Shown in pieces: positions 1 through 64,000 of a stretch of 64,000 bases of DNA. Every line of letters begins with the position of its first letter. The first letter of the stretch is position 1. A program made the position numbers and the translations under genes. The DNA comes from Parabacteroides sp. AD58 (GTDB lineage Bacteria; Bacteroidota; Bacteroidia; Bacteroidales; Tannerellaceae), in NCBI RefSeq assembly GCF_023744375.2, contig NZ_CP146284.1, forward strand, positions 2,170,001-2,234,000, in the 5' to 3' direction. The notes beneath the pieces are model-generated. The model was given only the letters and a program-made list of their open reading frames with translations. It ran no database searches and was not told the origin of the DNA.

Positions 1-2
1 TC

Positions 3-803
3 TTGTTCTTATGTATTTTAGGATCTGCTTTACTCGCGTCGTCTATTCATATTGCAGACCAATGGGATCGGGCAGTTGTGCTTCGCATGGGAAAATACCA
101 AGGATTGAAAGGTCCTGGTCCTTTTATGATTATTCCGATTATCGATACCGTATCTACTTATATTGACCAGCGCGTCCGGGTAAGTGCCTTCAAAGCCGAA
201 CAGACATTGACAAAAGATACCGTCCCGGTCAATGTAGATGCTGTTGTGTATTGGACGGTCTGGGATGTAGAAAAGGCGGCTTTAGAAGTCCAACAGTATC
301 AAACAGCCATCGAACACATTGCCCAAACCGGATTGAGAGACACGATCGGTAAACATGAATTGTCGGAATTGTTACAAGAACGCGATAAAATAGCAGAAGA
401 CTTACAACAGGTATTAGACCGGAATACCAATCCTTGGGGTATTACTTGTCAGACCGTCGGAATCAAAGATATTGCCATTCCAAAGGACTTAGCCGAAGCT
501 ATGAGTAAGGAGGCTCAGGCAGAACGGGAACGTAGAGCCCGTGTCATCTTGGGAACTGCCGAGACAGAGATTGCTGAAAAGTTTGCACAAGCCAGCCGGA
601 AATATACCGACAATCCGGTTGCCCTCCATCTAAGAGGTATGAATATGTTGTTTGAAGGGCTCAAAGAGAAAGGTTCGATGGTGATTGTTCCAAGCTCTGC
701 CCTCGATACCATGAATTTAGGAGCCATGGGTGGCCTAGTCTCTCTCGCTAAAAACAATGAAACTCCACAAAAAGCATCAGCTACAGTGGTTCAAGAAAGT
801 TAG
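3..803 (+). CDS. slipin (SPFH/band 7 family), 5' end cut by window edge
   Basis: Membrane-anchored SPFH-domain protein of the slipin (stomatin-like) group, thought to organise membrane microdomains or to assist membrane proteases. The reading frame is open at the window edge, so the true start lies upstream. What is left begins inside the N-terminal membrane segment (LCILGSALLASS) and continues with a typical SPFH core: GLKGPGPFMIIPIID, QRVRVSAFKAEQTLTKDTVPV and VGIKDIAIPKDL. An alanine/glutamate/arginine-rich helix (MSKEAQAERERRARV) and a slipin-style C-terminus follow. The usual NfeD-type partner is not visible and could lie upstream. The family call is firm; the cellular role is only known for the family in general. 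Confidence 0.9.
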   Translation: MFLCILGSALLASSIHIADQWDRAVVLRMGKYQGLKGPGPFMIIPIIDTVSTYIDQRVRVSAFKAEQTLTKDTVPVNVDAVVYWTVWDVEKAALEVQQYQTAIEHIAQTGLRDTIGKHELSELLQERDKIAEDLQQVLDRNTNPWGITCQTVGIKDIAIPKDLAEAMSKEAQAERERRARVILGTAETEIAEKFAQASRKYTDNPVALHLRGMNMLFEGLKEKGSMVIVPSSALDTMNLGAMGGLVSLAKNNETPQKASATVVQES

Positions 804-831
804 TAAATACGCATGCCAATCATACACGAAA

Positions 832-865
832 AATCCCTGCTGTCCGAAACCGGGCAACGGGGATT
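832..865. terminator. probable bidirectional terminator
   Basis: Hairpin with outer stem AATCCC/GGGATT and inner stem TGTCCG/CGGGCA around an AAAC loop. It lies between the convergent slipin and Rpn-type genes. The left flank gives a U-run when read on the minus strand; the right flank is T-rich on the plus strand. Confidence 0.65.
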
Positions 866-887
866 CATCTATTCTATTTGCATCTTT

Positions 888-1739
888 TTATAAATTCTGT
901 ATTTCCTCGTCAGATAAACCCGTACATTCCTGAATTAAGCCCAAATCAATTCCTTTTTGCTTCATTTGACGGGCGGTTTTAAGTACACCTCTCTCTTCAC
1001 CAATTGCTATTCCTTCTTCTTTTCCTTCTCTTCTTGCCGTCGTAACAACATTCTCATTATCCCGGTATATTTTCAGGGCAGCCTCGTATTCTGCCCGTTC
1101 CTTCTTGTTCATATTGGCGATACGTGCCAACTCTTCCAAGCGGGCAAACAAGGCTTTCTGACCTTTGAATGATAAATGTTCCAACTGTTCCATATGTTTT
1201 AAATTATATAACCAGTAATCCAACGGGGTCTTACATTCCGATTCCGTTTTGTTGAATAATGGAAATTCGATGAAGATTTCCCGGAAATTCCGACTCTTCT
1301 GTTCGCCCGTTTCACGGTCGGCTATCACCAGATCAGTTCGGACTTTATCCGTTTTACCTGACCGGAAATTCAGCAGGAAGATTCCATAAACCGGTACGAG
1401 TTCAAACTCCCAAGATTCACCTTTCTTACCTTGTGAGGCGATCATACGGCAAAGATAATACAATGCCCGTTCATAAAAATAAGTTTGCCGGGCATTTTGC
1501 AGCTCAACGATAAAAGTTGTCCCGTCCTGATCCTTACATAATAAGTCAAAAACGGTACCCCGACCGTCTGTTGTCTCACCCGGATCTTCCTTATCCATAT
1601 AAGAAAGGTCTTCTACATGGTGCTCGCCTTCCAACAAATCATTGATTAACTCGATTAATAATTCCTTGCTTGATTCCTGTCCGAAAAGAATCTTAAAACC
1701 CCGATCCACAAACGGATTGATAAATACGCTTTTTCTCAT
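888..1739 (-). CDS. Rpn family recombination-promoting nuclease/putative transposase (PD-(D/E)XK)
   Basis: A 283-residue protein of the Rpn/PDDEXK transposase-like family, which is common in many copies in Bacteroidota. Family members are DNA endonucleases linked to RecA-independent recombination. The start MRKSVFINPFVDRGFKILFG and the core RGTVFDLLCKDQ...FIVELQ fit the PD-(D/E)XK fold, with Asp in VFDLL and the E-x-Q variant in VELQ. The C-terminal third (GKEEGIAIGEERGVLKTARQMKQKG) is the charged helical tail usual in this group, ending in LIQECTGLSDEEIQNL. A clear -7/-33 promoter lies about 40 bp upstream, so it is a single transcription unit. No terminal inverted repeats were seen, so it is listed as a gene and not a mobile element. 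Confidence 0.85.
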   Translation of the reverse strand: MRKSVFINPFVDRGFKILFGQESSKELLIELINDLLEGEHHVEDLSYMDKEDPGETTDGRGTVFDLLCKDQDGTTFIVELQNARQTYFYERALYYLCRMIASQGKKGESWEFELVPVYGIFLLNFRSGKTDKVRTDLVIADRETGEQKSRNFREIFIEFPLFNKTESECKTPLDYWLYNLKHMEQLEHLSFKGQKALFARLEELARIANMNKKERAEYEAALKIYRDNENVVTTARREGKEEGIAIGEERGVLKTARQMKQKGIDLGLIQECTGLSDEEIQNL

Positions 1740-1782
1740 AGAAAAGGTCCTTTAAAATGTTTTGCCCCAATAGCGGGATGCA

Positions 1783-1812
1783 CAAAGATAAGGTTTTTCA
1801 TCAAAAAAACAA
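1783..1812 (-). promoter_or_regulatory. promoter of the Rpn-type gene
   Basis: Read on the minus strand, TATCTTTG (positions 1790-1783) matches the Bacteroidota -7 element TAnnTTTG, with TTG (1812-1810) 19 nt upstream as the -33 element. The expected leader before the start at 1739 is about 35-40 nt. Confidence 0.65.
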
Positions 1813-1979
1813 GATGGTATTCGAACTTTGCCTTGATACAAAAATAAAAGATCAAATGATTGTCCGTTCTTTCACTATCGAATCACAAGAACAAGCAGAT
1901 ATACAAGTAGATAGAAAGATAATGAAAGATCGTTTTTCGAATTTACAGTAGATGAAATAAAGACTCCTAAAAACGAAAA

Positions 1980-2019
1980 CGAAACTAACGGGAATCGAAA
2001 ATGATTCTCGTCAGTTTCG
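1980..2019. terminator. long hairpin of the CGGGAATC family
   Basis: Imperfect inverted repeat: the arm CGAAACTAACGGGAATC pairs with GATTCTCGTCAGTTTCG around a GAAAAT loop. Related hairpins sit at 24069-24128 and 54294-54328. It may terminate transcription leaving nrdG on the minus strand, but no clean U-run is visible, so the function is uncertain. Confidence 0.5.
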
Positions 2020-2046
2020 CATTTAATTCCTATGAGGAATGCTTCC

Positions 2047-2107
2047 AAACACGCCGGCTTTTTATGAATTCCCGGCGTGTTTTGATCAAAAGCCGGCGCG
2101 TTTTGAG
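2047..2107. repeat. CCGGCG palindromic array, 21-bp period
   Basis: One inverted and two direct copies of a word built on GCCGGCGTGTTTTGA. The direct copies start at 2072 and 2093, a 21-bp step. The same word recurs at 47950-47970 and 54361-54420. It lies just downstream of nrdG. The remaining noncoding bases between 1813 and 1979 show no further recognisable signal. Confidence 0.7.
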
Positions 2108-2113
2108 AAACTT

Positions 2114-2617
2114 CTATAATTCAAACGGATCATACGGGAAGAGGACAACTTCGCCGGCTTGCAAAGAAGCCTGCACATCGATCAGTCGCTGGTTGGCACT
2201 TCCCCGGAACAACAAATCCTCATCTTTCTGGGATTCGATAAACGGACCGTCTACCAGCACGTCAATCTGTTCGAGCAAGGCTTTCTGATCCGGCATCTTC
2301 ACGAGGTTTTCAAACAGATAACCGGTGTAACACCAGATATTCTTATCGCTCTTTGCCTTGATAGCCTGAGCCAGTTCAGTAAAACCTTTTGCCTGATACA
2401 TCGGATCTCCGCCACTGAAAGTAACATTGGCGAACTCATCAGCCAGTACGCGTTCCAGGATTTCTTCGGTTTCCATGGCTTGTCCGTTTCCTTGATTCCA
2501 CGACTCCGGATTATGACAACCCGGACAATGGTTCGGACAACCGGCACAATAAATAGTAGTCCGGAAACCCGGACCATCTACTGTCGTATCTTCCAATATA
2601 TCTAATACCGAAATCAT
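2114..2617 (-). CDS. nrdG: anaerobic ribonucleoside-triphosphate reductase activating protein
   Basis: Radical SAM activase that installs the glycyl radical on NrdD, allowing deoxynucleotide synthesis without oxygen. From the start MISVLDILEDT the protein has 167 residues. The motif CPNHCPGC (C27-x3-C31-x2-C34) binds the 4Fe-4S cluster, and FSGGDPM is the glycine-rich SAM-contact segment. I chose the ATG at 2617 because it follows the nrdD stop after one base and gives the normal NrdG N-terminus; a longer in-frame start at 2647 would run into nrdD. The tight spacing implies co-transcription and probably translational coupling with nrdD. Confidence 0.96.
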   Translation of the reverse strand: MISVLDILEDTTVDGPGFRTTIYCAGCPNHCPGCHNPESWNQGNGQAMETEEILERVLADEFANVTFSGGDPMYQAKGFTELAQAIKAKSDKNIWCYTGYLFENLVKMPDQKALLEQIDVLVDGPFIESQKDEDLLFRGSANQRLIDVQASLQAGEVVLFPYDPFEL

Positions 2618-2618
2618 A

Positions 2619-4838
2619 TTAGTCTCTTTTGTCTGTATGGGTGACACGATCTTTCAGTTCAGCCAGTTTGGCTTTATTCCAGCGGTCTGTTGTTCCCACC
2701 AGATAACCGGTAATACGCTGCAGCTTGTCCAGGTGTTTACTACCACACTTCGGGCATACTTCCAGTTCTTCCGCCGAATTCTCATATCCGCAATCCAGGC
2801 AACGGTTCCGATTGTGGTTTACAGAGCCGTAACCGATATTATATTTATCCATCATATCCACTACCTGCATGATCACTTCCGGATTATGAGTTGCGTCTCC
2901 ATCCATTTCTACATAGAAAATATGTCCACCGCGGGTCAGATCATGATACGGAGCTTCTATCTCTGCTTTATGACGGGCACTGCATTTGTAATATACCGGG
3001 ACATGGTTGGAGTTGGTATAATAATCGCGATCGGTAATTCCGGGCAACACACCGAACTGTTTGCGGTCTTTTGCCGTAAACTTACCGGAAAGTCCTTCCG
3101 CCGGAGTAGCCAATACACTGTAGTTATGCTGATACTGTTCGGAGAACTGATTGGCACGGTCACGCATATAAGTGACAATCTTCAGTCCTAATTCTTGCGC
3201 AAAGGCATCTTCGCCATGATGTTTGCCAGTCAGTGCCACCAGACATTCAGCCAAGCCAATGAACCCGATACCCAATGTTCCCTGGTTGATGACAGAAGCG
3301 ATCGTATCGTTCGGATTCAATTTCTCACTACCTAACCATAAGGCCGACATCAGCAACGGGAACTGTTTGGCAAAAGCCGTCTTCTGGAATTCCATCCGCT
3401 CGTGCAACTGTCGGGCCGTTACTTCCAGCATGTGGTCCAGTTTAGAGAAGAACATGGCGATACGTTCGTCCTGATTTTCAATAGACATGCATTCAATTGC
3501 CAGACGAACGATATTAATAGTCGAGAAAGACAGATTACCACGTCCGATAGATGTCTTCGGACCAAAACGATTTTCAAAGACACGCGTACGGCAACCCATC
3601 GTTGCTACCTCATGCAAATAACGCTTCGGATCATCGGCTTTCCACTCATCGCTCTGATTAAACGTAGCATCCAGATTCAGGAAATTCGGAAAGAAACGAC
3701 GGGCGGTCACTTTACAAGCCAACTTATATAAATCGTAATTCCGGTCATCCGGCAAATAACTGACACCACGTTTCTTCTTCCAGATCTGGATCGGGAAAAT
3801 CGCCGTTTCTCCGTTTCCGACACCGCGGTACGTACTTTTCAGCAATTCCCGAATAATACAACGACCTTCGGCCGATGTGTCTGTTCCGTAATTGATCGAG
3901 CTGAACACCACCTGATTACCGCCTCTCGAATGGATGGTATTCATATTATGGATAAAGGCTTCCATGGACTGATGTACGCGACTGACCGTCCGGTTCACGG
4001 CATGTTGCAAGATTCGTTCATCACCAGTCAGACCCTCCAGAGGCTTATCCAGGTAATCATCCAGCTGAGCCTGATACAAATGCGAGTAATCATTCCCCGT
4101 CAGCTGTTCCAACACCTTGATTTCCTCAATCAAACTATAACGGACATACGGAGCCAAGTAGAAGTCGAACGCCGGAATAGCCTGTCCGCCATGCATTTCA
4201 TTCTGAGCCGTCTCCAACGAAATACAGCCCAAAATACTGGCAGTCTCGATACGTTTCGCCGGGCGGGATTCACCATGTCCTGCCGAAAAACCGTCTCTCA
4301 GAATCCGATCCAACGGATGCTGCACACAAGTCAGGCTCTTTGTCGGATAATAATCCTTATCATGAATATGCAGATAATTATTTTCGACAGCCGTTCTCGC
4401 TTCTTCGCTCAGCAAATAATCATCCACAAACGGCTTGGTCGTTTCGCTGGCGAACTTCATCATCATACCGGCCGGCGTATCCGCATTCATATTGGCATTC
4501 TCGCGGGTAACATCATTCGACTTGATATTGATGATCTCCAAGAACATATCCCGGGTTTTGGCTTTCCGGGCAATGCTTCGCTGATTCCGGTAAGCGATAT
4601 ATTTCTGGGCTACATCTTTGCGGCTGCTGTTCATAAGCTCCAATTCTACCGCATCCTGTATATCTTCCACCGTCATTTGAGGCGCACCTTTAAAAGAAAT
4701 GCGGTCCGTTATCTGGCGGATCAGTTGCATATCTTCGCCCATCGATGTATGCAACATAGCTTTTCGGATAGCCGTAGCTATCTTTTCCTCGTTGAAACCA
4801 ACGATACGTCCGTCTCGTTTGACTACTGTCTGAATCAT
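2619..4838 (-). CDS. nrdD: anaerobic ribonucleoside-triphosphate reductase (class III)
   Basis: Glycyl-radical enzyme that reduces NTPs to dNTPs under anaerobic conditions. The 739 residues start with an ATP-cone (MIQTVVKRDGRIVGFNEEKI), which provides allosteric control. The ten-stranded barrel core follows. Near the C-terminus is a four-cysteine zinc site (C680, C683, C695, C698), then the radical loop RITGYL with Gly711. Length and motif order are normal for the family. nrdG follows one base after the stop. A TATCTTTG promoter element lies about 40 bp upstream. No aerobic class I or II reductase lies in this window. Confidence 0.97.
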   Translation of the reverse strand: MIQTVVKRDGRIVGFNEEKIATAIRKAMLHTSMGEDMQLIRQITDRISFKGAPQMTVEDIQDAVELELMNSSRKDVAQKYIAYRNQRSIARKAKTRDMFLEIINIKSNDVTRENANMNADTPAGMMMKFASETTKPFVDDYLLSEEARTAVENNYLHIHDKDYYPTKSLTCVQHPLDRILRDGFSAGHGESRPAKRIETASILGCISLETAQNEMHGGQAIPAFDFYLAPYVRYSLIEEIKVLEQLTGNDYSHLYQAQLDDYLDKPLEGLTGDERILQHAVNRTVSRVHQSMEAFIHNMNTIHSRGGNQVVFSSINYGTDTSAEGRCIIRELLKSTYRGVGNGETAIFPIQIWKKKRGVSYLPDDRNYDLYKLACKVTARRFFPNFLNLDATFNQSDEWKADDPKRYLHEVATMGCRTRVFENRFGPKTSIGRGNLSFSTINIVRLAIECMSIENQDERIAMFFSKLDHMLEVTARQLHERMEFQKTAFAKQFPLLMSALWLGSEKLNPNDTIASVINQGTLGIGFIGLAECLVALTGKHHGEDAFAQELGLKIVTYMRDRANQFSEQYQHNYSVLATPAEGLSGKFTAKDRKQFGVLPGITDRDYYTNSNHVPVYYKCSARHKAEIEAPYHDLTRGGHIFYVEMDGDATHNPEVIMQVVDMMDKYNIGYGSVNHNRNRCLDCGYENSAEELEVCPKCGSKHLDKLQRITGYLVGTTDRWNKAKLAELKDRVTHTDKRD

Positions 4839-4876
4839 GTCTTACTCGATTAAATATCTATTGAAATAAACTTCAG

Positions 4877-4884
4877 CAAAGATA
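4877..4884 (-). promoter_or_regulatory. -7 element of nrdDG
   Basis: TATCTTTG on the minus strand is a perfect TAnnTTTG -7 element, 38 bp before the nrdD start. I could not find a good -33 TTG at the expected spacing, so activator dependence is possible. Confidence 0.5.
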
Positions 4885-4965
4885 GCTTCATTCTTCATAG
4901 ATTTTCATTTTGGAAAACTTTTTTACAGTTAATTTTTGTCAATCCGCTAATTATCAGATACAAAT

Positions 4966-5024
4966 AAAACATTTTCGGAAAACTTTATTTTTAATCTATG
5001 AAATTTGTTTTCCAAAAATGTTTT
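4966..5024. repeat. 18-bp inverted repeat upstream of nrdD
   Basis: AAAACATTTTCGGAAAAC (4966-4983) and its near-perfect reverse complement GTTTTCCAAAAATGTTTT (5007-5024) are separated by 23 AT-rich bases. A third partial copy, CATTTTGGAAAACTTT, lies at about 4905. This fills the noncoding gap between nrdD and rhaM. It could be an operator for the nrd operon or a terminator for rhaM. Confidence 0.5.
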
Positions 5025-5167
5025 ATTATATGCAGTAACTTATTGCTTTGTTTTACCAAAAAGACATATCATTCCTATCGCTTTCAGCCCGAAAAACGCA
5101 CAGACCGACACATCGTTTTCTCCCATTCACCTTTTTCATCAGCCGAGGAAAGCGGCCGGATGTTTCT

Positions 5168-5491
5168 TTAATCCAGATGAAAGACTTCTTCCATTTCGGC
5201 CCACCATTCGCCTTCCTTGCGGCTTGCAACCGGTTCCTGACAAGGATTACACAATTTCCACCATTCCTGTGTAGTCGGATCGGCCGCCATCTTCTTCATA
5301 TCCGCTTCGTAATCATCGCCTACATACTCATAATAACTGTAAAGCATTCCATCTTTATAGTAAATGGAATAGTTGCGGATATTACAAGCCTTGATCATTT
5401 CCAACACACCAGGCCAGACATTGGCATGAAGACGTTTGTACTCTTCCAGTTTCTCGGGTCTGACACCAATTATACTTCCTACTCTTTTCAT
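5168..5491 (-). CDS. rhaM: L-rhamnose mutarotase family protein
   Basis: A small cytoplasmic protein of 107 residues from the RhaM/DUF718 family, which interconverts alpha and beta anomers of L-rhamnose (some relatives act on other sugars). Seen: MKRVGSIIGVRPEKLEEYKRLH with the conserved active-site histidine in LHANVWPGV, the tyrosine-rich NYSIYYKDGMLYSYYEYVG segment, and the aromatic tail PTTQEWWKLCNPCQEP. No rhamnose isomerase, kinase or aldolase gene lies nearby, so the physiological substrate is inferred from the family only. It is divergent from the CPBP protease gene and the promoter regions lie within about 50 bp of each other. Confidence 0.85.
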   Translation of the reverse strand: MKRVGSIIGVRPEKLEEYKRLHANVWPGVLEMIKACNIRNYSIYYKDGMLYSYYEYVGDDYEADMKKMAADPTTQEWWKLCNPCQEPVASRKEGEWWAEMEEVFHLD

Positions 5492-5516
5492 GATTCTGCT
5501 GTTTTGAATTTACAGA

Positions 5517-5524
5517 CAAAACTA
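5517..5524 (-). promoter_or_regulatory. -7 element of rhaM
   Basis: TAGTTTTG on the minus strand fits TAnnTTTG and lies 26 bp before the rhaM start. No convincing -33 partner was seen. Confidence 0.4.
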
Positions 5525-5535
5525 CGAAATATTTA

Positions 5536-5567
5536 TTTGTGGCAGTATCAGTTTATCTTTATCTTTG
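5536..5567 (+). promoter_or_regulatory. promoter of the CPBP protease gene
   Basis: TTTG (5536-5539), 20 nt, then TATCTTTG (5560-5567): a full Bacteroidota housekeeping promoter. It overlaps the in-frame TTG at 5565, so that codon cannot be the start; translation must begin at the ATG at 5595. Confidence 0.75.
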
Positions 5568-5594
5568 GGCGGACAAAATCAAACACGACGTTTT

Positions 5595-6485
5595 ATGAAA
5601 GCTCTATTTACAACCCAACGCACAAGCATGCAACTCTTTATATTGATTCTGCTGATCGCCATCGGCAGCCTGTTATCATCCCTATTCGGATTAGGCCTGT
5701 TCCAATTGATATACGGAACGACTACCGGCATGGAGCAGCATCCCGACATGATGCGCCTGTTCCAATTCATCACGGCTGTCGGAACCTTCCTGCTGCCTGC
5801 CCTGATTACAGCCTGGTTGTGCAGTGACCAGCCGAAAAACTATTTAGGAATAAACGGCATACCCGACGGACGGCTGGTCATACTTGTTATTGCCGGCATG
5901 ATCCTTCTCAATCCGATTATCAGTCTGACGTCAATGCTTAATGAAAGCATGCAGCTGCCAGCTTGGGCAGCTCCCGTCGAAAACTGGATGCGGCAACAGG
6001 AAGATCTGGCCCAGCATTTCACCAACCTGTTAATCGATGGAGAAGGGATTTCTCCTCTGTTCACCAATCTGATTGTCATCGCCTTGACGGCAGCAGTCTG
6101 CGAAGAATTCCTCTTCCGCGGCACCTTACAGCAGATTATAGGGCGCTGGACAAGCAATCCGCACGCCATTGTCTGGATTTGCGCCATTCTTTTCAGTGCT
6201 TTCCACCTGCAGTTCTACGGATTCATCCCACGTATGATCTTAGGAGCTTACTTTGGTTATCTGATCATCTGGACCCGGAATATATGGCTGCCGGTTCTGG
6301 CGCATTTCTTCAACAATGCCGTCAGTGTTATCGCCATGTCAGACAGTGAATGGAAAGAGAGTGAATGGGTAAGCGGCAAGATTTCGGATGCTCACTTGTG
6401 GCCCTACATAGGCCTGGCGGTTTTAGCATTGATCGGCTTTGCTTTCATCATCCGGTATATCCGGGAACTCAGCATCCATGCCTGA
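5595..6485 (+). CDS. CPBP family intramembrane glutamic endopeptidase
   Basis: Polytopic membrane protein of the CAAX-protease/bacteriocin-processing (CPBP, Abi) family. From the ATG at 5595 it has 296 residues. All three family motifs are present: E170-E171 in CEEFLFRG, H204 in FSAFHLQFYGFIPR, and LAHFFNNA near the end. Several hydrophobic segments are visible (residues 13-40, 56-76, 93-112, 153-168, 190-205 and a C-terminal one). The family cleaves within membranes; in bacteria members process peptides or give self-immunity, and the target here is unknown. The IS3 element inserted within about 10 bp of the stop codon, so the native 3' region may be displaced. Confidence 0.88.
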   Translation: MKALFTTQRTSMQLFILILLIAIGSLLSSLFGLGLFQLIYGTTTGMEQHPDMMRLFQFITAVGTFLLPALITAWLCSDQPKNYLGINGIPDGRLVILVIAGMILLNPIISLTSMLNESMQLPAWAAPVENWMRQQEDLAQHFTNLLIDGEGISPLFTNLIVIALTAAVCEEFLFRGTLQQIIGRWTSNPHAIVWICAILFSAFHLQFYGFIPRMILGAYFGYLIIWTRNIWLPVLAHFFNNAVSVIAMSDSEWKESEWVSGKISDAHLWPYIGLAVLALIGFAFIIRYIRELSIHA

Positions 6486-6570
6486 AAAGCAGTTGACTTA
6501 TAACGAAAAAACAAGGCAGAACCGGTCTTTGTCTTTTTGTAAATAAGGTTGACTCCTAAAAAACAAGAAG

Positions 6571-6930
6571 ATGAAAGAAAGCAATTATGAACAAGAGAAG
6601 TTTCGGAAGAATCAGGAAAGAGAGATTTTCCGTTTGGTAAAGCAAGACAACGTCTCCATCCAGGAAGTGGTTCAACAATATGGAGTAAGTCGTTCGAGCA
6701 TTTATCGAATAATAGCTACCTTTGAACGAGAAAATCCTCTAGAAGCAGAACTCATGAAAAAGCAAGGAAAAGACGTGACGCCGGAAGACTACAAGAAGCT
6801 CCTCGAAGAGTTGTCGTCACTGAAGAAAGCATTGGCCGAAGAGCGTTTGCGCGCAGATTTCTACCAAGAGATGGTCGCCTATGGCGAGGAAGTGTATGGC
6901 ATAAAGCTAAAAAAAGCTGGCACCAAGTAG
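6571..6930 (+). CDS. IS3-family transposase OrfA
   Basis: A 119-residue protein with a helix-turn-helix for terminal-repeat recognition (QDNVSIQEVVQQYGVSRSSI), followed by a leucine/lysine-rich coiled-coil region (KKLLEELSSLKKALAEERLR) that in IS3 elements mediates multimerisation. The gene ends just after an A7 run that acts as the probable -1 frameshift site, joining it to orfB. OrfA alone usually regulates transposition. Confidence 0.9.
   Translation: MKESNYEQEKFRKNQEREIFRLVKQDNVSIQEVVQQYGVSRSSIYRIIATFERENPLEAELMKKQGKDVTPEDYKKLLEELSSLKKALAEERLRADFYQEMVAYGEEVYGIKLKKAGTK
6909..6916 (+). other. programmed -1 frameshift site of the IS3 element
   Basis: Seven A residues followed by G, read CTA AAA AAA GCT in the orfA frame. 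Slipping back one base continues as AGC TGG CAC CAA and stays open through to orfB (SWHQVVRRLHERDRERYK, then CRLLGVSKQAYY). This is the classic A6G/A7 slippery arrangement of IS3 elements. Confidence 0.8.
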
Positions 6931-7925
6931 TCCGTAGGCTGCATGAAAGGGACAGGGAACGGTATAAGGTCGTTCCCCTGTGCCGTCTGCTTGGTGTGAG
7001 TAAACAAGCCTACTATAAGCATGAGGACAAGGTACTGCAACGTCTGATGGAAGAATCTTTCGTTGTGGAGTTTATCAAGGAAATCCGAGGGAAAGATCCG
7101 GGCATAGGAGGGAACAAGCTTTGGCAGATGTACCAGAGCCGGTTTGGTTCCCATAGCGTGGGTTATAACCGTTTCTATGACATCATCGAACGTTATGGCC
7201 TGAAAGTCCGTAAACGGAAAAGACGCGTCAAGACAACCGATTCCGACCATGAGTATCCAGTCTATCCGAATCTGATTAAGACATACATTCCGGATCGTCC
7301 CTGCCAGCTGATAGTCAGCGATATCACCTATATACCTTACTGGACAAAGCCGGAAACGGGCGAGTACGATTTCTGCTATCTTTCTTTAGTAACGGATTAC
7401 TACACAAAGGAAATCATCGGTTACAGTGTGGGCGACACGCTGGAAGCCCGTTATCCTTTGGACGCATTGAACATGGCCTTGGCCTATTATAAGGGCAAGG
7501 ATCTTAATGGATTGATCCATCACTCGGACCGTGGTGTCCAATATGCCTGTTACAGTTATATCTCCCGGTTGAAGGAACATCATATAAAGATAAGCATGAC
7601 CGAAAGCGGCAATCCCAAAGATAATGCCGTGGCGGAACGAGTCAACAATACAATTAAGAATGAACTCCTTTTGGGGCAATCCTTTTACGGCGTATCGGAA
7701 GTTAAATCAGCTATAAGGATAGCGGTCGATTTCTATAACAATGAGCGTCCTCATTTGAGTCTGGACGGTATAACTCCTGCTGAAGCCTCCGCAATGAGGG
7801 GAACAATAAAGAAACGCTGGAAGAGTTATCGGGAATTAGCCATCCAAGGAGAAATGTCTAATGCCTTCGTTTCTGCCAACCAGGTGGAGACAAACTCTTT
7901 GGAGGCTTCGCGCCTCCAGCCGTAA
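6915..7925 (+). CDS. IS3-family transposase OrfB (DDE), reached by -1 frameshift
   Basis: Catalytic half of the transposase. The open frame begins at the slippery site; an internal GTG at 6996 (MSKQAYYKHEDK) could give OrfB alone. A second HTH precedes the integrase core. The DDE triad is visible in VSDITYIPYW (D), GLIHHSDRGVQYA (D) and NPKDNAVAERVNNTIKNEL (E). The NNERPHLSLDGITPAEA segment is the usual IS3 C-terminal signature. The product is probably the fused OrfAB. No stop or frameshift disrupts the catalytic domain. Confidence 0.92.
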   Translation, partial: SWHQVVRRLHERDRERYKVVPLCRLLGVSKQAYYKHEDKVLQRLMEESFVVEFIKEIRGKDPGIGGNKLWQMYQSRFGSHSVGYNRFYDIIERYGLKVRKRKRRVKTTDSDHEYPVYPNLIKTYIPDRPCQLIVSDITYIPYWTKPETGEYDFCYLSLVTDYYTKEIIGYSVGDTLEARYPLDALNMALAYYKGKDLNGLIHHSDRGVQYACYSYISRLKEHHIKISMTESGNPKDNAVAERVNNTIKNELLLGQSFYGVSEVKSAIRIAVDFYNNERPHLSLDGITPAEASAMRGTIKKRWKSYRELAIQGEMSNAFVSANQVETNSLEASRLQP

Positions 7926-7929
7926 GGCA

Positions 7930-7949
7930 AACCACCGCGGTGGTTTTTT
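7930..7949 (+). terminator. terminator inside the IS element
   Basis: Perfect palindrome AACCACCGCGGTGGTT followed by a T-run, a few bases after the orfB stop. Confidence 0.8.
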
Positions 7950-8150
7950 CATTATTTTTATCAGGATAAAAGATCTTTGTTTATTTTTGCCCAAAATAAG
8001 AAAAGACAACCTGCAGGGTGAATAACAAAAAAATGAGTCAACTCAGTATATAAATAAGTTAAACTACAGTCAACCCCTTCTATTTATAAAGAGATTTTAA
8101 GTCAACCAAATTCGTTAAATGACACTTTTTTTTACCGATTCTGCCTTATC

Positions 8151-8270
8151 TTTTATCGTTCCACAAGGGTGGAACGATCGTATCACCTATGTGGAACGAT
8201 CGTATCACGACTGTGGAACGATCGTATCACGACTGTGGAACGATCGTATCACCCGGGTGAAACGATAAAA
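8151..8270. repeat. 22-bp-period palindromic array
   Basis: Four copies of GTGGAACGATCGTATCAC start at 8169, 8191, 8213 and 8235, exactly 22 bp apart, with 4-base spacers CTAT, GACT, GACT and CCGG. Half-units at both edges (TTTTATCGTTCCAC and GTGAAACGATAAAA) are inverted relative to each other, so the whole block is one large palindrome. It lies between the IS and the 3' end of lptB. Confidence 0.85.
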
Positions 8271-8286
8271 ATCCAATATATTTTGA

Positions 8287-9039
8287 TTATAAATCCTTCT
8301 TGCGGAGGACGAAATCTCTACCTAAATATTTTTCCCTTACGATCTCATTTTCAGCCAGCTGTTCGGCAGTTCCCTGGAACAGGACCTTGCCTTCGAACAA
8401 CAGATAAGCACGGTCGCAGATACTCAATGTTTCATACACATTATGGTCGGTTATCAAAATGCCGATGTTCTTATGACGCAAGCGCGCCACGATCGTTTGA
8501 ATATCCTGCACCGCAATCGGGTCGACACCGGCAAAAGGCTCGTCGAGCATGATAAACTTCGGATTAATCGCCAGACAACGGGCAATCTCCGCACGACGGC
8601 GCTCACCACCCGAGAGGCGGTCGCCCAAATTCTTCCGGACCTTCTGCAAACCGAATTCCGAAATCAGGCTCTCCAGTTTCTCCTGCTGATATTCCTTGGT
8701 CGTATCCGTCATCTCCAATACCGAACGGATATTGTCTTCTACCGTCATTTTCCGGAAGATAGAAGCCTCCTGAGCCAGATAACCAATTCCGTTGCGGGCA
8801 CGCATATAAACCGGAAACTTGGTTATTTCCATATCATTCAGAAAGATTTTCCCTTCGTTGGGAGTTACCAGTCCCACCGTCATATAGAATGTAGTTGTCT
8901 TGCCGGCACCATTCGGGCCTAACAGGCCGACGATCTCACCTTGTTTTACATTAATCGAAACATGATTTACCACTGTACGAGCCCGATACTTCTTGACCAG
9001 GTCTTCCGTACGAAGCACCATTTGTTGATTTTCAGCCAT
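8287..9039 (-). CDS. lptB: LPS export ABC transporter ATP-binding protein
   Basis: Cytoplasmic ATPase of the LptB2FG complex, which extracts lipopolysaccharide from the inner membrane and drives it through the Lpt bridge. The 250 residues show Walker [10 protein letters not shown] (41-49), the Q-loop near [18 protein letters not shown], the ABC signature RLSGGERRR, Walker [15 protein letters not shown] and the H-loop [12 protein letters not shown]. The segment LAQEASIF and the C-terminal [14 protein letters not shown] are typical of LptB. lptF and lptG are not adjacent. The gene is divergent from mlaE. Confidence 0.95.
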
Positions 9040-9111
9040 TGTTCACGTTGTTTTGTGCAAAGAAACAGAAATTAATCATGCCAAACAACACTTCCATACC
9101 GGATATTTGCC

Positions 9112-9119
9112 TAACTTTG
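9112..9119 (+). promoter_or_regulatory. -7 element of mlaEF
   Basis: TAACTTTG fits TAnnTTTG and lies 29 bp before the ATG at 9149. Its position excludes the longer in-frame start at 9053. Confidence 0.55.
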
Positions 9120-9148
9120 CCCACTGCAACAAAAGAAATCGAGTAAAA

Positions 9149-9895
9149 ATGATAAAAGCATTACATCAAGTGGGAGAATATGTTATGCTGATGCGCAAAA
9201 GCATCACCATCCCTGACCGTTGGAACATGTTCTTCAAACAGCTCATTAAAGAGATTTACAAATTAGGCGTTGATTCGCTTTGGATTGTGGTAATCATCTC
9301 CGTATTTATCGGAACGGTAATTGCCATTCAGATCTCCTTAAACATCAGCTCACCGTTGATTCCGAAGTTTACCATTGGTTATACCACCCGTGAGATTATC
9401 TTGTTGGAATTCTCCTCATCCATCATGTGTCTGATCCTAGCTGGTAAAGTAGGCAGTAACATTGCCTCCGAGATCGGAACCATGCGTGTGACCGAACAGA
9501 TTGATGCCATGGAAATCATGGGTGTTAATTCGGCCAACTTCCTCATCCTCCCGAAGATGGTCGGCATGATGGTATTTATTCCGGTACTGGTAATCTTCAG
9601 TATGTTCACCGGTATATTGGGCGGTATTGCAGCCAGTTATTCTTCAGGAACGAACATGACTCCGGCTGCTTTCGAATATGGTTTGCAATTCTATTTCAAC
9701 CAGTTCTATATCTGGTATTCTATTATCAAATCGGTGGTTTATGCCTTTATCATTTCTTCCATAGCCGCCTACTTTGGATATAATGTGAAAGGAGGAGCAC
9801 TTGAAGTTGGTAAAGCCAGTACCAATGCCGTCGTGATGAGTAGCATCATGATTCTGCTGGCCGACGTAATATTAACGAACTTAATGTTGACTTGA
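9149..9895 (+). CDS. mlaE: MlaE-type ABC transporter permease
   Basis: Inner-membrane permease of an MCE-type phospholipid transporter (Mla family), which keeps the outer membrane asymmetric. The 248-residue form starts at the ATG at 9149 (MIKALHQVGEYVMLM), placed just after a -7 element. Seen: IVVIISVFIGTVIAIQ, the family signature region SEIGTMRVTEQIDAMEIMGV, and later membrane helices ending in SSIMILLADVILTNLMLT. The stop is 2 bp before the mlaF start. No MCE-domain gene (mlaD) follows, unlike many Mla operons, so the periplasmic partner must be elsewhere. Confidence 0.92.
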   Translation: MIKALHQVGEYVMLMRKSITIPDRWNMFFKQLIKEIYKLGVDSLWIVVIISVFIGTVIAIQISLNISSPLIPKFTIGYTTREIILLEFSSSIMCLILAGKVGSNIASEIGTMRVTEQIDAMEIMGVNSANFLILPKMVGMMVFIPVLVIFSMFTGILGGIAASYSSGTNMTPAAFEYGLQFYFNQFYIWYSIIKSVVYAFIISSIAAYFGYNVKGGALEVGKASTNAVVMSSIMILLADVILTNLMLT

Positions 9896-9897
9896 TC

Positions 9898-10680
9898 ATG
9901 ATTGAAGTAAAGAACATTACCAAATCATTTGAAGGCCGTCCGGTATTGAAAAATATCAGTACCGTATTTGAAGACGGAAAAACCAACCTGATCATCGGAC
10001 GAAGCGGATCAGGAAAAACTGTAATGATCAAGAACATCATCGGATTGATGCGTCCGGACAGCGGACAAATCCTGTATGACGGTCGTGACCTTACGTTGAT
10101 GAATAAAGAAGACCTGAAGATTCTCCGGAAAGAAATGGGAATGCTTTTCCAGGGCTCGGCGTTGTTTGACAGCATGACGGTGCTCGAGAACGTCATGTTC
10201 CCCTTGGATATGTTCTCGAAAGCCAGTACCAAAGAAAGACAAATGCGCGCTGAATTCTGTCTGGACCGTGTAAACCTGTCGGAAGCCGGCCATCTTTATC
10301 CGTCGGAAATCAGTGGAGGTATGATGAAACGAGCCGCTATTGCCCGTGCCATCGCCTTAAACCCGAAGTATCTGTTCTGCGACGAACCCAATTCCGGACT
10401 CGACCCTAAAACATCTTTGGTGATCGACGATCTGATTCACGACATAACTATTGAGTTCAACATGACAACCGTTATCAATACACACGATATGAACTCCGTT
10501 ATGAATATCGGAGACAATATCGTATTCATCAAAGAAGGTGTCAAAGAATGGCAGGGAACAAAAGAAGACATCATTACGTCAGACAATCAGGCATTAAATG
10601 ACTTTATCTTCGCATCCGATCTTTTCCGCAAGGTAAAGAAAATGGAAGTAGAAGAGCTGAAAGAAGGACATAAATTGTAA
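9898..10680 (+). CDS. mlaF: MlaF-type ABC transporter ATP-binding protein
   Basis: ATPase partner of the preceding permease. From the ATG at 9898 it has 260 residues: Walker A GRSGSGKT, Q-loop LFQGSALFDSMTVLENV, signature EISGGMMKRAAIARAIA, Walker B YLFCDEPNSGLDP and H-loop INTHDMNSVMNIGD. SGGMMKR is the variant signature usual in MlaF-like ATPases. Translation is likely coupled with mlaE. A hairpin (10691-10712) follows the stop. Confidence 0.93.
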   Translation: MIEVKNITKSFEGRPVLKNISTVFEDGKTNLIIGRSGSGKTVMIKNIIGLMRPDSGQILYDGRDLTLMNKEDLKILRKEMGMLFQGSALFDSMTVLENVMFPLDMFSKASTKERQMRAEFCLDRVNLSEAGHLYPSEISGGMMKRAAIARAIALNPKYLFCDEPNSGLDPKTSLVIDDLIHDITIEFNMTTVINTHDMNSVMNIGDNIVFIKEGVKEWQGTKEDIITSDNQALNDFIFASDLFRKVKKMEVEELKEGHKL

Positions 10681-10690
10681 CAAGCCACAA

Positions 10691-10760
10691 AAGGGTGTGC
10701 CTTCACACCCTTCACAGCAAATAACAGAATATGAACAAAATAGGAGCGTGAGTGAAGGGT
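10691..10760. repeat. nested inverted repeats after mlaF
   Basis: AAGGGTGTG (10691-10699) pairs with CACACCCTT (10704-10712), and ACCCTTCAC (10708-10716) can instead pair with GTGAAGGGT (10752-10760). The first hairpin may terminate mlaEF, although no U-run follows. Confidence 0.5.
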
Positions 10761-10882
10761 ATAAACAAAAATCGGATATGGGTAAATGAATTCTTATTTT
10801 TACCTGCTCATTTCATACTACTATTCTTAAATTTGCCCATCCTGCTATTGGGGCAAAATAATCTTTCTTGATATATATTGTA

Positions 10883-11046
10883 GAGGCGCAGCGTGCTGAG
10901 CCTCAAACGGTGTTGTTAAAAATACCGACATATATATTAGGCACGGATGACACGGAAAACACGGTTTTAAATAAATATTTACCGTGTTAATCTGCGTGCC
11001 TGATTTTTCTGCTACGATAGGCTGGAGGCGCAGCACGCTGCGCCTC
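10883..11046. repeat. cluster of dispersed palindromic repeats
   Basis: Two 22-nt GC palindromes, at 10883-10904 and 11025-11046 (GAGGCGCAGC...GCTGCGCCTC type), flank an imperfect palindrome at 10940-11000 built on GGCACG...CGTGCC with internal ACACGG/CCGTGT. Both kinds look like dispersed REP-like units. The gap between 10680 and 11177 holds nothing else I can support; a small minus-strand frame here reads through the palindromes and is not credible. Confidence 0.65.
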
Positions 11047-11176
11047 TATTGTCGCGAGGTCTGTTTTGAAGATGATCGCTATAGAGGCTTATTCAGGAAA
11101 ATGGGGATTACATACATGAAACAACCTTGTTTCGTCCTTTAATCACCTGATTTGGAAAAATAATATAGTTTTTTCC

Positions 11177-11206
11177 TTGTTGATTCGGAAAACCTCCTTA
11201 TCTTTG
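11177..11206 (+). promoter_or_regulatory. promoter of the structured RNA
   Basis: TTG (11177-11179), exactly 19 nt, then TATCTTTG (11199-11206): a textbook Bacteroidota promoter. Initiation is expected near 11213. No start codon with a plausible protein follows before a strong terminator. Confidence 0.75.
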
Positions 11207-11212
11207 CATCGA

Positions 11213-11486
11213 ATCCGTAGCTGACAGCGGTTGGCGATGAAGCGGATCTTTTATTTTATTGTAAGCATTTTACGAAGATTATTCCAGTTTCTAAAATCGG
11301 CAAAATTTTAAACACTGCGGAATAATGGACAGTAAATGCTTGCGCTGACTACGTATATAGGACTTTACTTTCTATAGGTGAAGTGTGTTATATCGTATAA
11401 GCGCGGGCTGTTGTTCTGTTATTGCAGTGAGGGTGTTTGCCGATACCTAGAAACTAATAATAGACGACGAGCCCGCGCTTTTTTTA
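11213..11486 (+). ncRNA. candidate structured noncoding RNA, about 270 nt
   Basis: The segment runs from a full promoter to a GC-rich stem with a T7 run. A closing helix pairs GTAG (11217-11220) with CTAC (11349-11352) and CAGCG (11225-11229) with CGCTG (11343-11347). Inside is a long interrupted hairpin: AAGCATTTTAC/GTAAATGCTT, then ATTATTCC/GGAATAAT, CAGTTT/AAACACTG and TAAAAT/ATTTTA. The 3' part ends with AGCGCGGGCT (11400-11409) pairing AGCCCGCGCT (11470-11479) before the U-run. It lacks the hallmarks of tmRNA, RNase P or SRP RNA. The long bulged hairpin recalls 6S RNA, but I cannot assign a family. It could also act as an attenuated leader for the gene at 11597. Confidence 0.6.
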
Positions 11487-11596
11487 TGTCTTTTCTGAAA
11501 CGAATCGAAAATAACCAAAGCCGGGTTTGTTCTCCTTCCTTCGTAAAATTAATTGGTTGAATTATCCTTTTAATTAACTATTTAATTTTATTCATT

Positions 11597-14596
11597 ATGA
11601 ACAAAAAAGTACTTACACTTTGTGCAGGCTTCTTGCTTGCTGGTTCCGCATTTACTACAGTTGATGCGGAAACTTTAGCAGATGCCGCTAAGGTTGAAAA
11701 CGGTTATTTTACTGTTTATGTAAATAACAGTAAAAGTATTAAAGATGACGCAAATATAGGTGGATCTGGAATTTTATTAGGAGATGGAGCTGCCAAACAG
11801 GCAAGTGATGAAGAAAAAAAAGATTTAGCCAATATTTGGAAAGTACAAACGGTTACTAGCAATGGAACAACCCTTGGTTATAAGCTAATTAATGCAAAGT
11901 CAAATGCTGCTTTATCTGTAAAAGTTGGAGACATAACTTATGATACATTTGAAGGGAATGACGAAGCATTATGGTTTAATGTTGCTAGCCAATTAGGTTA
12001 CTTTGGTAAAGCAGATAAAGCTTCGGCGGCAGCTTCAACAAATGATGCTAATTCTGTTTGGCGTTATAACTTACAACAAATAAATCCTGAAGATGTTAAC
12101 GCTGATGATTTGAACGAACTTTACAATTCTATTGGTTTCAATATGATTGTAAATAGTGTAAAAGAGGAAAAGCAAGCAACCATTAAGAACTTATTTGCTA
12201 CTAGCGGTCGTGTTTTAGCATTAGAAGTTTCAGCGGATGTTAAATCTCCAAATAATGCTACCGATGGCGCAGCTTATCCAGACGGTACATACTTTGTGAC
12301 AAGTACGCCTACAGGAAAGACTTGGGCTGAAATTTGTAAAATAACTGATGCTACTGAAAAGAATAACGCTCAATATGCTTTCTTGGAAGCATGTACATTC
12401 ATTGCTGTTAATTCAGTCGAAAATGATATTAACAGTAAAGCTGACCGTGAAGCAGGAGCTGGCTTCCAATTAACAACTGTATTGGGTCGTGATTTACAGA
12501 AATATCAAGGTACTGTTGCTGCTAAACAGCCTACAGGTCGCGACATCGCAGTTGCAAACGCTTGCTTCTCTGTCAAGAAAGATGTAAATGACAAATATGC
12601 TATTGGTCTTGAAACATTCTGGTTTAACAAAGCTAAGGCTGCAGATATTCAAGATAATGATGCCCAGATCTCTAAACCTGGTTACTGGTTGAATGTGACA
12701 GAAAAAGTAGGAGAAGATAACGACGATAAGTATTTGACAACAGAAGGAGCTACAGCCAAATACATCTTCTCAATGAAAGACTTGGCTACTACAAGCGTTT
12801 ATTCTTGGTTGAAGAATGAAAAGAAGATGTCTGTTTACAATATCCAGTTTGTAAGCGATAACGATGATATCAACGGTAAATATTTGTTCGTTCCGGCTTA
12901 TGGAAACAAAGCATATGCTAAGGGTGTTAAGTTTACAGATATAAATATGCCCGAGACACAGTTTATTGTAACTGATGTAGATGCAGATAATAATACAGTA
13001 ACATTCACCAATCGCGCTAATCGTGCAATGAATGAAGCTGTTAAAATTTATGCAGAAGCTGATGGTACTTATACAATTGCTTTGGAAAATAAAAACGGTG
13101 AATTTGCTCCGTTGAATGTATTGAATAATGGTGATATTAAAGCCCAGGCTGATGTCAAACTTCATGGTTTACGTGTAAAGATCACTCCGGTAGAAAGTGT
13201 TGATTATTATTATGGTGCTTGGAATGTAGATAACGGTGAAGAAGTAACTCTGTTATTTGCTCGTGATAACACGCCGACTTCTAACAAATTGTATGTAAAA
13301 CATCCGGGATATAATGGCTCAAACTTGGATATTTCTGAAACATTAAAAGTAACAAATGAAGTAGCTGGTACTTTGCAATTTGCATTGAAGAAATCTAACA
13401 AACCAGTTGTTAAGACTTATGGTTATACTTATTATTTAGGTGAAACAGATAAGGAACAGGAAAAGTGGGAAGCTAACGGTGATACTATCGCTTATTATAC
13501 TTATCAGTTAGAAGCTTATTACGAAGGCGAACCTTGCGGTTATTATCTGCATTTGAATGATGGTAAATATAAATTGTCTACTGATGCCGATAACTTCATT
13601 ATTAAAGATAATGAAGATGGTTCTGTACAGTTGATCAAATCTTATGATGCAACTAATGCTGTAGTAGTTGATGGTTGGAAGCAAGTAGAGCAAACAATTT
13701 CATATTTCGAAAATAAAGAAATAAAGGATGCTCTTTTAACTCAGGAAATGGCTGCTAACTATGTGAAAACATATTTGAACTTAGAATCTCCTGAAGTATC
13801 GTTGGATCCGAAATCAACTTATGTAACATTCAAGGCTGAAGAAGGTGATTATATCACCATGAAAGATGACCGTGATGCTGTATTGGTATCAGATCAGCCA
13901 TTGACATTCCGTGTATTTGCTACTGATACAGAACGTGAAGTTCCTAACTTCCTGGTATCAACAGGTTGGAATGACAATACAAAAGAACGCATGTTCTTAT
14001 TCAATCCGAAAGACTCTGTCAACTATCTTGTAGCAGAAGGTGATTATGACAAGGCTTATCAGTGGAGCGAAGGTATCAACAAAGCTATCTTCAAATCAGC
14101 TCGCATGGCTGAATCTTGCGATACACTGTACACAACTATTAAGGGCAACGCTACAGCTGTAGCAACAGTAGCTGACCAGAACAAGAATGTACAGGGTGGT
14201 TTGAACTACTTCAAGTATCAGATCATTGAAGATCCGGAAAATGAAGGTTACTACATGATCCGTCAGAATGGTTACTTCTTAACAAGTACAAATGGTCGTA
14301 TGGGCTTCACTAAAAAACAGGGTGCTCGCAGCTTAGCAGTTCGCGTAGAAGTAGATAATGTTGAATCTCCTACCGCTAACGAATCAATCAACGCTGCTAA
14401 CAATGTTGTTGTTGCAGGTGTTAACGGTGCTATCGTAGTGAAGGGTGCTGAAGGCAAGAACGTAATCGTAAGCACGATCTTAGGTAAGGTAGTGGCTAAC
14501 GAAGTAGTTTCTTCAGACAACGCTCAGATCGCTGCTCCGGCTGGTATCGTAGTGGTATCCGTTGATGGCGAAAGCTTCAAGGTTGTCGTTAAATAA
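11597..14596 (+). CDS. large secreted protein, DUF6383-like C-terminal domain
   Basis: 999 residues with a signal peptide (MNKKVLTLCAGFLLAGSAFTTVDA). The body is rich in Asn, Asp, Lys and Tyr with repeated beta-strand motifs and no enzyme signature that I recognise. The last 75 or so residues (GVNGAIVVKGAEGKNVIVST, ILGKVVANEVVSSDNAQIAA, PAGIVVVSVDGESFKVVVK) form a Gly/Val-rich beta domain that I recall as DUF6383 of Parabacteroides. Its ILGKVV...PAGIVVVSV pattern resembles type IX secretion C-terminal signals, which is inference. Codon use is more AT-rich than in neighbouring genes, especially in the first half, a hint of different evolutionary origin or surface-protein drift. It stands alone between two structured RNA regions. 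Confidence 0.75.
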   Translation: MNKKVLTLCAGFLLAGSAFTTVDAETLADAAKVENGYFTVYVNNSKSIKDDANIGGSGILLGDGAAKQASDEEKKDLANIWKVQTVTSNGTTLGYKLINAKSNAALSVKVGDITYDTFEGNDEALWFNVASQLGYFGKADKASAAASTNDANSVWRYNLQQINPEDVNADDLNELYNSIGFNMIVNSVKEEKQATIKNLFATSGRVLALEVSADVKSPNNATDGAAYPDGTYFVTSTPTGKTWAEICKITDATEKNNAQYAFLEACTFIAVNSVENDINSKADREAGAGFQLTTVLGRDLQKYQGTVAAKQPTGRDIAVANACFSVKKDVNDKYAIGLETFWFNKAKAADIQDNDAQISKPGYWLNVTEKVGEDNDDKYLTTEGATAKYIFSMKDLATTSVYSWLKNEKKMSVYNIQFVSDNDDINGKYLFVPAYGNKAYAKGVKFTDINMPETQFIVTDVDADNNTVTFTNRANRAMNEAVKIYAEADGTYTIALENKNGEFAPLNVLNNGDIKAQADVKLHGLRVKITPVESVDYYYGAWNVDNGEEVTLLFARDNTPTSNKLYVKHPGYNGSNLDISETLKVTNEVAGTLQFALKKSNKPVVKTYGYTYYLGETDKEQEKWEANGDTIAYYTYQLEAYYEGEPCGYYLHLNDGKYKLSTDADNFIIKDNEDGSVQLIKSYDATNAVVVDGWKQVEQTISYFENKEIKDALLTQEMAANYVKTYLNLESPEVSLDPKSTYVTFKAEEGDYITMKDDRDAVLVSDQPLTFRVFATDTEREVPNFLVSTGWNDNTKERMFLFNPKDSVNYLVAEGDYDKAYQWSEGINKAIFKSARMAESCDTLYTTIKGNATAVATVADQNKNVQGGLNYFKYQIIEDPENEGYYMIRQNGYFLTSTNGRMGFTKKQGARSLAVRVEVDNVESPTANESINAANNVVVAGVNGAIVVKGAEGKNVIVSTILGKVVANEVVSSDNAQIAAPAGIVVVSVDGESFKVVVK

Positions 14597-14635
14597 TTGA
14601 CAATTGACAATTGATAATTGACAATTATAAAATAG

Positions 14636-14661
14636 TAGAGACGTGGCGTGCCGCGTCTCTA
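14636..14661. repeat. REP-like palindrome
   Basis: TAGAGACGTGGC...GCCGCGTCTCTA forms a 26-nt hairpin just after the DUF6383-like gene. It is preceded by overlapping TTGACAATTGATAATTG-type short repeats (14597-14627). The 22-nt core aligns without gaps to the palindromes at 10883 and 11025. Confidence 0.65.
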
Positions 14662-14706
14662 TAGATTTCAAGAAATAATTCATAATTAAATAAATTAATT
14701 GTTTAT

Positions 14707-14905
14707 CCACCGGCCGACAACGGTTTGCAGAGTATCCCGCGAGGGCGAAAGTGGAAGTTGTTAATAAATAGAGTTAATAGTCACAGACTTTTGTTTTTGC
14801 AAAGGTAAAGTATCCTGCGAAGGTGAACAAGTGGCATTAGTATTAATAATAGTGTAATATAAAGTTTATGTTCCGCCGGTAGCCTTGCGAAAGACAAAAG
14901 CGGAA
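14707..14905 (+). ncRNA. three tandem hairpin domains with GCGA loops
   Basis: Three related units, each with an outer stem and an inner three-pair hairpin capped by GCGA. Unit 1: outer CCAC/GTGG, inner CCC-GCGA-GGG (14736-14745). Unit 2: outer GTCAC/GTGGC, inner CCT-GCGA-AGG (14814-14823). Unit 3: outer TTCCGC/GCGGAA, inner CTT-GCGA-AAG (14884-14893). The inner stems change in a compensatory way. The units share GTAtCC..GCGA..GaA..aGTGG-like sequence, spaced 78 and 70 nt. A terminator follows at once, so the RNA reads on the plus strand. I cannot name a known RNA family. It may be the 3' UTR of the preceding gene or a separate RNA. Confidence 0.5.
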
Positions 14906-14918
14906 TCTCAAAAAGAGG

Positions 14919-14961
14919 AAATCCCTGTCGTTCTGTTTCGGATGGCAGGGATTTTTATTTT
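14919..14961 (+). terminator. intrinsic terminator
   Basis: AAATCCCTG (14919-14927) pairs with CAGGGATTT (14946-14954), followed by TTTTTATTTT. It ends transcription from the DUF6383-like gene or the hairpin-domain RNA. Confidence 0.8.
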
Positions 14962-14975
14962 AAAGATCGTATTCG

Positions 14976-15010
14976 TTACTTTTGGCTTGACCCAAAAGTA
15001 ACCAAAAGGT
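14976..15010. repeat. dispersed repeat TTACTTTTGGCTTG...CCAAAAGTAA
   Basis: TTACTTTTGG (14976-14985) is the inverse of CCAAAAGTAA (14992-15001), followed by CCAAAAGG. A similar fragment (ACTTTTGGCTTGCCCCGAAAA) occurs near 54262. From memory this is a common intergenic repeat in Bacteroidota. The rest of 15011-15131 shows nothing I can name. Confidence 0.55.
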
Positions 15011-15131
15011 CAAGGCTTACACTCCGTTAGGCCGATTTTACTCCTTCCATTGAAAATCCTATCTTCTGAAAACGAAGGACTAACTTTCTAAAAGGAAAGC
15101 TTTTAACATTGTCAGAAGGATTAAAAATAGA

Positions 15132-15168
15132 AAAGCAGGAGTTCCGAACTTTTCAGTACCCCTGCTTT
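15132..15168 (-). terminator. terminator of the mannoside operon
   Basis: AAAGCAGG (15132-15139) pairs with CCTGCTTT (15161-15168). Read on the minus strand it is followed by TTCTATTTTTAA, just after the MFS gene stop. Confidence 0.75.
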
Positions 15169-15203
15169 CTAATGACATTCGTTATAATCTAATAGATTCA
15201 ATA

Positions 15204-16355
15204 CTATTTCCTTTTCTGCAAGCGGAAAGAGATCCACCCTAAGTACAACAAACATAAGAGTAATAAAGACAAACCTGCCACTTGTCCCAAGGCATCTGAC
15301 AATACACCCATCAACGGAGTAATCAAGGCTCCTCCTGAAACACCCATGATCATCAATGCCGAAATCTCATTGTCGCGTTCCGGCAGATGTTGCAAGGCAT
15401 ACGAAAAGATAATCGAGAATACATTGGAACAAGTTAATCCTACTACCACAACCAGAATGGAAATCCATAACAGGCTATCGACAACCAATAACAAGATGAA
15501 CCCGACAATGGCGATTCCCATACTGTATTGCATAAAACGATCAGACACTATCCTTGCCAATAAAAAGGCTCCTACAAACGAGCCGATGGTTCGAGCCGAG
15601 AAATAAAGGCTACTACCCAAGCCGGCTTCGCTCACCGACATACCGGTTTTCTCCATCAGTAACTTGGGGATCGTCGTATTCAAGCCTACATCAATCCCGA
15701 CAATAAAGAGAATACCCAAGAATAACATCACGATATATCGGTCCTTGAATAACGAGCAGACCGTAGCAAAGGTTGAGGCTTGTGCCGACTTCTTCTCTTC
15801 TTCATGGACACCGGCCAGCAGCCAGGTAAGAGAAAGTAAGGTTGTCACAGCATAAACAGCAAAGATCCATTTCCAATCACCCCAGAAAGATGCTGCCGCC
15901 CCTGCAATCAGCGGACCTAAAAAAGAAGAGACCGCTTTCAGAAACTGCCCCAACGTCAGGACACTGGTTACTTTTCCGGGAGAGACCACGCTGGCTACCA
16001 TCGGATTCAAAGAGACTTGAAGGATCGTATTTCCAATTCCCAACAAAGCAAAGGCCAGCAATACACTGGCAAAATCATAGAGAAACAAAGGTAACAACAT
16101 CGCTACAATCGTGATACCCAACGAAACTGCCACTGTATTCCGCCGACCAATCCGTCCCATCAACATACCGGTCGGAATGGAAAAGATAGCGAACCACAAG
16201 AACACCATCATCGGTATCAGATTGGCCAACGTGTCCGACAAACCGAAATCATGCTTGACATAATTCGTCGAAATACCGACAACATCCACAAATCCCATTA
16301 CAAAGAAACCGAATAGGATCGGGAAAATAGTCCATTTGGAATTTGATTGATTCAT
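15204..16355 (-). CDS. MFS sugar permease of the mannoside operon
   Basis: A 383-residue major facilitator with about 12 hydrophobic helices and a central hydrophilic loop (HEEEKKSAQAS). The first loop holds the MFS motif GMLMGRIGRRN. The N-terminus (FPILFGFFVMGFVDVVGISTNYVK) resembles the fucose/glucose permease (FHS) branch. As the last gene of the operon, 17 bp after the GH92 gene, it most likely imports the monosaccharide released by that enzyme, so mannose is the favoured substrate; this is inferred from context. Confidence 0.85.
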   Translation of the reverse strand: MNQSNSKWTIFPILFGFFVMGFVDVVGISTNYVKHDFGLSDTLANLIPMMVFLWFAIFSIPTGMLMGRIGRRNTVAVSLGITIVAMLLPLFLYDFASVLLAFALLGIGNTILQVSLNPMVASVVSPGKVTSVLTLGQFLKAVSSFLGPLIAGAAASFWGDWKWIFAVYAVTTLLSLTWLLAGVHEEEKKSAQASTFATVCSLFKDRYIVMLFLGILFIVGIDVGLNTTIPKLLMEKTGMSVSEAGLGSSLYFSARTIGSFVGAFLLARIVSDRFMQYSMGIAIVGFILLLVVDSLLWISILVVVVGLTCSNVFSIIFSYALQHLPERDNEISALMIMGVSGGALITPLMGVLSDALGQVAGLSLLLLCLLYLGWISFRLQKRK

Positions 16356-16372
16356 AATATCTGATTTAACCG

Positions 16373-18724
16373 TTAATACAAATCTTTGGGTTGACTACCC
16401 ATTTCCATCTCCAAAACGCCACCTTCCGCGAATGAGGCAAAAGGCAAATGAGGTTCATGCAACGTTTCCCCGTTCAACCGGTATTGCTGGACATAGCCAT
16501 TCTCCGGCGTATTTCCTTTGACCTGGATAACAAATTCTTTTCCGGGATAATATTTCGGATTCAATTGAATCGTAATCTTATCAAATAGAGGAGCACCTAA
16601 ACCGAATGATGGTTGTGAATCCGTCAATCCCTTGACATCAAACAAGCCCATCGACGAGATAACATACCAGGCACCTAATTGTCCCTGATCTTCATCTTGT
16701 CCGTATCCATAGCCATGAATACCGTCTGTCCCATAGAACTCATTCAAGATTGCCCGTACCCATTTCTGCGTAAGCGAAGGACGACCGGCTTCATTGAACA
16801 GCCATGAAATATGAAGGCAAGGCTGGTTTCCCTGGTTATACAATGTCTGCAAACCGGCAAAAGCGCCGACTTCCTTTCCTCCACTGAAAATCATCTTCTG
16901 GGAAACCGTAAAGATACTGTCGAGACGGGCATTGAACACATCAGCACCAACTTTTCCAACCAGTCCTTTTACATCGTGCGGCACATAGAATGTATATTGC
17001 CAGGCATTACCTTCCTGAAATCCGCGCCATACCTGCATCGGATTGAAGTTGTCGATAAACTTTCCGTCTCTCTTCTTCGGACGAATGAAGTTGGTTGAAG
17101 GATCATACAGCCGCTCCCAGCCTTTAGACAGAGACATCAACTGATTGTAATGAGCCGTATCGCCTAATTGTTTAGCCCATTGAGCTACCGCCCAGGCGGT
17201 ATAAGAATACTCTAATGTATGAGAAGCCGAGAACATGAAAGTTTCCTGATATCCTTCTCCTTCATCAGCATGCGGCACATAACCATACTGAACAAATTCC
17301 TTCGTATTGACCTTACCTGCTCCGAAAGGACGGTTCTCACCATCCAGTTCATTCTTCAGGCAAGCTTCATAAGCCAGCTTTGTATCAAAGTCCCGGATAC
17401 CGCATTCATACGCAGCAGAAATAATTGCGGGCAACAGATTTGTTCCCACCCCCGAAACGTACCGGTTATTAGCCAGTCCGTCAGCCAACCAACCAGCGTC
17501 CTGATAAGCCTGCAAATGGCTGCTGACATAATCAGACACATATTCCGGATAAGCCATGATCCATAGCTGAGAAAGATTCCACTGTCCACCCCAAATAGCA
17601 TCTGTATTATAAATATTATGCACAGGCTTTCCGTCTTTCATCTCCAATTGTCCGACAGAACCATCATTCTTCGGATAAGCACCATTGACATCACTCGCCA
17701 AACCGCGACCTAACAACGCATGGTACAAACCTGTATAGAATTTTACTTTGTCCTCTTTCTTCGTAGTCTCCACCCGGATACGTCCTAAATAATCTTCCCA
17801 AGCCTGGTGCGAAAGGTCTTTTGCTTCATCAAACGAAAGGTCTTTTGCCTCGGTTCCCAAATTCAGACGAGCATTCTCAACCGACGTATAAGAAAGACCG
17901 ATTTTAGCAGTTACAGAAGAAGCTTCCGGAAAATCATACGTCAAATAGATACCGACACCCACACCTTTCATTTCCCGAACACCAGGTTCTTGTCTCTCTC
18001 CTTGGAAAGCACCAAACGAGGCAGGCTGTTTATCCACTACTGCCGAGAAATACAACGGCACCTGAGCTCCGGGCTGATACTTCTTGACATATTCCGGTAA
18101 AGTTATTACCCTGCCTTCAATACGGCCGTCTTCAGCATAAGAGACATAGGCATCTGCCACAGCTCCACTTTCGCCCTGCCGGTTCCCGATATCAAACAGA
18201 AGATGATTCTCGGCACCTTTCGGGAAATGAAAACGCTGGTAAGCCACACGCGATGTAGCAGTTACTTCTGCCTGGATCTGATAATCGTCCAACAATACCG
18301 AATAATAACCTGCCGTAGCCACTTCATTCGCCCGGTCGAAATGAGAGCGATATCCGGTTTTGATACTATCAGTAGGCAAGCCAGGTACAGTTATCAGTTT
18401 TCCGGTCGTAGGCATCAGGACAATTCCTCCGATCTGGAATTCATGCAGACAAGGAAAACCTTCAATTGAGTTCTCCCGATAATCATACCCCGTAGCTTCC
18501 CAACCCGAAGCATTTCCTAAGTGTCCGTTCGTTGAAGGACCCGGTTTTGCCATACCGAAAGGCATCGCTCCCGGTGTAAAATGGAACCACCGGCAATGGG
18601 CTGTTCCAATGCGCGGTTCTACATATTGTGTCAGCGATTCCGGTTCTTCCTTACCAGTAGAAGTGGAAGTACAGGCTTGTAGAAACGCCAAAAAGATGAT
18701 ACATATTGAATAAATAGTCTTCAT
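16373..18724 (-). CDS. GH92 family alpha-mannosidase lipoprotein
   Basis: A calcium-dependent exo-alpha-mannosidase family (GH92), central to N-glycan and mannan use in gut Bacteroidales. It has 783 residues with a lipobox (FLAFLQAC), so it sits on a membrane surface. The N-terminal domain opens with QYVEPRIGTA and FTPGAMPFGMAKPGP. The catalytic (alpha/alpha)6 domain contains the Glu-rich YQETFMFSASHTLEYSYTAWA and the GH92 hallmark YGQDEDQGQLGAWYVISSMG. The spacing to the kinase gene upstream is 15 bp and to the permease 17 bp. Linkage specificity (alpha-1,2, 1,3 or 1,6) cannot be read from the sequence. Confidence 0.93.
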   Translation of the reverse strand: MKTIYSICIIFLAFLQACTSTSTGKEEPESLTQYVEPRIGTAHCRWFHFTPGAMPFGMAKPGPSTNGHLGNASGWEATGYDYRENSIEGFPCLHEFQIGGIVLMPTTGKLITVPGLPTDSIKTGYRSHFDRANEVATAGYYSVLLDDYQIQAEVTATSRVAYQRFHFPKGAENHLLFDIGNRQGESGAVADAYVSYAEDGRIEGRVITLPEYVKKYQPGAQVPLYFSAVVDKQPASFGAFQGERQEPGVREMKGVGVGIYLTYDFPEASSVTAKIGLSYTSVENARLNLGTEAKDLSFDEAKDLSHQAWEDYLGRIRVETTKKEDKVKFYTGLYHALLGRGLASDVNGAYPKNDGSVGQLEMKDGKPVHNIYNTDAIWGGQWNLSQLWIMAYPEYVSDYVSSHLQAYQDAGWLADGLANNRYVSGVGTNLLPAIISAAYECGIRDFDTKLAYEACLKNELDGENRPFGAGKVNTKEFVQYGYVPHADEGEGYQETFMFSASHTLEYSYTAWAVAQWAKQLGDTAHYNQLMSLSKGWERLYDPSTNFIRPKKRDGKFIDNFNPMQVWRGFQEGNAWQYTFYVPHDVKGLVGKVGADVFNARLDSIFTVSQKMIFSGGKEVGAFAGLQTLYNQGNQPCLHISWLFNEAGRPSLTQKWVRAILNEFYGTDGIHGYGYGQDEDQGQLGAWYVISSMGLFDVKGLTDSQPSFGLGAPLFDKITIQLNPKYYPGKEFVIQVKGNTPENGYVQQYRLNGETLHEPHLPFASFAEGGVLEMEMGSQPKDLY

Positions 18725-18739
18725 AATTACAGATATTAT

Positions 18740-19831
18740 CTAAAGATTTAATTTTGCCAGAGCATACTGATAAGCTCCCAAAGCAATCGAACGGCTCGCT
18801 CCCTGCTTAGAGATCGCAACGCCAATACGTTTATAAGGATCATAATCTACCCAGCGGTTTGTTCCCGGTATTTGAACTTGCTTAACCAGCCCTTTCAGGA
18901 ATTCCTGTAATTCATCCGGATCCTCCAAATTAAAAGGCTTCATCTGCAAACGGGCAAACCGATTACCATTCATCATGCCGGTCGTACCCGACAATTCCCG
19001 CATCAATGCCGGAAGAATATACTTCGAAGCGCCAGACAAACCACCGCCAATCACAATAAGCCCGTCAACCAATGTGATAGCAGAGGCTATCGTATCACCG
19101 GCTATTTCGCCCAGTTCTTCAAAGGCGGCTATCGCTGCCTGGTGGTTACCCGGACGAATTCCTTCAGCGATATCGAATATATCTTTGGGAGTTAAAGCTG
19201 CCATATCACCCGATTTCTCTGCATAAACACGTTTTACGGCCCGGATACTCACACTTTCCTCCACAATATAATCCGGATATTTCTTGTTACGACAGCACCA
19301 GACATCACCACCGGTACCATTATCTCCTATCAACAACTCACCATTAATCACCACACCAGCCCCGAATCCGGTACCTAATGTAATGCCCAACAGATTATGA
19401 TATTGCTTACAACTGCCCGCATCCTTCAGTTTACGGTTAATATCCGGCAGCACACCGGCCAGGGCTTCTCCATAAGCGAACAGGCTACCATCATTGTTGA
19501 TGAATACAGGAATCCCGAAATGTTCCTGCAAGAACGGACCTAAAGCTACTCCGCCCCGGAAACAGGGGAAGTTAGGTAAATCACCAATAATTCCTGCTTC
19601 ATAATCGGCTGGTCCGGGAAAGGCAAAACTGATAGCAACAGGCTCTTCCTTCAAGGCCTCTTTGACCTGTTTGAAGCCTTGCAACAAGGTTTGCAGACAC
19701 ACGTCCAGATCATTCACCTCTGACCGCAAGCGGATCGGAGTCACGATCTCTTCATTATCACAGATAGCGGAAAATACCAGATTGGTTCCTCCGGCATCCA
19801 ATGTCATCACGATACGATTCTCTTTCTTCAT
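18740..19831 (-). CDS. ROK family sugar kinase, probably mannokinase
   Basis: ATP-dependent hexokinase of the ROK family, 363 residues from the ATG at 19831, which lies 5 bp after the isomerase stop (a longer frame would overlap that gene). Seen: phosphate-1 motif LDAGGTNLVF, LGITLGTGFGAGVVINGELL, and the adenosine-site region LIVIGGGLSGASKY. The usual ROK zinc motif CxCGxxGC is absent; the equivalent place reads GTGGDVWCCRNKKYP, so this is a divergent member. Between an alpha-mannosidase and a phosphomannose isomerase, its natural substrate is most likely mannose, giving mannose 6-phosphate. Confidence 0.85.
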   Translation of the reverse strand: MKKENRIVMTLDAGGTNLVFSAICDNEEIVTPIRLRSEVNDLDVCLQTLLQGFKQVKEALKEEPVAISFAFPGPADYEAGIIGDLPNFPCFRGGVALGPFLQEHFGIPVFINNDGSLFAYGEALAGVLPDINRKLKDAGSCKQYHNLLGITLGTGFGAGVVINGELLIGDNGTGGDVWCCRNKKYPDYIVEESVSIRAVKRVYAEKSGDMAALTPKDIFDIAEGIRPGNHQAAIAAFEELGEIAGDTIASAITLVDGLIVIGGGLSGASKYILPALMRELSGTTGMMNGNRFARLQMKPFNLEDPDELQEFLKGLVKQVQIPGTNRWVDYDPYKRIGVAISKQGASRSIALGAYQYALAKLNL

Positions 19832-19836
19832 GGCTC

Positions 19837-21588
19837 TTATTGTCTGAAACGTACATACGCTTTGATAGTTCCACATTCCTTCCCTTCGGAAGTTCCATAC
19901 GGGCAGATCGTATATTCTCCTACCGATGCCGGAACGATAAAGGTTTCTGCATAGTGAACAACAAACGGCTCAAAGGATTTCGTCGGACTTTCCACAATCA
20001 GCTCATCGCCTTCGATTACATTGAGTACATTGACACCTCCATCCGTATGATGAGTAACAGGCTTGGTAAACCAGTGGCGACGGGTTTCGATGAATTCATT
20101 TTCGTGCAATCCTGTCCGTTCTTCCCGCCAGCCGTCTCCTTCGGCAACCGGTTTAATCTGGTTCACCAGATTATCACGGGTAAATTCAGTCTGACGTTCC
20201 CATTGGATAACATGTGAACCATGCCCAATATTAATCGGACGAGGCAGACCGTCCAGTCCGAGACGTCCCCAATCCCACAGCTTGAAGGTAAATATACTTG
20301 GCGTAGCACTAATCTCCAAGACCATGGCTCCGGCTCCGGAACAATGGATCGTTCCATTCGGAATCAGAAAATGATCGTGTTTCTTGGCCGGCCAGCGGTT
20401 CACATACTTTTCTGCCTCAAAAGGTTTTCCGGTATTCTGCGATTCCTGCAGGGCTCCGATCATTTCCTCCGGATTAACACCAGTCTTTAATCCTAAAAAT
20501 ACCGTGGCTCCTTCTTCGGCATCCAACAGGTAGTAACTTTCATCCTGTGTATAATAAATTCCGAATGTATCACGGATGTATTGTGTTGTAGGATGAACCT
20601 GCAGACTCAGGTTTCCACCACCAATTGTATCCAGGAAGTCAAACCGGATCGGGAAATCCTGTCCGAAGCGGGATTCAACCGGACCTCCCAATAAAGCGCG
20701 GGTCTGATAGAAGACCACATTATTGGAAGGCATCTCAAATAATTCTCCTTCTACATTCAGATACAGACTGTTTTCTTCGGGTACGCAGTCGAAACACCAG
20801 CCATAATTAGCCGGTTCCGGATCTAATCCGCAAACCCGTTTCATCCATTGTCCGCCCCACGGAGCCGGATCAAAGAACGGAACTACACGGAATGGCTGAT
20901 GAGCCGTTTTAACCAAGCCTGCCAGCATCGTTTCTCCTGTAATCATTTTAGGCAGCTCCGGTATGTGTGTATCCAACCAATAATCCACCTTCGGCAGCAA
21001 TTGCTTCTTCAAGGTATCGCAAACAATCCAATCTACAAAATAACCTCTCTTATAATGATAAGAAGCGCCTTCGGCCTTATTCTCTACACCCAGACCATTG
21101 ATTTCGTGACGGCGGAAACGAAGCTGTATTTCCCAACGGGCCATATCCACATATACCAAAACATCTGATTCGGGTGCTACAACAGCCGCTCCATGGCCAT
21201 AAACCAATACCAAGCCTGTTGCCCTGCTGATTTGCTGACGAGCATCCGCTACTTTAGAAGCATCCAGAAAATCAGCATAGGCAAAATGTGCCCGATACCC
21301 GAACAGACGGTCGTCTGTTACATAAGGATAAGTCATCGCCTCTATCTCCTGTACGGATTTGAACACAGACTGTGTATCCACCCATAATGAAGGATTCAAT
21401 GCAGACAGTTCACGTGTCAGCTCCTCATGATGGACACCCTGATAGCATTCCACGACAACGACGACCGACTTCTTGCCTGCCAACGACGCGCAACGGCGGG
21501 TTATCTCATCCCGCACAGCCTGCCATCCTTTCCACAAATGACCGGCTATACGGGTAGCCGGCTGCTTGTCATAATTACTCTTTCGCAT
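19837..21588 (-). CDS. manA: class I mannose-6-phosphate isomerase with N-terminal extension
   Basis: Zinc enzyme interconverting mannose 6-phosphate and fructose 6-phosphate. The cupin-fold PMI region fills roughly residues 240-583: PAPWGGQWMKRVCG, GGGNLSLQVHPTTQYI (Gln and His ligands), IPNGTIHCSGAGAMVLEIS (His and Glu) and a C-terminal cupin. The first 230 or so residues form a separate alpha/beta domain (GKKSVVVVVECYQGVHHEEL, TGLVLVYGHGAAVVAP) that looks like a P-loop-type fold without a Walker A motif. Typical PMIs are about 320-400 residues, so this is a long two-domain form. It is the second gene of the operon, 10 bp after the glycosidase gene. Confidence 0.85.
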   Translation of the reverse strand: MRKSNYDKQPATRIAGHLWKGWQAVRDEITRRCASLAGKKSVVVVVECYQGVHHEELTRELSALNPSLWVDTQSVFKSVQEIEAMTYPYVTDDRLFGYRAHFAYADFLDASKVADARQQISRATGLVLVYGHGAAVVAPESDVLVYVDMARWEIQLRFRRHEINGLGVENKAEGASYHYKRGYFVDWIVCDTLKKQLLPKVDYWLDTHIPELPKMITGETMLAGLVKTAHQPFRVVPFFDPAPWGGQWMKRVCGLDPEPANYGWCFDCVPEENSLYLNVEGELFEMPSNNVVFYQTRALLGGPVESRFGQDFPIRFDFLDTIGGGNLSLQVHPTTQYIRDTFGIYYTQDESYYLLDAEEGATVFLGLKTGVNPEEMIGALQESQNTGKPFEAEKYVNRWPAKKHDHFLIPNGTIHCSGAGAMVLEISATPSIFTFKLWDWGRLGLDGLPRPINIGHGSHVIQWERQTEFTRDNLVNQIKPVAEGDGWREERTGLHENEFIETRRHWFTKPVTHHTDGGVNVLNVIEGDELIVESPTKSFEPFVVHYAETFIVPASVGEYTICPYGTSEGKECGTIKAYVRFRQ

Positions 21589-21598
21589 GATTATATTT

Positions 21599-22906
21599 TC
21601 ATTTACTTACTTTCTTTTCTTCAGCCCAGTCATTCATCATTTCAATGGCTTTGGCCAATACACCGGCTGAACCTTTAAAGTTGCCTGAACCACTGGGAAC
21701 ACCTCCCATCCCATACCATTCAAAGAAACCCCGGTTCTTGATTACCCGGTCAATCATCGGACGGATTTCAGCATAGGCTTCTTCTACAAAACCATTGGCA
21801 ACCAGCTGCTGGATCATACGTCCTCCGAACCAGGTCCAGTCTCCACCGTTCTGGTAAACATATGGTTTTGACATTCCTCCCCGGAAAAAGCCTTCCGGAT
21901 ACGTTGGATAAAGAGTTAATCCGATACTTGGCATGCCCGACAAACGGACATTCTCGAGCATCTGGGCATTGACTACGGCAATTTCTTCCTTCGATAACAA
22001 GCCGGCTTCAATGGCGACGGCAGTTCCTCCATGATAATGAATCTGGTTCTCATCGAATCCGGCAGGAATTGGAGACGGATCTATATACAGATGAGGAATA
22101 AACTTCTTCCGTTCGGCATCCCATAAATGCTTCCGCACATTCTGGGCAATCTGTTCACGGATGCCTTTCCACTTCTTCAGCAACGAGGCATCGTCTGTCA
22201 TTTCCTGCAAATAATCCAAAGCGATCAGGAACATGGCATTATCATACACATCAATGGCCCGCGAAGAGAGTTCATTCATGTCACAACCAAAATCATCATT
22301 CGGCTGAACATCTCCCCAATCGGCAGTCATGGCACCGAACAATAAGCCATACTGTTCGCTATAACGCTCCCGCATCAGATAATCTACCATATCATCCATC
22401 CGCTCCAACACAGTTCTTCCGGCCACATCCTCCCGTAAAATCGAAGTATCACCGGTCTTACGGATGTATTTTCCTACAATCTGAATCAAGGAAGATTCCT
22501 GATCGGTCTCGACGGTATTCTTGAATCCCACATGATCTGGTGCTGCATCTGCATAATAGAGATGATTATCATACCAGGTAAAATCAGGCTTCAGTACATA
22601 GCCGTCTATCATTTCATCATTCGGTTGCTGAAGGGCAAAGAACAACAAGATAGCATTCCGTATATCTGCCTGGTTTGTTTCCTCACAGGCCACCTCTATG
22701 AATGTATTCATATCCCGGGCCCAAATCTGGGAATAACCGCTACCGGCATTGAATCCCTGACGGATAATCGAACGGGCCATGCTATCTACCTGATGAAAGG
22801 CTGTATCATTCAAAATTGTCTCTGCTAACTGTTGTTGTGGATTGGTGGTAGTACAAGAGAGAAAAGCCGCACAACCCATCAACATCAAACCGAATCGTTT
22901 CTTCAT
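21599..22906 (-). CDS. putative (alpha/alpha)6-barrel glycoside hydrolase lipoprotein
   Basis: First gene of the mannoside operon; 435 residues from the ATG at 22906. A lipobox (MLMGCAAFLSC) directs it to the envelope. Motifs such as GYSQIWARDMNTFIEVACE, KNTVETDQESSLIQIVGKYI, AMTADWGDVQP and YQNGGDWTWFGGRM are typical of six-hairpin glycosidases of the GH15/GH63/GH100 type, with the Asp of WARD as candidate acid. I considered GH125 (alpha-1,6-mannosidase), expected from context, but its AMWLRDS motif is not there. The CAZy family is therefore open; the operon suggests a mannose-containing substrate. Confidence 0.65.
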   Translation of the reverse strand: MKKRFGLMLMGCAAFLSCTTTNPQQQLAETILNDTAFHQVDSMARSIIRQGFNAGSGYSQIWARDMNTFIEVACEETNQADIRNAILLFFALQQPNDEMIDGYVLKPDFTWYDNHLYYADAAPDHVGFKNTVETDQESSLIQIVGKYIRKTGDTSILREDVAGRTVLERMDDMVDYLMRERYSEQYGLLFGAMTADWGDVQPNDDFGCDMNELSSRAIDVYDNAMFLIALDYLQEMTDDASLLKKWKGIREQIAQNVRKHLWDAERKKFIPHLYIDPSPIPAGFDENQIHYHGGTAVAIEAGLLSKEEIAVVNAQMLENVRLSGMPSIGLTLYPTYPEGFFRGGMSKPYVYQNGGDWTWFGGRMIQQLVANGFVEEAYAEIRPMIDRVIKNRGFFEWYGMGGVPSGSGNFKGSAGVLAKAIEMMNDWAEEKKVSK

Positions 22907-22924
22907 GACATCTTGATTTTTCTG

Positions 22925-22953
22925 CAAAAGTAACACCACGATACCAAAACAAA
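22925..22953 (-). promoter_or_regulatory. promoter of the mannoside operon
   Basis: TACTTTTG on the minus strand (22932-22925) fits TAnnTTTG, with TTTG (22953-22950) 17 nt upstream. It lies 19 bp before the start at 22906, close to the divergent araC-type promoter, so one bound regulator could control both. Confidence 0.6.
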
Positions 22954-22956
22954 CCG

Positions 22957-22964
22957 TACCTTTG
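22957..22964 (+). promoter_or_regulatory. -7 element of the AraC regulator gene
   Basis: TACCTTTG fits TAnnTTTG and lies 36 bp before the start at 23001, within 30 bp of the divergent operon promoter. Confidence 0.5.
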
Positions 22965-23000
22965 TTTTGATTTACTTATACTATCTTACGATTTTCTATT

Positions 23001-23933
23001 ATGATAAAAATTAAAGAAGGTTTTAAGGGAGAACGGTTTGCTTATCTGCCTGATGACATTCTGAAAGCTTATAGCAGAAATCCTCTTATCCAGAATTTAT
23101 ATATCCGGAAAATGGGATTTTTCCCCCATGTAAAATATCATTATGTACAGAAAGAGAATGGATGTGATTATGGTATGCTTATCTATTGTACCGGAGGTAA
23201 AGGCTGGTATAAAATAGAAGGGAAGAATTATGAAATCAAAGAAAACCAATATATCATCATTCCGCAGAATATTCCATATTCATTTGGTGCCGACGATGCC
23301 GACCCGTGGACCATTTACTGGGTTCATTTTAAAGGACTGCTGATGGAACAGTTCATCCCGAAAAGTCATGCTCCTAAAAACATTCTTCCCGGCGATTATT
23401 CACGTGTGCAAGACCGGCTGGATTTGTTTGAGGAAATTTATAATAACTTTTCCATGGGATACACACTGGAAAATATGATTTATTCGTCTATGTGCCTGTA
23501 CCAGTTCTTGGCGTCCTTTATCTATTTAGACCAATACCGGTCTGTCAACCTGCCGACGCAGCATGAGCATCTTTTATTATCGTCCAGGGCTGTACACTAC
23601 ATGCAGGAGAATATTCATCAGAACCTGTCACTCGAGCAAATTGCCGGTTATTTCAAATATTCAACTTCTCATTTCTGCACCCTATTCCAAAAGGAGACAG
23701 GCGTTTCACCCATTAATTATTTCATTCGCCTGAAGATGCAGAAAGCCTGTCAATATCTGGAAATGACCAATCGGAAGATCAACGAAGTAGCCGCACTCTT
23801 AGGGTTTGAAGAACCGGCCTATTTCACGAAAATGTTCACTAAAATGATCGGTATTACACCTTCTCAATACAGGAAACGCGAATCTTCTGTCCACCAAAAG
23901 GGAGCCAGTAATTCCGAAAGGGAATACAACTGA
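23001..23933 (+). CDS. AraC family transcriptional regulator
   Basis: 310 residues with an N-terminal cupin-like ligand domain (YGMLIYCTGGKGWYKIEGKN, IIIPQNIPYSFGADD) and a C-terminal double helix-turn-helix. HTH1 is LSLEQIAGYFKYSTSHFCTL; the family stretch INEVAALLGFEEPAYFTKMF leads into GITPSQYRK. The ligand domain resembles sugar-sensing members such as those for arabinose or melibiose. It is divergent from the mannoside operon with overlapping promoter regions, which strongly suggests that it activates that operon in response to mannose or a mannoside; this is inference. Confidence 0.92.
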   Translation: MIKIKEGFKGERFAYLPDDILKAYSRNPLIQNLYIRKMGFFPHVKYHYVQKENGCDYGMLIYCTGGKGWYKIEGKNYEIKENQYIIIPQNIPYSFGADDADPWTIYWVHFKGLLMEQFIPKSHAPKNILPGDYSRVQDRLDLFEEIYNNFSMGYTLENMIYSSMCLYQFLASFIYLDQYRSVNLPTQHEHLLLSSRAVHYMQENIHQNLSLEQIAGYFKYSTSHFCTLFQKETGVSPINYFIRLKMQKACQYLEMTNRKINEVAALLGFEEPAYFTKMFTKMIGITPSQYRKRESSVHQKGASNSEREYN

Positions 23934-23985
23934 TCCCGTCATTGGCATCATGGATAACTGATTCATTTTCAATACGCCAAAAAGG

Positions 23986-24073
23986 CAGGCATGAATTCAT
24001 AAAAACATAGGCATAAAATGATCAAAACATAGGCATGAATTTGTGAAAACATAGGCATGAATTTAGACAAAAT
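23986..24073. repeat. 22-bp tandem array with the word TAGGCATGAATT
   Basis: Four units start at 23986, 24008, 24030 and 24052, exactly 22 bp apart, consensus TAGGCATGAATTnnTGAAAACA. It lies between the convergent AraC and manC genes and ends at the long hairpin at 24069. Confidence 0.85.
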
Positions 24074-24128
24074 AAACGGGAATCGATTTTGATCCTCTCT
24101 GGATTCGATTTCGATTCCCGTTTATTTT
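24069..24128. terminator. 18-bp perfect stem, probable bidirectional terminator
   Basis: AAAATAAACGGGAATCGA (24069-24086) is perfectly complementary to TCGATTCCCGTTTATTTT (24111-24128). The loop holds 24 nt. T-rich arms flank both sides, between convergent genes. It is the best-preserved member of the CGGGAATC hairpin family in the window. Confidence 0.7.
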
Positions 24129-24177
24129 AAAGAGCATGGTTTCATACGCCTGATCGGCACTTCATATATACTCTTTC

Positions 24178-25251
24178 TTATTTATTGGCCTGTTGGATGA
24201 CTTCCTTGATATGGTTCTCATCGTTGAGCGGACAAATCATCAGCACATCTTCCGTATCGGCAATCATATACCCCGAAAGGCCGTCGATAATGACCTTTTT
24301 ATTGGGATTAGTTTCCTTAATCAGGTTTTGTCCGGCATGAGAGAACTGCGAATCGGCCCCGGAAACAGCATTGGCCGCAGCATCTTTTTCCAACAAGGAA
24401 TACAATGCGCCCCATGAACCCACATCACTCCAGCCTAAATCGGCTACACAACGAACGTACACCTGAGCTGCTTTTTCCATGATTCCATAGTCAATGGAAA
24501 TGGATGGCGACAGATGAAAAGCCTGATTGACGGCTGCCTGTTCTTCACTAGTACCATATTGCTTATCAATGGAAGCAAAGAGAGAAGCAACTTCCGGCAA
24601 ATACTGCTCAAAGGCACCGATGATGGTCTGGGCCGACCAAATAAACATACCGGAATTCCAGAAATAATCTCCTTCGGCCAAATACTGGGAAGCAGTTGTC
24701 AGGTCCGGTTTTTCCTTGAACCGCAAAACCGGCGTAATGGACGATTCCTTATCTTGTCTTGTCTGAATATATCCATAACCCGTAGCCGGGAAAGTCGGCG
24801 TAATACCCACCGTCAGTAAAGCCGGACGGGAAGCTGCAAACGCCAGTCCTTCCTGCATAACTACCGCAAAACGAGCCGTATTGGATATATAATGATCAGA
24901 CGGCGTCACCACAGCCACCGCCTTTGGGTTCATCTGCCGAAGCTTATACATGGCATAAGCAATACAAGGCGCCGTATTCCTCCGGCAAGGCTCGGTCAAT
25001 ACCTGAGACGGTGATAACTGAGGAAGCTGTTCCAACACCAACTCCTTATACACTTCGCCCGTCAGTACCAGAAAATTCTCCGCCGGAATAAACCCCGCAA
25101 AACGATCATAGGTAAGCTGGATAAAAGTCCGCCCTATCCCCAAAGCATCCACGAATTGTTTCGGTTTTTCCTCCCGGCTCAACGGCCAGAACCGAGAACC
25201 TATTCCTCCGGCCATAATGATGCAATAACAATTATTCTTATCGAGTGTCAT
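24178..25251 (-). CDS. manC: mannose-1-phosphate guanylyltransferase
   Basis: Forms GDP-mannose from GTP and mannose 1-phosphate for cell-surface polysaccharides and glycoproteins. The 357 residues open with the nucleotidyltransferase signature IIMAGGIGSRFWPLSREEKPKQF. VVTPSDHYI, GYGYIQT, FKEKPD and YFWNSGMFIW are conserved substrate and metal sites, and the C-terminal beta-helix part (DLGWSDVGSWGALYSLLEKD) is also present. There is no fused PMI domain, which fits the separate isomerase gene nearby. It faces the AraC gene and appears to be its own transcription unit. Confidence 0.95.
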   Translation of the reverse strand: MTLDKNNCYCIIMAGGIGSRFWPLSREEKPKQFVDALGIGRTFIQLTYDRFAGFIPAENFLVLTGEVYKELVLEQLPQLSPSQVLTEPCRRNTAPCIAYAMYKLRQMNPKAVAVVTPSDHYISNTARFAVVMQEGLAFAASRPALLTVGITPTFPATGYGYIQTRQDKESSITPVLRFKEKPDLTTASQYLAEGDYFWNSGMFIWSAQTIIGAFEQYLPEVASLFASIDKQYGTSEEQAAVNQAFHLSPSISIDYGIMEKAAQVYVRCVADLGWSDVGSWGALYSLLEKDAAANAVSGADSQFSHAGQNLIKETNPNKKVIIDGLSGYMIADTEDVLMICPLNDENHIKEVIQQANK

Positions 25252-25363
25252 GTCGTTTCCTGTTTTTCTGCAAAGTAAATAAAAATCAAGCGTAGTACAA
25301 AAAGAAGAGACGATGATGTCAAATTCCCTACGGAACCAGATCTAAGCCTGAACGGAAAATAAA

Positions 25364-25411
25364 AATCGCCGGATTACTGTCATCCTAAAGAGGAACAGAA
25401 ATCCGACGATT
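25364..25411 (-). terminator. terminator of the M16/GH-like operon
   Basis: AATCGCCGGATT (25364-25375) pairs with AATCCGACGATT (25400-25411) with one mismatch. On the minus strand it is followed by TTTTATTTT. Confidence 0.75.
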
Positions 25412-25447
25412 CAGCTAGAAAAGCTTCCTGAGAAACTTAGCGTATGT

Positions 25448-26566
25448 TTACTTCTTTACTTTATAAGTCTCATGAATGGCCTTATCAAACTCAACCCAAT
25501 GTTCATCTGTCATATTAGCCGGAACAAACAGGCTAACACCGGCTGCTCCGGCTTCCATAGAACCACGAACCGCTTCGGCGATTTCAGACGGAACCAGTCC
25601 GTGACCTTCTGGATCTTTAATGTTTGCCTTGTTTTTCCAGTCATGACAGATAAACAAACCACTGTAAATCGGCTTTTCTCCATTTACAGAAGCGACTTCT
25701 TCGGCTGTTATCTCGCCAACCCATGAAGCCGGTTCCAAATAGAAATCATTATAATTCATCGGGAAGAAAGCATCAATGTTCCACTTGTTCCATTCCTGAC
25801 GTACCAGTTTCTTGGCATACGATTCCGGACCCGGGAAAACAGCAGCACTTACTTTCTTACCTTTGGCATGAACGGCATCAGCAATTTTATCAACCAGATT
25901 TGTAATCACATTATAACGGAATTCCTTCCATTCTTCACATTTCGATGGATCTTCAACCGCCTTGATGTCGATACCTGTAGCCGCCTTAAAATCAGCCACA
26001 CACTTATCGCAGTAACAGTAATCGGCCGTCGGATATTCTTCATTCATGACCAGTCCATATTTCTCCCACAAGCCACGAGCTAAAATCACATCCACGTAGC
26101 GGATATAATCCAAATGAATATAATCGACTTCAGGAATATCAGCAATCTTCGAATACTCAGTTACCAGGTAATTGATTACATCCTCATTGTTCGGACACAT
26201 ACATTTGTAATAAGGAACATAAGCCTGCACCTTATAAGCAGATTCGCCCTTACGGTTAACAGCATACCAGGTAGAATCAGCATCAGCTTTCAACATCGTC
26301 GGAATCCACGCATGATATTCCAAGCCGTTGGCATGAGCGATCTTGGCAGCACGAGCATGTTTCTCTACATTAAAACCACCGGCGTTGTAGCACATACCGT
26401 CTAATCCATGAGCCTTCCATTTACTGAAGTCAGATTCGATAGACGCTTCTGTGGCATCATCTCCTTCACCTTGCCAACCATACACCGGAATCTTATTCCC
26501 TGTATTACCCGAACAAGCCGCCAAACTAATAACAGCTGCGGCGATTGCTAAAAATTGCTTTACCAT
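25448..26566 (-). CDS. lipoprotein of the glycosyl-hydrolase-like 10 (GHL10) type
   Basis: 372 residues with a lipobox (AAAVISLAAC) and a TIM-barrel-like body: DFSKWKAHGLDGMCYNAGGF, YHAWIPTMLKAD, VDYIHLDYIRYVD and SAAVFPGPESYAK. Strand-end acids in HLDYIRYVD and FFPMNYNDFY fit the GHL10/DUF187 group, whose members are thought to act on polysaccharides or peptidoglycan-related sugars. A Cys pair, DYCYCDKC, may bind metal or form disulfides. It lies 29 bp after the M16 protease gene and shares its terminator. The substrate is unknown. Confidence 0.7.
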   Translation of the reverse strand: MVKQFLAIAAAVISLAACSGNTGNKIPVYGWQGEGDDATEASIESDFSKWKAHGLDGMCYNAGGFNVEKHARAAKIAHANGLEYHAWIPTMLKADADSTWYAVNRKGESAYKVQAYVPYYKCMCPNNEDVINYLVTEYSKIADIPEVDYIHLDYIRYVDVILARGLWEKYGLVMNEEYPTADYCYCDKCVADFKAATGIDIKAVEDPSKCEEWKEFRYNVITNLVDKIADAVHAKGKKVSAAVFPGPESYAKKLVRQEWNKWNIDAFFPMNYNDFYLEPASWVGEITAEEVASVNGEKPIYSGLFICHDWKNKANIKDPEGHGLVPSEIAEAVRGSMEAGAAGVSLFVPANMTDEHWVEFDKAIHETYKVKK

Positions 26567-26595
26567 AATATTATACTTTACTGATTAAAATGCGT

Positions 26596-29511
26596 TTAAT
26601 AGCCGAACAACGCTTCCTGGGTCAACTTTTCAATCGGGCCATACTCTGCCAAGCCTTTCATGTTCAAATCCTTCTCATCTCCTAAGACAACATACACATA
26701 CTTACGATCTTTTACCCATTTTTCCTGGAAGGCCTTAATATCTGCCAAGGTCATTTGCTGTACCTGTTCAAACAAGGCTTTCCGTGTATCCACAGACAAA
26801 CCTAAATCCTGAGCATACATATAAGCCCAAAGGACATCAGACTTCGTAATTCTCTCGGTACGCAAACGGGTTATCAATGCGTCTTTTGCCAGATCAAATG
26901 CTTTCTCCGATTCAGGCATCTCATTGATGATCTCATCAAAGGCCTTCATGGCATCCAGCATCTTGTCGTTCTGCGTGGCGATAAAGGTACGATAAATATA
27001 TGGATACTGCAACTTTGACGGAGCAATTAAATAGGCGCCGGCCGAATAAGCCAAGCCTCTGGCCTCACGCATTTCCTGGAATACAATAGAATTCATGTTT
27101 CCGCTGAAATATTCATTGTATAAATTCAGTACCGGATCAATGTTTACGTCATATTTTTCACCCCGGTTGGAAATAGCCGAGAAGTAAATCTGCTTGGCAT
27201 CATACTGGGCGAACAGGACTTTATTATCTGTTGTTTCCTGCATCTTGAAGTCTGCTGGAGCCGGAACCGGATTCAGTTTCTCAGGAACCTTATGCTGTTC
27301 GTTGATAATGGCAATTACTTTGTCGGCAGTTTCTGGACCATAATACAGAATCTTATGTTCATACGTATTGATCTGATGAATACGATCAACCAGATCCTGC
27401 GGATTCATCTGCTGCAATTCAGCTGTAGTCAGAACATTTGTCGTCGGAGACTTCGGTCCCCAGATCGCATATTGAATCAAGCGATTGAAATTCTGTCCCT
27501 GATTCAGCTTCGCGTCTTCGCGCTTCTTCAGCATATCCGAAGCCAAGTTTTCGTAGGCTTCCTTATTCACCTGCGCATCAGCCAGCAATTCTTCAAACAG
27601 AGCCATGGCCTTCGGCATATTCTCGGCCAGACCATCCAATGTCACATACGTACGGTCTGCTCCCGGATGAACACCGAATGAACAAGCCAATTGATAGAAT
27701 TCCATATTGATTTCCTGAAGCGATTTCTTTGAAGTGCCTAAATACTTCAGGTATTCAAAGGCTGTACCCATGGCTTTATCATTGTTATTACCCATATCGA
27801 ACACATACAGCAAGGAGAACAGATCGTTCGAAGTATTCTGCTTGTATAAGACTGGAATACCAGACTTGGCGGTCAGCTTGCTCAGGTCCTTATCGAAATC
27901 CAAGAATACCGGCTCAATCGGAGTGACCTGTGAAGCCTGAATCTCTTTCAAGAAGGCACTTGCGCTGTCACGATTCATGACAATCGGTGTAATCTGCGGT
28001 TTTTCTATCTTCTTTTCGTTCGGATCTTTTCCCTGACGTTTATATATCAAGGCATAATTATCCCCAAAGTACTTATTGGCAAAATCAACAATCTGCTGTT
28101 TTGTCACCTTACTCATACGAGTCAGCTGTTCTACTTCATCCTTCCAATCAGATTTACTGATAAAGGCATTCACGAACATATCCGCACGTCCGCTGTTCGA
28201 ATCCAACTGATACATCTGCATCAACTTGAAGTTGTTGATGGCTGCTTCCAGCAGGCTTTCATCGAAGTCTCCTTTCTTCAGTTTTTCCACTTCTGCCAAG
28301 AAGAGATCCTTTACTTCATCCAGCGTCTGACCCTGCTTCGGTGTTCCGCCGATGATGAAAGCATCATAATCAGCCAAACCATATATTCCGGCATAGCAAT
28401 TCAGGACTTTCTGCTGCTGAATCAAATCGACATCCAACAAGCCGGCCTTATCATTGTTCATAATCAATGACACCAGATTTAACAAGTCTTCCTGTGCGAC
28501 CGACGACTTACCGGGGAAACGCCAGCCCATCATCAGATTTTCGGCTTCCAGACCTAATACTTCCTTCACCACCGGAGCTTTAACAGGTGATTCGTGTGTA
28601 ACAGGCAAGGCCGGCAGATTCGGATTCGGTTTCAGGTGGCCAAAGTATTTCTGAATGATAGCAATTGTCTGGTCCGGATCCAGATCACCCGACATACAGA
28701 TGGCCATGTTATTCGGTACATACCAGGTCTTATGGTAATTCTTGATATTCGTGATTGACGGGTTCTTCAGATTTTCCTGTGTTCCCAACACCGTCTGTGT
28801 TCCATACGGATGATCGGGGAACAAAGCCGACAAGATTGCTTCAAACACTTTCCGGCTGTCGCTCGTCAACGACATATTCTTCTCTTCATAGACAGTTTCC
28901 AATTCGGTATGGAAACCACGAATGACCGTATTCTCAAAGCGGTCGGCCTGTATTTTCGCCCAGTTATCAATCTGGTTTGAAGGGATATCTTCTACATAAA
29001 CCGTCTGGTCAAAACCGGTATAGGCGTTCGTCCCGGTAGCACCAATGGCAGCCATCAGTTTATCATATTCATTGGGAATAGCCAATTTGGATGCTTCATA
29101 AGACACACTGTCGATCTGATGATAGATCGCTTCCCTTTCTGCTTCGTCGGTCGTTTGACGATAGACTTCAAACAGCCGTTCGATCTCATCCAGCATCGGC
29201 TTTTCCTTTTCATAATCCTGCGTTCCGAAATGAGTCGTTCCTTTGAACATCAGATGCTCAAAGTAATGCGCCAATCCAGTTGTTTCTGCCGGATCATTCT
29301 TTCCCCCCACTCTCACCGCGATATACGTCTGAATACGCGGCGTCTCTTTGTTTACGGTTAAATACACTTTCAGCCCATTGTCTAAGGTATAAATACGGGC
29401 TTTCATCGGATCATTGGGAACCGATTCATAAGGAACTGAAGCATTCTTCGTACATGCCGACAGCACACATAGGAAGAAAGCAATTCCTAACCAATAACTA
29501 ATCTTATACAT
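26596..29511 (-). CDS. M16 family zinc metallopeptidase lipoprotein
   Basis: 971 residues, two M16 halves in one chain like pitrilysin. The lipobox ends at Cys20 (LCVLSAC). The inverted zinc motif HxxEH is H82-Y-F-E85-H86 in GLAHYFEHLMF, with the third ligand expected in the ELETVYEEKNM segment. The second half (from about residue 520) lacks HxxEH and should be the inactive partner that closes the chamber. Family members degrade peptides in the periplasm or at the outer membrane. It is the first gene of a two-gene unit with the GHL10-like gene. Confidence 0.93.
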   Translation of the reverse strand: MYKISYWLGIAFFLCVLSACTKNASVPYESVPNDPMKARIYTLDNGLKVYLTVNKETPRIQTYIAVRVGGKNDPAETTGLAHYFEHLMFKGTTHFGTQDYEKEKPMLDEIERLFEVYRQTTDEAEREAIYHQIDSVSYEASKLAIPNEYDKLMAAIGATGTNAYTGFDQTVYVEDIPSNQIDNWAKIQADRFENTVIRGFHTELETVYEEKNMSLTSDSRKVFEAILSALFPDHPYGTQTVLGTQENLKNPSITNIKNYHKTWYVPNNMAICMSGDLDPDQTIAIIQKYFGHLKPNPNLPALPVTHESPVKAPVVKEVLGLEAENLMMGWRFPGKSSVAQEDLLNLVSLIMNNDKAGLLDVDLIQQQKVLNCYAGIYGLADYDAFIIGGTPKQGQTLDEVKDLFLAEVEKLKKGDFDESLLEAAINNFKLMQMYQLDSNSGRADMFVNAFISKSDWKDEVEQLTRMSKVTKQQIVDFANKYFGDNYALIYKRQGKDPNEKKIEKPQITPIVMNRDSASAFLKEIQASQVTPIEPVFLDFDKDLSKLTAKSGIPVLYKQNTSNDLFSLLYVFDMGNNNDKAMGTAFEYLKYLGTSKKSLQEINMEFYQLACSFGVHPGADRTYVTLDGLAENMPKAMALFEELLADAQVNKEAYENLASDMLKKREDAKLNQGQNFNRLIQYAIWGPKSPTTNVLTTAELQQMNPQDLVDRIHQINTYEHKILYYGPETADKVIAIINEQHKVPEKLNPVPAPADFKMQETTDNKVLFAQYDAKQIYFSAISNRGEKYDVNIDPVLNLYNEYFSGNMNSIVFQEMREARGLAYSAGAYLIAPSKLQYPYIYRTFIATQNDKMLDAMKAFDEIINEMPESEKAFDLAKDALITRLRTERITKSDVLWAYMYAQDLGLSVDTRKALFEQVQQMTLADIKAFQEKWVKDRKYVYVVLGDEKDLNMKGLAEYGPIEKLTQEALFGY

Positions 29512-29606
29512 ACCTATTATGTTTTTATGATACGGTTACAAATATCTACAAAAAACCTCACATAAACACAGCCTTATCCAGGAAAACATTTCTAATAAAA
29601 AATAAA

Positions 29607-29650
29607 AGAGGAATGTTTTCAGGTATTGAAACCCCGAAAACATCCCTCTT
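29607..29650 (-). terminator. metK terminator
   Basis: AGAGGAATGTTTTC (29607-29620) pairs with GAAAACATCCCTCT (29636-29649) with one mismatch. On the minus strand the stem is followed by TTTATTTTTTATT. Confidence 0.85.
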
Positions 29651-29677
29651 GAAAGACTACTTCCGATAAACGGATAT

Positions 29678-30967
29678 TTACTTCAAGCCAAAAGCTTCTT
29701 TTACTTTATCTACATAATCCAGCTTTTCCCAGGTAAACAGCTCTACTTCGCAGACAACCGGTTCCGGAATATATCTGGAATTAAACACTTTCTTTACAAC
29801 CTGCGGTGTACGTCCCATGTGACCATAAGAAGCCGTCTCGAAATAAATCGGATTCCGTAATTTCAGACGTTCTTCAATAGCTTTCGGACGCATATCAAAG
29901 ATTTCCCATACCTTGGCTGCAATCTCTCCATCCGTCATATTTACATGCGAACGGCCATAGGTATTTACAAAGATATTCACCGGTTCAGCCACACCAATCG
30001 CATAGGAAACCTGTACCAGCACTTCATCAGCCACTCCGGCTGCCACCAGATTCTTGGCAATATGACGGGCAGCATAAGCCGCTGAACGGTCTACTTTCGA
30101 AGGATCTTTTCCGGAGAAAGCTCCACCACCGTGAGCGCCTTTTCCACCGTAAGTATCCACAATAATCTTTCGGCCCGTCAATCCGGTATCACCATGAGGA
30201 CCACCGATGACGAACTTACCTGTCGGATTTACATGATAAATAATCTGATCGTCGAACAAAGCCTGTACATGAGGCGGATATTGTGCCTTTACGCGAGGCA
30301 CCAGTATATTCTTAACGTCAGCCTTGATCTTATCCTGCATGGCCTTGTCGGCTTCTTCTTGAGAAATCCCCTTCGGACCAATGAATTCATCGTGCTGTGT
30401 AGAGATAACGATGGTATCAATCCGCAACGGACGGCCGTTATCATCATATTCAATGGTTACCTGACTCTTGGCATCCGGACGCAGATACGGCATCAGGCGC
30501 GGTTCATTTTTACGAATATTCGCCAATTCCAGCAACAGACTATGTGCCAAATCCAAAGCCAACGGCATATAATTAGCTGTTTCATTGGTGGCATAACCAA
30601 ACATCATACCTTGGTCGCCCGCTCCCTGATCATACGGATTCTCACGTTCTACGCCTCGGTTGATATCTCCACTCTGCTCATGAATAGAAGAGAAAACACC
30701 GCATGATTTGGCTTCAAACTGGTATTCACTTTTCGTATAACCAATCTTTTCAATCACGTGGCGGGCCACTTCCTGCACATCAACATACGCATTTGATTTA
30801 ACTTCTCCAGCCAAGACAACCTGCCCGGTTGTAACAAGGGTTTCGCAAGCTACTTTCGAGTTTTTGTCGTACGCCAAAAACTCATCCAGCAAAGCATCCG
30901 ATATCTGATCGGCTACTTTATCGGGGTGTCCTTCTGACACCGATTCGGAGGTAAATAAATAACTCAT
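29678..30967 (-). CDS. metK: S-adenosylmethionine synthetase
   Basis: Makes S-adenosylmethionine from methionine and ATP. The 429 residues contain [21 protein letters not shown] (ATP and Mg site), [14 protein letters not shown], the P-loop-like [20 protein letters not shown] and [18 protein letters not shown]. The length is slightly above the usual 380-400, as is common in Bacteroidota. The 5' leader of about 140 nt carries a probable SAM-II riboswitch, so expression is likely reduced when SAM is plentiful. A strong terminator follows. Confidence 0.98.
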
Positions 30968-31055
30968 TACTTAGATAATTAATATAAAATAAATTAGTAA
31001 TGAATTGATTGGGGAAAGAAACATGTTTGCCTAACGGCACAAAAAAAGAAAGATT

Positions 31056-31103
31056 GTTTTTAGCATTTTTTCCTGTGGTTGCAAGCGCACAAATCTATCC
31101 ACG
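31056..31103 (-). promoter_or_regulatory. probable SAM-II riboswitch in the metK leader
   Basis: Read on the minus strand, the order of conserved blocks matches SAM-II as I remember it: CGTGG (31103-31099), GATTTG (31095-31090), GCTTGCAACCAC (31086-31075), an A-rich linker, and GCTAAA (31064-31059). GTGG pairs with CCAC as P1, and the GCTAAA tail would form the pseudoknot. It starts about 10 nt after the predicted start of transcription and precedes metK, the SAM-producing enzyme. P1 is short (4 pairs) and there is a small insertion after CGTGG compared with the usual form. About 90 nt separate it from the ATG, so the control mechanism is unclear. Confidence 0.7.
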
Positions 31104-31116
31104 TCAATTCAAGGCG

Positions 31117-31124
31117 CAAAGATA
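31117..31124 (-). promoter_or_regulatory. -7 element of metK
   Basis: TATCTTTG on the minus strand; transcription would start near 31110, just ahead of the riboswitch blocks. A clear -33 TTG is missing. Confidence 0.55.
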
Positions 31125-31169
31125 GTATTTATATGAAATATCTATACACTATCTTGCGTTAATTTCCCT

Positions 31170-31358
31170 TTATTTTTTCTTTTGCGTGTTACGCAAGGCT
31201 TTCTTCAGCTTAAAGCCGGCTCTCATTTTGGCGGCTCCAGAGCCATGCGTGCCGCGAAGGAAGTCCGACATCTTCGGTTTCCGGTTTCCTTTCGGTTCTT
31301 CGGCTTTCTTCTTGAAGACCATACCGCCACCGGTTATGATTCGTTCTATATCGTTCAT
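31170..31358 (-). CDS. small basic protein, unknown function
   Basis: 62 residues, very rich in Lys and Arg (FKKKAEEPKGNRKPKMSDFL, RAGFKLKKALRNTQKKK), with a central RGTHGSGAAKM segment. It has no membrane helix and no motif I know. It lies 27 bp after folK in the same direction and ends before the metK promoter, so it would be the last gene of the ftsX-folK operon. Basic composition suggests RNA or DNA binding, but that is a guess. Coding status is moderately likely. Confidence 0.5.
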   Translation of the reverse strand: MNDIERIITGGGMVFKKKAEEPKGNRKPKMSDFLRGTHGSGAAKMRAGFKLKKALRNTQKKK

Positions 31359-31385
31359 ATATATTGAATTTGTAAGTTCTTTATC

Positions 31386-31862
31386 TTATGAATCCTGTTC
31401 GGTCAATAACTCCATATACAACTCATACATACTTTTCTGCAGGACCGGATGAACCAGTGAAGGAGCAATCTCTGCCAACGGCTGCATCACAAACAAACGC
31501 TGCTGCATCAGCGGATGCGGTACAACCAGCTCTTCCGTATGTATGATTTCATTGCCATACAGCAATATATCAATATCAATAATCCGGTCATGGTACGAAC
31601 CGTCACTTTTCTGCGTCCGCCCCATTTCCCGCTCAATCTGCTGAGTCAGGTGAAGCAGCTCCATCGGCGAACAGCTGGTTTCCAATTCCAATGCGGCATT
31701 CAGAAAGGTATTCTCTGAATCAAAACCCCACGGCTCGGTTTCATAAAAAGAAGAAAGGGACAGGACATCTCCTGCCCTTTCAGCCAACAGCGCGGCGGCT
31801 GTCACCATATTTTTCCGCTTGTTACCGATGTTCGTACCTAATCCCAGGTAAACTGATGCCAT
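31386..31862 (-). CDS. folK: 2-amino-4-hydroxy-6-hydroxymethyldihydropteridine diphosphokinase
   Basis: Transfers pyrophosphate from ATP to the pterin in folate synthesis. The 158 residues show YLGLGTNIGNKRKNM, SSFYETEPWGF, FLNAALELET, QQIEREMGRTQKSDGSYHDR, the metal-binding DIDILLYG and VPHPLMQQRLFVMQPLAEI. Length is normal. It lies 8 bp after queA in the operon. Confidence 0.95.
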   Translation of the reverse strand: MASVYLGLGTNIGNKRKNMVTAAALLAERAGDVLSLSSFYETEPWGFDSENTFLNAALELETSCSPMELLHLTQQIEREMGRTQKSDGSYHDRIIDIDILLYGNEIIHTEELVVPHPLMQQRLFVMQPLAEIAPSLVHPVLQKSMYELYMELLTEQDS

Positions 31863-31870
31863 ACTTTTCT

Positions 31871-32920
31871 TTACAGGATTAACATGGCATCGCCATAGGC
31901 ACCGAACTTGTAGCCTTCTTTCAAAGCCACATCGTATGCATCCATAATCAATTCATAACCTCCAAACGAGGCAGTCATCATCAACAATGTTGACAACGGC
32001 ATGTGGAAATTGGTTACCATGCTGGTTGCCACACTGAAATCATACGGTGGGAAAATGAACTTATTGGTCCATCCTTCAAACTCTTTCAAATGTCCGTCGG
32101 TACTGACAGCCGTTTCGATAGCCCGCATAACAGAAGTACCAACGGCACAGATCTGGTTGTTTGAATCTTTAGCGGCATTCACTGTTTCAACAACATCGGC
32201 ATTGACAAACATCTGTTCTGAATCCATCTTGTGTTTCGTCAGGTCTTCCACATCAATTTCCCGGAAGTTACCCAATCCGCAGTGCAGTGTCAGGAAGGCA
32301 AAACGGCAATCCTTGATCTCCAGACGCTTCATCAATTCACGGCTGAAGTGCAGACCGGCAGCCGGTGCCACAACAGCGCCTTCTTCGGTAGCAAAAATAT
32401 TCTGATACCGCTCTTCATCATCCGGCTCAACCGGACGGTCGATGTATTTTGGCAGCGGCGTTTCACCCAAGCTATACAATACTTTCTTAAAGTCATCGTG
32501 ATTGCCGTCGTACAAGAAACGCAGCGTACGACCACGCGAAGTGGTATTATCAATCACCTCAGCCACCATAGAATCATCTTCTCCGAAATAAAGCTTGTTT
32601 CCGATACGAATCTTCCGGGCCGGATCAACCAGCACATCCCACAAACGCAACTCTTCATTCAATTCACGAAGCAAAAACACTTCGATGCGAGCCCCTGTTT
32701 TCTCTTTGTTACCGTACAGACGGGCAGGAAATACACGGGTATTATTAAAAATGAATACATCTTTTGGTCCAAAATAATCCAGAATCTCTTTAAAGATCCG
32801 ATGTTCAATCGTTCCTGTCTTGCGGTTAACAACCATTAATCGGGACTCATCTCTGTTTTTCGACGGATATAAAGCGATTTGTTCCGTCGGCAAATTAAAT
32901 TTGAATTTAGAGAGCTTCAT
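31871..32920 (-). CDS. queA: tRNA preQ1(34) S-adenosylmethionine ribosyltransferase-isomerase
   Basis: Adds the ribosyl part of SAM to preQ1 in tRNA, giving epoxyqueuosine. The 349 residues include [62 protein letters not shown] and [13 protein letters not shown], all characteristic. It joins truB in an operon with a tRNA modification flavour. It consumes SAM, and metK lies just downstream, but the two seem to be separate transcription units. Confidence 0.96.
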
Positions 32921-32952
32921 ACTTTATATATCTATTTATATCGTTTTACTTA

Positions 32953-33657
32953 TCATTTTACTTCCTCAGCCGGGACCTCACGGTCCAGAAAGGCATCTAT
33001 ATCTTCCGGATTCATGCACTGATCTAATGTTACATCGCCCACACGGGTTCTTTCCAATGCGATCAAATGCGCTCCCGAATGCAAGGCTATTCCAATATCG
33101 CGTGCCAAAGCCCGGATATAAGTTCCCTTGCTGCATACGACCCGGATTTTAATTACCGGCAGCTCACACGACAACAGTTCTATCTCATCAATCACCAATG
33201 TTTTGGCTTTCAAAGGTACTTCTTCCCCATTACGGGCTAATTCATACGCTCTTTTTCCTTCTATCTTACAAGCCGAAAAAACGGGTGGAACTTGCTCAAT
33301 GGTTCCCACAAACTGCTTCAAGACGTATTCCACCAGTTCCCGTGTAATATGTTCAGTCGGATACACGGCATCAACTTCCTTTTCCAGATCAAACGAAGGC
33401 GTTGTTTCACCCAACTTCAGCGTTGCCACGTATTCTTTCGTCTGAAACTGAAATTCATCAATCCGCTTGGTGGCTTTTCCCGTACACACAATCATCACAC
33501 CCGTCGCCAAGGGGTCTAATGTTCCGGCATGACCAACTTTTATTTTCTTTACCTTCAACTTCCTCGACAACTTATAGCGGAACTTGTTCACCAAATCGAA
33601 CGACGTCCAAGTCAGCGGCTTGTTGAAGAACAAAACTTCTCCAGCAATAAAATCCAT
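32953..33657 (-). CDS. truB: tRNA pseudouridine(55) synthase
   Basis: Makes pseudouridine 55 in the T-loop of tRNAs. 234 residues, with GEVLFFNKPLTWTSFDLVNK, catalytic Asp48 in VGHAGTLDPLATGVM, VPPVFSACKIEGKRAYELAR and CSKGTYIRALARDIG. The C-terminal PUA-like tail is short, as in other Bacteroidota. It is located 32 bp upstream of queA. Confidence 0.96.
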   Translation of the reverse strand: MDFIAGEVLFFNKPLTWTSFDLVNKFRYKLSRKLKVKKIKVGHAGTLDPLATGVMIVCTGKATKRIDEFQFQTKEYVATLKLGETTPSFDLEKEVDAVYPTEHITRELVEYVLKQFVGTIEQVPPVFSACKIEGKRAYELARNGEEVPLKAKTLVIDEIELLSCELPVIKIRVVCSKGTYIRALARDIGIALHSGAHLIALERTRVGDVTLDQCMNPEDIDAFLDREVPAEEVK

Positions 33658-33718
33658 CTATTATCTTTTATTCTCCAGAGCAGAACAGGACCGTCACGCA
33701 CCTCTTCTGCCTGTCAAA

Positions 33719-33758
33719 ACTTATAAACTTAAAAACTCAAGAACTTACAAACTCAAAA
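33719..33758. repeat. 8-bp tandem repeat across the uppP stop codon
   Basis: Five consecutive 8-bp units: ACTTATAA, ACTTAAAA, ACTCAAGA, ACTTACAA, ACTCAAAA. The uppP stop (33745-33747) lies inside, so the last residues of UppP (FLSL) are encoded by the repeat. A related repeat precedes der at 43631-43662. Confidence 0.7.
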
Positions 33759-34539
33759 ATATCGTCACCGCACCGGCTATCGCACAGTAAATGGCAAAGT
33801 AGATCAGCTTTCCTTTCTTTACAATATTAATCATCCACTTACAAGCCAGGCAACCGGAAACGAAAGCTGCCACAAAACCGATGGCCAACGAACTGGCAGG
33901 AATATCACCGCCCAGACTTTCTCCATGCATCATCTTCAGCAGATCCAGCAAGGCTTCGCCTAAAATTGGAGGAATCACCATCAGAAAGGAGAATTGGGCC
34001 AAATGTTCCTTTTTATTTCCCAACAGCAGTCCGGTTGCAATCGTACTGCCCGAACGAGAAAGTCCCGGCATCACGGCACAAGCCTGCGCCAATCCGATAA
34101 TGAAAGCATCGCGCAAAGAGATCTTTTCCTTTTGCCGCGGTTTTGCATAATAGGAAAATGCCAGCAGCAAAGCCGTCAGCAACAACATACAGCCGACAAC
34201 CAGCAAACCGGAACCAAATATATCTTCTACCGTATCCTTGAAGAAAACGCCCACAATACCTACCGGAATCATGGAAACCACGATATTCAGGACATAGCGT
34301 GTTTCGTCGTTCATCTCAAAGCGGAACAAGCCTTTAAATATCCAGGCGATTTCCTTCCATAAAACGACGAGGGTACTTAATACGGTTGCGATATGTACCA
34401 GAATCGTAAACGATAGACTTTCTTCTCCTTTAATGCCAAACAAGGCAGAACCGATTGCCAAATGGCCACTACTACTTACCGGCAAATATTCTGTCAGACC
34501 CTGCAACAAACCCAGGATCAAGGCTTCCAATCCATTCAT
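33745..34539 (-). CDS. uppP: undecaprenyl-diphosphatase
   Basis: Integral membrane phosphatase (BacA family) that recycles the lipid carrier for peptidoglycan and other surface polymers. 264 residues with [20 protein letters not shown], the second motif [15 protein letters not shown], and about eight hydrophobic helices. The start ATG overlaps the stop of the DUF3098 gene (ATGA), implying coupled translation. Confidence 0.96.
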
Positions 34540-34778
34540 TCTTCAGTCGTCGTCTTATCGTTACTCTTCTTCAGGATACCATATACTACGGCTATGAAAC
34601 CAATCACGGTCACAATAGGAGCTACCACAATCCGACGAGCGTCGAATATAGCCGGATTAAACGTATCATCACCCGAACCTCCACCGCTCATCAGTATAAA
34701 ACCGATGATAATCAGTACAACGGCTCCCGCAATCAGGATAAAATTCTCTTTTCCAAAAGCAAAATCTCTTTTCGCCAT
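34536..34778 (-). CDS. DUF3098 family small membrane protein
   Basis: 80 residues from the ATG at 34778 ([15 protein letters not shown]), with two hydrophobic helices ([19 protein letters not shown] and [20 protein letters not shown]) separated by a Gly/Ser/Asp loop. It is typical of DUF3098, found between ftsX and uppP in many Bacteroidota. The function is unknown; the position suggests a role in envelope or division. It lies 13 bp after ftsX. Confidence 0.9.
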
Positions 34779-34791
34779 AGTTTCTTTACTC

Positions 34792-35670
34792 TTAAATATA
34801 ATATAATTTGTCAAAACTCATCCGCAGATATTTGTTGACCGATACAATCGTTGCCAGCACCGACAACAGGATGCCCAGCAACAAGACTGCGGTATATACA
34901 ATTAATAACGTAGGAATATCCAATATTTGTATAAAGCCCGTCAGTTCTGCCTGCAAATAATACAAGGCAGCCGTCAGCATACAGATAGCCAAAACAGCCG
35001 CAATGATCCCGCTCACCACATTGTACCAGATAAATGGCCTTCGGATAAAACCGGCCGTTGCACCTACCAGACGCATCGTATGAATCAAGAATCGTTTGGA
35101 ATAAATTAGCAAACGGATGGTATTGCTGATCAGCACAAACGAAATAATCATCAGGATTGCCGCCAGTCCCAGCAGCACCAGACCAACACGCTTCATATTA
35201 TGCTGCACCAGCTCCATCATGTCTTTCCGATACAGCAGTTCGGAGACGGATGTGTAGTTTTTAATCTTGTTCTCAATGAGTTTCAGGCTGTCCGGATTGG
35301 CGTATTCAGAATGCAGTTTCACTTCGATTGAAGCCTGCAACGGGTTAAAGCCTAAGAAATTCTCCGGATTCTCGCCCAATTCATCCTCCAGTTCGCGGGC
35401 CGCTTGTTCTTTAGAAATATATTCAGTGGATTTAATATAAGGAAGAGACTCCAGATTCTTCTGCATCCGCTTCACATCCAGGTCGCCTACATTATCCTTC
35501 AGGACAATCGAAAACGACATATTTTCTTTCACATATACCGATAGTTTGTTTCCCAACAATCCCATCAGGATAATCAAACCCATCAGGAAAAGAACCAGCG
35601 CAATACTTATAATTGAAGTAAAGCGGGAATGAAAGAATGAAACAGCACTAACTTTCTTATTATCAGCCAT
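34792..35670 (-). CDS. ftsX: cell division protein FtsX
   Basis: Membrane part of the FtsEX complex, which activates peptidoglycan hydrolases at the septum. From MADNKKVSAVSFF it has 292 residues: an N-terminal helix, an extracytoplasmic domain (ENMSFSIVLKDNVGDLDVKR, TEYISKEQAARELEDELGEN) and three C-terminal helices with the FtsX signature IYSKRFLIHTMRLVGATAGFI. Start at 35670; an in-frame codon 9 bp upstream is less likely. It leads the ftsX-DUF3098-uppP-truB-queA-folK operon. ftsE is not adjacent. Confidence 0.94.
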   Translation of the reverse strand: MADNKKVSAVSFFHSRFTSIISIALVLFLMGLIILMGLLGNKLSVYVKENMSFSIVLKDNVGDLDVKRMQKNLESLPYIKSTEYISKEQAARELEDELGENPENFLGFNPLQASIEVKLHSEYANPDSLKLIENKIKNYTSVSELLYRKDMMELVQHNMKRVGLVLLGLAAILMIISFVLISNTIRLLIYSKRFLIHTMRLVGATAGFIRRPFIWYNVVSGIIAAVLAICMLTAALYYLQAELTGFIQILDIPTLLIVYTAVLLLGILLSVLATIVSVNKYLRMSFDKLYYI

Positions 35671-35771
35671 CCGTAGCAATATTATTCACGTTCTTCGTAT
35701 CGGGAACGCTCATACAGGCGCTTTTTTCCCAAATTTTCTGCAAAAGAACGAATATTTTGCGAGATAGCGAC

Positions 35772-37364
35772 CTATTTTGTGTTATTTAACGATTTAAGAA
35801 CTAGCTCACTTTTCCAATCGGCTATCGTTCCGGTCTCAGATGAAAAAACAACCCCGACCTTATAAAGCTTCCGAGGATCAGCTTCATATTCTTTTGTATA
35901 TCCTTTTTTTTCAATTTGTTGTATTGCGTCCTCAACACGACCGTCCAATTTGAATTCAAAAACATAAACAAACTTGGGCGTTTCCACAATGCAATCTACC
36001 CGTCCATGACTTTGTTCTTTTTCTGTATAAACCGTATAAACACTCAGCAGACGCATGATCAGATAAAACGTATAATGGAAATAGCGTTCTTTTTCCCTTT
36101 CGTTTTCTTTTCTCCGCATAGTGTACGGAATACTGGCAAGGAAAGATGCTAGACCTACACGAAATTCATCCAGTTTCCCTTCTTCTAACAGATAAGCCGC
36201 ATTATTAACCCACGAATAAATACTTTCTCTGGTCTTAAAATAATTGGACGCTATTAAAGAAAGAAAGCCTTTCTTCACCTCATTATTAGGATAATCAAGT
36301 AAGAACATATTCCGTCTGATATCAAATTCCTTAATAGTCAGATAGCCACTCTGGTAAATCATGGGAAGAGGCTGTTCCACGTTGGCCTTATAATCAATAA
36401 ACTCTTCCGGAGCATAATATTTACCAGTAATATCACTCATGTTCTCATCTGTATGCGAGAGCAAACGGATAAGATAGGTTGGAGTACCACTCTTAAACCA
36501 ATAATCACTGATCCGTTGAGCATCAAAGGCATTCAGCAGACTGAACGGATTATATATGTCTGTCATCGAATCGCTGAAATGATAACCATCATAATGAGAC
36601 TTAAGCATAGCTCTCATCTCCTCATACGAACATTTATACACTTCAGACATACTTTCGACAGGCTTTCTGAAAATCGCATCAAGCTCTTCTTGTGAAATGC
36701 CACAAAGAGCTTCATACTTACAATGCATACTTATATCATTAGGCTGATTAAATCCGCTGAAAACACTTACCTGAGAAAACTTCGTTACACCGGTAAGGAA
36801 CACAAACTGAAGATGTTCATCTGCGCCTTTAAAAACTGAATAGAAACCTTTCAGGATATTCCGATGTTCTTCTTCCAAGTCTTTGTTTACATCCAGCACA
36901 TCCAGTATAGGCTTATCATACTCGTCAACCAAGACAACAGCACGCCGGCCTGTAGCTGTATGCGCATACTTGAGTATTTCCATAAAGCGCAATCCAATAG
37001 GAAGATCTTTATCCGTTTCAAATTCCAAGTCTCGCTCCCAAGAATCAATATAAGCCTTTATCCAAAGATTCAATTCTCCCGGATTGGTAAAATTTCCGCC
37101 ATTAAAATCTATATGAAATACCGGATATACAAGCCAGTCTTTTTCCAAAGTCTCCATCTTCAAGCCTTTAAAAAGCTCTTTCTTCCCTAGAAAATAGTTC
37201 TTCAACGTGGATACCAACAAGCTTTTACCAAAACGGCGCGGACGACTCAAGAAGTATATTTTACCCTCTTTGACAAGAGAATAGACCAAGTCTGTCTTAT
37301 CAACATAGACATAACCATCTTCAATAAGCTGATCAAAACTTTGTATTCCGATTGGGTATTTCAT
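35772..37364 (-). CDS. AAA-ATPase-like protein with C-terminal PD-(D/E)XK domain
   Basis: 530 residues of the family common and multi-copy in Bacteroidota (AAA-ATPase_like plus PDDEXK_9). N-terminal MKYPIGIQSFDQLIEDGYVY, Walker A-like SRPRRFGKSLLVSTL, Walker B-like RAVVLVDEYDKPIL, and a nuclease-like end: HGRVDCIVETPKFVYVFEFKL with Asp and E-x-K. The biological role is not established; copies are often variable between strains. Its promoter is visible and it appears to be monocistronic. Confidence 0.9.
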   Translation of the reverse strand: MKYPIGIQSFDQLIEDGYVYVDKTDLVYSLVKEGKIYFLSRPRRFGKSLLVSTLKNYFLGKKELFKGLKMETLEKDWLVYPVFHIDFNGGNFTNPGELNLWIKAYIDSWERDLEFETDKDLPIGLRFMEILKYAHTATGRRAVVLVDEYDKPILDVLDVNKDLEEEHRNILKGFYSVFKGADEHLQFVFLTGVTKFSQVSVFSGFNQPNDISMHCKYEALCGISQEELDAIFRKPVESMSEVYKCSYEEMRAMLKSHYDGYHFSDSMTDIYNPFSLLNAFDAQRISDYWFKSGTPTYLIRLLSHTDENMSDITGKYYAPEEFIDYKANVEQPLPMIYQSGYLTIKEFDIRRNMFLLDYPNNEVKKGFLSLIASNYFKTRESIYSWVNNAAYLLEEGKLDEFRVGLASFLASIPYTMRRKENEREKERYFHYTFYLIMRLLSVYTVYTEKEQSHGRVDCIVETPKFVYVFEFKLDGRVEDAIQQIEKKGYTKEYEADPRKLYKVGVVFSSETGTIADWKSELVLKSLNNTK

Positions 37365-37395
37365 ATCTCATAAGTTTACATGAAACTGCTAATTA

Positions 37396-37424
37396 CAAAT
37401 GTAGTGATTATTTATCAAACCCAA
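37396..37424 (-). promoter_or_regulatory. promoter of the AAA-ATPase-like gene
   Basis: TACATTTG on the minus strand (37403-37396) with TTG (37424-37422) 18 nt upstream. The leader is about 25 nt. Confidence 0.6.
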
Positions 37425-37480
37425 GCAGAGAAAAGTCAAAAGTAGGTGAACCAAACATGTTGTTCCTGTATCCAATTCTT

Positions 37481-37564
37481 TAGTTCACGGCGTGAACTAA
37501 GTAATCCACGTCGTGAACTACTTAATCCACGGCGTGAACTAAGTAAACCGCGCCGTGAACTAAA
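37481..37564. repeat. 21-bp-period palindromic array
   Basis: Four palindromic units, TAGTTCACGGCGTGAACTA and variants, start at 37481, 37502, 37523 and 37544, exactly 21 bp apart with 2-bp spacers. It lies between the AAA-ATPase-like gene and the divergent radical SAM operon. The rest of 37565-37689 has no feature I can support. Confidence 0.85.
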
Positions 37565-37704
37565 GAATTTCCGGGCGGCTTTATATTTTTGAATAGTGGA
37601 TATGGAAACTTTGATCCATCGGACAGAAAAATTATTCTTGTGGATGCAGTATTTAGTGGGGAAAGACATTTAGGGAATAAAAAACCTCTTAAATTTGTTA
37701 TACG

Positions 37705-38541
37705 ATGGAACAATGGAAACGAAAACTTTGGAAAACCTGTAATGGCGTCTTAGCCACGCTCCTTGCCTGGCTGGGCTTTTCTTGCCTGGATGAAAACGGA
37801 AATGAACCGATTGTCTGTGAATATGGCGTACCGACCGCAGCTTATTCGCTGAAAGGCCATGTTGTCGATTCGCAAGAGAATGCGGTAGCGGATATGCCGG
37901 TTGTTATTAGCGACGGGACTTTCCCGTACAATTATCTGATTGGCGACACGGTTAAAACGGATGCCAACGGAGAATTTATCTGGGAAAACAAGCGTGTCGA
38001 ACCCAGGGATTTCCAGACTATCCAATGGAAGATTGTAGATACTTGCCGGATCTATCAGGATACGACGGGCGTTACCGTGTTTGATCCGGAGAGTGCCGTA
38101 GGATCCGACGGATGGTTTATGGGAAGACTGTCTGCAGAAGAGACGATTCGCCTGCGCGATTATCAGGAGTCGCATAGCGAGCCGTACCTGCAATACCGGA
38201 TTTACGGACGAATCACCAACTCCATCAACCGGGGTATGCCATTAGTTTTCCTGTCGGCCCAAAAAGCAAACGGACAGGAACCGAAGGAATTCTTCGATAT
38301 CTCTAACTGGAACGGTGAGTATTCGTTTACCTATGAAAAGGCACCGGGCGAAGGCGATTCGCTTGTCGTTTATACCTCTCCGGTGACTTCGGCTGAAACC
38401 GGCTGGAGCAAAAATATTCCGGAAGACTCGGTTGTGATCCGTTTCGACGGTGTTCCTTTAACCGAAGGTTCGGGCTTATTGAAAGGAAAAGGAAGTATAG
38501 AACAAAATATATCGTACAGTTATGAAGCGTATCCTTACTAA
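37705..38541 (+). CDS. radical SAM-associated putative lipoprotein (two-repeat form)
   Basis: 278 residues with a lipobox (WLGFSC). Right after it comes EPIVCEYGVPTAAYSLKGHV, the marker of the rSAM/lipoprotein family (TIGR04134 as I recall). Two carboxypeptidase-regulatory-like beta domains follow (about residues 40-135 and 155-260; the second begins LQYRIYGRITN). The gene overlaps the next by 20 bp. A TAAATTTG element at 37690-37697 would give an almost leaderless message. In this system the lipoprotein is the presumed substrate or partner of the radical SAM enzyme; this is unproven. Confidence 0.85.
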   Translation: MEQWKRKLWKTCNGVLATLLAWLGFSCLDENGNEPIVCEYGVPTAAYSLKGHVVDSQENAVADMPVVISDGTFPYNYLIGDTVKTDANGEFIWENKRVEPRDFQTIQWKIVDTCRIYQDTTGVTVFDPESAVGSDGWFMGRLSAEETIRLRDYQESHSEPYLQYRIYGRITNSINRGMPLVFLSAQKANGQEPKEFFDISNWNGEYSFTYEKAPGEGDSLVVYTSPVTSAETGWSKNIPEDSVVIRFDGVPLTEGSGLLKGKGSIEQNISYSYEAYPY

Positions 38542-38980
38542 ACGGCTCCGTTTTCTCAGCGGAATAGGATGTTTTCTTCTGATGTTACTCGGCTTCGGTT
38601 GCTCAACCGAAGTCGTAGAATATGGCACACCGCATGCGACTTTCCAAATCAAAGGTCGTGTGGAAACAGCCAATCAGGAAGGCATTCCGAATATTCAGCT
38701 GACAAGTATCTTCGGCGAGAATGACACCTGCGCTGTAACCAAGACAGAAACGGATGGTTCTTTCGAGATGAACTTCAGTTATGTTCCACTTACTGATCTG
38801 AAAATTGCCGCAGAAGATGTGGATGGCGATAAAAACGGAAGCTATTTACCCACTGTTCAGGAAATTCATCTCACGGAAAAAGATTTTCGGGGCGGAGATG
38901 GCAATTGGTACGCGGGTGAAGTAGAGAAGAAAATTACAATCAGCCTGAAAGAAAAGGAGAAACATGAAACAGCAGATTGA
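38522..38980 (+). CDS. radical SAM-associated putative lipoprotein (short form)
   Basis: 152 residues with a lipobox (LMLLGFGC) and the same family marker, VVEYGTPHATFQIKG, then one beta domain (ETDGSFEMNFSYVPLTDLKI, AAEDVDGDKNGSYLP). It starts inside the end of the first lipoprotein gene and ends 17 bp inside the radical SAM gene, so the three are translationally linked. The lysine-rich tail (LKEKEKHETAD) is short. Two lipoproteins per radical SAM enzyme suggests related substrates. Confidence 0.87.
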   Translation: MKRILTKRLRFLSGIGCFLLMLLGFGCSTEVVEYGTPHATFQIKGRVETANQEGIPNIQLTSIFGENDTCAVTKTETDGSFEMNFSYVPLTDLKIAAEDVDGDKNGSYLPTVQEIHLTEKDFRGGDGNWYAGEVEKKITISLKEKEKHETAD

Positions 38981-40040
38981 CTTACGCAAACGGCTTGGCC
39001 TGGAAATCTTCCGGAAGATTCATCAGAACCGGGTCAAGCTGCATGAACTGAAGACACTTTTCTGGGAATGCACGCTGCGTTGCAATGTGGCTTGCCGACA
39101 CTGTGGAAGCGATTGCCGCGTTTCCTCGACTTTTACCGACATGCCGGTAGCCGACTTTCTGCGCGTCGTCGATGAAATCACTCCGCATGTGAATCCGCAT
39201 GAAGTATTAGTCATCTTCACCGGAGGAGAAGCCTTGGTGAGAAAAGACATTGAAAGTTGTGGAATCGAACTGTATCGCCGGGGCTTTCCCTGGGGAATCG
39301 TTTCCAACGGACTTTATCTGGACCGGAAACGGCTGGACAGCCTGCTGGCTTCCGGTCTGCATGCCGCGACAATCAGTCTAGATGGATTCGAGAAAGAGCA
39401 CAACTGGCTGCGCCGTCATCCACATAGTTTTGAGAAAGCGGTACAAGCCATCCGGATGCTGGCAGAAGAAAAAGAGATCATCTGGGATGTCGTCACGTGC
39501 GTGAACCGGCAGAATATTTCATACCTGCCGCAGTTTAAAGACTTCCTGGTCAGTCTCGGTGTGAAACGCTGGCGGATATTCACCATCTTTCCAGTCGGAC
39601 GAGCCGCCACGATGCCGGAACTGCAGTTAGACAACCGGCAGTTTGTCTCCGTACTCGACTTCATCCGTCAGTGTCGTCAGGAAGGTGTGATACGAGCCAG
39701 CTACGGCTGTGAAGGTTTCTTAGGGAATTATGAAGGCGAGGTACGCGACGGATTCTATGAATGTCACGCCGGCATCAGTGTAGCTTCGGTATTGATAGAC
39801 GGTTCCATTTCCGGTTGTCCCAGTATCCGTTCGAACTTCCATCAAGGGAACATTTATCAGGATCACTTCATGGACGTCTGGAACAATCGCTTCGAAGCCT
39901 ATCGCGACCGCAGTTGGGCCAAACAGGGAATATGCGCCGACTGCAAGATGTTCCGTTACTGCGAAGGCAATGGCATGCACCTGCACGATGAAGAAAAGAA
40001 ACTGCTGGTCTGCCATTATCACCGGATAACCGATCAGTAG
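38964..40040 (+). CDS. radical SAM/SPASM enzyme of the rSAM/lipoprotein system
   Basis: 358 residues. The N-terminal radical SAM core has CNVACRHC (CxxxCxxC) in WECTLRCNVACRHCGSDC, then FTGGEALVRKD and SLDGFEKEHN. The C-terminal SPASM part has several cysteines for auxiliary Fe-S clusters: YECHAGIS, SGCPSI, CADCKMFRYCEGN and LLVCHYH. SPASM enzymes often modify peptides or proteins. I recall this subfamily as TIGR04133, co-occurring with the TIGR04134 lipoproteins. The enzyme is cytoplasmic, so any lipoprotein modification must precede export, or the link is indirect. Confidence 0.9.
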   Translation: MKQQIDLRKRLGLEIFRKIHQNRVKLHELKTLFWECTLRCNVACRHCGSDCRVSSTFTDMPVADFLRVVDEITPHVNPHEVLVIFTGGEALVRKDIESCGIELYRRGFPWGIVSNGLYLDRKRLDSLLASGLHAATISLDGFEKEHNWLRRHPHSFEKAVQAIRMLAEEKEIIWDVVTCVNRQNISYLPQFKDFLVSLGVKRWRIFTIFPVGRAATMPELQLDNRQFVSVLDFIRQCRQEGVIRASYGCEGFLGNYEGEVRDGFYECHAGISVASVLIDGSISGCPSIRSNFHQGNIYQDHFMDVWNNRFEAYRDRSWAKQGICADCKMFRYCEGNGMHLHDEEKKLLVCHYHRITDQ

Positions 40041-40063
40041 AAACAGGCCGGCAGAAAAAAAGA

Positions 40064-40098
40064 GAGGGCACATCAGCCACCCAAATGGCTGTGCCCTC
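40064..40098. terminator. bidirectional terminator
   Basis: GAGGGCA-CAT-CAGCCA pairs with TGGCTG-TGCCCTC (13 pairs with a 3-nt bulge). On the minus strand a T7 run follows (amtB side); on the plus strand AATTATTT follows (radical SAM side). Confidence 0.85.
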
Positions 40099-40127
40099 AA
40101 TTATTTAAACTAACACCCACAAAAACC

Positions 40128-41501
40128 TCAGCTGTTATAAGCTGACTCTCCATGTTCATATACGTCGAGTCCTTCTTCCTCCACTCGTTTGGTAACACGC
40201 AAACCGAACACGACGTCCATAACTTTAAAGATGACAAATCCCATTCCTGCAGCCCAAAGGCCGATAACCAATGCTCCAAATACCTGAGCACCTAAAAATC
40301 CGAATCCGCCGCCATACAGCAAACCGCCGTCGACCGACAGAAAACCTGTCAGGATCGTTCCCAACGAACCACATACACCATGTACCGACGAAGCACCCAC
40401 CGGATCATCTATTTTCAAGGTATGATCAATGAATTCGACAGCATAGATCATCACCGTTCCGCAAATGGCGCCGATTAGTACGGCTCCTGCCGGAGAAACC
40501 AAGTCACAACCGGCTGTCACACCAACCAGTCCGGCCAGCACACCATTCAGTGTCAGTGACAACGACGGCTTCCCGAATTTAAACCAACTGACAACCAAAG
40601 CCAAAAAGCCACCGGCACACGCCGATAAATTCGTCGTCAGAAACACATGCGAGATAGCAGCCTGGTCCGTTCCCGTCGATGCAGCCAACTGCGAACCCGG
40701 ATTGAATCCAAACCAGCCAAACCATAAGATAAACACACCCAGACAAGCTAACGTCAGACTGTGGCCCGGAATCGCCTTCGATTTTCCGTCTTTACCATAT
40801 TTCCCCAAACGCGGTCCTAAAATGGCTGCTCCCACTAAGGCGATCCATCCACCTACGGAATGAACCACAGCCGAACCGGCGAAATCATGGAACGGTGTTC
40901 CAAAAAGATTCATCATAAATGAACCTTCTTCTCCATTCATCAGCCAGCCTCCGCCCCATGTCCAGTGACCTGAAACCGGATAAATAAGCACACTGATGAA
41001 GATGGTGTACAACAAGTACATCGAGAATTTGGTTCTCTCGGCCATCGCTCCGGAAACAATCGTTGCCGAAGTAGCACAAAACACCGTCTGGAAAATCAGA
41101 AATCCCTCAATAGGAAGGCCATTGTCAATCACGGCATCCATCATTTCCAGATTAAAGAAATGCGGCTGTCCGACGAAAGAACCCAGTCCAAACATCAGAC
41201 CAAACCCGATAAACCAGTACAACAGCGAGCCAAACATAAAATCAACTAAATTCTTCATCAGAATATTGGCCGTGTTCTTGGTACGGGTAAATCCGGCTTC
41301 TACCAAAGCAAAGCCCGGCTGCATAAAAAATACAAGCATCGCAGCCAGCAACATCCACACCGTATTCAAGCCTGTACTTAATTCAGATACGGTATCCGAC
41401 AACATATCCACTTCCTGAGCCTGTAATACAATGGGTAAAAACAATAACCCAACAATCCATTTTGCCCAACGAGGCATCCTATACACATTCCCTATTTTCA
41501 T
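40128..41501 (-). CDS. amtB: ammonium transporter
   Basis: 457 residues, 11-helix Amt channel. A signal-like N-terminus (AKWIVGLLFLPIVLQAQE) is followed by MQPGFALVEAGFTRTKN, FGSLLYWFIGFGLMFG, FAGSAVVHSVGGWIALVGA (pore region) and DDPVGASSVHGVCGSLGTIL with the second pore histidine. It moves NH4+/NH3 into the cell when nitrogen is low. It lies 66 bp after glnK; both are read from the same promoter. Confidence 0.96.
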   Translation of the reverse strand: MKIGNVYRMPRWAKWIVGLLFLPIVLQAQEVDMLSDTVSELSTGLNTVWMLLAAMLVFFMQPGFALVEAGFTRTKNTANILMKNLVDFMFGSLLYWFIGFGLMFGLGSFVGQPHFFNLEMMDAVIDNGLPIEGFLIFQTVFCATSATIVSGAMAERTKFSMYLLYTIFISVLIYPVSGHWTWGGGWLMNGEEGSFMMNLFGTPFHDFAGSAVVHSVGGWIALVGAAILGPRLGKYGKDGKSKAIPGHSLTLACLGVFILWFGWFGFNPGSQLAASTGTDQAAISHVFLTTNLSACAGGFLALVVSWFKFGKPSLSLTLNGVLAGLVGVTAGCDLVSPAGAVLIGAICGTVMIYAVEFIDHTLKIDDPVGASSVHGVCGSLGTILTGFLSVDGGLLYGGGFGFLGAQVFGALVIGLWAAGMGFVIFKVMDVVFGLRVTKRVEEEGLDVYEHGESAYNS

Positions 41502-41567
41502 CTTACTCTTCAGTTTTCATTCGGTTAATAATCAGGTTTATTCATCTAACTCCCTATACAAACGATC

Positions 41568-41924
41568 CTATTTCTCTTGCTCTGCATTATATAAAGCAAT
41601 ATCGCCCCGTTCTCCGGTTCGGATGCGGATGGAATCTTCTACCGGAATAATAAAAATCCGTCCATCGCCAATTTCACCGGTCTGAGCTGACTTAAGAATG
41701 GCCTGAACTGTCTTCTCGACGTTCTTGTCTCTGACAACAATAGAAATCAAAATACGTTCGATCGAACTGGTGTCATAAATAACACCTCGATAAATGCGGC
41801 CTTCACGCGTCTTTCCTATGCCACGTACATTATAATAAGAAAACCATTCTATATCCGCTTCCAGTAAAGCATCTTTTACTTCCTCAAATTTCGTCCGGCG
41901 GATAATTGCTTCAATCTTTTTCAT
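41568..41924 (-). CDS. glnK: nitrogen regulatory protein P-II
   Basis: 118-residue PII protein that binds ATP/ADP and 2-oxoglutarate and blocks AmtB when nitrogen is sufficient. Seen: MKKIEAIIRRTKFEEVKDAL, the T-loop region IGKTREGRIYRGVIYDTSSI, and the C-terminal signature GEIGDGRIFIIPVED followed by RTGERG. The T-loop tyrosine area differs from the enterobacterial form, so uridylylation cannot be assumed. It is the first gene of the glnK-amtB operon. Confidence 0.95.
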   Translation of the reverse strand: MKKIEAIIRRTKFEEVKDALLEADIEWFSYYNVRGIGKTREGRIYRGVIYDTSSIERILISIVVRDKNVEKTVQAILKSAQTGEIGDGRIFIIPVEDSIRIRTGERGDIALYNAEQEK

Positions 41925-42064
41925 ATGCCTATTAACTTACTATTAATACATATCCATACTGTCCTTCCATTGAATTCTATATCTAAAATATATCAATATC
42001 AAGAATACAATGATATATTAGAAAGTAAAACTCAATATTTAATATCATATTGATTACTTTTCTG

Positions 42065-42094
42065 CAAATATAATAAGCAAAATGATTAGACAAT
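42065..42094 (-). promoter_or_regulatory. promoter of glnK-amtB
   Basis: TATATTTG on the minus strand (42072-42065) with ATTG about 18 nt upstream. The leader would be about 135 nt. The 390-bp region from 41925 to 42264 is very AT-rich, suiting a regulated promoter. No sigma-54 TGGCAC-N5-TTGC pattern was seen. Confidence 0.5.
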
Positions 42095-42264
42095 AAAAAT
42101 ATAGCAATTATCTTGAATAACTTTAGCAGTAGTTATATTTTGACACAAATAAGAAGAATTACTTTCCTGTTTGTTATAATAATTGAAGAATTAACACTAA
42201 ATCGATACAGTTAAGATTTTAAGTACAATAAAAAGGAGTGAAATAAGGTGTAGACATAAAAAAA

Positions 42265-42299
42265 CCGCATGAAAAACCGAAATCCGGTGATTCATGCGG
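42265..42299 (-). terminator. terminator after der
   Basis: CCGCATGAA (42265-42273) pairs with TTCATGCGG (42291-42299), with an inner ACCG/CGGT pairing. A T7 run follows on the minus strand. Confidence 0.9.
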
Positions 42300-42313
42300 G
42301 AATAAGTTCTCAT

Positions 42314-43627
42314 TTATTTCTCACGAATAAAGATATTGATCGGAGTACCGGTGAAATCCCAGTTATCGCGAATCTTGTTTTCCAGGAATCGTTTATACGG
42401 ATCTTTCACCCATTGTGGCAAATTGCAGAAGAAAACAAACGAAGGAATGCTTCCTGCCGGCAACTGCGTCACATATTTAATCTTAATATACTTACCTTTC
42501 CAAGCTGGTGGCGGATAATTCTCAATGATCGGCAGCATGGTTTCGTTCAACTTCGCTGTCGATACACGACGATGCCGATTTTCATACACCTGCTTGGCTG
42601 TTTCGAGCACCTTGAAGATACGCTGCTTCGTCATCGCCGAGATGAAGATAATCGGGAAATCTGTAAATGGTGCCAGACGTTCACGAATGGCTGTTGTGTA
42701 AGAGTTGATGACCTTCTGACTTTTATCCTCGATCAAATCCCACTTGTTCACACAAACCACCAGACCTTTCTTATTCTTCTGTATCAGCGAGAAGATATTC
42801 AGATCCTGACTTTCAATACCTCGAGTGGCATCCAGCATCAGAATGCAGACATCCGAATTCTCGATCGCCCGGATCGAACGGATCACAGAATAATATTCCA
42901 AGTCTTCGGTCACTTTTCCTTTCTTACGGATACCGGCTGTATCCACCAGGTAGAAGTTCAAACCGAACTTGTTATACTTTGTATAGATTGAATCGCGTGT
43001 AGTTCCGGCAATATCCGTCACAATATTCCGTTCTTCGCCGATAAAGGCATTCACCAACGACGACTTTCCGGCATTCGGACGACCAACGACTGCAATACGC
43101 GGCAATTCTTCTTCCAATGCCATCGGTTTGTCTTCGGGCATCACTTCCAGGATCTTATCCAGCAAATCACCGGTACAAGAACCATTGATCGCTGAAATAC
43201 AGATCGGATCGCCCAGTCCCAATGCATAAAATTCAGCCGAATTCATGTGGGCTTCAAAATTATCGGCTTTATTGGCCACTACCAGCACCGGCTTACGGCA
43301 GCGGCGCAGAATATTGGCTACTTCCTGGTCCAAATCAGTCAGACCATTCATAACATCTACCACAAACAGGATGACATCAGCTTCTTCGATGGCGATTTTC
43401 ACCTGCTTATTGATTTCTTCCTCAAAAACATCTTCCGAGTTGACAACCCATCCACCGGTATCGACCAGCGAAAACTCTTTTGTCAACCATTCGACCTTGC
43501 CATACTGGCGGTCGCGTGTCGTCCCCGCCGCCTCATTCACGATCGCCTGCCGTGTCTGCGTCAGACGATTGAACAACGTGGACTTACCTACGTTGGGCCT
43601 ACCAACAATTGCTACAAGATTTCCCAT
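42314..43627 (-). CDS. der: ribosome biogenesis GTPase Der (EngA)
   Basis: Tandem GTPase needed for 50S subunit assembly. 437 residues: G domain 1 with [14 protein letters not shown] and DTGGWV, G domain 2 with [14 protein letters not shown] and [11 protein letters not shown] plus NKWD, and a KH-like C-terminal domain. It is the last gene of the DUF177-rpmF-fabH-era-der cluster, 82 bp after era. Confidence 0.97.
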
Positions 43628-43630
43628 TTC

Positions 43631-43662
43631 TTAGTTTATGAGTTTTTAGCTTATGAGTTTTT
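43631..43662. repeat. 15-bp repeat ahead of der
   Basis: TTAGTTTATGAGTTT and TTAGCTTATGAGTTT in tandem (43631 and 43646), directly upstream of the der start at 43627, thus covering its ribosome-binding region. The wording resembles the repeat at 33719-33758. Confidence 0.55.
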
Positions 43663-43709
43663 CCTTTTTCAAGTGTGTGGTTCTTTACATCCTCACCCAC
43701 TTTATCCAC

Positions 43710-44603
43710 TTATTCCAGGCGATACCCGAAAGCACGAAGCATATTGTCGCGGTTTCGCCAGTCTTTTTCTACTTTGACAAACATCTCCAGAAAGACCTTC
43801 TTCTCGAAGAAGCGTTCGATATCCTTGCGGGCCATTGCGCCTACTTTCTTCAAGGCCTGTCCTTTATGTCCGATAATAATACCCTTCTGCGAATCCCGTT
43901 CACAGATAATCAAGGCCTTGATATGAATCATCTCATCATCTTCCTTGAACAGCTCGACAACCACTTCGACCGCATACGGTATTTCCTTCTGATAATACAG
44001 CAGAATCTTCTCGCGGATAATCTCCGTCACAAAGAAACGGGCCGGCTTGTCGGTCAGCGCATCTTTCTCAAAATAAGGCGGTGATTCGGGCATCAGCTCG
44101 GCCACCCGCTGTTTGACATAATCGATGTTGAAGTTCGACAGAGCCGAGATCGGAATAATCTCAGCCTGCGGAAGAATGGATTTCCATTCCTGCACCAGCG
44201 CTTCCAGCTTCGCTTGGTCGGTCAGGTCGATCTTGTTGATCAGCAACAAGATCGGACACTTTTCCTTCTGCACCTGCTGCAGGAATTCTTCATTCTTATC
44301 GATGGTTTCAATGACGTCTGTCACATACAACAATACATCCGCATCATCGAGGGCAGACTCTGAAAAGTTAAGCATAGACTCCTGCAGCTTATAGTTAGGC
44401 CGCAAGACGCCGGGCGTGTCTGAATAGACAATCTGCATATCTTCGGTATTCACAATACCCATGATCCGGTGACGGGTCGTCTGCGCCTTCGATGTGATAA
44501 TCGAAATACGCTCGCCCACCAGCCGGTTCATCAAGGTTGATTTTCCGACATTCGGATTACCGACGATGTTGACAAACCCCGATTTATGCTTTTTTTCCAT
44601 CAT
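43710..44603 (-). CDS. era: GTPase Era
   Basis: Ras-like GTPase with a KH domain that binds the 3' end of 16S rRNA during 30S maturation. 297 residues: [14 protein letters not shown] (G1), SDTPGVL (G3), NKIDL (G4), and a KH domain with [20 protein letters not shown]. The start is MMEKK at 44603 or 44600; the gene begins before the end of fabH (overlap about 20 bp), suggesting coupling. Confidence 0.97.
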
Positions 44604-45588
44604 ATCCCCATTTCAGGTAAATAGATCCCCATGTAAATCCTGCTCCGAAAGCAGCCAGAATCAGGTTATCACCTTTCTTCAGCTTGTCTTCCCATTCCCA
44701 CAGACACAAAGGAATTGTGCCGGCACTGGTATTCCCATATTTCTGAATGTTGATCATTACTTTTTCCAGAGGTACACCCAATCGTTTGGCTGTCGCATCA
44801 ATGATACGCAGATTTGCCTGATGCGGTACGATCCACGCAATATCGTCTTGTGTCAGATGGTTCCGTTCAGCAATTTCGGCAGCTACATCAGCCATAGAAG
44901 TCACCGCATATTTGAATACGGTTCTTCCGTCCTGATAGACATAATGCTCACGACGATCAATCGTTTCGTGTGTAGGAGGATAAGCCGAACCACCTGCCTT
45001 CATGAACAGGTGAGGGAAACCGATGCCATCCGTACGAAGGATCACATCCATTACTCCAATTTCTTCCGTAGTCGGTTCAAGCAAGACAGCACCGCAGCCG
45101 TCGCCGAACAACGGACAAGTTGTACGGTCCTGATAATCGGTAATAGCTGTCATCTTATCACCGGCCACTACCAGTACTTTATGATAACGTCCGGTACGAA
45201 TATAGTTCGAACCCGTTTCCAAAGCATACAAGAAACCAGCGCAGGCACCCTGCATATCAAAAGTCATGGCGTTCTTACAGCCCGTCTGATAGGCGATGAT
45301 AGAAGCAGTCATCGGGAAATGGTAGTCGGGTGTTGTAGAAGCAAACAAGACTACTTCAATGTCTTCCGGATTGACTTGTGTCTTTTCAAACAATTGCTTT
45401 ACGGCTCTGATTGCCATATAAGACGTACCACGACCTTCACCTCTCAAGATTCTACGTTCCTTGATACCCACACGTGACATGATCCACTCATCTGTGGTAT
45501 CGACCATTTTACATAGATCTTCGTTCGTCAGAACATCTTCGGGAACATAGCCTCCGATTCCCGTTATTACTGCATTAATCTTTTCCAT
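44584..45588 (-). CDS. fabH: beta-ketoacyl-ACP synthase III
   Basis: Starts fatty-acid synthesis by joining acetyl-CoA and malonyl-ACP. 334 residues with the catalytic Cys in [14 protein letters not shown], His in [13 protein letters not shown] and Asn in [11 protein letters not shown]. It lies after rpmF, separated by a strong hairpin terminator at 45623-45657, so its mRNA would come from read-through. Confidence 0.96.
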
Positions 45589-45622
45589 TACATCAAGAAC
45601 TGATAAATGATTGATAAATTAA

Positions 45623-45657
45623 AAATAGCCCTAAAAATTTGATTTTTAGGGCTATTT
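45623..45657 (-). terminator. internal terminator between rpmF and fabH
   Basis: AAATAGCCCTAAAAAT (45623-45638) and ATTTTTAGGGCTATTT (45642-45657) form a perfect 16-bp stem with a 3-nt loop, followed on the minus strand by TTAATTTATC. No -7 promoter element is visible between it and fabH. Confidence 0.8.
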
Positions 45658-45689
45658 CTTCCGCTTAGTCAAATTAATCTTCTGAATAA

Positions 45690-45875
45690 TTAAACTGCAG
45701 CTTCTTTAACGATTGCTAACTTACCTCTGTAATAGCCACATTCGCCACATACAGTGTGATAAACGTGCCAAGCTCCACAGTTCGGGCAGATAGCCATTGT
45801 CGGAGCAACAGCCTTGTCATGAGTTCTTCTCTTGGCTGTTCTTGTCTTACCTTGTCTTCTTTTAGGATGTGCCAT
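45690..45875 (-). CDS. rpmF: 50S ribosomal protein L32
   Basis: 61 residues, basic N-terminus MAHPKRRQGKTRTAKRRTHD and a zinc ribbon with four cysteines, CPNCGAWHVYHTVCGECGYY. It follows the DUF177 gene by 13 bp, the standard bacterial arrangement. Confidence 0.97.
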   Translation of the reverse strand: MAHPKRRQGKTRTAKRRTHDKAVAPTMAICPNCGAWHVYHTVCGECGYYRGKLAIVKEAAV

Positions 45876-45888
45876 TTTATTATTAATT

Positions 45889-46464
45889 TTAATTGTTATT
45901 ATTCTCTATCAAGTCTTTCAGAGCATCCCAACGCGGATCAGTGGGCTGATCAACGTCTGAATCGTCTTCATAAAAACCGTTGTCCGAAAAATCATCTTCT
46001 TCGTCGGCCCGGACTGCCCGGTGCTTTCTCAGTTTAGAAGACATCTCTTTATTGCATTTTCCCGGAGCATGCACATGCTTCATCGGGACGGCCAAAGCGA
46101 CGAACTCATATAAGAACCACGCCAGGTTAATCGTTCCGTCATCTTCCGGAATAACCAGCACCTCGTCACTTTCTTCCGCATATTCCTTGCCGAACTTCAC
46201 AATCAGGCGGGCGTCTGTACTCACCGGCTGATCCATATCGTCCAAGCAACGATCACACGGAACCACCGCATTTCCCTCCAAATGGAAATTCAATTCAGAC
46301 ATAAGTGCCGATTTGCGTAATGTCAGATGTACCTGAACCTTACCCTTTTGCACCAAATCTCCTTCAATGTCTGCAAAGAATTTGTTCTCCAATAAGTAGT
46401 CATATTCATGTACTCCTGGAGTGAGATTTTTTAAATCAATATGATATAATCCAAATTTTCCCAA
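45889..46464 (-). CDS. DUF177 (YceD) family protein
   Basis: 191 residues. YceD proteins are linked to 23S rRNA or ribosome maturation and lie upstream of rpmF in most bacteria. Seen: MGKFGLYHIDLKNLTPGVHE, the Cys in AVVPCDRCLDDMDQPV, and an acidic tail (DEEDDFSDNGFYEDDSDVD). The start is a TTG: an in-frame TAG lies two codons upstream, and the -7 element at 46488-46495 leaves a leader of about 15 nt. The N-terminus matches the family, so TTG is very likely the true initiator. Confidence 0.9.
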   Translation of the reverse strand: MGKFGLYHIDLKNLTPGVHEYDYLLENKFFADIEGDLVQKGKVQVHLTLRKSALMSELNFHLEGNAVVPCDRCLDDMDQPVSTDARLIVKFGKEYAEESDEVLVIPEDDGTINLAWFLYEFVALAVPMKHVHAPGKCNKEMSSKLRKHRAVRADEEDDFSDNGFYEDDSDVDQPTDPRWDALKDLIENNNN

Positions 46465-46487
46465 AGCCTACTTATGTAAAAACCTTG

Positions 46488-46495
46488 CAAAGGTA
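46488..46495 (-). promoter_or_regulatory. -7 element of the DUF177-rpmF operon
   Basis: TACCTTTG on the minus strand, 24 bp before the TTG start at 46464. Confidence 0.6.
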
Positions 46496-46574
46496 CGAAA
46501 ATTATTAACAGAAAAGCAATATGTATGTAGATATTTTTTCGCTTAATGCATTTTTGACGCATTATTCACGGATT

Positions 46575-47732
46575 TTAACGCATTATCTGCTTCAATTCGA
46601 TACGAAATGTCGTCCCTTTGCCAATTTCCGAGCTTTTTACATAGATTTTTCCACCATGATACGACTCAATGATCCGTTTTACCAACGACAGTCCCAAGCC
46701 CCAGCCGCGCTTCTTCGTCGTGTAACCCGGATTGAAAACGGTCTTGAACTTCGACTTCAAGATGCCTTTGCCCGTATCCGTCACATCAATCCGTACTTTG
46801 CTGCCTTTTTCTTCGATATGAAAGGTGATGCTGCCCTGCCCTTCCATGGCATCGACAGCATTCTTGCACAGGTTCTCAATCACCCAGGCGAACAAAGCCT
46901 GGTTCATCAGGACCATCACCGGCTTATCCGGGGCCTCGACGGTTATTTTCACCTTCGACGATATACGGGTTTCCATATAATCGAGGGCCGAACGGACCGA
47001 CTCGCAGATATTCACCGGGACGGGTTCGGGCGTAGAACCGATCTTCGAAAAGCGCTCGGCTATCATCTCCAACCGCTTGACATCTTTCTCCATCTCGGCC
47101 AACAGCGACGGATCGACGTCTTTCAGCTTCAGATACTCAAGCCAGGCGATGAGCGACGAAATGGGTGTTCCCAACTGATGGGCTGTTTCTTTCGACAAAC
47201 CCACCCATACTTTGTTCTGTTCGGCTTTCTTGGTACTGGCCAGGGCCAGGAAAGCAGTCAGGATAAAAACGGCCATCACTGTCAGCTGGGCATAGGGATA
47301 AACCAACAGCCGCTTCAGGATGATCGAATCATCATAATATAGGTATTGATAGGTGCCGTCTTCCATATCAATCACGATCGGATCTTTCTTCTTTTTCAGT
47401 TCCTGCACTTTCTTCCGCAGAAATTCATCGACATTCTTCTCGGGCAATTCAATGTTCTTGTAGTTCATCACACTGTCACGGTCATTGCACAGCATCACCG
47501 GAATGGCGGTGTTACCCTGGATGATCTGCAGGATCAGGTTCATGTTCAGACTCGGGTCTTCGCTGGTTAGCACACGCGTGGCTTCGGCCCAGACTTCAAT
47601 CTTCTGGCGTTCTTCGCGTGCCAGGTCTTTGATCAGCAGGTCGGATACAAAAACGGAAGCGATGGCTATCACCACGGCTGCCACGATAAACAGATATTTC
47701 AGCAATTGCCGGGAATCGTACAGGCTATTCAT
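46575..47732 (-). CDS. sensor histidine kinase (orphan)
   Basis: 385 residues with two membrane helices (about residues 12-32 and 145-165) around an extracytoplasmic sensor region. The H-box is SKETAHQLGTPISSLIAWLE, the N-box NLCKNAVDAM, then DTGKGI and GWGLGLSLVKRII. No HAMP or PAS domain is evident, and no response regulator gene is adjacent, so its partner must be elsewhere. The signal is unknown. Confidence 0.9.
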   Translation of the reverse strand: MNSLYDSRQLLKYLFIVAAVVIAIASVFVSDLLIKDLAREERQKIEVWAEATRVLTSEDPSLNMNLILQIIQGNTAIPVMLCNDRDSVMNYKNIELPEKNVDEFLRKKVQELKKKKDPIVIDMEDGTYQYLYYDDSIILKRLLVYPYAQLTVMAVFILTAFLALASTKKAEQNKVWVGLSKETAHQLGTPISSLIAWLEYLKLKDVDPSLLAEMEKDVKRLEMIAERFSKIGSTPEPVPVNICESVRSALDYMETRISSKVKITVEAPDKPVMVLMNQALFAWVIENLCKNAVDAMEGQGSITFHIEEKGSKVRIDVTDTGKGILKSKFKTVFNPGYTTKKRGWGLGLSLVKRIIESYHGGKIYVKSSEIGKGTTFRIELKQIMR

Positions 47733-47942
47733 TCTTCATTATCTTTTTTCTATCAACAAAGAGGCAAGGCAATTCGTCAACACGGCGATGTCAACAAATC
47801 TATTCTACTCTCCGTCACTGTAAATTTAACGACCAAAAGATTGTTTTAGTGTATCCGATTTCTTATTTCCCCAAACCAGTAAGCCAAAGTGCCTGTCGGC
47901 AAAGAGTTTTAACGCCCTGCCATAAAGCCTGAAAATTCAGGC

Positions 47943-47971
47943 CTATAAATGCGTCAAAACACGCCGGCTTC
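47943..47971. repeat. single CCGGCG-family unit
   Basis: Contains GTCAAAACACGCCGGCTT, the reverse of the word found at 2072 and 54361. The preceding stretch (47890-47940) has a GCCTGAAAATTCAGGC palindrome. It lies at the 3' end of the metallophosphoesterase gene. Confidence 0.6.
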
Positions 47972-48973
47972 TTAACCACCGATATAACTGTCTGGGAAGA
48001 CGGTGTATTGCTCTACTCCATATTTGGTACGAATCCAGGTAGCATATTTGCCGGAGCCTTCGGTCAGTTCGATGATACGTGCCCCGTTGGGCAAATGATT
48101 GTATTCGGTCGGACCACCGGTGAAACGGCCGTAAGCCAGCAGAATGCCTTGCCAACACACGGCGTAGTCGTTGTCGTGATCATGACCGACGAACACGCCT
48201 TTCACATCGCCCTGTTCCTTCATGGCAGTAAACAGACCGGAATTCAGGGCCGGCGCACAAGCCTTTTCCTTACGGATGCCATAAAAATGAGCATTCTCGT
48301 CGGCTACTGCCAGATGATATTCGGGCAGCGGAATATGGAAGAACGCCAGCGAAAGCAGCGGTGTTCCACCATTGGCTGCCGTGAAAGCCCGACTGCGGTC
48401 GCGGTACCAGGCAATCTGGTCGAACTTGATGTAATCATATCCTTCAATACCTTGGATCGACGAATAGGCATTCGAATCGAAACAATACAAGACAGCCGCG
48501 TCTTTCTTGTCGTCCGACGAGCGGACCGCAAGGGCATAGTTGCCATCGCCCGATATCTCAGGCACCTCATCAGCCGTCAGGTTACAAGGCAGGCTTTGGG
48601 CCACTTCCAGCAGTTCTTTATGCGGCACACCCTGCTCATGATCGTGGTTCCCGAAGACGATCGAGAACGGGATCTTCCGGTCCGACACGGTTTTCAGCAC
48701 CCGCCGCAGGTTGTCTTTGGCCGGCTGGCTGTAAATAATATCTCCGGTGAAGATCACCAAATCGGGTTTCTCTTCATCCAATACCTGGTTGATACGTTCA
48801 TAGGCCACTTCCGACCGTTCGTCCTGCCACTTCAGGTGTAAGTCCGTGAACTGGACGATCTTGAATTTCTTACTGTCACTGTGAAACTTCAGCACAGGCG
48901 TCTGCGCCCAGGCAGCCACACCGAAAAAGGCACTCGCCACCACACCGAAGATAAATTGTCTGATTTTCATCAT
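47972..48973 (-). CDS. secreted metallophosphoesterase
   Basis: 333 residues with a signal peptide (FIFGVVASAFFGVAAWAQ). The calcineurin-like motifs are in order: FTDLHLKW (DxH), FTGDIIY (GD), FGNHDHEQ (GNHD), FHIPLPEYH and FVGHDHDNDYAV (GHxH). Two metals are expected at the active site. It resembles the Dcr2/PhoD-like purple phosphatase branch. Substrate unknown. It has its own promoter. Confidence 0.9.
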   Translation of the reverse strand: MMKIRQFIFGVVASAFFGVAAWAQTPVLKFHSDSKKFKIVQFTDLHLKWQDERSEVAYERINQVLDEEKPDLVIFTGDIIYSQPAKDNLRRVLKTVSDRKIPFSIVFGNHDHEQGVPHKELLEVAQSLPCNLTADEVPEISGDGNYALAVRSSDDKKDAAVLYCFDSNAYSSIQGIEGYDYIKFDQIAWYRDRSRAFTAANGGTPLLSLAFFHIPLPEYHLAVADENAHFYGIRKEKACAPALNSGLFTAMKEQGDVKGVFVGHDHDNDYAVCWQGILLAYGRFTGGPTEYNHLPNGARIIELTEGSGKYATWIRTKYGVEQYTVFPDSYIGG

Positions 48974-49000
48974 TTCATCCGTTTTTATTTGATCTTGTCA

Positions 49001-49031
49001 CAAAGCTAACCATTTCACCCAAGTTTTGCAA
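49001..49031 (-). promoter_or_regulatory. promoter of the metallophosphoesterase gene
   Basis: TAGCTTTG on the minus strand (49008-49001) with TTG (49031-49029) 20 nt upstream; leader about 20-25 nt. Confidence 0.6.
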
Positions 49032-49080
49032 GCCTGAAAAATAAATGATGCCTGTTCTTTTATTTCTCGATTATTCCCAG

Positions 49081-49088
49081 TATCTTTG
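49081..49088 (+). promoter_or_regulatory. -7 element of the fimbrillin-like gene
   Basis: TATCTTTG, 62 bp before the start at 49151. The leader contains a small hairpin GTCTC-TTTCG-GGAGAC (49094-49109). Confidence 0.55.
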
Positions 49089-49150
49089 GTTCGTCTCTTT
49101 CGGGAGACAGAAGTAACAAGTATCATTTATCAACATTAAAAAGACCTACT

Positions 49151-50140
49151 ATGAAAAAGTTTGTAGTCCTTTGGTGGGCCGGCCTTCTCTTCTGCGCCGG
49201 CTGTAGTGAAGAATCCGTTGTTTATGAATCAGCTGAAGAAACGTCGGTCAACGTCCGCTTTACGTTGGATCTCCGGCAAGACATTACACCTTTCCGACAA
49301 ACCCGCAATATGCCCGACGAAATACCCGGCGAGCCTGCTGCCGCGGGTGACACATCGGGTGAAACGTCGGGTGAAGAAGAGACAACACCGACTCAGCCGG
49401 TTTCTGCGTTATCGTATATCGAATATGCGGTTTATGATAATGACACGGAAGAGTTGATCGAGCACCGGCGTTATGAAGTGGGCGGACAAGGCGGAAACCT
49501 GCAGGTGCAGGACGAGCTGACGGCAGGTATATATAAGGTATGTTTCCTGGCGCATGGCGTGGCGGAAGCGACCTTTACGGAAACCGGAAGCCTGATGACA
49601 TTCCCGGAGATCCAAGACACGTTCTGGGGATTTCAGGAGATCGAAGTGGATGCCACACAGACTGACCAGTCGTTCAGCGTTGAGCTGACGCGCGCCGTAG
49701 CGGGCATCGAACTGGTGCCGACCGATGTGGTGCCGGAACAAGTGGATCAGTTCCTCATCGAAACGTCGGGCCGTTATCACCAGATCAGCCTGCTGGACGG
49801 AACGACTCCGGCCGAAACCGCTGCCTTCTCGCTGACCGTCGCTTTCGAGGCAGACGACAAGCTGCCCGATACACGGGTGAAGCATTTCTTCTATTCGTTT
49901 GTGCCGGAAGCCGCTCCCGAAGCTGCATCAGCTTTCCTCAATGAAATGATACTGACCTCACAAACGGGTTTGGGCGAAGTGCAACGCCAGCGAACCATCA
50001 CGCAAGTGCCGTTATACCGCAACCGCATCACGCGTTATACCGGGACGCTTTATACGCCCAGCATCGTGGATGGTTTGTTCGACCTGCAGATTGATACCAA
50101 CTGGGGCGAATATGTGGATCAGGTGTTGGAAGATGAGTAG
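49151..50140 (+). CDS. FimB/Mfa2-like lipoprotein
   Basis: 329 residues with a lipobox (WAGLLFCAGC), followed by a Ser/Glu/Thr-rich linker (GDTSGETSGEEETTPTQPVS). The body has the repeated beta pattern of Bacteroidales fimbrial anchors: LSYIEYAVYDNDTEELIEHR, TAGIYKVCFLAHG, FSVELTRAVAGIELVPTDV and the ending DLQIDTNWGEYVD. FimB/Mfa2 proteins anchor and limit fimbria length. No stalk (FimA-like) gene is adjacent, so the fimbrial role is inferred from the fold alone. Confidence 0.6.
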   Translation: MKKFVVLWWAGLLFCAGCSEESVVYESAEETSVNVRFTLDLRQDITPFRQTRNMPDEIPGEPAAAGDTSGETSGEEETTPTQPVSALSYIEYAVYDNDTEELIEHRRYEVGGQGGNLQVQDELTAGIYKVCFLAHGVAEATFTETGSLMTFPEIQDTFWGFQEIEVDATQTDQSFSVELTRAVAGIELVPTDVVPEQVDQFLIETSGRYHQISLLDGTTPAETAAFSLTVAFEADDKLPDTRVKHFFYSFVPEAAPEAASAFLNEMILTSQTGLGEVQRQRTITQVPLYRNRITRYTGTLYTPSIVDGLFDLQIDTNWGEYVDQVLEDE

Positions 50141-50167
50141 GTTGTTAGGGGACGAGGTGTATTTTAG

Positions 50168-50497
50168 TTGACAAGGCTTATTGAAGGGACAAGTTAACGA
50201 GTTGACAAGGTGACAAGGCCTATTGAGGGAACAAGTTAATGAGTTGACAAGGTGACGAGGTTTTTTGAGGGGACAAGTTAACGAGTTGACAAGTTGACAA
50301 GGCTTATTAAAGGGACAAGTTAACAAGTTGACAAGGTTTTAGATAGATTAGATAAAATATAAACTCCTCGTCAACTTGTCCTTTTGTTTTCTGATTCATT
50401 TGAATCCTAGTTAACTCGTTTTCTATATTCTTGTCAACTTGTTCCCTTACCAACTCGTCAACTAATAATCCTTGTCAACTCGTCAACTTGTTCCCTT
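50168..50497. repeat. 42-bp tandem array with an inverted arm
   Basis: Direct units based on TTGACAAGGTGACAAGG and GGGACAAGTTAACGAG start at 50202, 50244, 50286 and 50328, exactly 42 bp apart, plus one at 50168. From 50376 the same words appear in reverse orientation (CTCGTCAACTTGTCC, TTGTCAACTTGTTCCC) up to the DUF5107 stop codon. The whole block is a large imperfect inverted repeat between convergent genes. A minus-strand frame with 14-residue repeats runs through it but is an artefact of the 42-bp period. Confidence 0.85.
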
Positions 50498-50498
50498 G

Positions 50499-53400
50499 TT
50501 ACCTTGTTTTCATCTGCTTTGCCCAGATATTTCCGGGATATGCTTCCAGCGCTTTGGCAAAGGATGCCTGAGCGGCCTGCTTGTCTTGCTTCAGCAACTG
50601 GATCAGACCGGCATAATAGTCGATTTGGCTTTGCCGGATATTCTGAGTCGCTTCACCAAACTTGGCATACGAATCCAAGGTGCGCTGGCGTGTCTGCTCC
50701 AGGTATTTTTCCATCGCCTGCAAAGCCGACTGGGCTTCTTCTGTCTTTCCTAATTTCTCCAAGGCTTTCACCCGGTAGTAAACCAGATCCGACAAGCCAC
50801 CCGGATATTTGGCCGAAGCCGCTTTCTCAAAGAATTCCTGAGCCTTTGCTTTCTCGTTCAAGCCTTCATAGGCCACGCCTGTCAGGTAATATGCCTTCAC
50901 TTCATAGCCTCCGCGATGCGAAGGAGCCACTTCCAGATTGGCCGGATACTGATTAGCCAAGTCAAACTCGCCAATGGCTTTCTGATAATTCTTCTTAGCC
51001 AGAAGCGACAAGCCTTTCAACAGATGTGAATCCACATAAATATCGTGAATCTGTCCGCCACCTTCCCACAAATGGAAATGACGTTTATCCATGATCTGAA
51101 TGGCTTTATCGTACTTACCCATGACGTTGTACAACGACAGCAGACGCATCACCGCGTCGTCATGTTTCATCACCGTCTTCAGGTGACGTTCCAGACGTTT
51201 CAGACGGACATCCAGAGCCGCATTGGCCGATTCATAAATCTTGTCGGATTCTGTAAACAACAGAGCATCATCCGGATTGATCTCGATAGCCCGGTCATAA
51301 GCTGCCATCGACTTTTCCCAGTCGCCCAACTGACCATAGGCAAAACCGACGTTCCGCCATGAAACGGCAAAGTCCGGTTTCAGTTCGGTTGAGCGTTGCC
51401 ATTCAGCCAGTCCTTTGTCTTTCTGTCCGATATAATACAGCAAGTTACCGTAGGCATAATGCAACAGGGCATTATCAGGCTGCGCCTCCAAAAGAGCTTC
51501 AAACAGATTCACTTCTTCCAGACGCAACGGATAATTGTGCAACGGCGAGCAAGCATCTGCCTGTGTCAATGCTGATGTCACAGCTGGCTGATCACCGGTC
51601 TGCAAAGCAACAAAGGCCTGATAATAATGCACCATCGGCGAAGAAGCGAACGGCTCGCCCAACTCGATGGCTTTTGCCAGCAGCTTGCCGGCCTCATCCG
51701 TTGCTCCGATCTGCAAGTAATTATTGGCCACTTCCAGCATTTCCTGAATTGCCACCAGTCCTTCCGTCTGTCCTTTCAGGCGCGAAGCCAGTGCCGAGGC
51801 ATCACCCTTTGTCAGGAAGCTCTCTTCTATCAGGCTGCCATAATCCAGCGGATCGATGCCACGCACATAAGCCAATACGGCTTTCGCCTCTTCCGTTCGT
51901 CCTAACTTACGCAAGATAAAGGCTTTCAGGTTTTGAGCCTGAATATCACGCTGACCGACATACAGCGACTGGGTAATCATATCCAGCGCCTTCGGATAAT
52001 CCTGTTGCTGCAAAGCCAGAATAGCCAGTCCATAGAAAGCCGGATGCTTATAATCAGGTGTCCAGGTGGCAGCCCAGTAATTGTTTTCTGCCTGGTGCTT
52101 GTCTCCCGTCAGCTGATACAGATAGCCTAAATAATACAAGGCTTCCGCATCTTTCACACGGGTATAATCATGTGACAGACGTGCCTGAGCCCGCAGCAGG
52201 TGTTTCTCGGCCTCTGCCCACCGTGCCTGACGCACGTAATGTTTCCCGACTTCGATATTCACCCGGGCATCCATCGAGTCACGGCGCAGGGCTTCGTTAT
52301 AGAAGTCCATGTAATCCAGACGGGCATTATTGAACTGGTCCACACGCAGGCCGGCCAGATACAGTTCTTCGTTCGTCTTATATTCGTCTACCGGCTTCGT
52401 TCCGTCGATCACCTTCGGCAGCGGTTTATCCGCATCCAGCTCGATCGGCCGGTAATCCACCAGCAGATTGCCTTCCGCGTCATACAAAGCGGCATATAAA
52501 TCCGTCGCCTTCGCTCCTGCCGGAACGGCTACCTCATCCAGGAAATAATGATCGGGATCAATGTCGATAGTCTTCTCCAGACAGACCTGATCCTGGTGTT
52601 TGACAACTACGCGGGCCTGTTTATACAAAGTAGTCGCACAAAAACCTACCCGATATTTCCCGGCTTCGCCCGGCTCAAAATTAACGGCGGCATCCATGGT
52701 AGCGTTCTTACAGCCTTTGATACCTTTGATCGGATACCAGATCTGGCTGAATTCGCGTGTCTCACCCGGATTGATCCAGCTATAATCCGGCTGGTTGTCT
52801 GAATAGGCACCAACCATCAGCTCCAGGTAATGCCCGTCTTTATCCGACAGAATCTTGTTCCACATGTGCCCGTTCGGATTATTACCCCACAAGAAGAACT
52901 TCTTTCCGGGCACCACATGACGGTTTGCCACATGCACAGTTCCGGCATCCTTGGCATAATCATACCCGGCCAGGAACTCCATTTCGCTGCCCCAGGCAAA
53001 GATCGAGCGCGAATCGCCCTTATAGTTTCCCCAACGGGACAGATCCACCTGCTCGCCGCTGCCCAATACGGCTTCGCCTATCGGCCATTTCGTAAAATAG
53101 ACCTTATGATGATCAGCACCAAACTGTACATCGGGTGGGAAAATCACCTGATAATGTTCATCACAATGTACGGAAACATTCGCCCAATACAGCATCGACT
53201 GGATCATTTGCGTCGGGTTTGTCACCATGATCTTGGCTTCCACCCACGAACGGTTCGGATACACCGAAACGCCCACCGACCATTTCAGGCGATGGCGCAG
53301 TTCCGTCTCGCCCACCCAGATCGTCTTGCTGCCATCCGTATTTTCCTGCATCTTCCAGTTGGTCGGCAGATACGTCGTTGCCCGGTGATGGTCCGGAATA

Positions 53401-53807
53401 TTCCATTCCACACCGCCCGACAGCCAGGCGCCCAACATACCGATCAGGGCAGGCTTCACACCGGTCTGCGTATAGAAGAAATGATAATCATTGGTTTTGT
53501 CGGTCGCCGAGAAAATACGGCCGCCGATTTCCGGCAAGACAGAGATATTCACATACTCATTGCCCAGGCGCAACACATTGTATTCCTGATCGACCACATG
53601 CTCGGTCAGCACATCATACAACGGATACGGATAAATGTAACCCTCTGCTCCCTGGTAAACACGCCCGGTAAAAAAGATAGGATCTACTTCCGGACTCCCG
53701 ATCTGATAGGTCGGAATCTTCTCTTTCACGGCTTTCATTTCCACCTGTTGCCCCCAGGCTGGAAGAGAAAGCACCGCCAATAAAGGTAAAACTAACTTTG
53801 CTTTCAT
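50499..53807 (-). CDS. DUF5107 and TPR-repeat protein
   Basis: 1102 residues with a signal peptide (MKAKLVLPLLAVLSLPAWGQ). The N-terminal half is a beta-sandwich related to aldose epimerases (DUF5107: LPEIGGRIFSATDKTNDYHF, GGVEWNIPDHHRATTYLPT, WVEAKIMVTNPT). The C-terminal half contains a series of tetratricopeptide repeats (ALYYLGYLYQLTGDKHQAEN, WRNVGFAYGQLGDWEKSMAA). Such proteins often accompany carbohydrate-use loci. The function is unproven. The stop codon abuts a 42-bp repeat array, and a weak TATCTTTA element lies 32 bp upstream of the start. Confidence 0.85.
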   Translation of the reverse strand: MKAKLVLPLLAVLSLPAWGQQVEMKAVKEKIPTYQIGSPEVDPIFFTGRVYQGAEGYIYPYPLYDVLTEHVVDQEYNVLRLGNEYVNISVLPEIGGRIFSATDKTNDYHFFYTQTGVKPALIGMLGAWLSGGVEWNIPDHHRATTYLPTNWKMQENTDGSKTIWVGETELRHRLKWSVGVSVYPNRSWVEAKIMVTNPTQMIQSMLYWANVSVHCDEHYQVIFPPDVQFGADHHKVYFTKWPIGEAVLGSGEQVDLSRWGNYKGDSRSIFAWGSEMEFLAGYDYAKDAGTVHVANRHVVPGKKFFLWGNNPNGHMWNKILSDKDGHYLELMVGAYSDNQPDYSWINPGETREFSQIWYPIKGIKGCKNATMDAAVNFEPGEAGKYRVGFCATTLYKQARVVVKHQDQVCLEKTIDIDPDHYFLDEVAVPAGAKATDLYAALYDAEGNLLVDYRPIELDADKPLPKVIDGTKPVDEYKTNEELYLAGLRVDQFNNARLDYMDFYNEALRRDSMDARVNIEVGKHYVRQARWAEAEKHLLRAQARLSHDYTRVKDAEALYYLGYLYQLTGDKHQAENNYWAATWTPDYKHPAFYGLAILALQQQDYPKALDMITQSLYVGQRDIQAQNLKAFILRKLGRTEEAKAVLAYVRGIDPLDYGSLIEESFLTKGDASALASRLKGQTEGLVAIQEMLEVANNYLQIGATDEAGKLLAKAIELGEPFASSPMVHYYQAFVALQTGDQPAVTSALTQADACSPLHNYPLRLEEVNLFEALLEAQPDNALLHYAYGNLLYYIGQKDKGLAEWQRSTELKPDFAVSWRNVGFAYGQLGDWEKSMAAYDRAIEINPDDALLFTESDKIYESANAALDVRLKRLERHLKTVMKHDDAVMRLLSLYNVMGKYDKAIQIMDKRHFHLWEGGGQIHDIYVDSHLLKGLSLLAKKNYQKAIGEFDLANQYPANLEVAPSHRGGYEVKAYYLTGVAYEGLNEKAKAQEFFEKAASAKYPGGLSDLVYYRVKALEKLGKTEEAQSALQAMEKYLEQTRQRTLDSYAKFGEATQNIRQSQIDYYAGLIQLLKQDKQAAQASFAKALEAYPGNIWAKQMKTR

Positions 53808-53910
53808 AGGATATGACCTAAAGTGTTTATGTATTATTTAAAGATAAGCTATTAAAAGTAATTTATTTTCCCGTTTCCGGGAGCATTCCAACAGATGTTT
53901 GACAACATAA

Positions 53911-53948
53911 GGTCATAATCAAAATGACCGGATAACGGTTTTTATCCG
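53911..53948. other. two adjacent hairpins in a 750-bp noncoding gap
   Basis: GGTCAT/ATGACC (53911-53929) is followed directly by CGGATAA/TTATCCG (53929-53948). They lie upstream of the DUF5107 gene. The next 100 bases are T-rich with CGCGCGCACGCGCG near 54043 and nothing else recognisable. Confidence 0.4.
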
Positions 53949-54130
53949 AATCCGGACAATTCAATGTAGCCGATTTGTCTTCCTCATTCTATAACACCAT
54001 TTCCTTTGATCCTATTCAACTTTTAACGATTGATCGTTTTCGCGCGCACGCGCGTTACTCTCTCTCAATTAAATTATACTTTCATTTTCTTTACTATTCT
54101 CTGCTATACTTTTATTTCCTATACTTTGTG

Positions 54131-54176
54131 CACTTTTCACTGTGCAAACCGGGGTTTTCACAGGGGAAACCCTGAC
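54131..54176. repeat. 21-bp-spaced TTTTCAC pair
   Basis: TTTTCACTGTGCAAACC (from 54134) and TTTTCACAGGGGAAACC (from 54155) are spaced 21 bp and form overlapping palindromes (GTGCAC...GTGC, GGGGTTTTC...GAAACCC). Confidence 0.5.
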
Positions 54177-54293
54177 TTTGACTTCAGGAAGTGGAACCAG
54201 TTGTTGCGTATTCGTTCTTTTCTCTTGAAAGAAAAGAGCCATAACATCAAGATCATATTCATACTTTTGGCTTGCCCCGAAAATCGAAAACGA

Positions 54294-54328
54294 AACCGAA
54301 AGGAATCGATTTTGATTCCCGTTTATTT
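54294..54328. repeat. CGGGAATC-family hairpin
   Basis: GGAATCGATTTTGATTCC core with an AAACCGAAA left flank and a CGTTTATTT right flank; a weaker copy of the element at 24069-24128. A fragment of the TACTTTTGGCTTGCCCC dispersed repeat lies just before it (54260-54280). Confidence 0.55.
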
Positions 54329-54360
54329 CATTTAAAAAGGTAGGCAGAAAAGAGAAAAAA

Positions 54361-54420
54361 GCCGGCGTGTTTTGATGAAAAGCCGGCGCAAATTGATAAA
54401 AATATGCCGGGAAATTTGAG
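54361..54420. repeat. CCGGCG array, 21- and 24-bp steps
   Basis: GCCGGCGTGTTTTGA at 54361, GCCGGCGCAAATTGA at 54382 and GCCGGGAAATTTGA at 54406. Same word family as 2047-2107, again next to a CGGGAATC hairpin. Confidence 0.75.
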
Positions 54421-54467
54421 GTTAAAATGAGGCCGGAAGATGGTATTCTTCGATTTAACACAAAAAA

Positions 54468-54495
54468 AGCTCAGCAAGACTAATCCTGCTGAGCT
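54468..54495 (-). terminator. terminator after susD
   Basis: AGCTCAGCA (54468-54476) pairs with TGCTGAGCT (54487-54495); on the minus strand a T7 run follows. Confidence 0.9.
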
Positions 54496-54558
54496 ATACT
54501 GATTACTTCTATTCAGTAAATAGAATCAGTTACTGATGCTTTAAACTAATCAATAGAA

Positions 54559-56145
54559 TTATCTCTTCAAACTACTATTCAACTGTGCATCCGTAGCAGG
54601 ATAAGGTAAATAAATGGATTTCTCACCTTGCCATGTTGTACCAGCAGAAATCTCTACCTGGTTCTTTCGCATAACACCCGGAGCCACTTCGATCGGCTCA
54701 TTCGCCTTACGCTCGTTAAACGTTTGTTCCAATAATTCCATACGCAACTGATCGTCACGGCGAGTCACCATAGCTACCCAATAACCAGCTACTTCCCAAC
54801 CATGTTCTGCCAACGCTGCATTAGCAAAGGCTTCGCCACTCAAACCTGATTGCAACGGTTCCAATCCAGCACGTTCACGTACCTTATTGATACATTCGTA
54901 AGCCATTGTATTCGGAGTTCCTTCTGCACGAGCCTGAGCTTCAGCATACCACAACAGCACTTCGGAATAGCGGATCAGACGATGACGATGATCGTTTGTC
55001 ATCCATCCTGTATTGGCCGGCTGTGTATAATCGTAATCACCGCCATCTTCACCTATAGTGAAAATACAAAACATCGGGTGTTGTTCAGGAATTGATTCAT
55101 CCCACCAGTCAACTAATGGATTACCAGCTTTATTACCCTGCAAGATTTTAGGATTATATGTCGCATCCTTACGCGGACCAGCCGGGAATTCTTTCCAGAA
55201 CTTGATTTCACCCCAACCGTCACCCCATCCGCCAAGTGATTCGAACAGGTTACTAGAAGTCATCTGAGAGTCTTCAACCCACGTAAAGTCACGAGAGAAG
55301 TTGATACCAACAACTGTTTCATTCGTGTAATTATGACTTGGTGCATATACATATTTGTATTCAGGTTCCAAAATATACTCATACGTTCCTGCATTCACGC
55401 CATCAATTACCGCCTTGGCCTGTTCAGCAGCCTTAGCATAATATTCTGTTTTCTTTAAAGGCCAACCAGCCATAGCCATATAAACAGCAGCTAAAGTTGA
55501 TTGAGCGGCCTGTTTTGTAATATAAATATTAGCACCGTTCATTTTTCGCGGAGCAGAAGAATAATCTGTTGGAAGCGTATTGACACAATCCACCAAATCT
55601 TGCTCAATTTGAGCGTAGATCTCTTCTATTGAAGCCAATGGACGCTCATAATTTACTTCGTTGTCCAGTACCAACGGAACTTGTCCCCAACGACGCACCA
55701 ACCAGAAGTAATTTACTGCACGCCAAAACTTAGCCTGACCAATAGCTATATTAATCTCCTCCTTAGTTGTCGGAGTTCTTTCCGCATTTAAGATAATGTA
55801 ATTAGCCGCCTTGATACAAGTATAAGAAGTTTGCCAGGCTGCTTCTACACCTTTATTGGCATCTGTCGGACGGAAAGCGTCCACTTCTGCATATGCCTGT
55901 TTGTTACTACCTGGATTTGTTGTCAAATCATCACCCTGCCAAGACGGAATAGTCGGGTTTGTATTCGTTTGTATCAAACATACTTTCTGATACAAAGCGT
56001 ATGTTGACATATCCAATTCTTCTTGTGTAGAGAAGAAGGTCGTCGGGGTTAATTGTCCTTTTGGATCTTCTTCCAAAAAATCATTGCAAGAAGTAGAGAA
56101 CAAAGTAAACAAAGCCCCACTTAATAATATATATTTTGCTTTCAT
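54559..56145 (-). CDS. SusD/RagB family nutrient-binding outer-membrane lipoprotein
   Basis: 528 residues with a lipobox (LFTLFSTSC) and the family opening NDFLEEDPKGQLTPTTFFST. TPR-like helices (EAAWQTSYTCIKAANYIILN), FWRAVNYFWLVRRWGQVPLV and the C-terminal RYSEVLLWYAEAQARAEG segment are typical. SusD forms a lid on the SusC channel and binds glycans or other ligands. It lies 24 bp after susC. The pair has no regulator or hydrolase next to it, so its ligand cannot be inferred. Confidence 0.93.
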   Translation of the reverse strand: MKAKYILLSGALFTLFSTSCNDFLEEDPKGQLTPTTFFSTQEELDMSTYALYQKVCLIQTNTNPTIPSWQGDDLTTNPGSNKQAYAEVDAFRPTDANKGVEAAWQTSYTCIKAANYIILNAERTPTTKEEINIAIGQAKFWRAVNYFWLVRRWGQVPLVLDNEVNYERPLASIEEIYAQIEQDLVDCVNTLPTDYSSAPRKMNGANIYITKQAAQSTLAAVYMAMAGWPLKKTEYYAKAAEQAKAVIDGVNAGTYEYILEPEYKYVYAPSHNYTNETVVGINFSRDFTWVEDSQMTSSNLFESLGGWGDGWGEIKFWKEFPAGPRKDATYNPKILQGNKAGNPLVDWWDESIPEQHPMFCIFTIGEDGGDYDYTQPANTGWMTNDHRHRLIRYSEVLLWYAEAQARAEGTPNTMAYECINKVRERAGLEPLQSGLSGEAFANAALAEHGWEVAGYWVAMVTRRDDQLRMELLEQTFNERKANEPIEVAPGVMRKNQVEISAGTTWQGEKSIYLPYPATDAQLNSSLKR

Positions 56146-56169
56146 AATTTTATCTTTGACTTTACATAG

Positions 56170-59100
56170 TTAGAAATTCATACGTACACCCAGTGTATAA
56201 GTACGTGTTAATGGGTAAGCACCAAAATCAATACCGTCGTTTACGTCGACACCACTACTCATAAATGAGATACCTGCAGGATCCATTCCCTTGTAACCTG
56301 TAATCGTAAACAGATTCTGGCAACTGAACGTAAACCGCAAATCAGCAAACTTGGCTACCGATTTAGGCAAGTTATAAGATAAGCTCAAGTTGTCCAAACG
56401 GAAATAACTGGCTGATTCAAGGAACTTGGTAGATGTTGAAGCCGACTGGTAATCGTTACCGGTAACTGTAACAGACGGATAACGAGCGAACTCCCTTGCC
56501 ACATCATAATTGTCATTCAGATACTCACGCAAAGTGATGAAGGCAAAGTCACCTGTCATAGCTGTTCCTGTAAAACGAACCAAATTCAAACGATCTGCGC
56601 CAAACGAACCTGTGAAGAAGAGATTCAAATCCCAGTTTTTCCAACGGAAGGTATTGTTCCAACCTAATGTAAAGTCCGGATTAGCTTTTCCGATAAACGT
56701 ACGGTCATTACTATCTATCATACCGTTTCCATCTAAATCAACAAACGAATCGCGGCCATCTTTATCCAAACCATTCCATACATATCCATAGAATGCTCCA
56801 ATCGGTTGTCCTACTTCTACTCGTGTAACACCGTCATTCGGAATCATTCCGGCTGCCGGAGTTGTACCGGAAACGAAGTCCAATCCACCCAAACCTGTTA
56901 CTTCATTCTTCAAATAAGTACCATTCAATGTAGTTGACCAAGTAAAATCTTGTGTATCAAATACAGTCGCATCGATTGAGAAATCGATACCGCGGTTGCT
57001 TACCTCAGCGGCATTTACCCAATAAGAACCACCTCCGTCATAATTGGCAATCGTACGCTGCAGCAAACCATCTTTTGTCTTTTTATCGAAATAGTCGAAT
57101 GAGAAATTCAACCGATGATTCAAGATAGAGAAATCAAGACCCAAGTCTAACTGGTGCGTCGTTTCCCATGTCAAATCAGGTGTAGCTACTGATGTACCGA
57201 TCCAATAACCTGTATATTGAGATGACCCACCAAAAGCATACATGGCCTGTTGCATCAATCCCAATGTTCCATACGGGTCAATGGCTTGACTACCAATTAC
57301 ACCATAGCTGGCACGGATTTTCATATCCTGCACAAGATTCTGATTCTGCATGAAGTCTTCATTGCCCAACGACCAGGCTGCTGCAATAGACGGGAACCAA
57401 CCCCATTTTTTATTCTGGAACTTAGAAGAACCATCGGCACGAATCGTTCCAGTCAGCATGTAGCGGTCTTTATAATTGTACATCACACGTCCTACTCCAG
57501 ACATCAAAGCCCATGCCGAATAAGAGTTACTTACAGTTCGGCTGCTTGCCATATTGACATTCCACCAACCCACACTTTCTGTTAGCAATCCACTACCATT
57601 CAACGCCATATAACGGGTTTCTGAATGAGTCGCTTCATAAACGGCTGTAGCAGTCAAGGCATGATCACCCCACTTATTCGTATATGTCAAGTTATTTGTT
57701 GACTGCAATGTCATGCGGTATGTATCATTATTACCCATGCTATTATTGCTGTTCGTCACCTTCTTGGTAGAGAAAGAGTAAGCTTTCACATCATTATAGT
57801 CAATACCGTTACTTGTCGTAAAGGTCAAGCCTGGCAGAATATCAAACTTCAAATCCATACGGGCATTTACGATATCAGTCATTGTTTCGCCCGTCTGTTC
57901 TTTTAACATACCAACAGGGTTGTTTTGCGTTAAAGCACTATATTGATCACGCGTATATGTACCATCCTCATTCAAGATTCCAAGTACGGGAGCGTAGTTC
58001 ATGGCGACATTGATTATATTGCCTTTCCCTGCACTGAAGTCACCGCTATGACGAATATTATGAGAAGCATTCACATCAGCAGTTACATGCAACCAGTCTG
58101 TAACCTGAGAAGTTATATTGGCGCGAGCCTGGAAACGCTCATTCTTATTCTCTATCACAACTCCATCCTGTCCAACATAATTACCTGAAACCAGATACTG
58201 AGTCTTATCACTACCACCAGAGAATGTCAATTTATAATCTTGTGTAATACCGGTTTGATAAATCTCATCCTGCCAGTCTGTTCCAGCTGTTCCATTCTGG
58301 AATGCGCTAACTGTTCCTGAGAAAATGTATTTGCTCGGTAGGTATTATATAAAGTAGCAAACTCATAAGGACTCAAGGTTTCATAACGCTTGGCAACAGT
58401 TCCGATACCCACCTTCGCATCCAATGTTATTACCCGGGTATTTGCTTTACCGGTCTTGGTTGTAATCAAGACAACACCATTCGCACCACGCGAACCATAA
58501 ATAGCTGTTGAAGAAGCATCCTTCAACACTTGCATAGACTGGATATCTTCAGGGTTCAAACCCGTTAGTCCACTTTCACGAACGATAGCGTCGATCACAT
58601 ACAACGGGTCGTTACTGCGGTTGATTGAGCCTGAACCACGCACACGGATCTTAACCGTTCCACCCGGCACACCGCTATTCTGTACCTGTACACCGGAAAC
58701 ACGTCCTTGTAATGCGTCTGACACCTGTACAATCGGCTGGTCTTTAAAGCTCTTACTATCCAAGACGGATACTGATCCCGCCAAGTCGGCTTTACGAACT
58801 ACACCATAACCTACAACAACCAGTTCATCCAGATTCTGTGAATCTTCCTTTAAAGTAACATTCAGTTTCGTCTGGTTATTCACTACTATTTCTTCGGTTG
58901 TATAACCGATATAAGAAATCTGCAATGTAGCATTTCCCGGAACTGACAAGGTAAAACGACCATCCATATCGGTCATGGTTCCATTTGTCGTTCCTTTCTC
59001 GATCACATTCACGCCCATTAGCGGTTCACCATTCTGGTCAACGACAGTTCCTGTAACAGAAATGGCCTGTTGTTGTTCTTGTACTACTGGGTTTGATTCA

Positions 59101-59216
59101 TTTGCAACAGCTAAAGTTGTGCCGCCCAGCAACATTCCCGCCATCAAAGGCATTGTTTGAAGAAGTCGCTTCAATCCGGGATAAAATAATCCCGCAGGTA
59201 TCACATTCTTTTTCAT
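56170..59216 (-). pseudogene. SusC/RagA TonB-dependent receptor, broken by a frameshift
   Basis: Two overlapping frames (58227-59216 and 56170-58230) together make one SusC of about 1015 residues. Part 1 has the signal region, a carboxypeptidase-like domain (ISVTGTVVDQNGEPLMGVNV), the TonB-box-like LDELVVVGYG and the plug (DALQGRVSGVQV, VLKDASSTAIYGSRGANGVV). It drifts into a wrong frame after NTFSQEQL. Reading the other frame from there gives SAFQNGTAGTDWQDEIYQTG and joins LTFSGGSDKTQYLVSGN of part 2, the beta-barrel, which ends NF. One base is missing near 58306-58312. This may be a true mutation, a phase-variable event or a sequencing error. Confidence 0.88.
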
Positions 59217-59375
59217 AAATTAATTATATAAGTTTTTTTCGTATTTCAAATCGTCAGGCCGGAACGGTTAAATATATCCTGCGCCTTTTCAATTTTAGCA
59301 TCATTATAAAGCTGTATTTATAAAGAAAAATAATTAAAACTTCTTACAGCCTCATCATTTTATAATTACCGATTA

Positions 59376-59408
59376 CAAAAGTAAACTATTTTTAAATAGT
59401 AAACCCAA
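59376..59408 (-). promoter_or_regulatory. probable susC-susD promoter
   Basis: TACTTTTG on the minus strand (59383-59376), with TTG at 59408-59406, 22 nt upstream. The implied 5' leader is about 150 nt, long but common for susC genes. The remainder of the gap to 59573 is AT-rich and featureless. Confidence 0.5.
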
Positions 59409-59573
59409 TAAGCAATATGTTTTATAACACATCTCGAATATTATTAACAAACGCACACTAAAAAACAGTCTATTTCTATAATAATTTCATAAATATGATG
59501 AGGTTCAAAATATAATTCAGAAGGAAAATGAGGATATTTGTTTTCAATTCATTCTTTGGCCGCCACTACAAAA

Positions 59574-59603
59574 AAAGGGCACGCCTCGCTGGACGTGCCC
59601 TTT
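59574..59603. terminator. terminator after sufE
   Basis: AAAGGGCACG (59574-59583) pairs with CGTGCCCTTT (59594-59603); on the minus strand the T-run continues. Confidence 0.85.
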
Positions 59604-59648
59604 CATCTGTAAAAAAGTCTGTTTATGTTTTGAGGTTTATAGATGGAG

Positions 59649-60074
59649 TCATTCCATTTCTTTTGCCCGATAAGCTACGGCATAAAGATGCATCTGCTTG
59701 ACCATAGCCACCAGTCCGTTTGACCGCGTGGGCGAAAGATGCTCTTTCAGGCCGATCTTCTCGATAAAATAAAGGTCGGCATCCAGGATTTCCTGCGGAG
59801 TATGATCGGAGAGGACACTGATGAGCAGCGAAACAATTCCTTTCACAATGACAGCATCACTGTCGCCCTGGAAGAGAATCTTCCCGTCTTTATAATCGGC
59901 CTGAAGCCATACACGGCTCTGGCAGCCTTCAATCAGGTTGCTTTCCGTCTTATATTTTTCGTCGAGCGGCGGCAAACTGTTGCCGAGATCAATCAGCAGG
60001 GCATATTTGTCCATCCAATCGTCGAAGGCTGAAAACTCTTCGATCACATTGTCTTGAATTTCGTTGATAGTCAT
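59649..60074 (-). CDS. sufE: SufE family Fe-S cluster assembly sulfur acceptor
   Basis: 141 residues. SufE takes persulfide sulfur from the cysteine desulfurase SufS. The acceptor cysteine is in LIEGCQSRVWLQ; VKGIVSLLISVLSDHTPQEIL and HLSPTRSNGLVAMVKQM are conserved. No suf operon genes are adjacent. It appears to be a single gene with its own terminator. Confidence 0.95.
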   Translation of the reverse strand: MTINEIQDNVIEEFSAFDDWMDKYALLIDLGNSLPPLDEKYKTESNLIEGCQSRVWLQADYKDGKILFQGDSDAVIVKGIVSLLISVLSDHTPQEILDADLYFIEKIGLKEHLSPTRSNGLVAMVKQMHLYAVAYRAKEME

Positions 60075-60199
60075 ATTTGCGGTATTTTAAATTCGCTGCA
60101 ATATTCGGGAAATATTCTGACATCTGCAAATAAGAAAGGCAGAGATTGCGTGATGGAAAAACTTTCGGGCAAGGAACGCCGAGTAGTGGAAATAATCCG

Positions 60200-60207
60200 T
60201 ATCTTTA
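60200..60207 (+). promoter_or_regulatory. possible -7 element of the deacylase gene
   Basis: TATCTTTA differs from TAnnTTTG at the last base. It is only 12 bp before the ATG at 60220, which would leave a very short leader; the ATG at 60235 fits it better. Confidence 0.35.
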
Positions 60208-60219
60208 GGCAATTCAACC

Positions 60220-61449
60220 ATGAAAATAAACAGTATGTATTGTCGAAATCAATTATTTCTGGCATGGGTGATGTTCATTCTTTGCCAGATCATACCGATT
60301 CCTGTAAAATCAGAAGAGGCAGACAGTTTGAAACGGCATCGGTTGTCGCATCAGTTGGAGTTTAATCTAAGAGAGGGATATTTGTTGAACACGCATCCTT
60401 TCTTTGGTGGAGAAAATAAATTTAACGAACCTATGCGAAGTGCCGGATCGGTTCATCTAAAATATGCATTCCGCTTTGATCCTCATTCCCGGTGGGGAAG
60501 CCAATACCCGGATGTTTATCAGGGAATTGGGCTGGCTTGTCATGCATTCCGGAACCGGGAAGAAATGGGTGTTCCCTGGAGTGCCTATGTCTTTCAGGGA
60601 GCGCCTATTACCCGGCTTACTCCTTCGCTTACGCTGGACTACGAATGGAACTTCGGGGTTTCGTGGGGGTGGAAAAAATATGATCCGCAACTGAACCCGC
60701 GTAATATGGTGGTCGGTTCGAAGATGAATGCTTATATCAATCTGGGCTGGCTGCTAAACTGGCAGGTCAACAACAACTGGCGTCTGACAGCCGGTGTGGA
60801 TGTGACTCACTTTTCCAACGGCAATACACATTATCCTAATGCAGGTGTCAACTCCGTGGGTGGACGTGTAAGTCTGATCCGGACATTCGGGACGCATGCG
60901 TATCGGACATCAACCGAAGCACGGCGCAAAGCCCGGGCGGAAATTGAACGTTATTTCAGCTATGATGTGGTTCTTTATGGAGCCGTCCGGCGAAAAGGAA
61001 TTATCTGGCCAGACGATCGGGTGTTAGTTCCGGGAGCATTTGGTGTTGCCGGCATCAATATCAATCCGATGTATAATCTGAATGCCTGTTTCCGGGCCGG
61101 GGTTTCGTTGGATGCCCAGTATGATGAGAGCGCCAACATCAAAGACCATGTGGTCGGAGATGACCGGACAGCGGAGAATATCCGGTTTTATCGCCCACCT
61201 TTCCGGGAGCAATTCGGTGTGGGATTATCTCTCCGGGCAGAACTGGTGATGCCTATCTTTTCCATCAACCTGGGAGTTGGCCACAATGTATTTTACCGGG
61301 GAGAAGACCTAAAAGGATTTTATCAGATAGCAGCCTTGAAGACATCCATCACTCGCCGGCTGTTCTTGCATGTCGGCTATCAGTTGCGTAATTTCAAAGA
61401 CCCGAATAACCTGATGTTAGGTTTGGGATATCGGTTTAACGGAAGATAA
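60220..61449 (+). CDS. acyloxyacyl hydrolase / PagL-like lipid A deacylase
   Basis: 409 residues (or 404 if the ATG at 60235 is used). An N-terminal signal region (LFLAWVMFILCQIIPIPVKS) is followed by a beta-barrel pattern ending in a C-terminal aromatic strand (LMLGLGYRFNGR). The PagL signature is clear: GVDVTHFSNGNTHYPNAGVN with His and Ser of the H-x-S pair. PagL removes the 3-O acyl chain of lipid A in the outer membrane, changing its recognition by host receptors. The chain is longer than classical PagL (about 170 residues), with extra segments between strands. The exact acyl position is not predictable. Confidence 0.8.
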   Translation: MKINSMYCRNQLFLAWVMFILCQIIPIPVKSEEADSLKRHRLSHQLEFNLREGYLLNTHPFFGGENKFNEPMRSAGSVHLKYAFRFDPHSRWGSQYPDVYQGIGLACHAFRNREEMGVPWSAYVFQGAPITRLTPSLTLDYEWNFGVSWGWKKYDPQLNPRNMVVGSKMNAYINLGWLLNWQVNNNWRLTAGVDVTHFSNGNTHYPNAGVNSVGGRVSLIRTFGTHAYRTSTEARRKARAEIERYFSYDVVLYGAVRRKGIIWPDDRVLVPGAFGVAGININPMYNLNACFRAGVSLDAQYDESANIKDHVVGDDRTAENIRFYRPPFREQFGVGLSLRAELVMPIFSINLGVGHNVFYRGEDLKGFYQIAALKTSITRRLFLHVGYQLRNFKDPNNLMLGLGYRFNGR

Positions 61450-61465
61450 GGGAGGAATATAAAAA

Positions 61466-61507
61466 CAGATTTCACGGATACATTTTGTGTGCATACCGTG
61501 AAATCTG
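61466..61507. terminator. bidirectional terminator
   Basis: CAGATTTCACGG (61466-61477) pairs perfectly with CCGTGAAATCTG (61496-61507) between convergent genes; a T5 run follows on the minus strand. Confidence 0.85.
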
Positions 61508-61517
61508 CCGATACGGT

Positions 61518-62525
61518 TTATTGATATTGATAAACGACTTCAAGCACTGTCTGGCCGACAGCCTTCAATACTTCTTTGTCGATGTTCTTCATATTGTCAT
61601 TCTGGGTATGCCAGTGCGCCCGGAATCCTTTATCAGACTGCGGGTCATAGTTGATGATATCCAGACAAGGAATGCCAGTCTCTTGAATAACGGCTTCATG
61701 GTCGTCGGTCACGCCTCCGCCATCGGCATTGATGAAGAATTTGCCATAGCCCAAGTTACGTGCGGTTTCCCACACTTTATCCACATAACGGGCGGCATGA
61801 CGCATGGAAATATATTCTTTATAGAATACGGCATCTTTGGCTCCAACCATATCCAGCAGAATACCGAAATCGGCCTTATAGCCTTTGATATGCGGATTCT
61901 TTCCCCAGAAACGGCTGCCAAGACACCAAGTTCCGCTTTTGTAGCCATATTTCTCTTCGGCAAAATCAGGAATGCCGTAATCTTCCGCATCGAAGAAGAT
62001 GATATCGACACCTACAGCCGGTGCTTTCTGTTGCAGCTGACGGGCAATCTCGAGCAAGACTCCCACGCCGCTGGCTCCATCGTCGGCTCCGTCGATCGGC
62101 TTATGCAGGTTATCCTTATTCGGGTCTGCATCTGAGTACGGACGTGTATCCCAATGGGCAAAAAGCAGAATGCGCTTTTCGCTCTCCGCATTATATGTTC
62201 CGATTATATTCTTCGACTCGAGCGGTGTTCCGTCGTAGGCTGTCAGCGTCATTTCCTGTTCATGTACTTGCGCGCCGAAGCGTTTCAACTCGCTGGCCAG
62301 GTAATTTCCACATTGCTTATGAGCCGGCGTATTAGGCACACGTGGACCGAAATCGACCTGACGCTGCACATACAGATAAGCACTGTCGGCATCAAAAGCC
62401 GGTGTGTCCGACTGGGCCTGTGCTACCACCGGTTCTGACGAAGGCTCGTTGTTGTCTGTAACGGCCGGTTTGCTGCTGCACGACCAGAGGGCCGATGCCG
62501 CCAATAAATAAAGTAATCGAATCAT
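61518..62525 (-). CDS. M28 family lipoprotein, glutaminyl-peptide cyclotransferase-like
   Basis: 335 residues with a lipobox (LLAASALWSC). The M28 fold is marked by LLFAHWDTRPYSD (H and D metal ligands), GADDGASGVGVLLEIAR, IIFFDAEDYG (E/D) and a late His in FRAHWHTQNDNM. The features WDTRP, DGADDGASG and DAEDYG are those of bacterial type II glutaminyl cyclases, which turn N-terminal Gln into pyroglutamate on exported proteins. It neighbours a gamma-glutamyl-hydrolase/dipeptidase fusion, also dealing with glutamyl peptides. An aminopeptidase activity is the alternative. Confidence 0.82.
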   Translation of the reverse strand: MIRLLYLLAASALWSCSSKPAVTDNNEPSSEPVVAQAQSDTPAFDADSAYLYVQRQVDFGPRVPNTPAHKQCGNYLASELKRFGAQVHEQEMTLTAYDGTPLESKNIIGTYNAESEKRILLFAHWDTRPYSDADPNKDNLHKPIDGADDGASGVGVLLEIARQLQQKAPAVGVDIIFFDAEDYGIPDFAEEKYGYKSGTWCLGSRFWGKNPHIKGYKADFGILLDMVGAKDAVFYKEYISMRHAARYVDKVWETARNLGYGKFFINADGGGVTDDHEAVIQETGIPCLDIINYDPQSDKGFRAHWHTQNDNMKNIDKEVLKAVGQTVLEVVYQYQ

Positions 62526-62547
62526 GATCTACTGTATTTTGAGTTTT

Positions 62548-64000
62548 TTACTGTCTTGCTGATTGCACCTGGCGCATGACACGGAGGAAGTTGCTGCCCC
62601 ATATCCGGCTGATATCGGTTTCCGAATAGCCTTCTTTCAAGAGGTGCATGGTAATGTTAATCAGTTCGTTGCTTGCCCGGCAGCCGATCAGTTCGCCGTC
62701 GCCATCGAAATCAGAGCCAATGCCGACATGTTCCACACCGATCAGATCGACCATGTGATTGATATGCCGGATGGCATCGCTCACCGAAGCTTTCTCGGCT
62801 TCCTCATTGATAAATCCTTTGTAAAGGCAAAGCTGCACGACACCACCTTGTCCGGCAATCGCCTTCAGCTGATCGTCGGTCAGATTCCGCGGATGATTAC
62901 ACAGCGCACGCGCCGATGAATGCGAGGCGATAATCGGATAACGGCTGCATGCCAGGACATCATAGAACGTCGATTCGGCCGCATGCGAAATATCCACCAT
63001 GACGCCTAAGCGATTCATCTCGGCCACCATCTGTTTGCCCAGCGGACTCAAGCCTTTCCATTCGCCCTTACCGCGTGCCGAATCACACAAGTCATTGTCT
63101 CCGTTGTGGCACAACGTAATATAACTGACACCCATATCGCGGAATTTCCGCACATTGTTCACCTCTTTTCCCAACGCATATCCGTTCTCAATGCCCAAGA
63201 AGATGGCTTTCTTCCCGGCCTGCTTGAGGCGGAGCAGATCATCGGGTGTGCGGGCAATGCCCATGCGTGTCGGATTCAGCTGTTCCTGGCGGATCACTTC
63301 CTTCAAGCGCTCTTCGGCATAGGCCGTTGCCTTCGCCAACGAAGCCTCATCCCGTTCGCCCTGTGGAATATAAGCCACCATAAAAGCGGCGTCGATCCGG
63401 CCTTCCTCCATAAAAGGCAGGTTCACTTTTCCTCCCTGTTTTTCTCCGATATTGAAATGCCCCGGAAAGATCATGGGCGTATCGGTATGCGAATCGAGGG
63501 TGACAATCCGCTGATGCAATTCTTTCGCCTGCCGGAAAATACGGGCTTCTTCAATGAAATGGTTGAAGAGCGCCTGGGCTTCTTCGTCTCCATGAATGGC
63601 CATCGCTTCCGGATGCCACTGTACACTGAAGACAGATTTCTCCGGATGACGCATGCCCTCATTGATTCCGTCGGGAGCGACGGCTGTCTGCACAAATTCG
63701 GGCGCCACATCCTTCACCGCCTGGTGATGAAACGAATTGACGGCGATGACACAGCCGTCTTCGAGATGCACGGTATGCGAGGCTTCTTCGCGCGCCATCT
63801 TCTGGCTGTGCTTGATCACATCCGTGTCTGCCTGCGAATAAATATCCTGATAAAGCGTTCCGCCAAAGGCGGCATTCAGCATCTGATGACCACGGCAAAT
63901 GCCCATCAGCGGAATCTGGCGATTCGATGCCAGGCGGATCAGCAGCAAGTCATAACGGTCGCGCAAGGTATCAACATCCTGCAAGGCCGGAAGCGGTTCT
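62548..64000 (-). CDS. peptidase C26-peptidase M19 fusion, 5' end cut by window edge
   Basis: Two domains in one chain. The first part is a class I glutamine-amidotransferase-like C26 hydrolase with nucleophile Cys in MGICRGHQM and the His/Glu pair in VQWHPEAM. The second is a renal-dipeptidase-type M19 enzyme: TLDSHTDTPMIFPGHF (HxD), FLGIENGYAL (Glu), DISHAAESTF and IASHSSARALCNHPRNL (His), and GIGSDFDGDGE. The frame stays open through the window edge, with EPLPALQDVD preceding the first internal initiator, so the N-terminus is missing. Together the domains could cleave gamma-glutamyl or dipeptide substrates. Confidence 0.88.
   Translation of the reverse strand, partial: EPLPALQDVDTLRDRYDLLLIRLASNRQIPLMGICRGHQMLNAAFGGTLYQDIYSQADTDVIKHSQKMAREEASHTVHLEDGCVIAVNSFHHQAVKDVAPEFVQTAVAPDGINEGMRHPEKSVFSVQWHPEAMAIHGDEEAQALFNHFIEEARIFRQAKELHQRIVTLDSHTDTPMIFPGHFNIGEKQGGKVNLPFMEEGRIDAAFMVAYIPQGERDEASLAKATAYAEERLKEVIRQEQLNPTRMGIARTPDDLLRLKQAGKKAIFLGIENGYALGKEVNNVRKFRDMGVSYITLCHNGDNDLCDSARGKGEWKGLSPLGKQMVAEMNRLGVMVDISHAAESTFYDVLACSRYPIIASHSSARALCNHPRNLTDDQLKAIAGQGGVVQLCLYKGFINEEAEKASVSDAIRHINHMVDLIGVEHVGIGSDFDGDGELIGCRASNELINITMHLLKEGYSETDISRIWGSNFLRVMRQVQSARQ

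Follow-up and report, generated by a model that had tools for sequence, protein, structure and literature searches.

A fixed Tyr-Gly tag in Bacteroidales lipoproteins as the probable target of a candidate splicease-like radical SAM/SPASM enzyme

What does a radical SAM/SPASM enzyme do to the lipoproteins that are encoded with it? The window (the whole 64,000-nucleotide stretch of Parabacteroides sp. AD58 DNA analyzed here) poses this question through three genes on the + strand, which in our ORF reading encode two lipoproteins, of 278 and then 152 aa, followed by an enzyme of 358 aa, with neighboring genes overlapping. The original prediction had described overlaps of 20 and 17 bp, which the ORFs at 37705-38541, 38522-38980 and 38964-40040 (all +) bear out, and had recognized the TIGR04133/TIGR04134 rSAM/lipoprotein system. 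The profile search it proposed as a check was run and upheld this identity, placing all three proteins above their NCBIfam cut-offs (622.3 bits for the enzyme, cut-off 425; 96.2 and 101 bits for the lipoproteins, cut-off 39.8). The features on which the analysis builds are:

37705..38541, + strand: longer TIGR04134 lipoprotein, 278 aa, predicted substrate (TIGR04134 96.2 bits in two stretches; lipobox LGFSC)
37705..37785, + strand: signal peptide of the longer lipoprotein, up to and including lipid Cys27, with an LGFS motif; candidate element for leader function or recognition (from the sequence)
37819..37833, + strand: EYGVP tag, residues 39-43 of the longer lipoprotein, predicted modification site (sequence, motif tests)
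38522..38541, + strand: 20-bp gene overlap, longer/shorter lipoprotein (read from the sequence)
38522..38980, + strand: shorter TIGR04134 lipoprotein, 152 aa, predicted substrate (TIGR04134 101 bits)
38522..38602, + strand: signal peptide of the shorter lipoprotein, up to and including lipid Cys27 (Gly24 unchanged across 30 aligned relatives)
38618..38632, + strand: EYGTP tag, residues 33-37 of the shorter lipoprotein, predicted modification site (sequence, alignment, model)
38964..38980, + strand: 17-bp gene overlap, shorter lipoprotein/enzyme (read from the sequence)
38964..40040, + strand: TIGR04133 radical SAM/SPASM enzyme, 358 aa (TIGR04133 622.3 bits; Radical_SAM and SPASM, Pfam)
39081..39104, + strand: CxxxCxxC radical-SAM cluster motif, Cys40/44/47 (invariant in 25 aligned enzymes)
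39762..40013, + strand: SPASM region Cys267-Cys350, without the usual Cys at 337; Cys249 upstream of it is invariant (alignments)

Genes on both sides of the operon lie on the opposite strand; one encodes an AAA-ATPase_like/PDDEXK_9 protein and the other, a 457-aa ORF, presumably an ammonium-transporter-like protein. The TIGR04133/TIGR04134 pair is already named in NCBIfam. No paper on its chemistry was found in the literature searched; Scott et al. 2022, which reportedly deals with peptides and proteins containing beta-amino acids, could already include it.

The closest named relative of the window enzyme, from Parabacteroides faecalis, is 98% identical, and a public-genome scan, of a type that reaches close relatives only, returned 24 loci, all titled as Bacteroidetes group. 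Among 295 sampled genomes of the order of the nearest relative, TIGR04133 exceeded its cut-off in 61 and TIGR04134 in 40, 38 of which also held TIGR04133 above cut-off. The remaining two are G230, which keeps YG proteins, and G291, where the enzyme match reaches 355 bits. Plasmid records add Parabacteroides distasonis and an unannotated case in Phocaeicola massiliensis (60% identical); beyond the phylum they add Treponema saccharophilum, where the lipoprotein is annotated.

The original prediction singled out the EYGxP motif common to both lipoproteins as a candidate modification site, and a survey of related loci strongly supported this proposal while redrawing the motif. We assembled 103 loci, including the window, whose enzymes reached 230 bits or more when compared with that of the window; some near-identical pairs are not collapsed in this set, 34 duplicates (L025-L028, L057-L086) were left out, and so were the lower scorers L024, L138-L144, L162 and L163. 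In 90/103 loci, an ORF of 45-320 aa on the same strand and at most 1600 bp upstream held Tyr-Gly followed by Pro at the first or second position (YGP or YGxP). Within 300 bp this was so in 87/103 loci compared with 3/120 control ORFs from the same loci, well beyond what chance would give. Patterns with F, W, H or L in place of Tyr, or with D, A, S, N, E, K or L in place of Gly, were found in 0 to 10 of the 103 loci, mostly at control level; the highest, YA, lay slightly above it (10/103 loci versus 6/120 controls), and the lone YD lipoprotein that we saw carries MYDCP (L009).

Two of the 13 loci without an upstream tag are cut off by contig ends (L052, L134). L087 and L094 have AQYGAP downstream of the enzyme, not upstream, and at L137 a lipoprotein gene 2.4 kb upstream encodes both VKYGAP and VKYGSP. 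MYGVR and AAYGT occur at L102, and AQYGSW and CYGVD downstream at L103 and L126. At L017, L089, L020, L055 and L109 the enzyme is present, with no convincing XYG ORF nearby (for four of them, on a wider reading as well).

Subtracting five sites in ORFs judged spurious by eye (L011, L023, L036, L107, L108) from 138 distinct upstream sites left 133, at which the residue X before Tyr-Gly was E in 38, C in 27, M in 23, K in 18, V in 10, L in 8, A in 5, and S, I, Q and N in one each. EYG as a fixed motif was thus rejected: the shared element is Tyr-Gly, usually followed by x-Pro (P at +2 in 129/133 sites), and the Glu of the motif as first described is not part of it. Where a lipobox was detected (105 substrates), the first tag Tyr lies 1 to 75 residues past the lipid Cys; in 25 of them it directly adjoins that Cys, which then takes the place of X. 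Among 114 substrates (119 minus the five spurious ORFs), 20 carry the site two or three times. The second site in L031 and L032 may be incidental. The tag is found on several scaffolds: TIGR04134 beta-domains; small lipoproteins of some 50-90 residues; other lipoproteins whose tails look charged and helix-like by eye (L043, L046, L048 and L051); proteins that lack a lipobox and have AQYG behind a hydrophobic segment (L087, L094, L153, L155-L158); and L019, which contains YGP three times and shows no evident signal peptide.

We complemented this survey with a search independent of the tag, using a beta-domain profile that covers only the region after it; all 30 rows of the profile bear the tag, so tag-less relatives may be under-found. 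It gave 102 distinct matches in the fetched loci, with YG just before the domain in 98 and P at +1 or +2 in 88 of these 98. The four matches lacking YG are a fragment at the end of L053, where the tag region is absent, and copies in L149, L160 and L161, three loci in which no enzyme gene was found. Two of these YG-less, TIGR04134-like copies belong to genomes with an enzyme elsewhere, namely L149 (G132) and L161 (G291, the 355-bit match under the cut-off). YG preceded 81/82 matches beside an enzyme, the sole miss being the cut fragment, versus 17/20 not beside one (Fisher p 0.023, which ignores relatedness); 3 of these 17 (L024, L162, L163) do adjoin truncated enzyme genes. Taken as a whole, the conservation pattern makes Tyr-Gly very probably the modified site.

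In the window, the longer lipoprotein reads ...WLGFS-C-LDENGNEPIVCEYGVPTA around its lipid Cys, with the tag codons for Tyr at 37822-37824 and Gly at 37825-37827, and the shorter one reads ...LLGFG-C-STEVVEYGTPHA. Both were said to carry regulatory-like beta domains, two of them in the longer protein. TIGR04134 does match two stretches of the longer protein, but its halves did not score above shuffles in pairwise comparison, which leaves the second domain weakly supported. Pfam CarboxypepD_reg stayed under its cut-off in both lipoproteins. A model of the shorter lipoprotein (mean pLDDT 86.4, lower in the linker) places residues 26-37, tag included, in an unstructured linker that joins the signal helix to the first strand. 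Its fold search returned generic beta-rich matches only (query TM 0.34-0.49 among the 50 matches listed), and we therefore draw no function from it.

The signal peptides carry a signature of their own. Aligning 30 TIGR04134 lipoproteins (24-36% identity to the window protein, one at 92%) gave invariant columns at Gly24 of the signal peptide, at the lipid Cys, at Gly79, and at the tag's own Tyr, Gly and Pro; since the rows were chosen for the tag, only Gly24, the lipid Cys and Gly79 are informative. The pattern G[FLIVM][STAGN] occurred in the signal region of 54/84 cassette lipoproteins versus 4/33 control lipoproteins, and by eye the AQYG proteins also have GF(S/T). It is reasonably likely that the signal peptide acts as a leader for the enzyme, common ancestry being the alternative.

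Turning to the enzyme, Pfam Radical_SAM (69 bits, cut-off 29.5) and SPASM (33.8 bits, cut-off 21.5) both match, and 12 cysteines are invariant in 25 aligned enzymes (40, 44, 47, 51, 179, 249, 267, 285, 324, 327, 333 and 350). The classical SPASM pattern has seven cysteines; the window enzyme lacks one of this set, with Gly at 337. Cys occupies this position in 0/103 TIGR04133-side rows versus 11/11 TIGR04103-like rows compared, and the TIGR04133-side rows have Cys249 and Cys51 in its stead; the two kinds of enzyme therefore probably use different ligands for the auxiliary cluster. The enzyme model (pLDDT 92.1) has SkfB, PqqE, DesII, BlsE and SuiB as its best solved folds, matches that, for a predicted structure, settle the fold and not the reaction. 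The best other NCBIfam matches of the window enzyme are TIGR04053 (118.8 bits), TIGR04103 (110.5 bits, far under the cut-off of 725 for membership) and TIGR03913 (110.1 bits).

The splicease PlpX, which works together with PlpY, is taken here to belong to TIGR04103. A 44-enzyme tree placed TIGR04133, TIGR04103, TIGR03913 and the Agathobacter enzyme on one side (branch support 97/96) and MftC, PqqE, NirJ, TIGR04053, TIGR04347, anSME and six more on the other; an earlier 40-row tree supported the TIGR04133/TIGR04103/TIGR03913 separation at 99/96. The TIGR04103/TIGR03913 side of the larger tree reached 89/75 only, and several outgroup rows are long branches. No AhbD (TIGR04545) exceeded its cut-off in 148 genomes, and the AhbD/NirJ2-like L177, L178 and L181 stand in for true AhbD, L177 in the 40-row tree only. 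Bacteroidota TIGR04103-like enzymes have TIGR04103 and TIGR03913 as top matches, with TIGR04133 in third or fourth place; in Nostoc and Azospirillum the enzymes score TIGR04545 and TIGR04053 about equally to TIGR04133. By score, the divergent L127 and L136 come closer to heme enzymes such as TIGR04545 than to TIGR04103.

Some precursors on the same side of the tree bear related motifs. The Nostoc enzyme, a true TIGR04103 member at 853 bits, has a Nif11 precursor with the core ...IALYGLPPELF (LYGLPP), and an unannotated Agathobacter ORF reads ...VMYGTGVRM. Azospirillum has PYGPA in one of two precursors, the second being without an N-terminal YG, and Aureibacter has PYGAG with LYAAG and MYAAS precursors beside it. 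A phylum scan of 296 genomes found no TIGR04103 enzyme above cut-off, and only 3/11 Bacteroidota TIGR04103-like loci have a convincing XYG precursor nearby: L167 (PYG and LYG on DUF1843), L169 (LLYGTPPVP) and L171 (six KYGYP repeats). None was seen at L168, L170, L172-L175, L141 or L142, nor near the divergent TIGR04133-side loci L138-L140.

PlpX excises tyramine at X-Y-G, with MYG and LYG as natural sites (PMC10533398; PMC11002830), and several splicings per precursor chain are possible (PMC10373908). The original prediction had not connected the system with such tyramine-excising spliceases. In the window family the substrates likewise show X-Tyr-Gly with X variable and YG fixed. Because this pattern coincides with repeated sites and with the tree grouping of TIGR04133 with TIGR04103 and TIGR03913, we favor a splicease-like enzyme whose reaction at the tag would be tyramine excision, at a probability of roughly 0.58.

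Several other reactions would also leave Tyr-Gly conserved. Radical chemistry at the dipeptide that stops short of excision, such as epimerization, loss of the Tyr side chain or a bond at a backbone alpha-carbon, is unlikely by comparison: it accords with YG as the common element of the substrates, with auxiliary-cluster cysteines unlike the TIGR04103-like set and with closest folds (SkfB, PqqE, DesII, BlsE, SuiB) that catalyze other reactions, but the variable X beside a fixed YG, the repeated sites and the TIGR04103/TIGR03913 grouping fit splicing better. A crosslink from Tyr to a neighbor, either as a three-residue cyclophane over Y-G-x or as a PqqE-like Glu-Tyr bond, comes to mind since SPASM enzymes form links of both types, Glu is the commonest X (38/133) and PqqE is a near structural match to the enzyme model. 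The site statistics disfavor both forms and make such a link quite improbable. The cyclophane needs a third residue with a beta-carbon, yet the residue after YG is Gly in 2/133 sites and Pro in 9/133, rendering a C-beta link impossible or unlikely there. The PqqE substrate has Glu and Tyr both fixed, whereas 95/133 sites here have another X, Ala and Val included. The MftC (mycofactocin) substrate ends in a C-terminal Val-Tyr, and neither tag of the window is C-terminal, their positions being residues 39-43 and 33-37.

Alternatively, YG could be a docking or processing signal, with any modification elsewhere. The finding rests on sequence conservation; however, a tag that shifts between 1 and 75 residues from the lipid Cys, is repeated in 20/114 substrates and is kept on different scaffolds makes this very improbable.

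Under the preferred reading, tyramine excision, the enzyme would act on the lipoproteins of its own operon ahead of their export, using the signal peptide as a leader, and would cut out tyramine at X-Tyr-Gly, leaving an alpha-ketoamide. The spliced lipoprotein would undergo Sec export, then lipidation and anchoring, and would bear an electrophilic alpha-ketoamide next to the membrane. This ketoamide might trap a protease, by analogy with spliceotides, which inhibit proteases (PMC10373908; PMC11117315); X, which is Glu in both window lipoproteins, would set which protease is trapped. Trapping is the least certain step, and we regard a tethered ketoamide used against proteases as doubtful. The fuller proposal, that TIGR04133 enzymes are lipoprotein spliceases with signal-peptide leaders, through which gut Bacteroidales display membrane-tethered alpha-ketoamides whose X selects the protease or other nucleophile trapped, is put forward tentatively, with the odds somewhat against it.

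This reading would turn a named co-occurrence pair into a system that predicts a single mass change, C8H9NO being lost at a named Tyr. Were it true, backbone splicing would extend to anchored envelope proteins of gut bacteria, and signal peptides would serve as leaders with no separate RRE. It might further allow native lipoproteins to be addressed chemically, given that the aminopyruvate unit (X = Gly) reacts with tetrazines (PMC10533398).

One of the nearest known systems is the NCBIfam pair itself: both families exceed their cut-offs within one operon here. Their names state no reaction; here, a reaction is proposed and the substrates are widened beyond TIGR04134. The TIGR03913 GDL-motif/DUF1843 maturases are tree neighbors of TIGR04133 and have DUF1843 precursors with PYG or LYG near the N-terminus; their precursors, however, are short and without a lipoprotein signal, with YA instead of YG in 2/3 Aureibacter precursors and no N-terminal YG in 1/2 Azospirillum precursors.

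The absence of a partner gene is a further point of comparison. No RRE-like gene was seen beside the enzyme by gene context, the operon having three genes and opposite-strand neighbors, whereas PlpX has its partner PlpY. PlpX-type substrates have Nif11 leaders, whereas TIGR04133 substrates are mostly lipoproteins with signal peptides, and the TIGR04133 enzyme lacks one SPASM Cys and scores under the TIGR04103 cut-off. The MNIO-modified bufferins are an earlier example of precursors that have Sec signal peptides and are modified, and preliminary results reported by their authors assign the signal peptide to the recognition sequence; the bufferin enzymes belong to a different, non-haem iron family and act mostly on Cys (PMC12452194). 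With the PlpX-type spliceases, given as IPR026482 in a review (PMC11002830), the TIGR04133 systems share an X-Tyr-Gly site, tolerance at X, several sites per precursor and an rSAM/SPASM enzyme on the same side of the tree.

Multiple copies of the predicted modification site, the X-Tyr-Gly (XYG) tag, were found in candidate substrates at two of the fetched loci:

L196 5409-6056, KYGYP-repeat protein of 214 aa, downstream of an enzyme that scores to both TIGR04103 (the splicease family) and TIGR04133
L019 5460-5930, protein in which YGP occurs three times, encoded immediately upstream of a TIGR04133-type enzyme

The six KYGYP repeats form the C-terminal end of the L196 protein, for which a Pfam search returned no match, and no signal peptide was evident in the L019 protein. 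Across the L107-L136 group, the tag directly follows the lipid cysteine (CYGxP) in many substrates, so that the variable residue X would there be the lipidated residue itself.

Outside Bacteroidota, the Treponema saccharophilum plasmid pTS1 (L200) encodes TIGR04133 together with an annotated lipoprotein carrying CYGMP. This lipoprotein gave no NCBIfam match at an E-value of 1e-25, a threshold possibly too strict for it. A gene for an Mpi-type serine recombinase lies near the pair. At two further enzyme loci, L017 and L089, a different lipoprotein (CSEKYVMDARMS...) is encoded upstream of the enzyme gene, and no convincing XYG open reading frame was found near that gene, with L089 read across its 15-kb contig.

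Between the operon and the neighboring AAA-ATPase_like/PDDEXK_9 gene lies a short repeat:

window 37486-37563, 21-bp tandem array, 3.7 copies of the unit CACGGCGTGAACTAAGTAATC

The array contains the palindrome TTCACGNCGTGAA, with three matches at no more than one mismatch (0.14 expected); the exact 14-base pattern occurred in none of the 210 fetched loci.

Finally, L202 (2144-2857) holds three DUF1843 precursors, of the kind associated with TIGR03913 GDL-motif maturases, beside a maturase gene. Two read LYAAG and MYAAS, whereas the third reads PYGAG, a YA versus YG difference that possibly constitutes a natural test of the glycine requirement.
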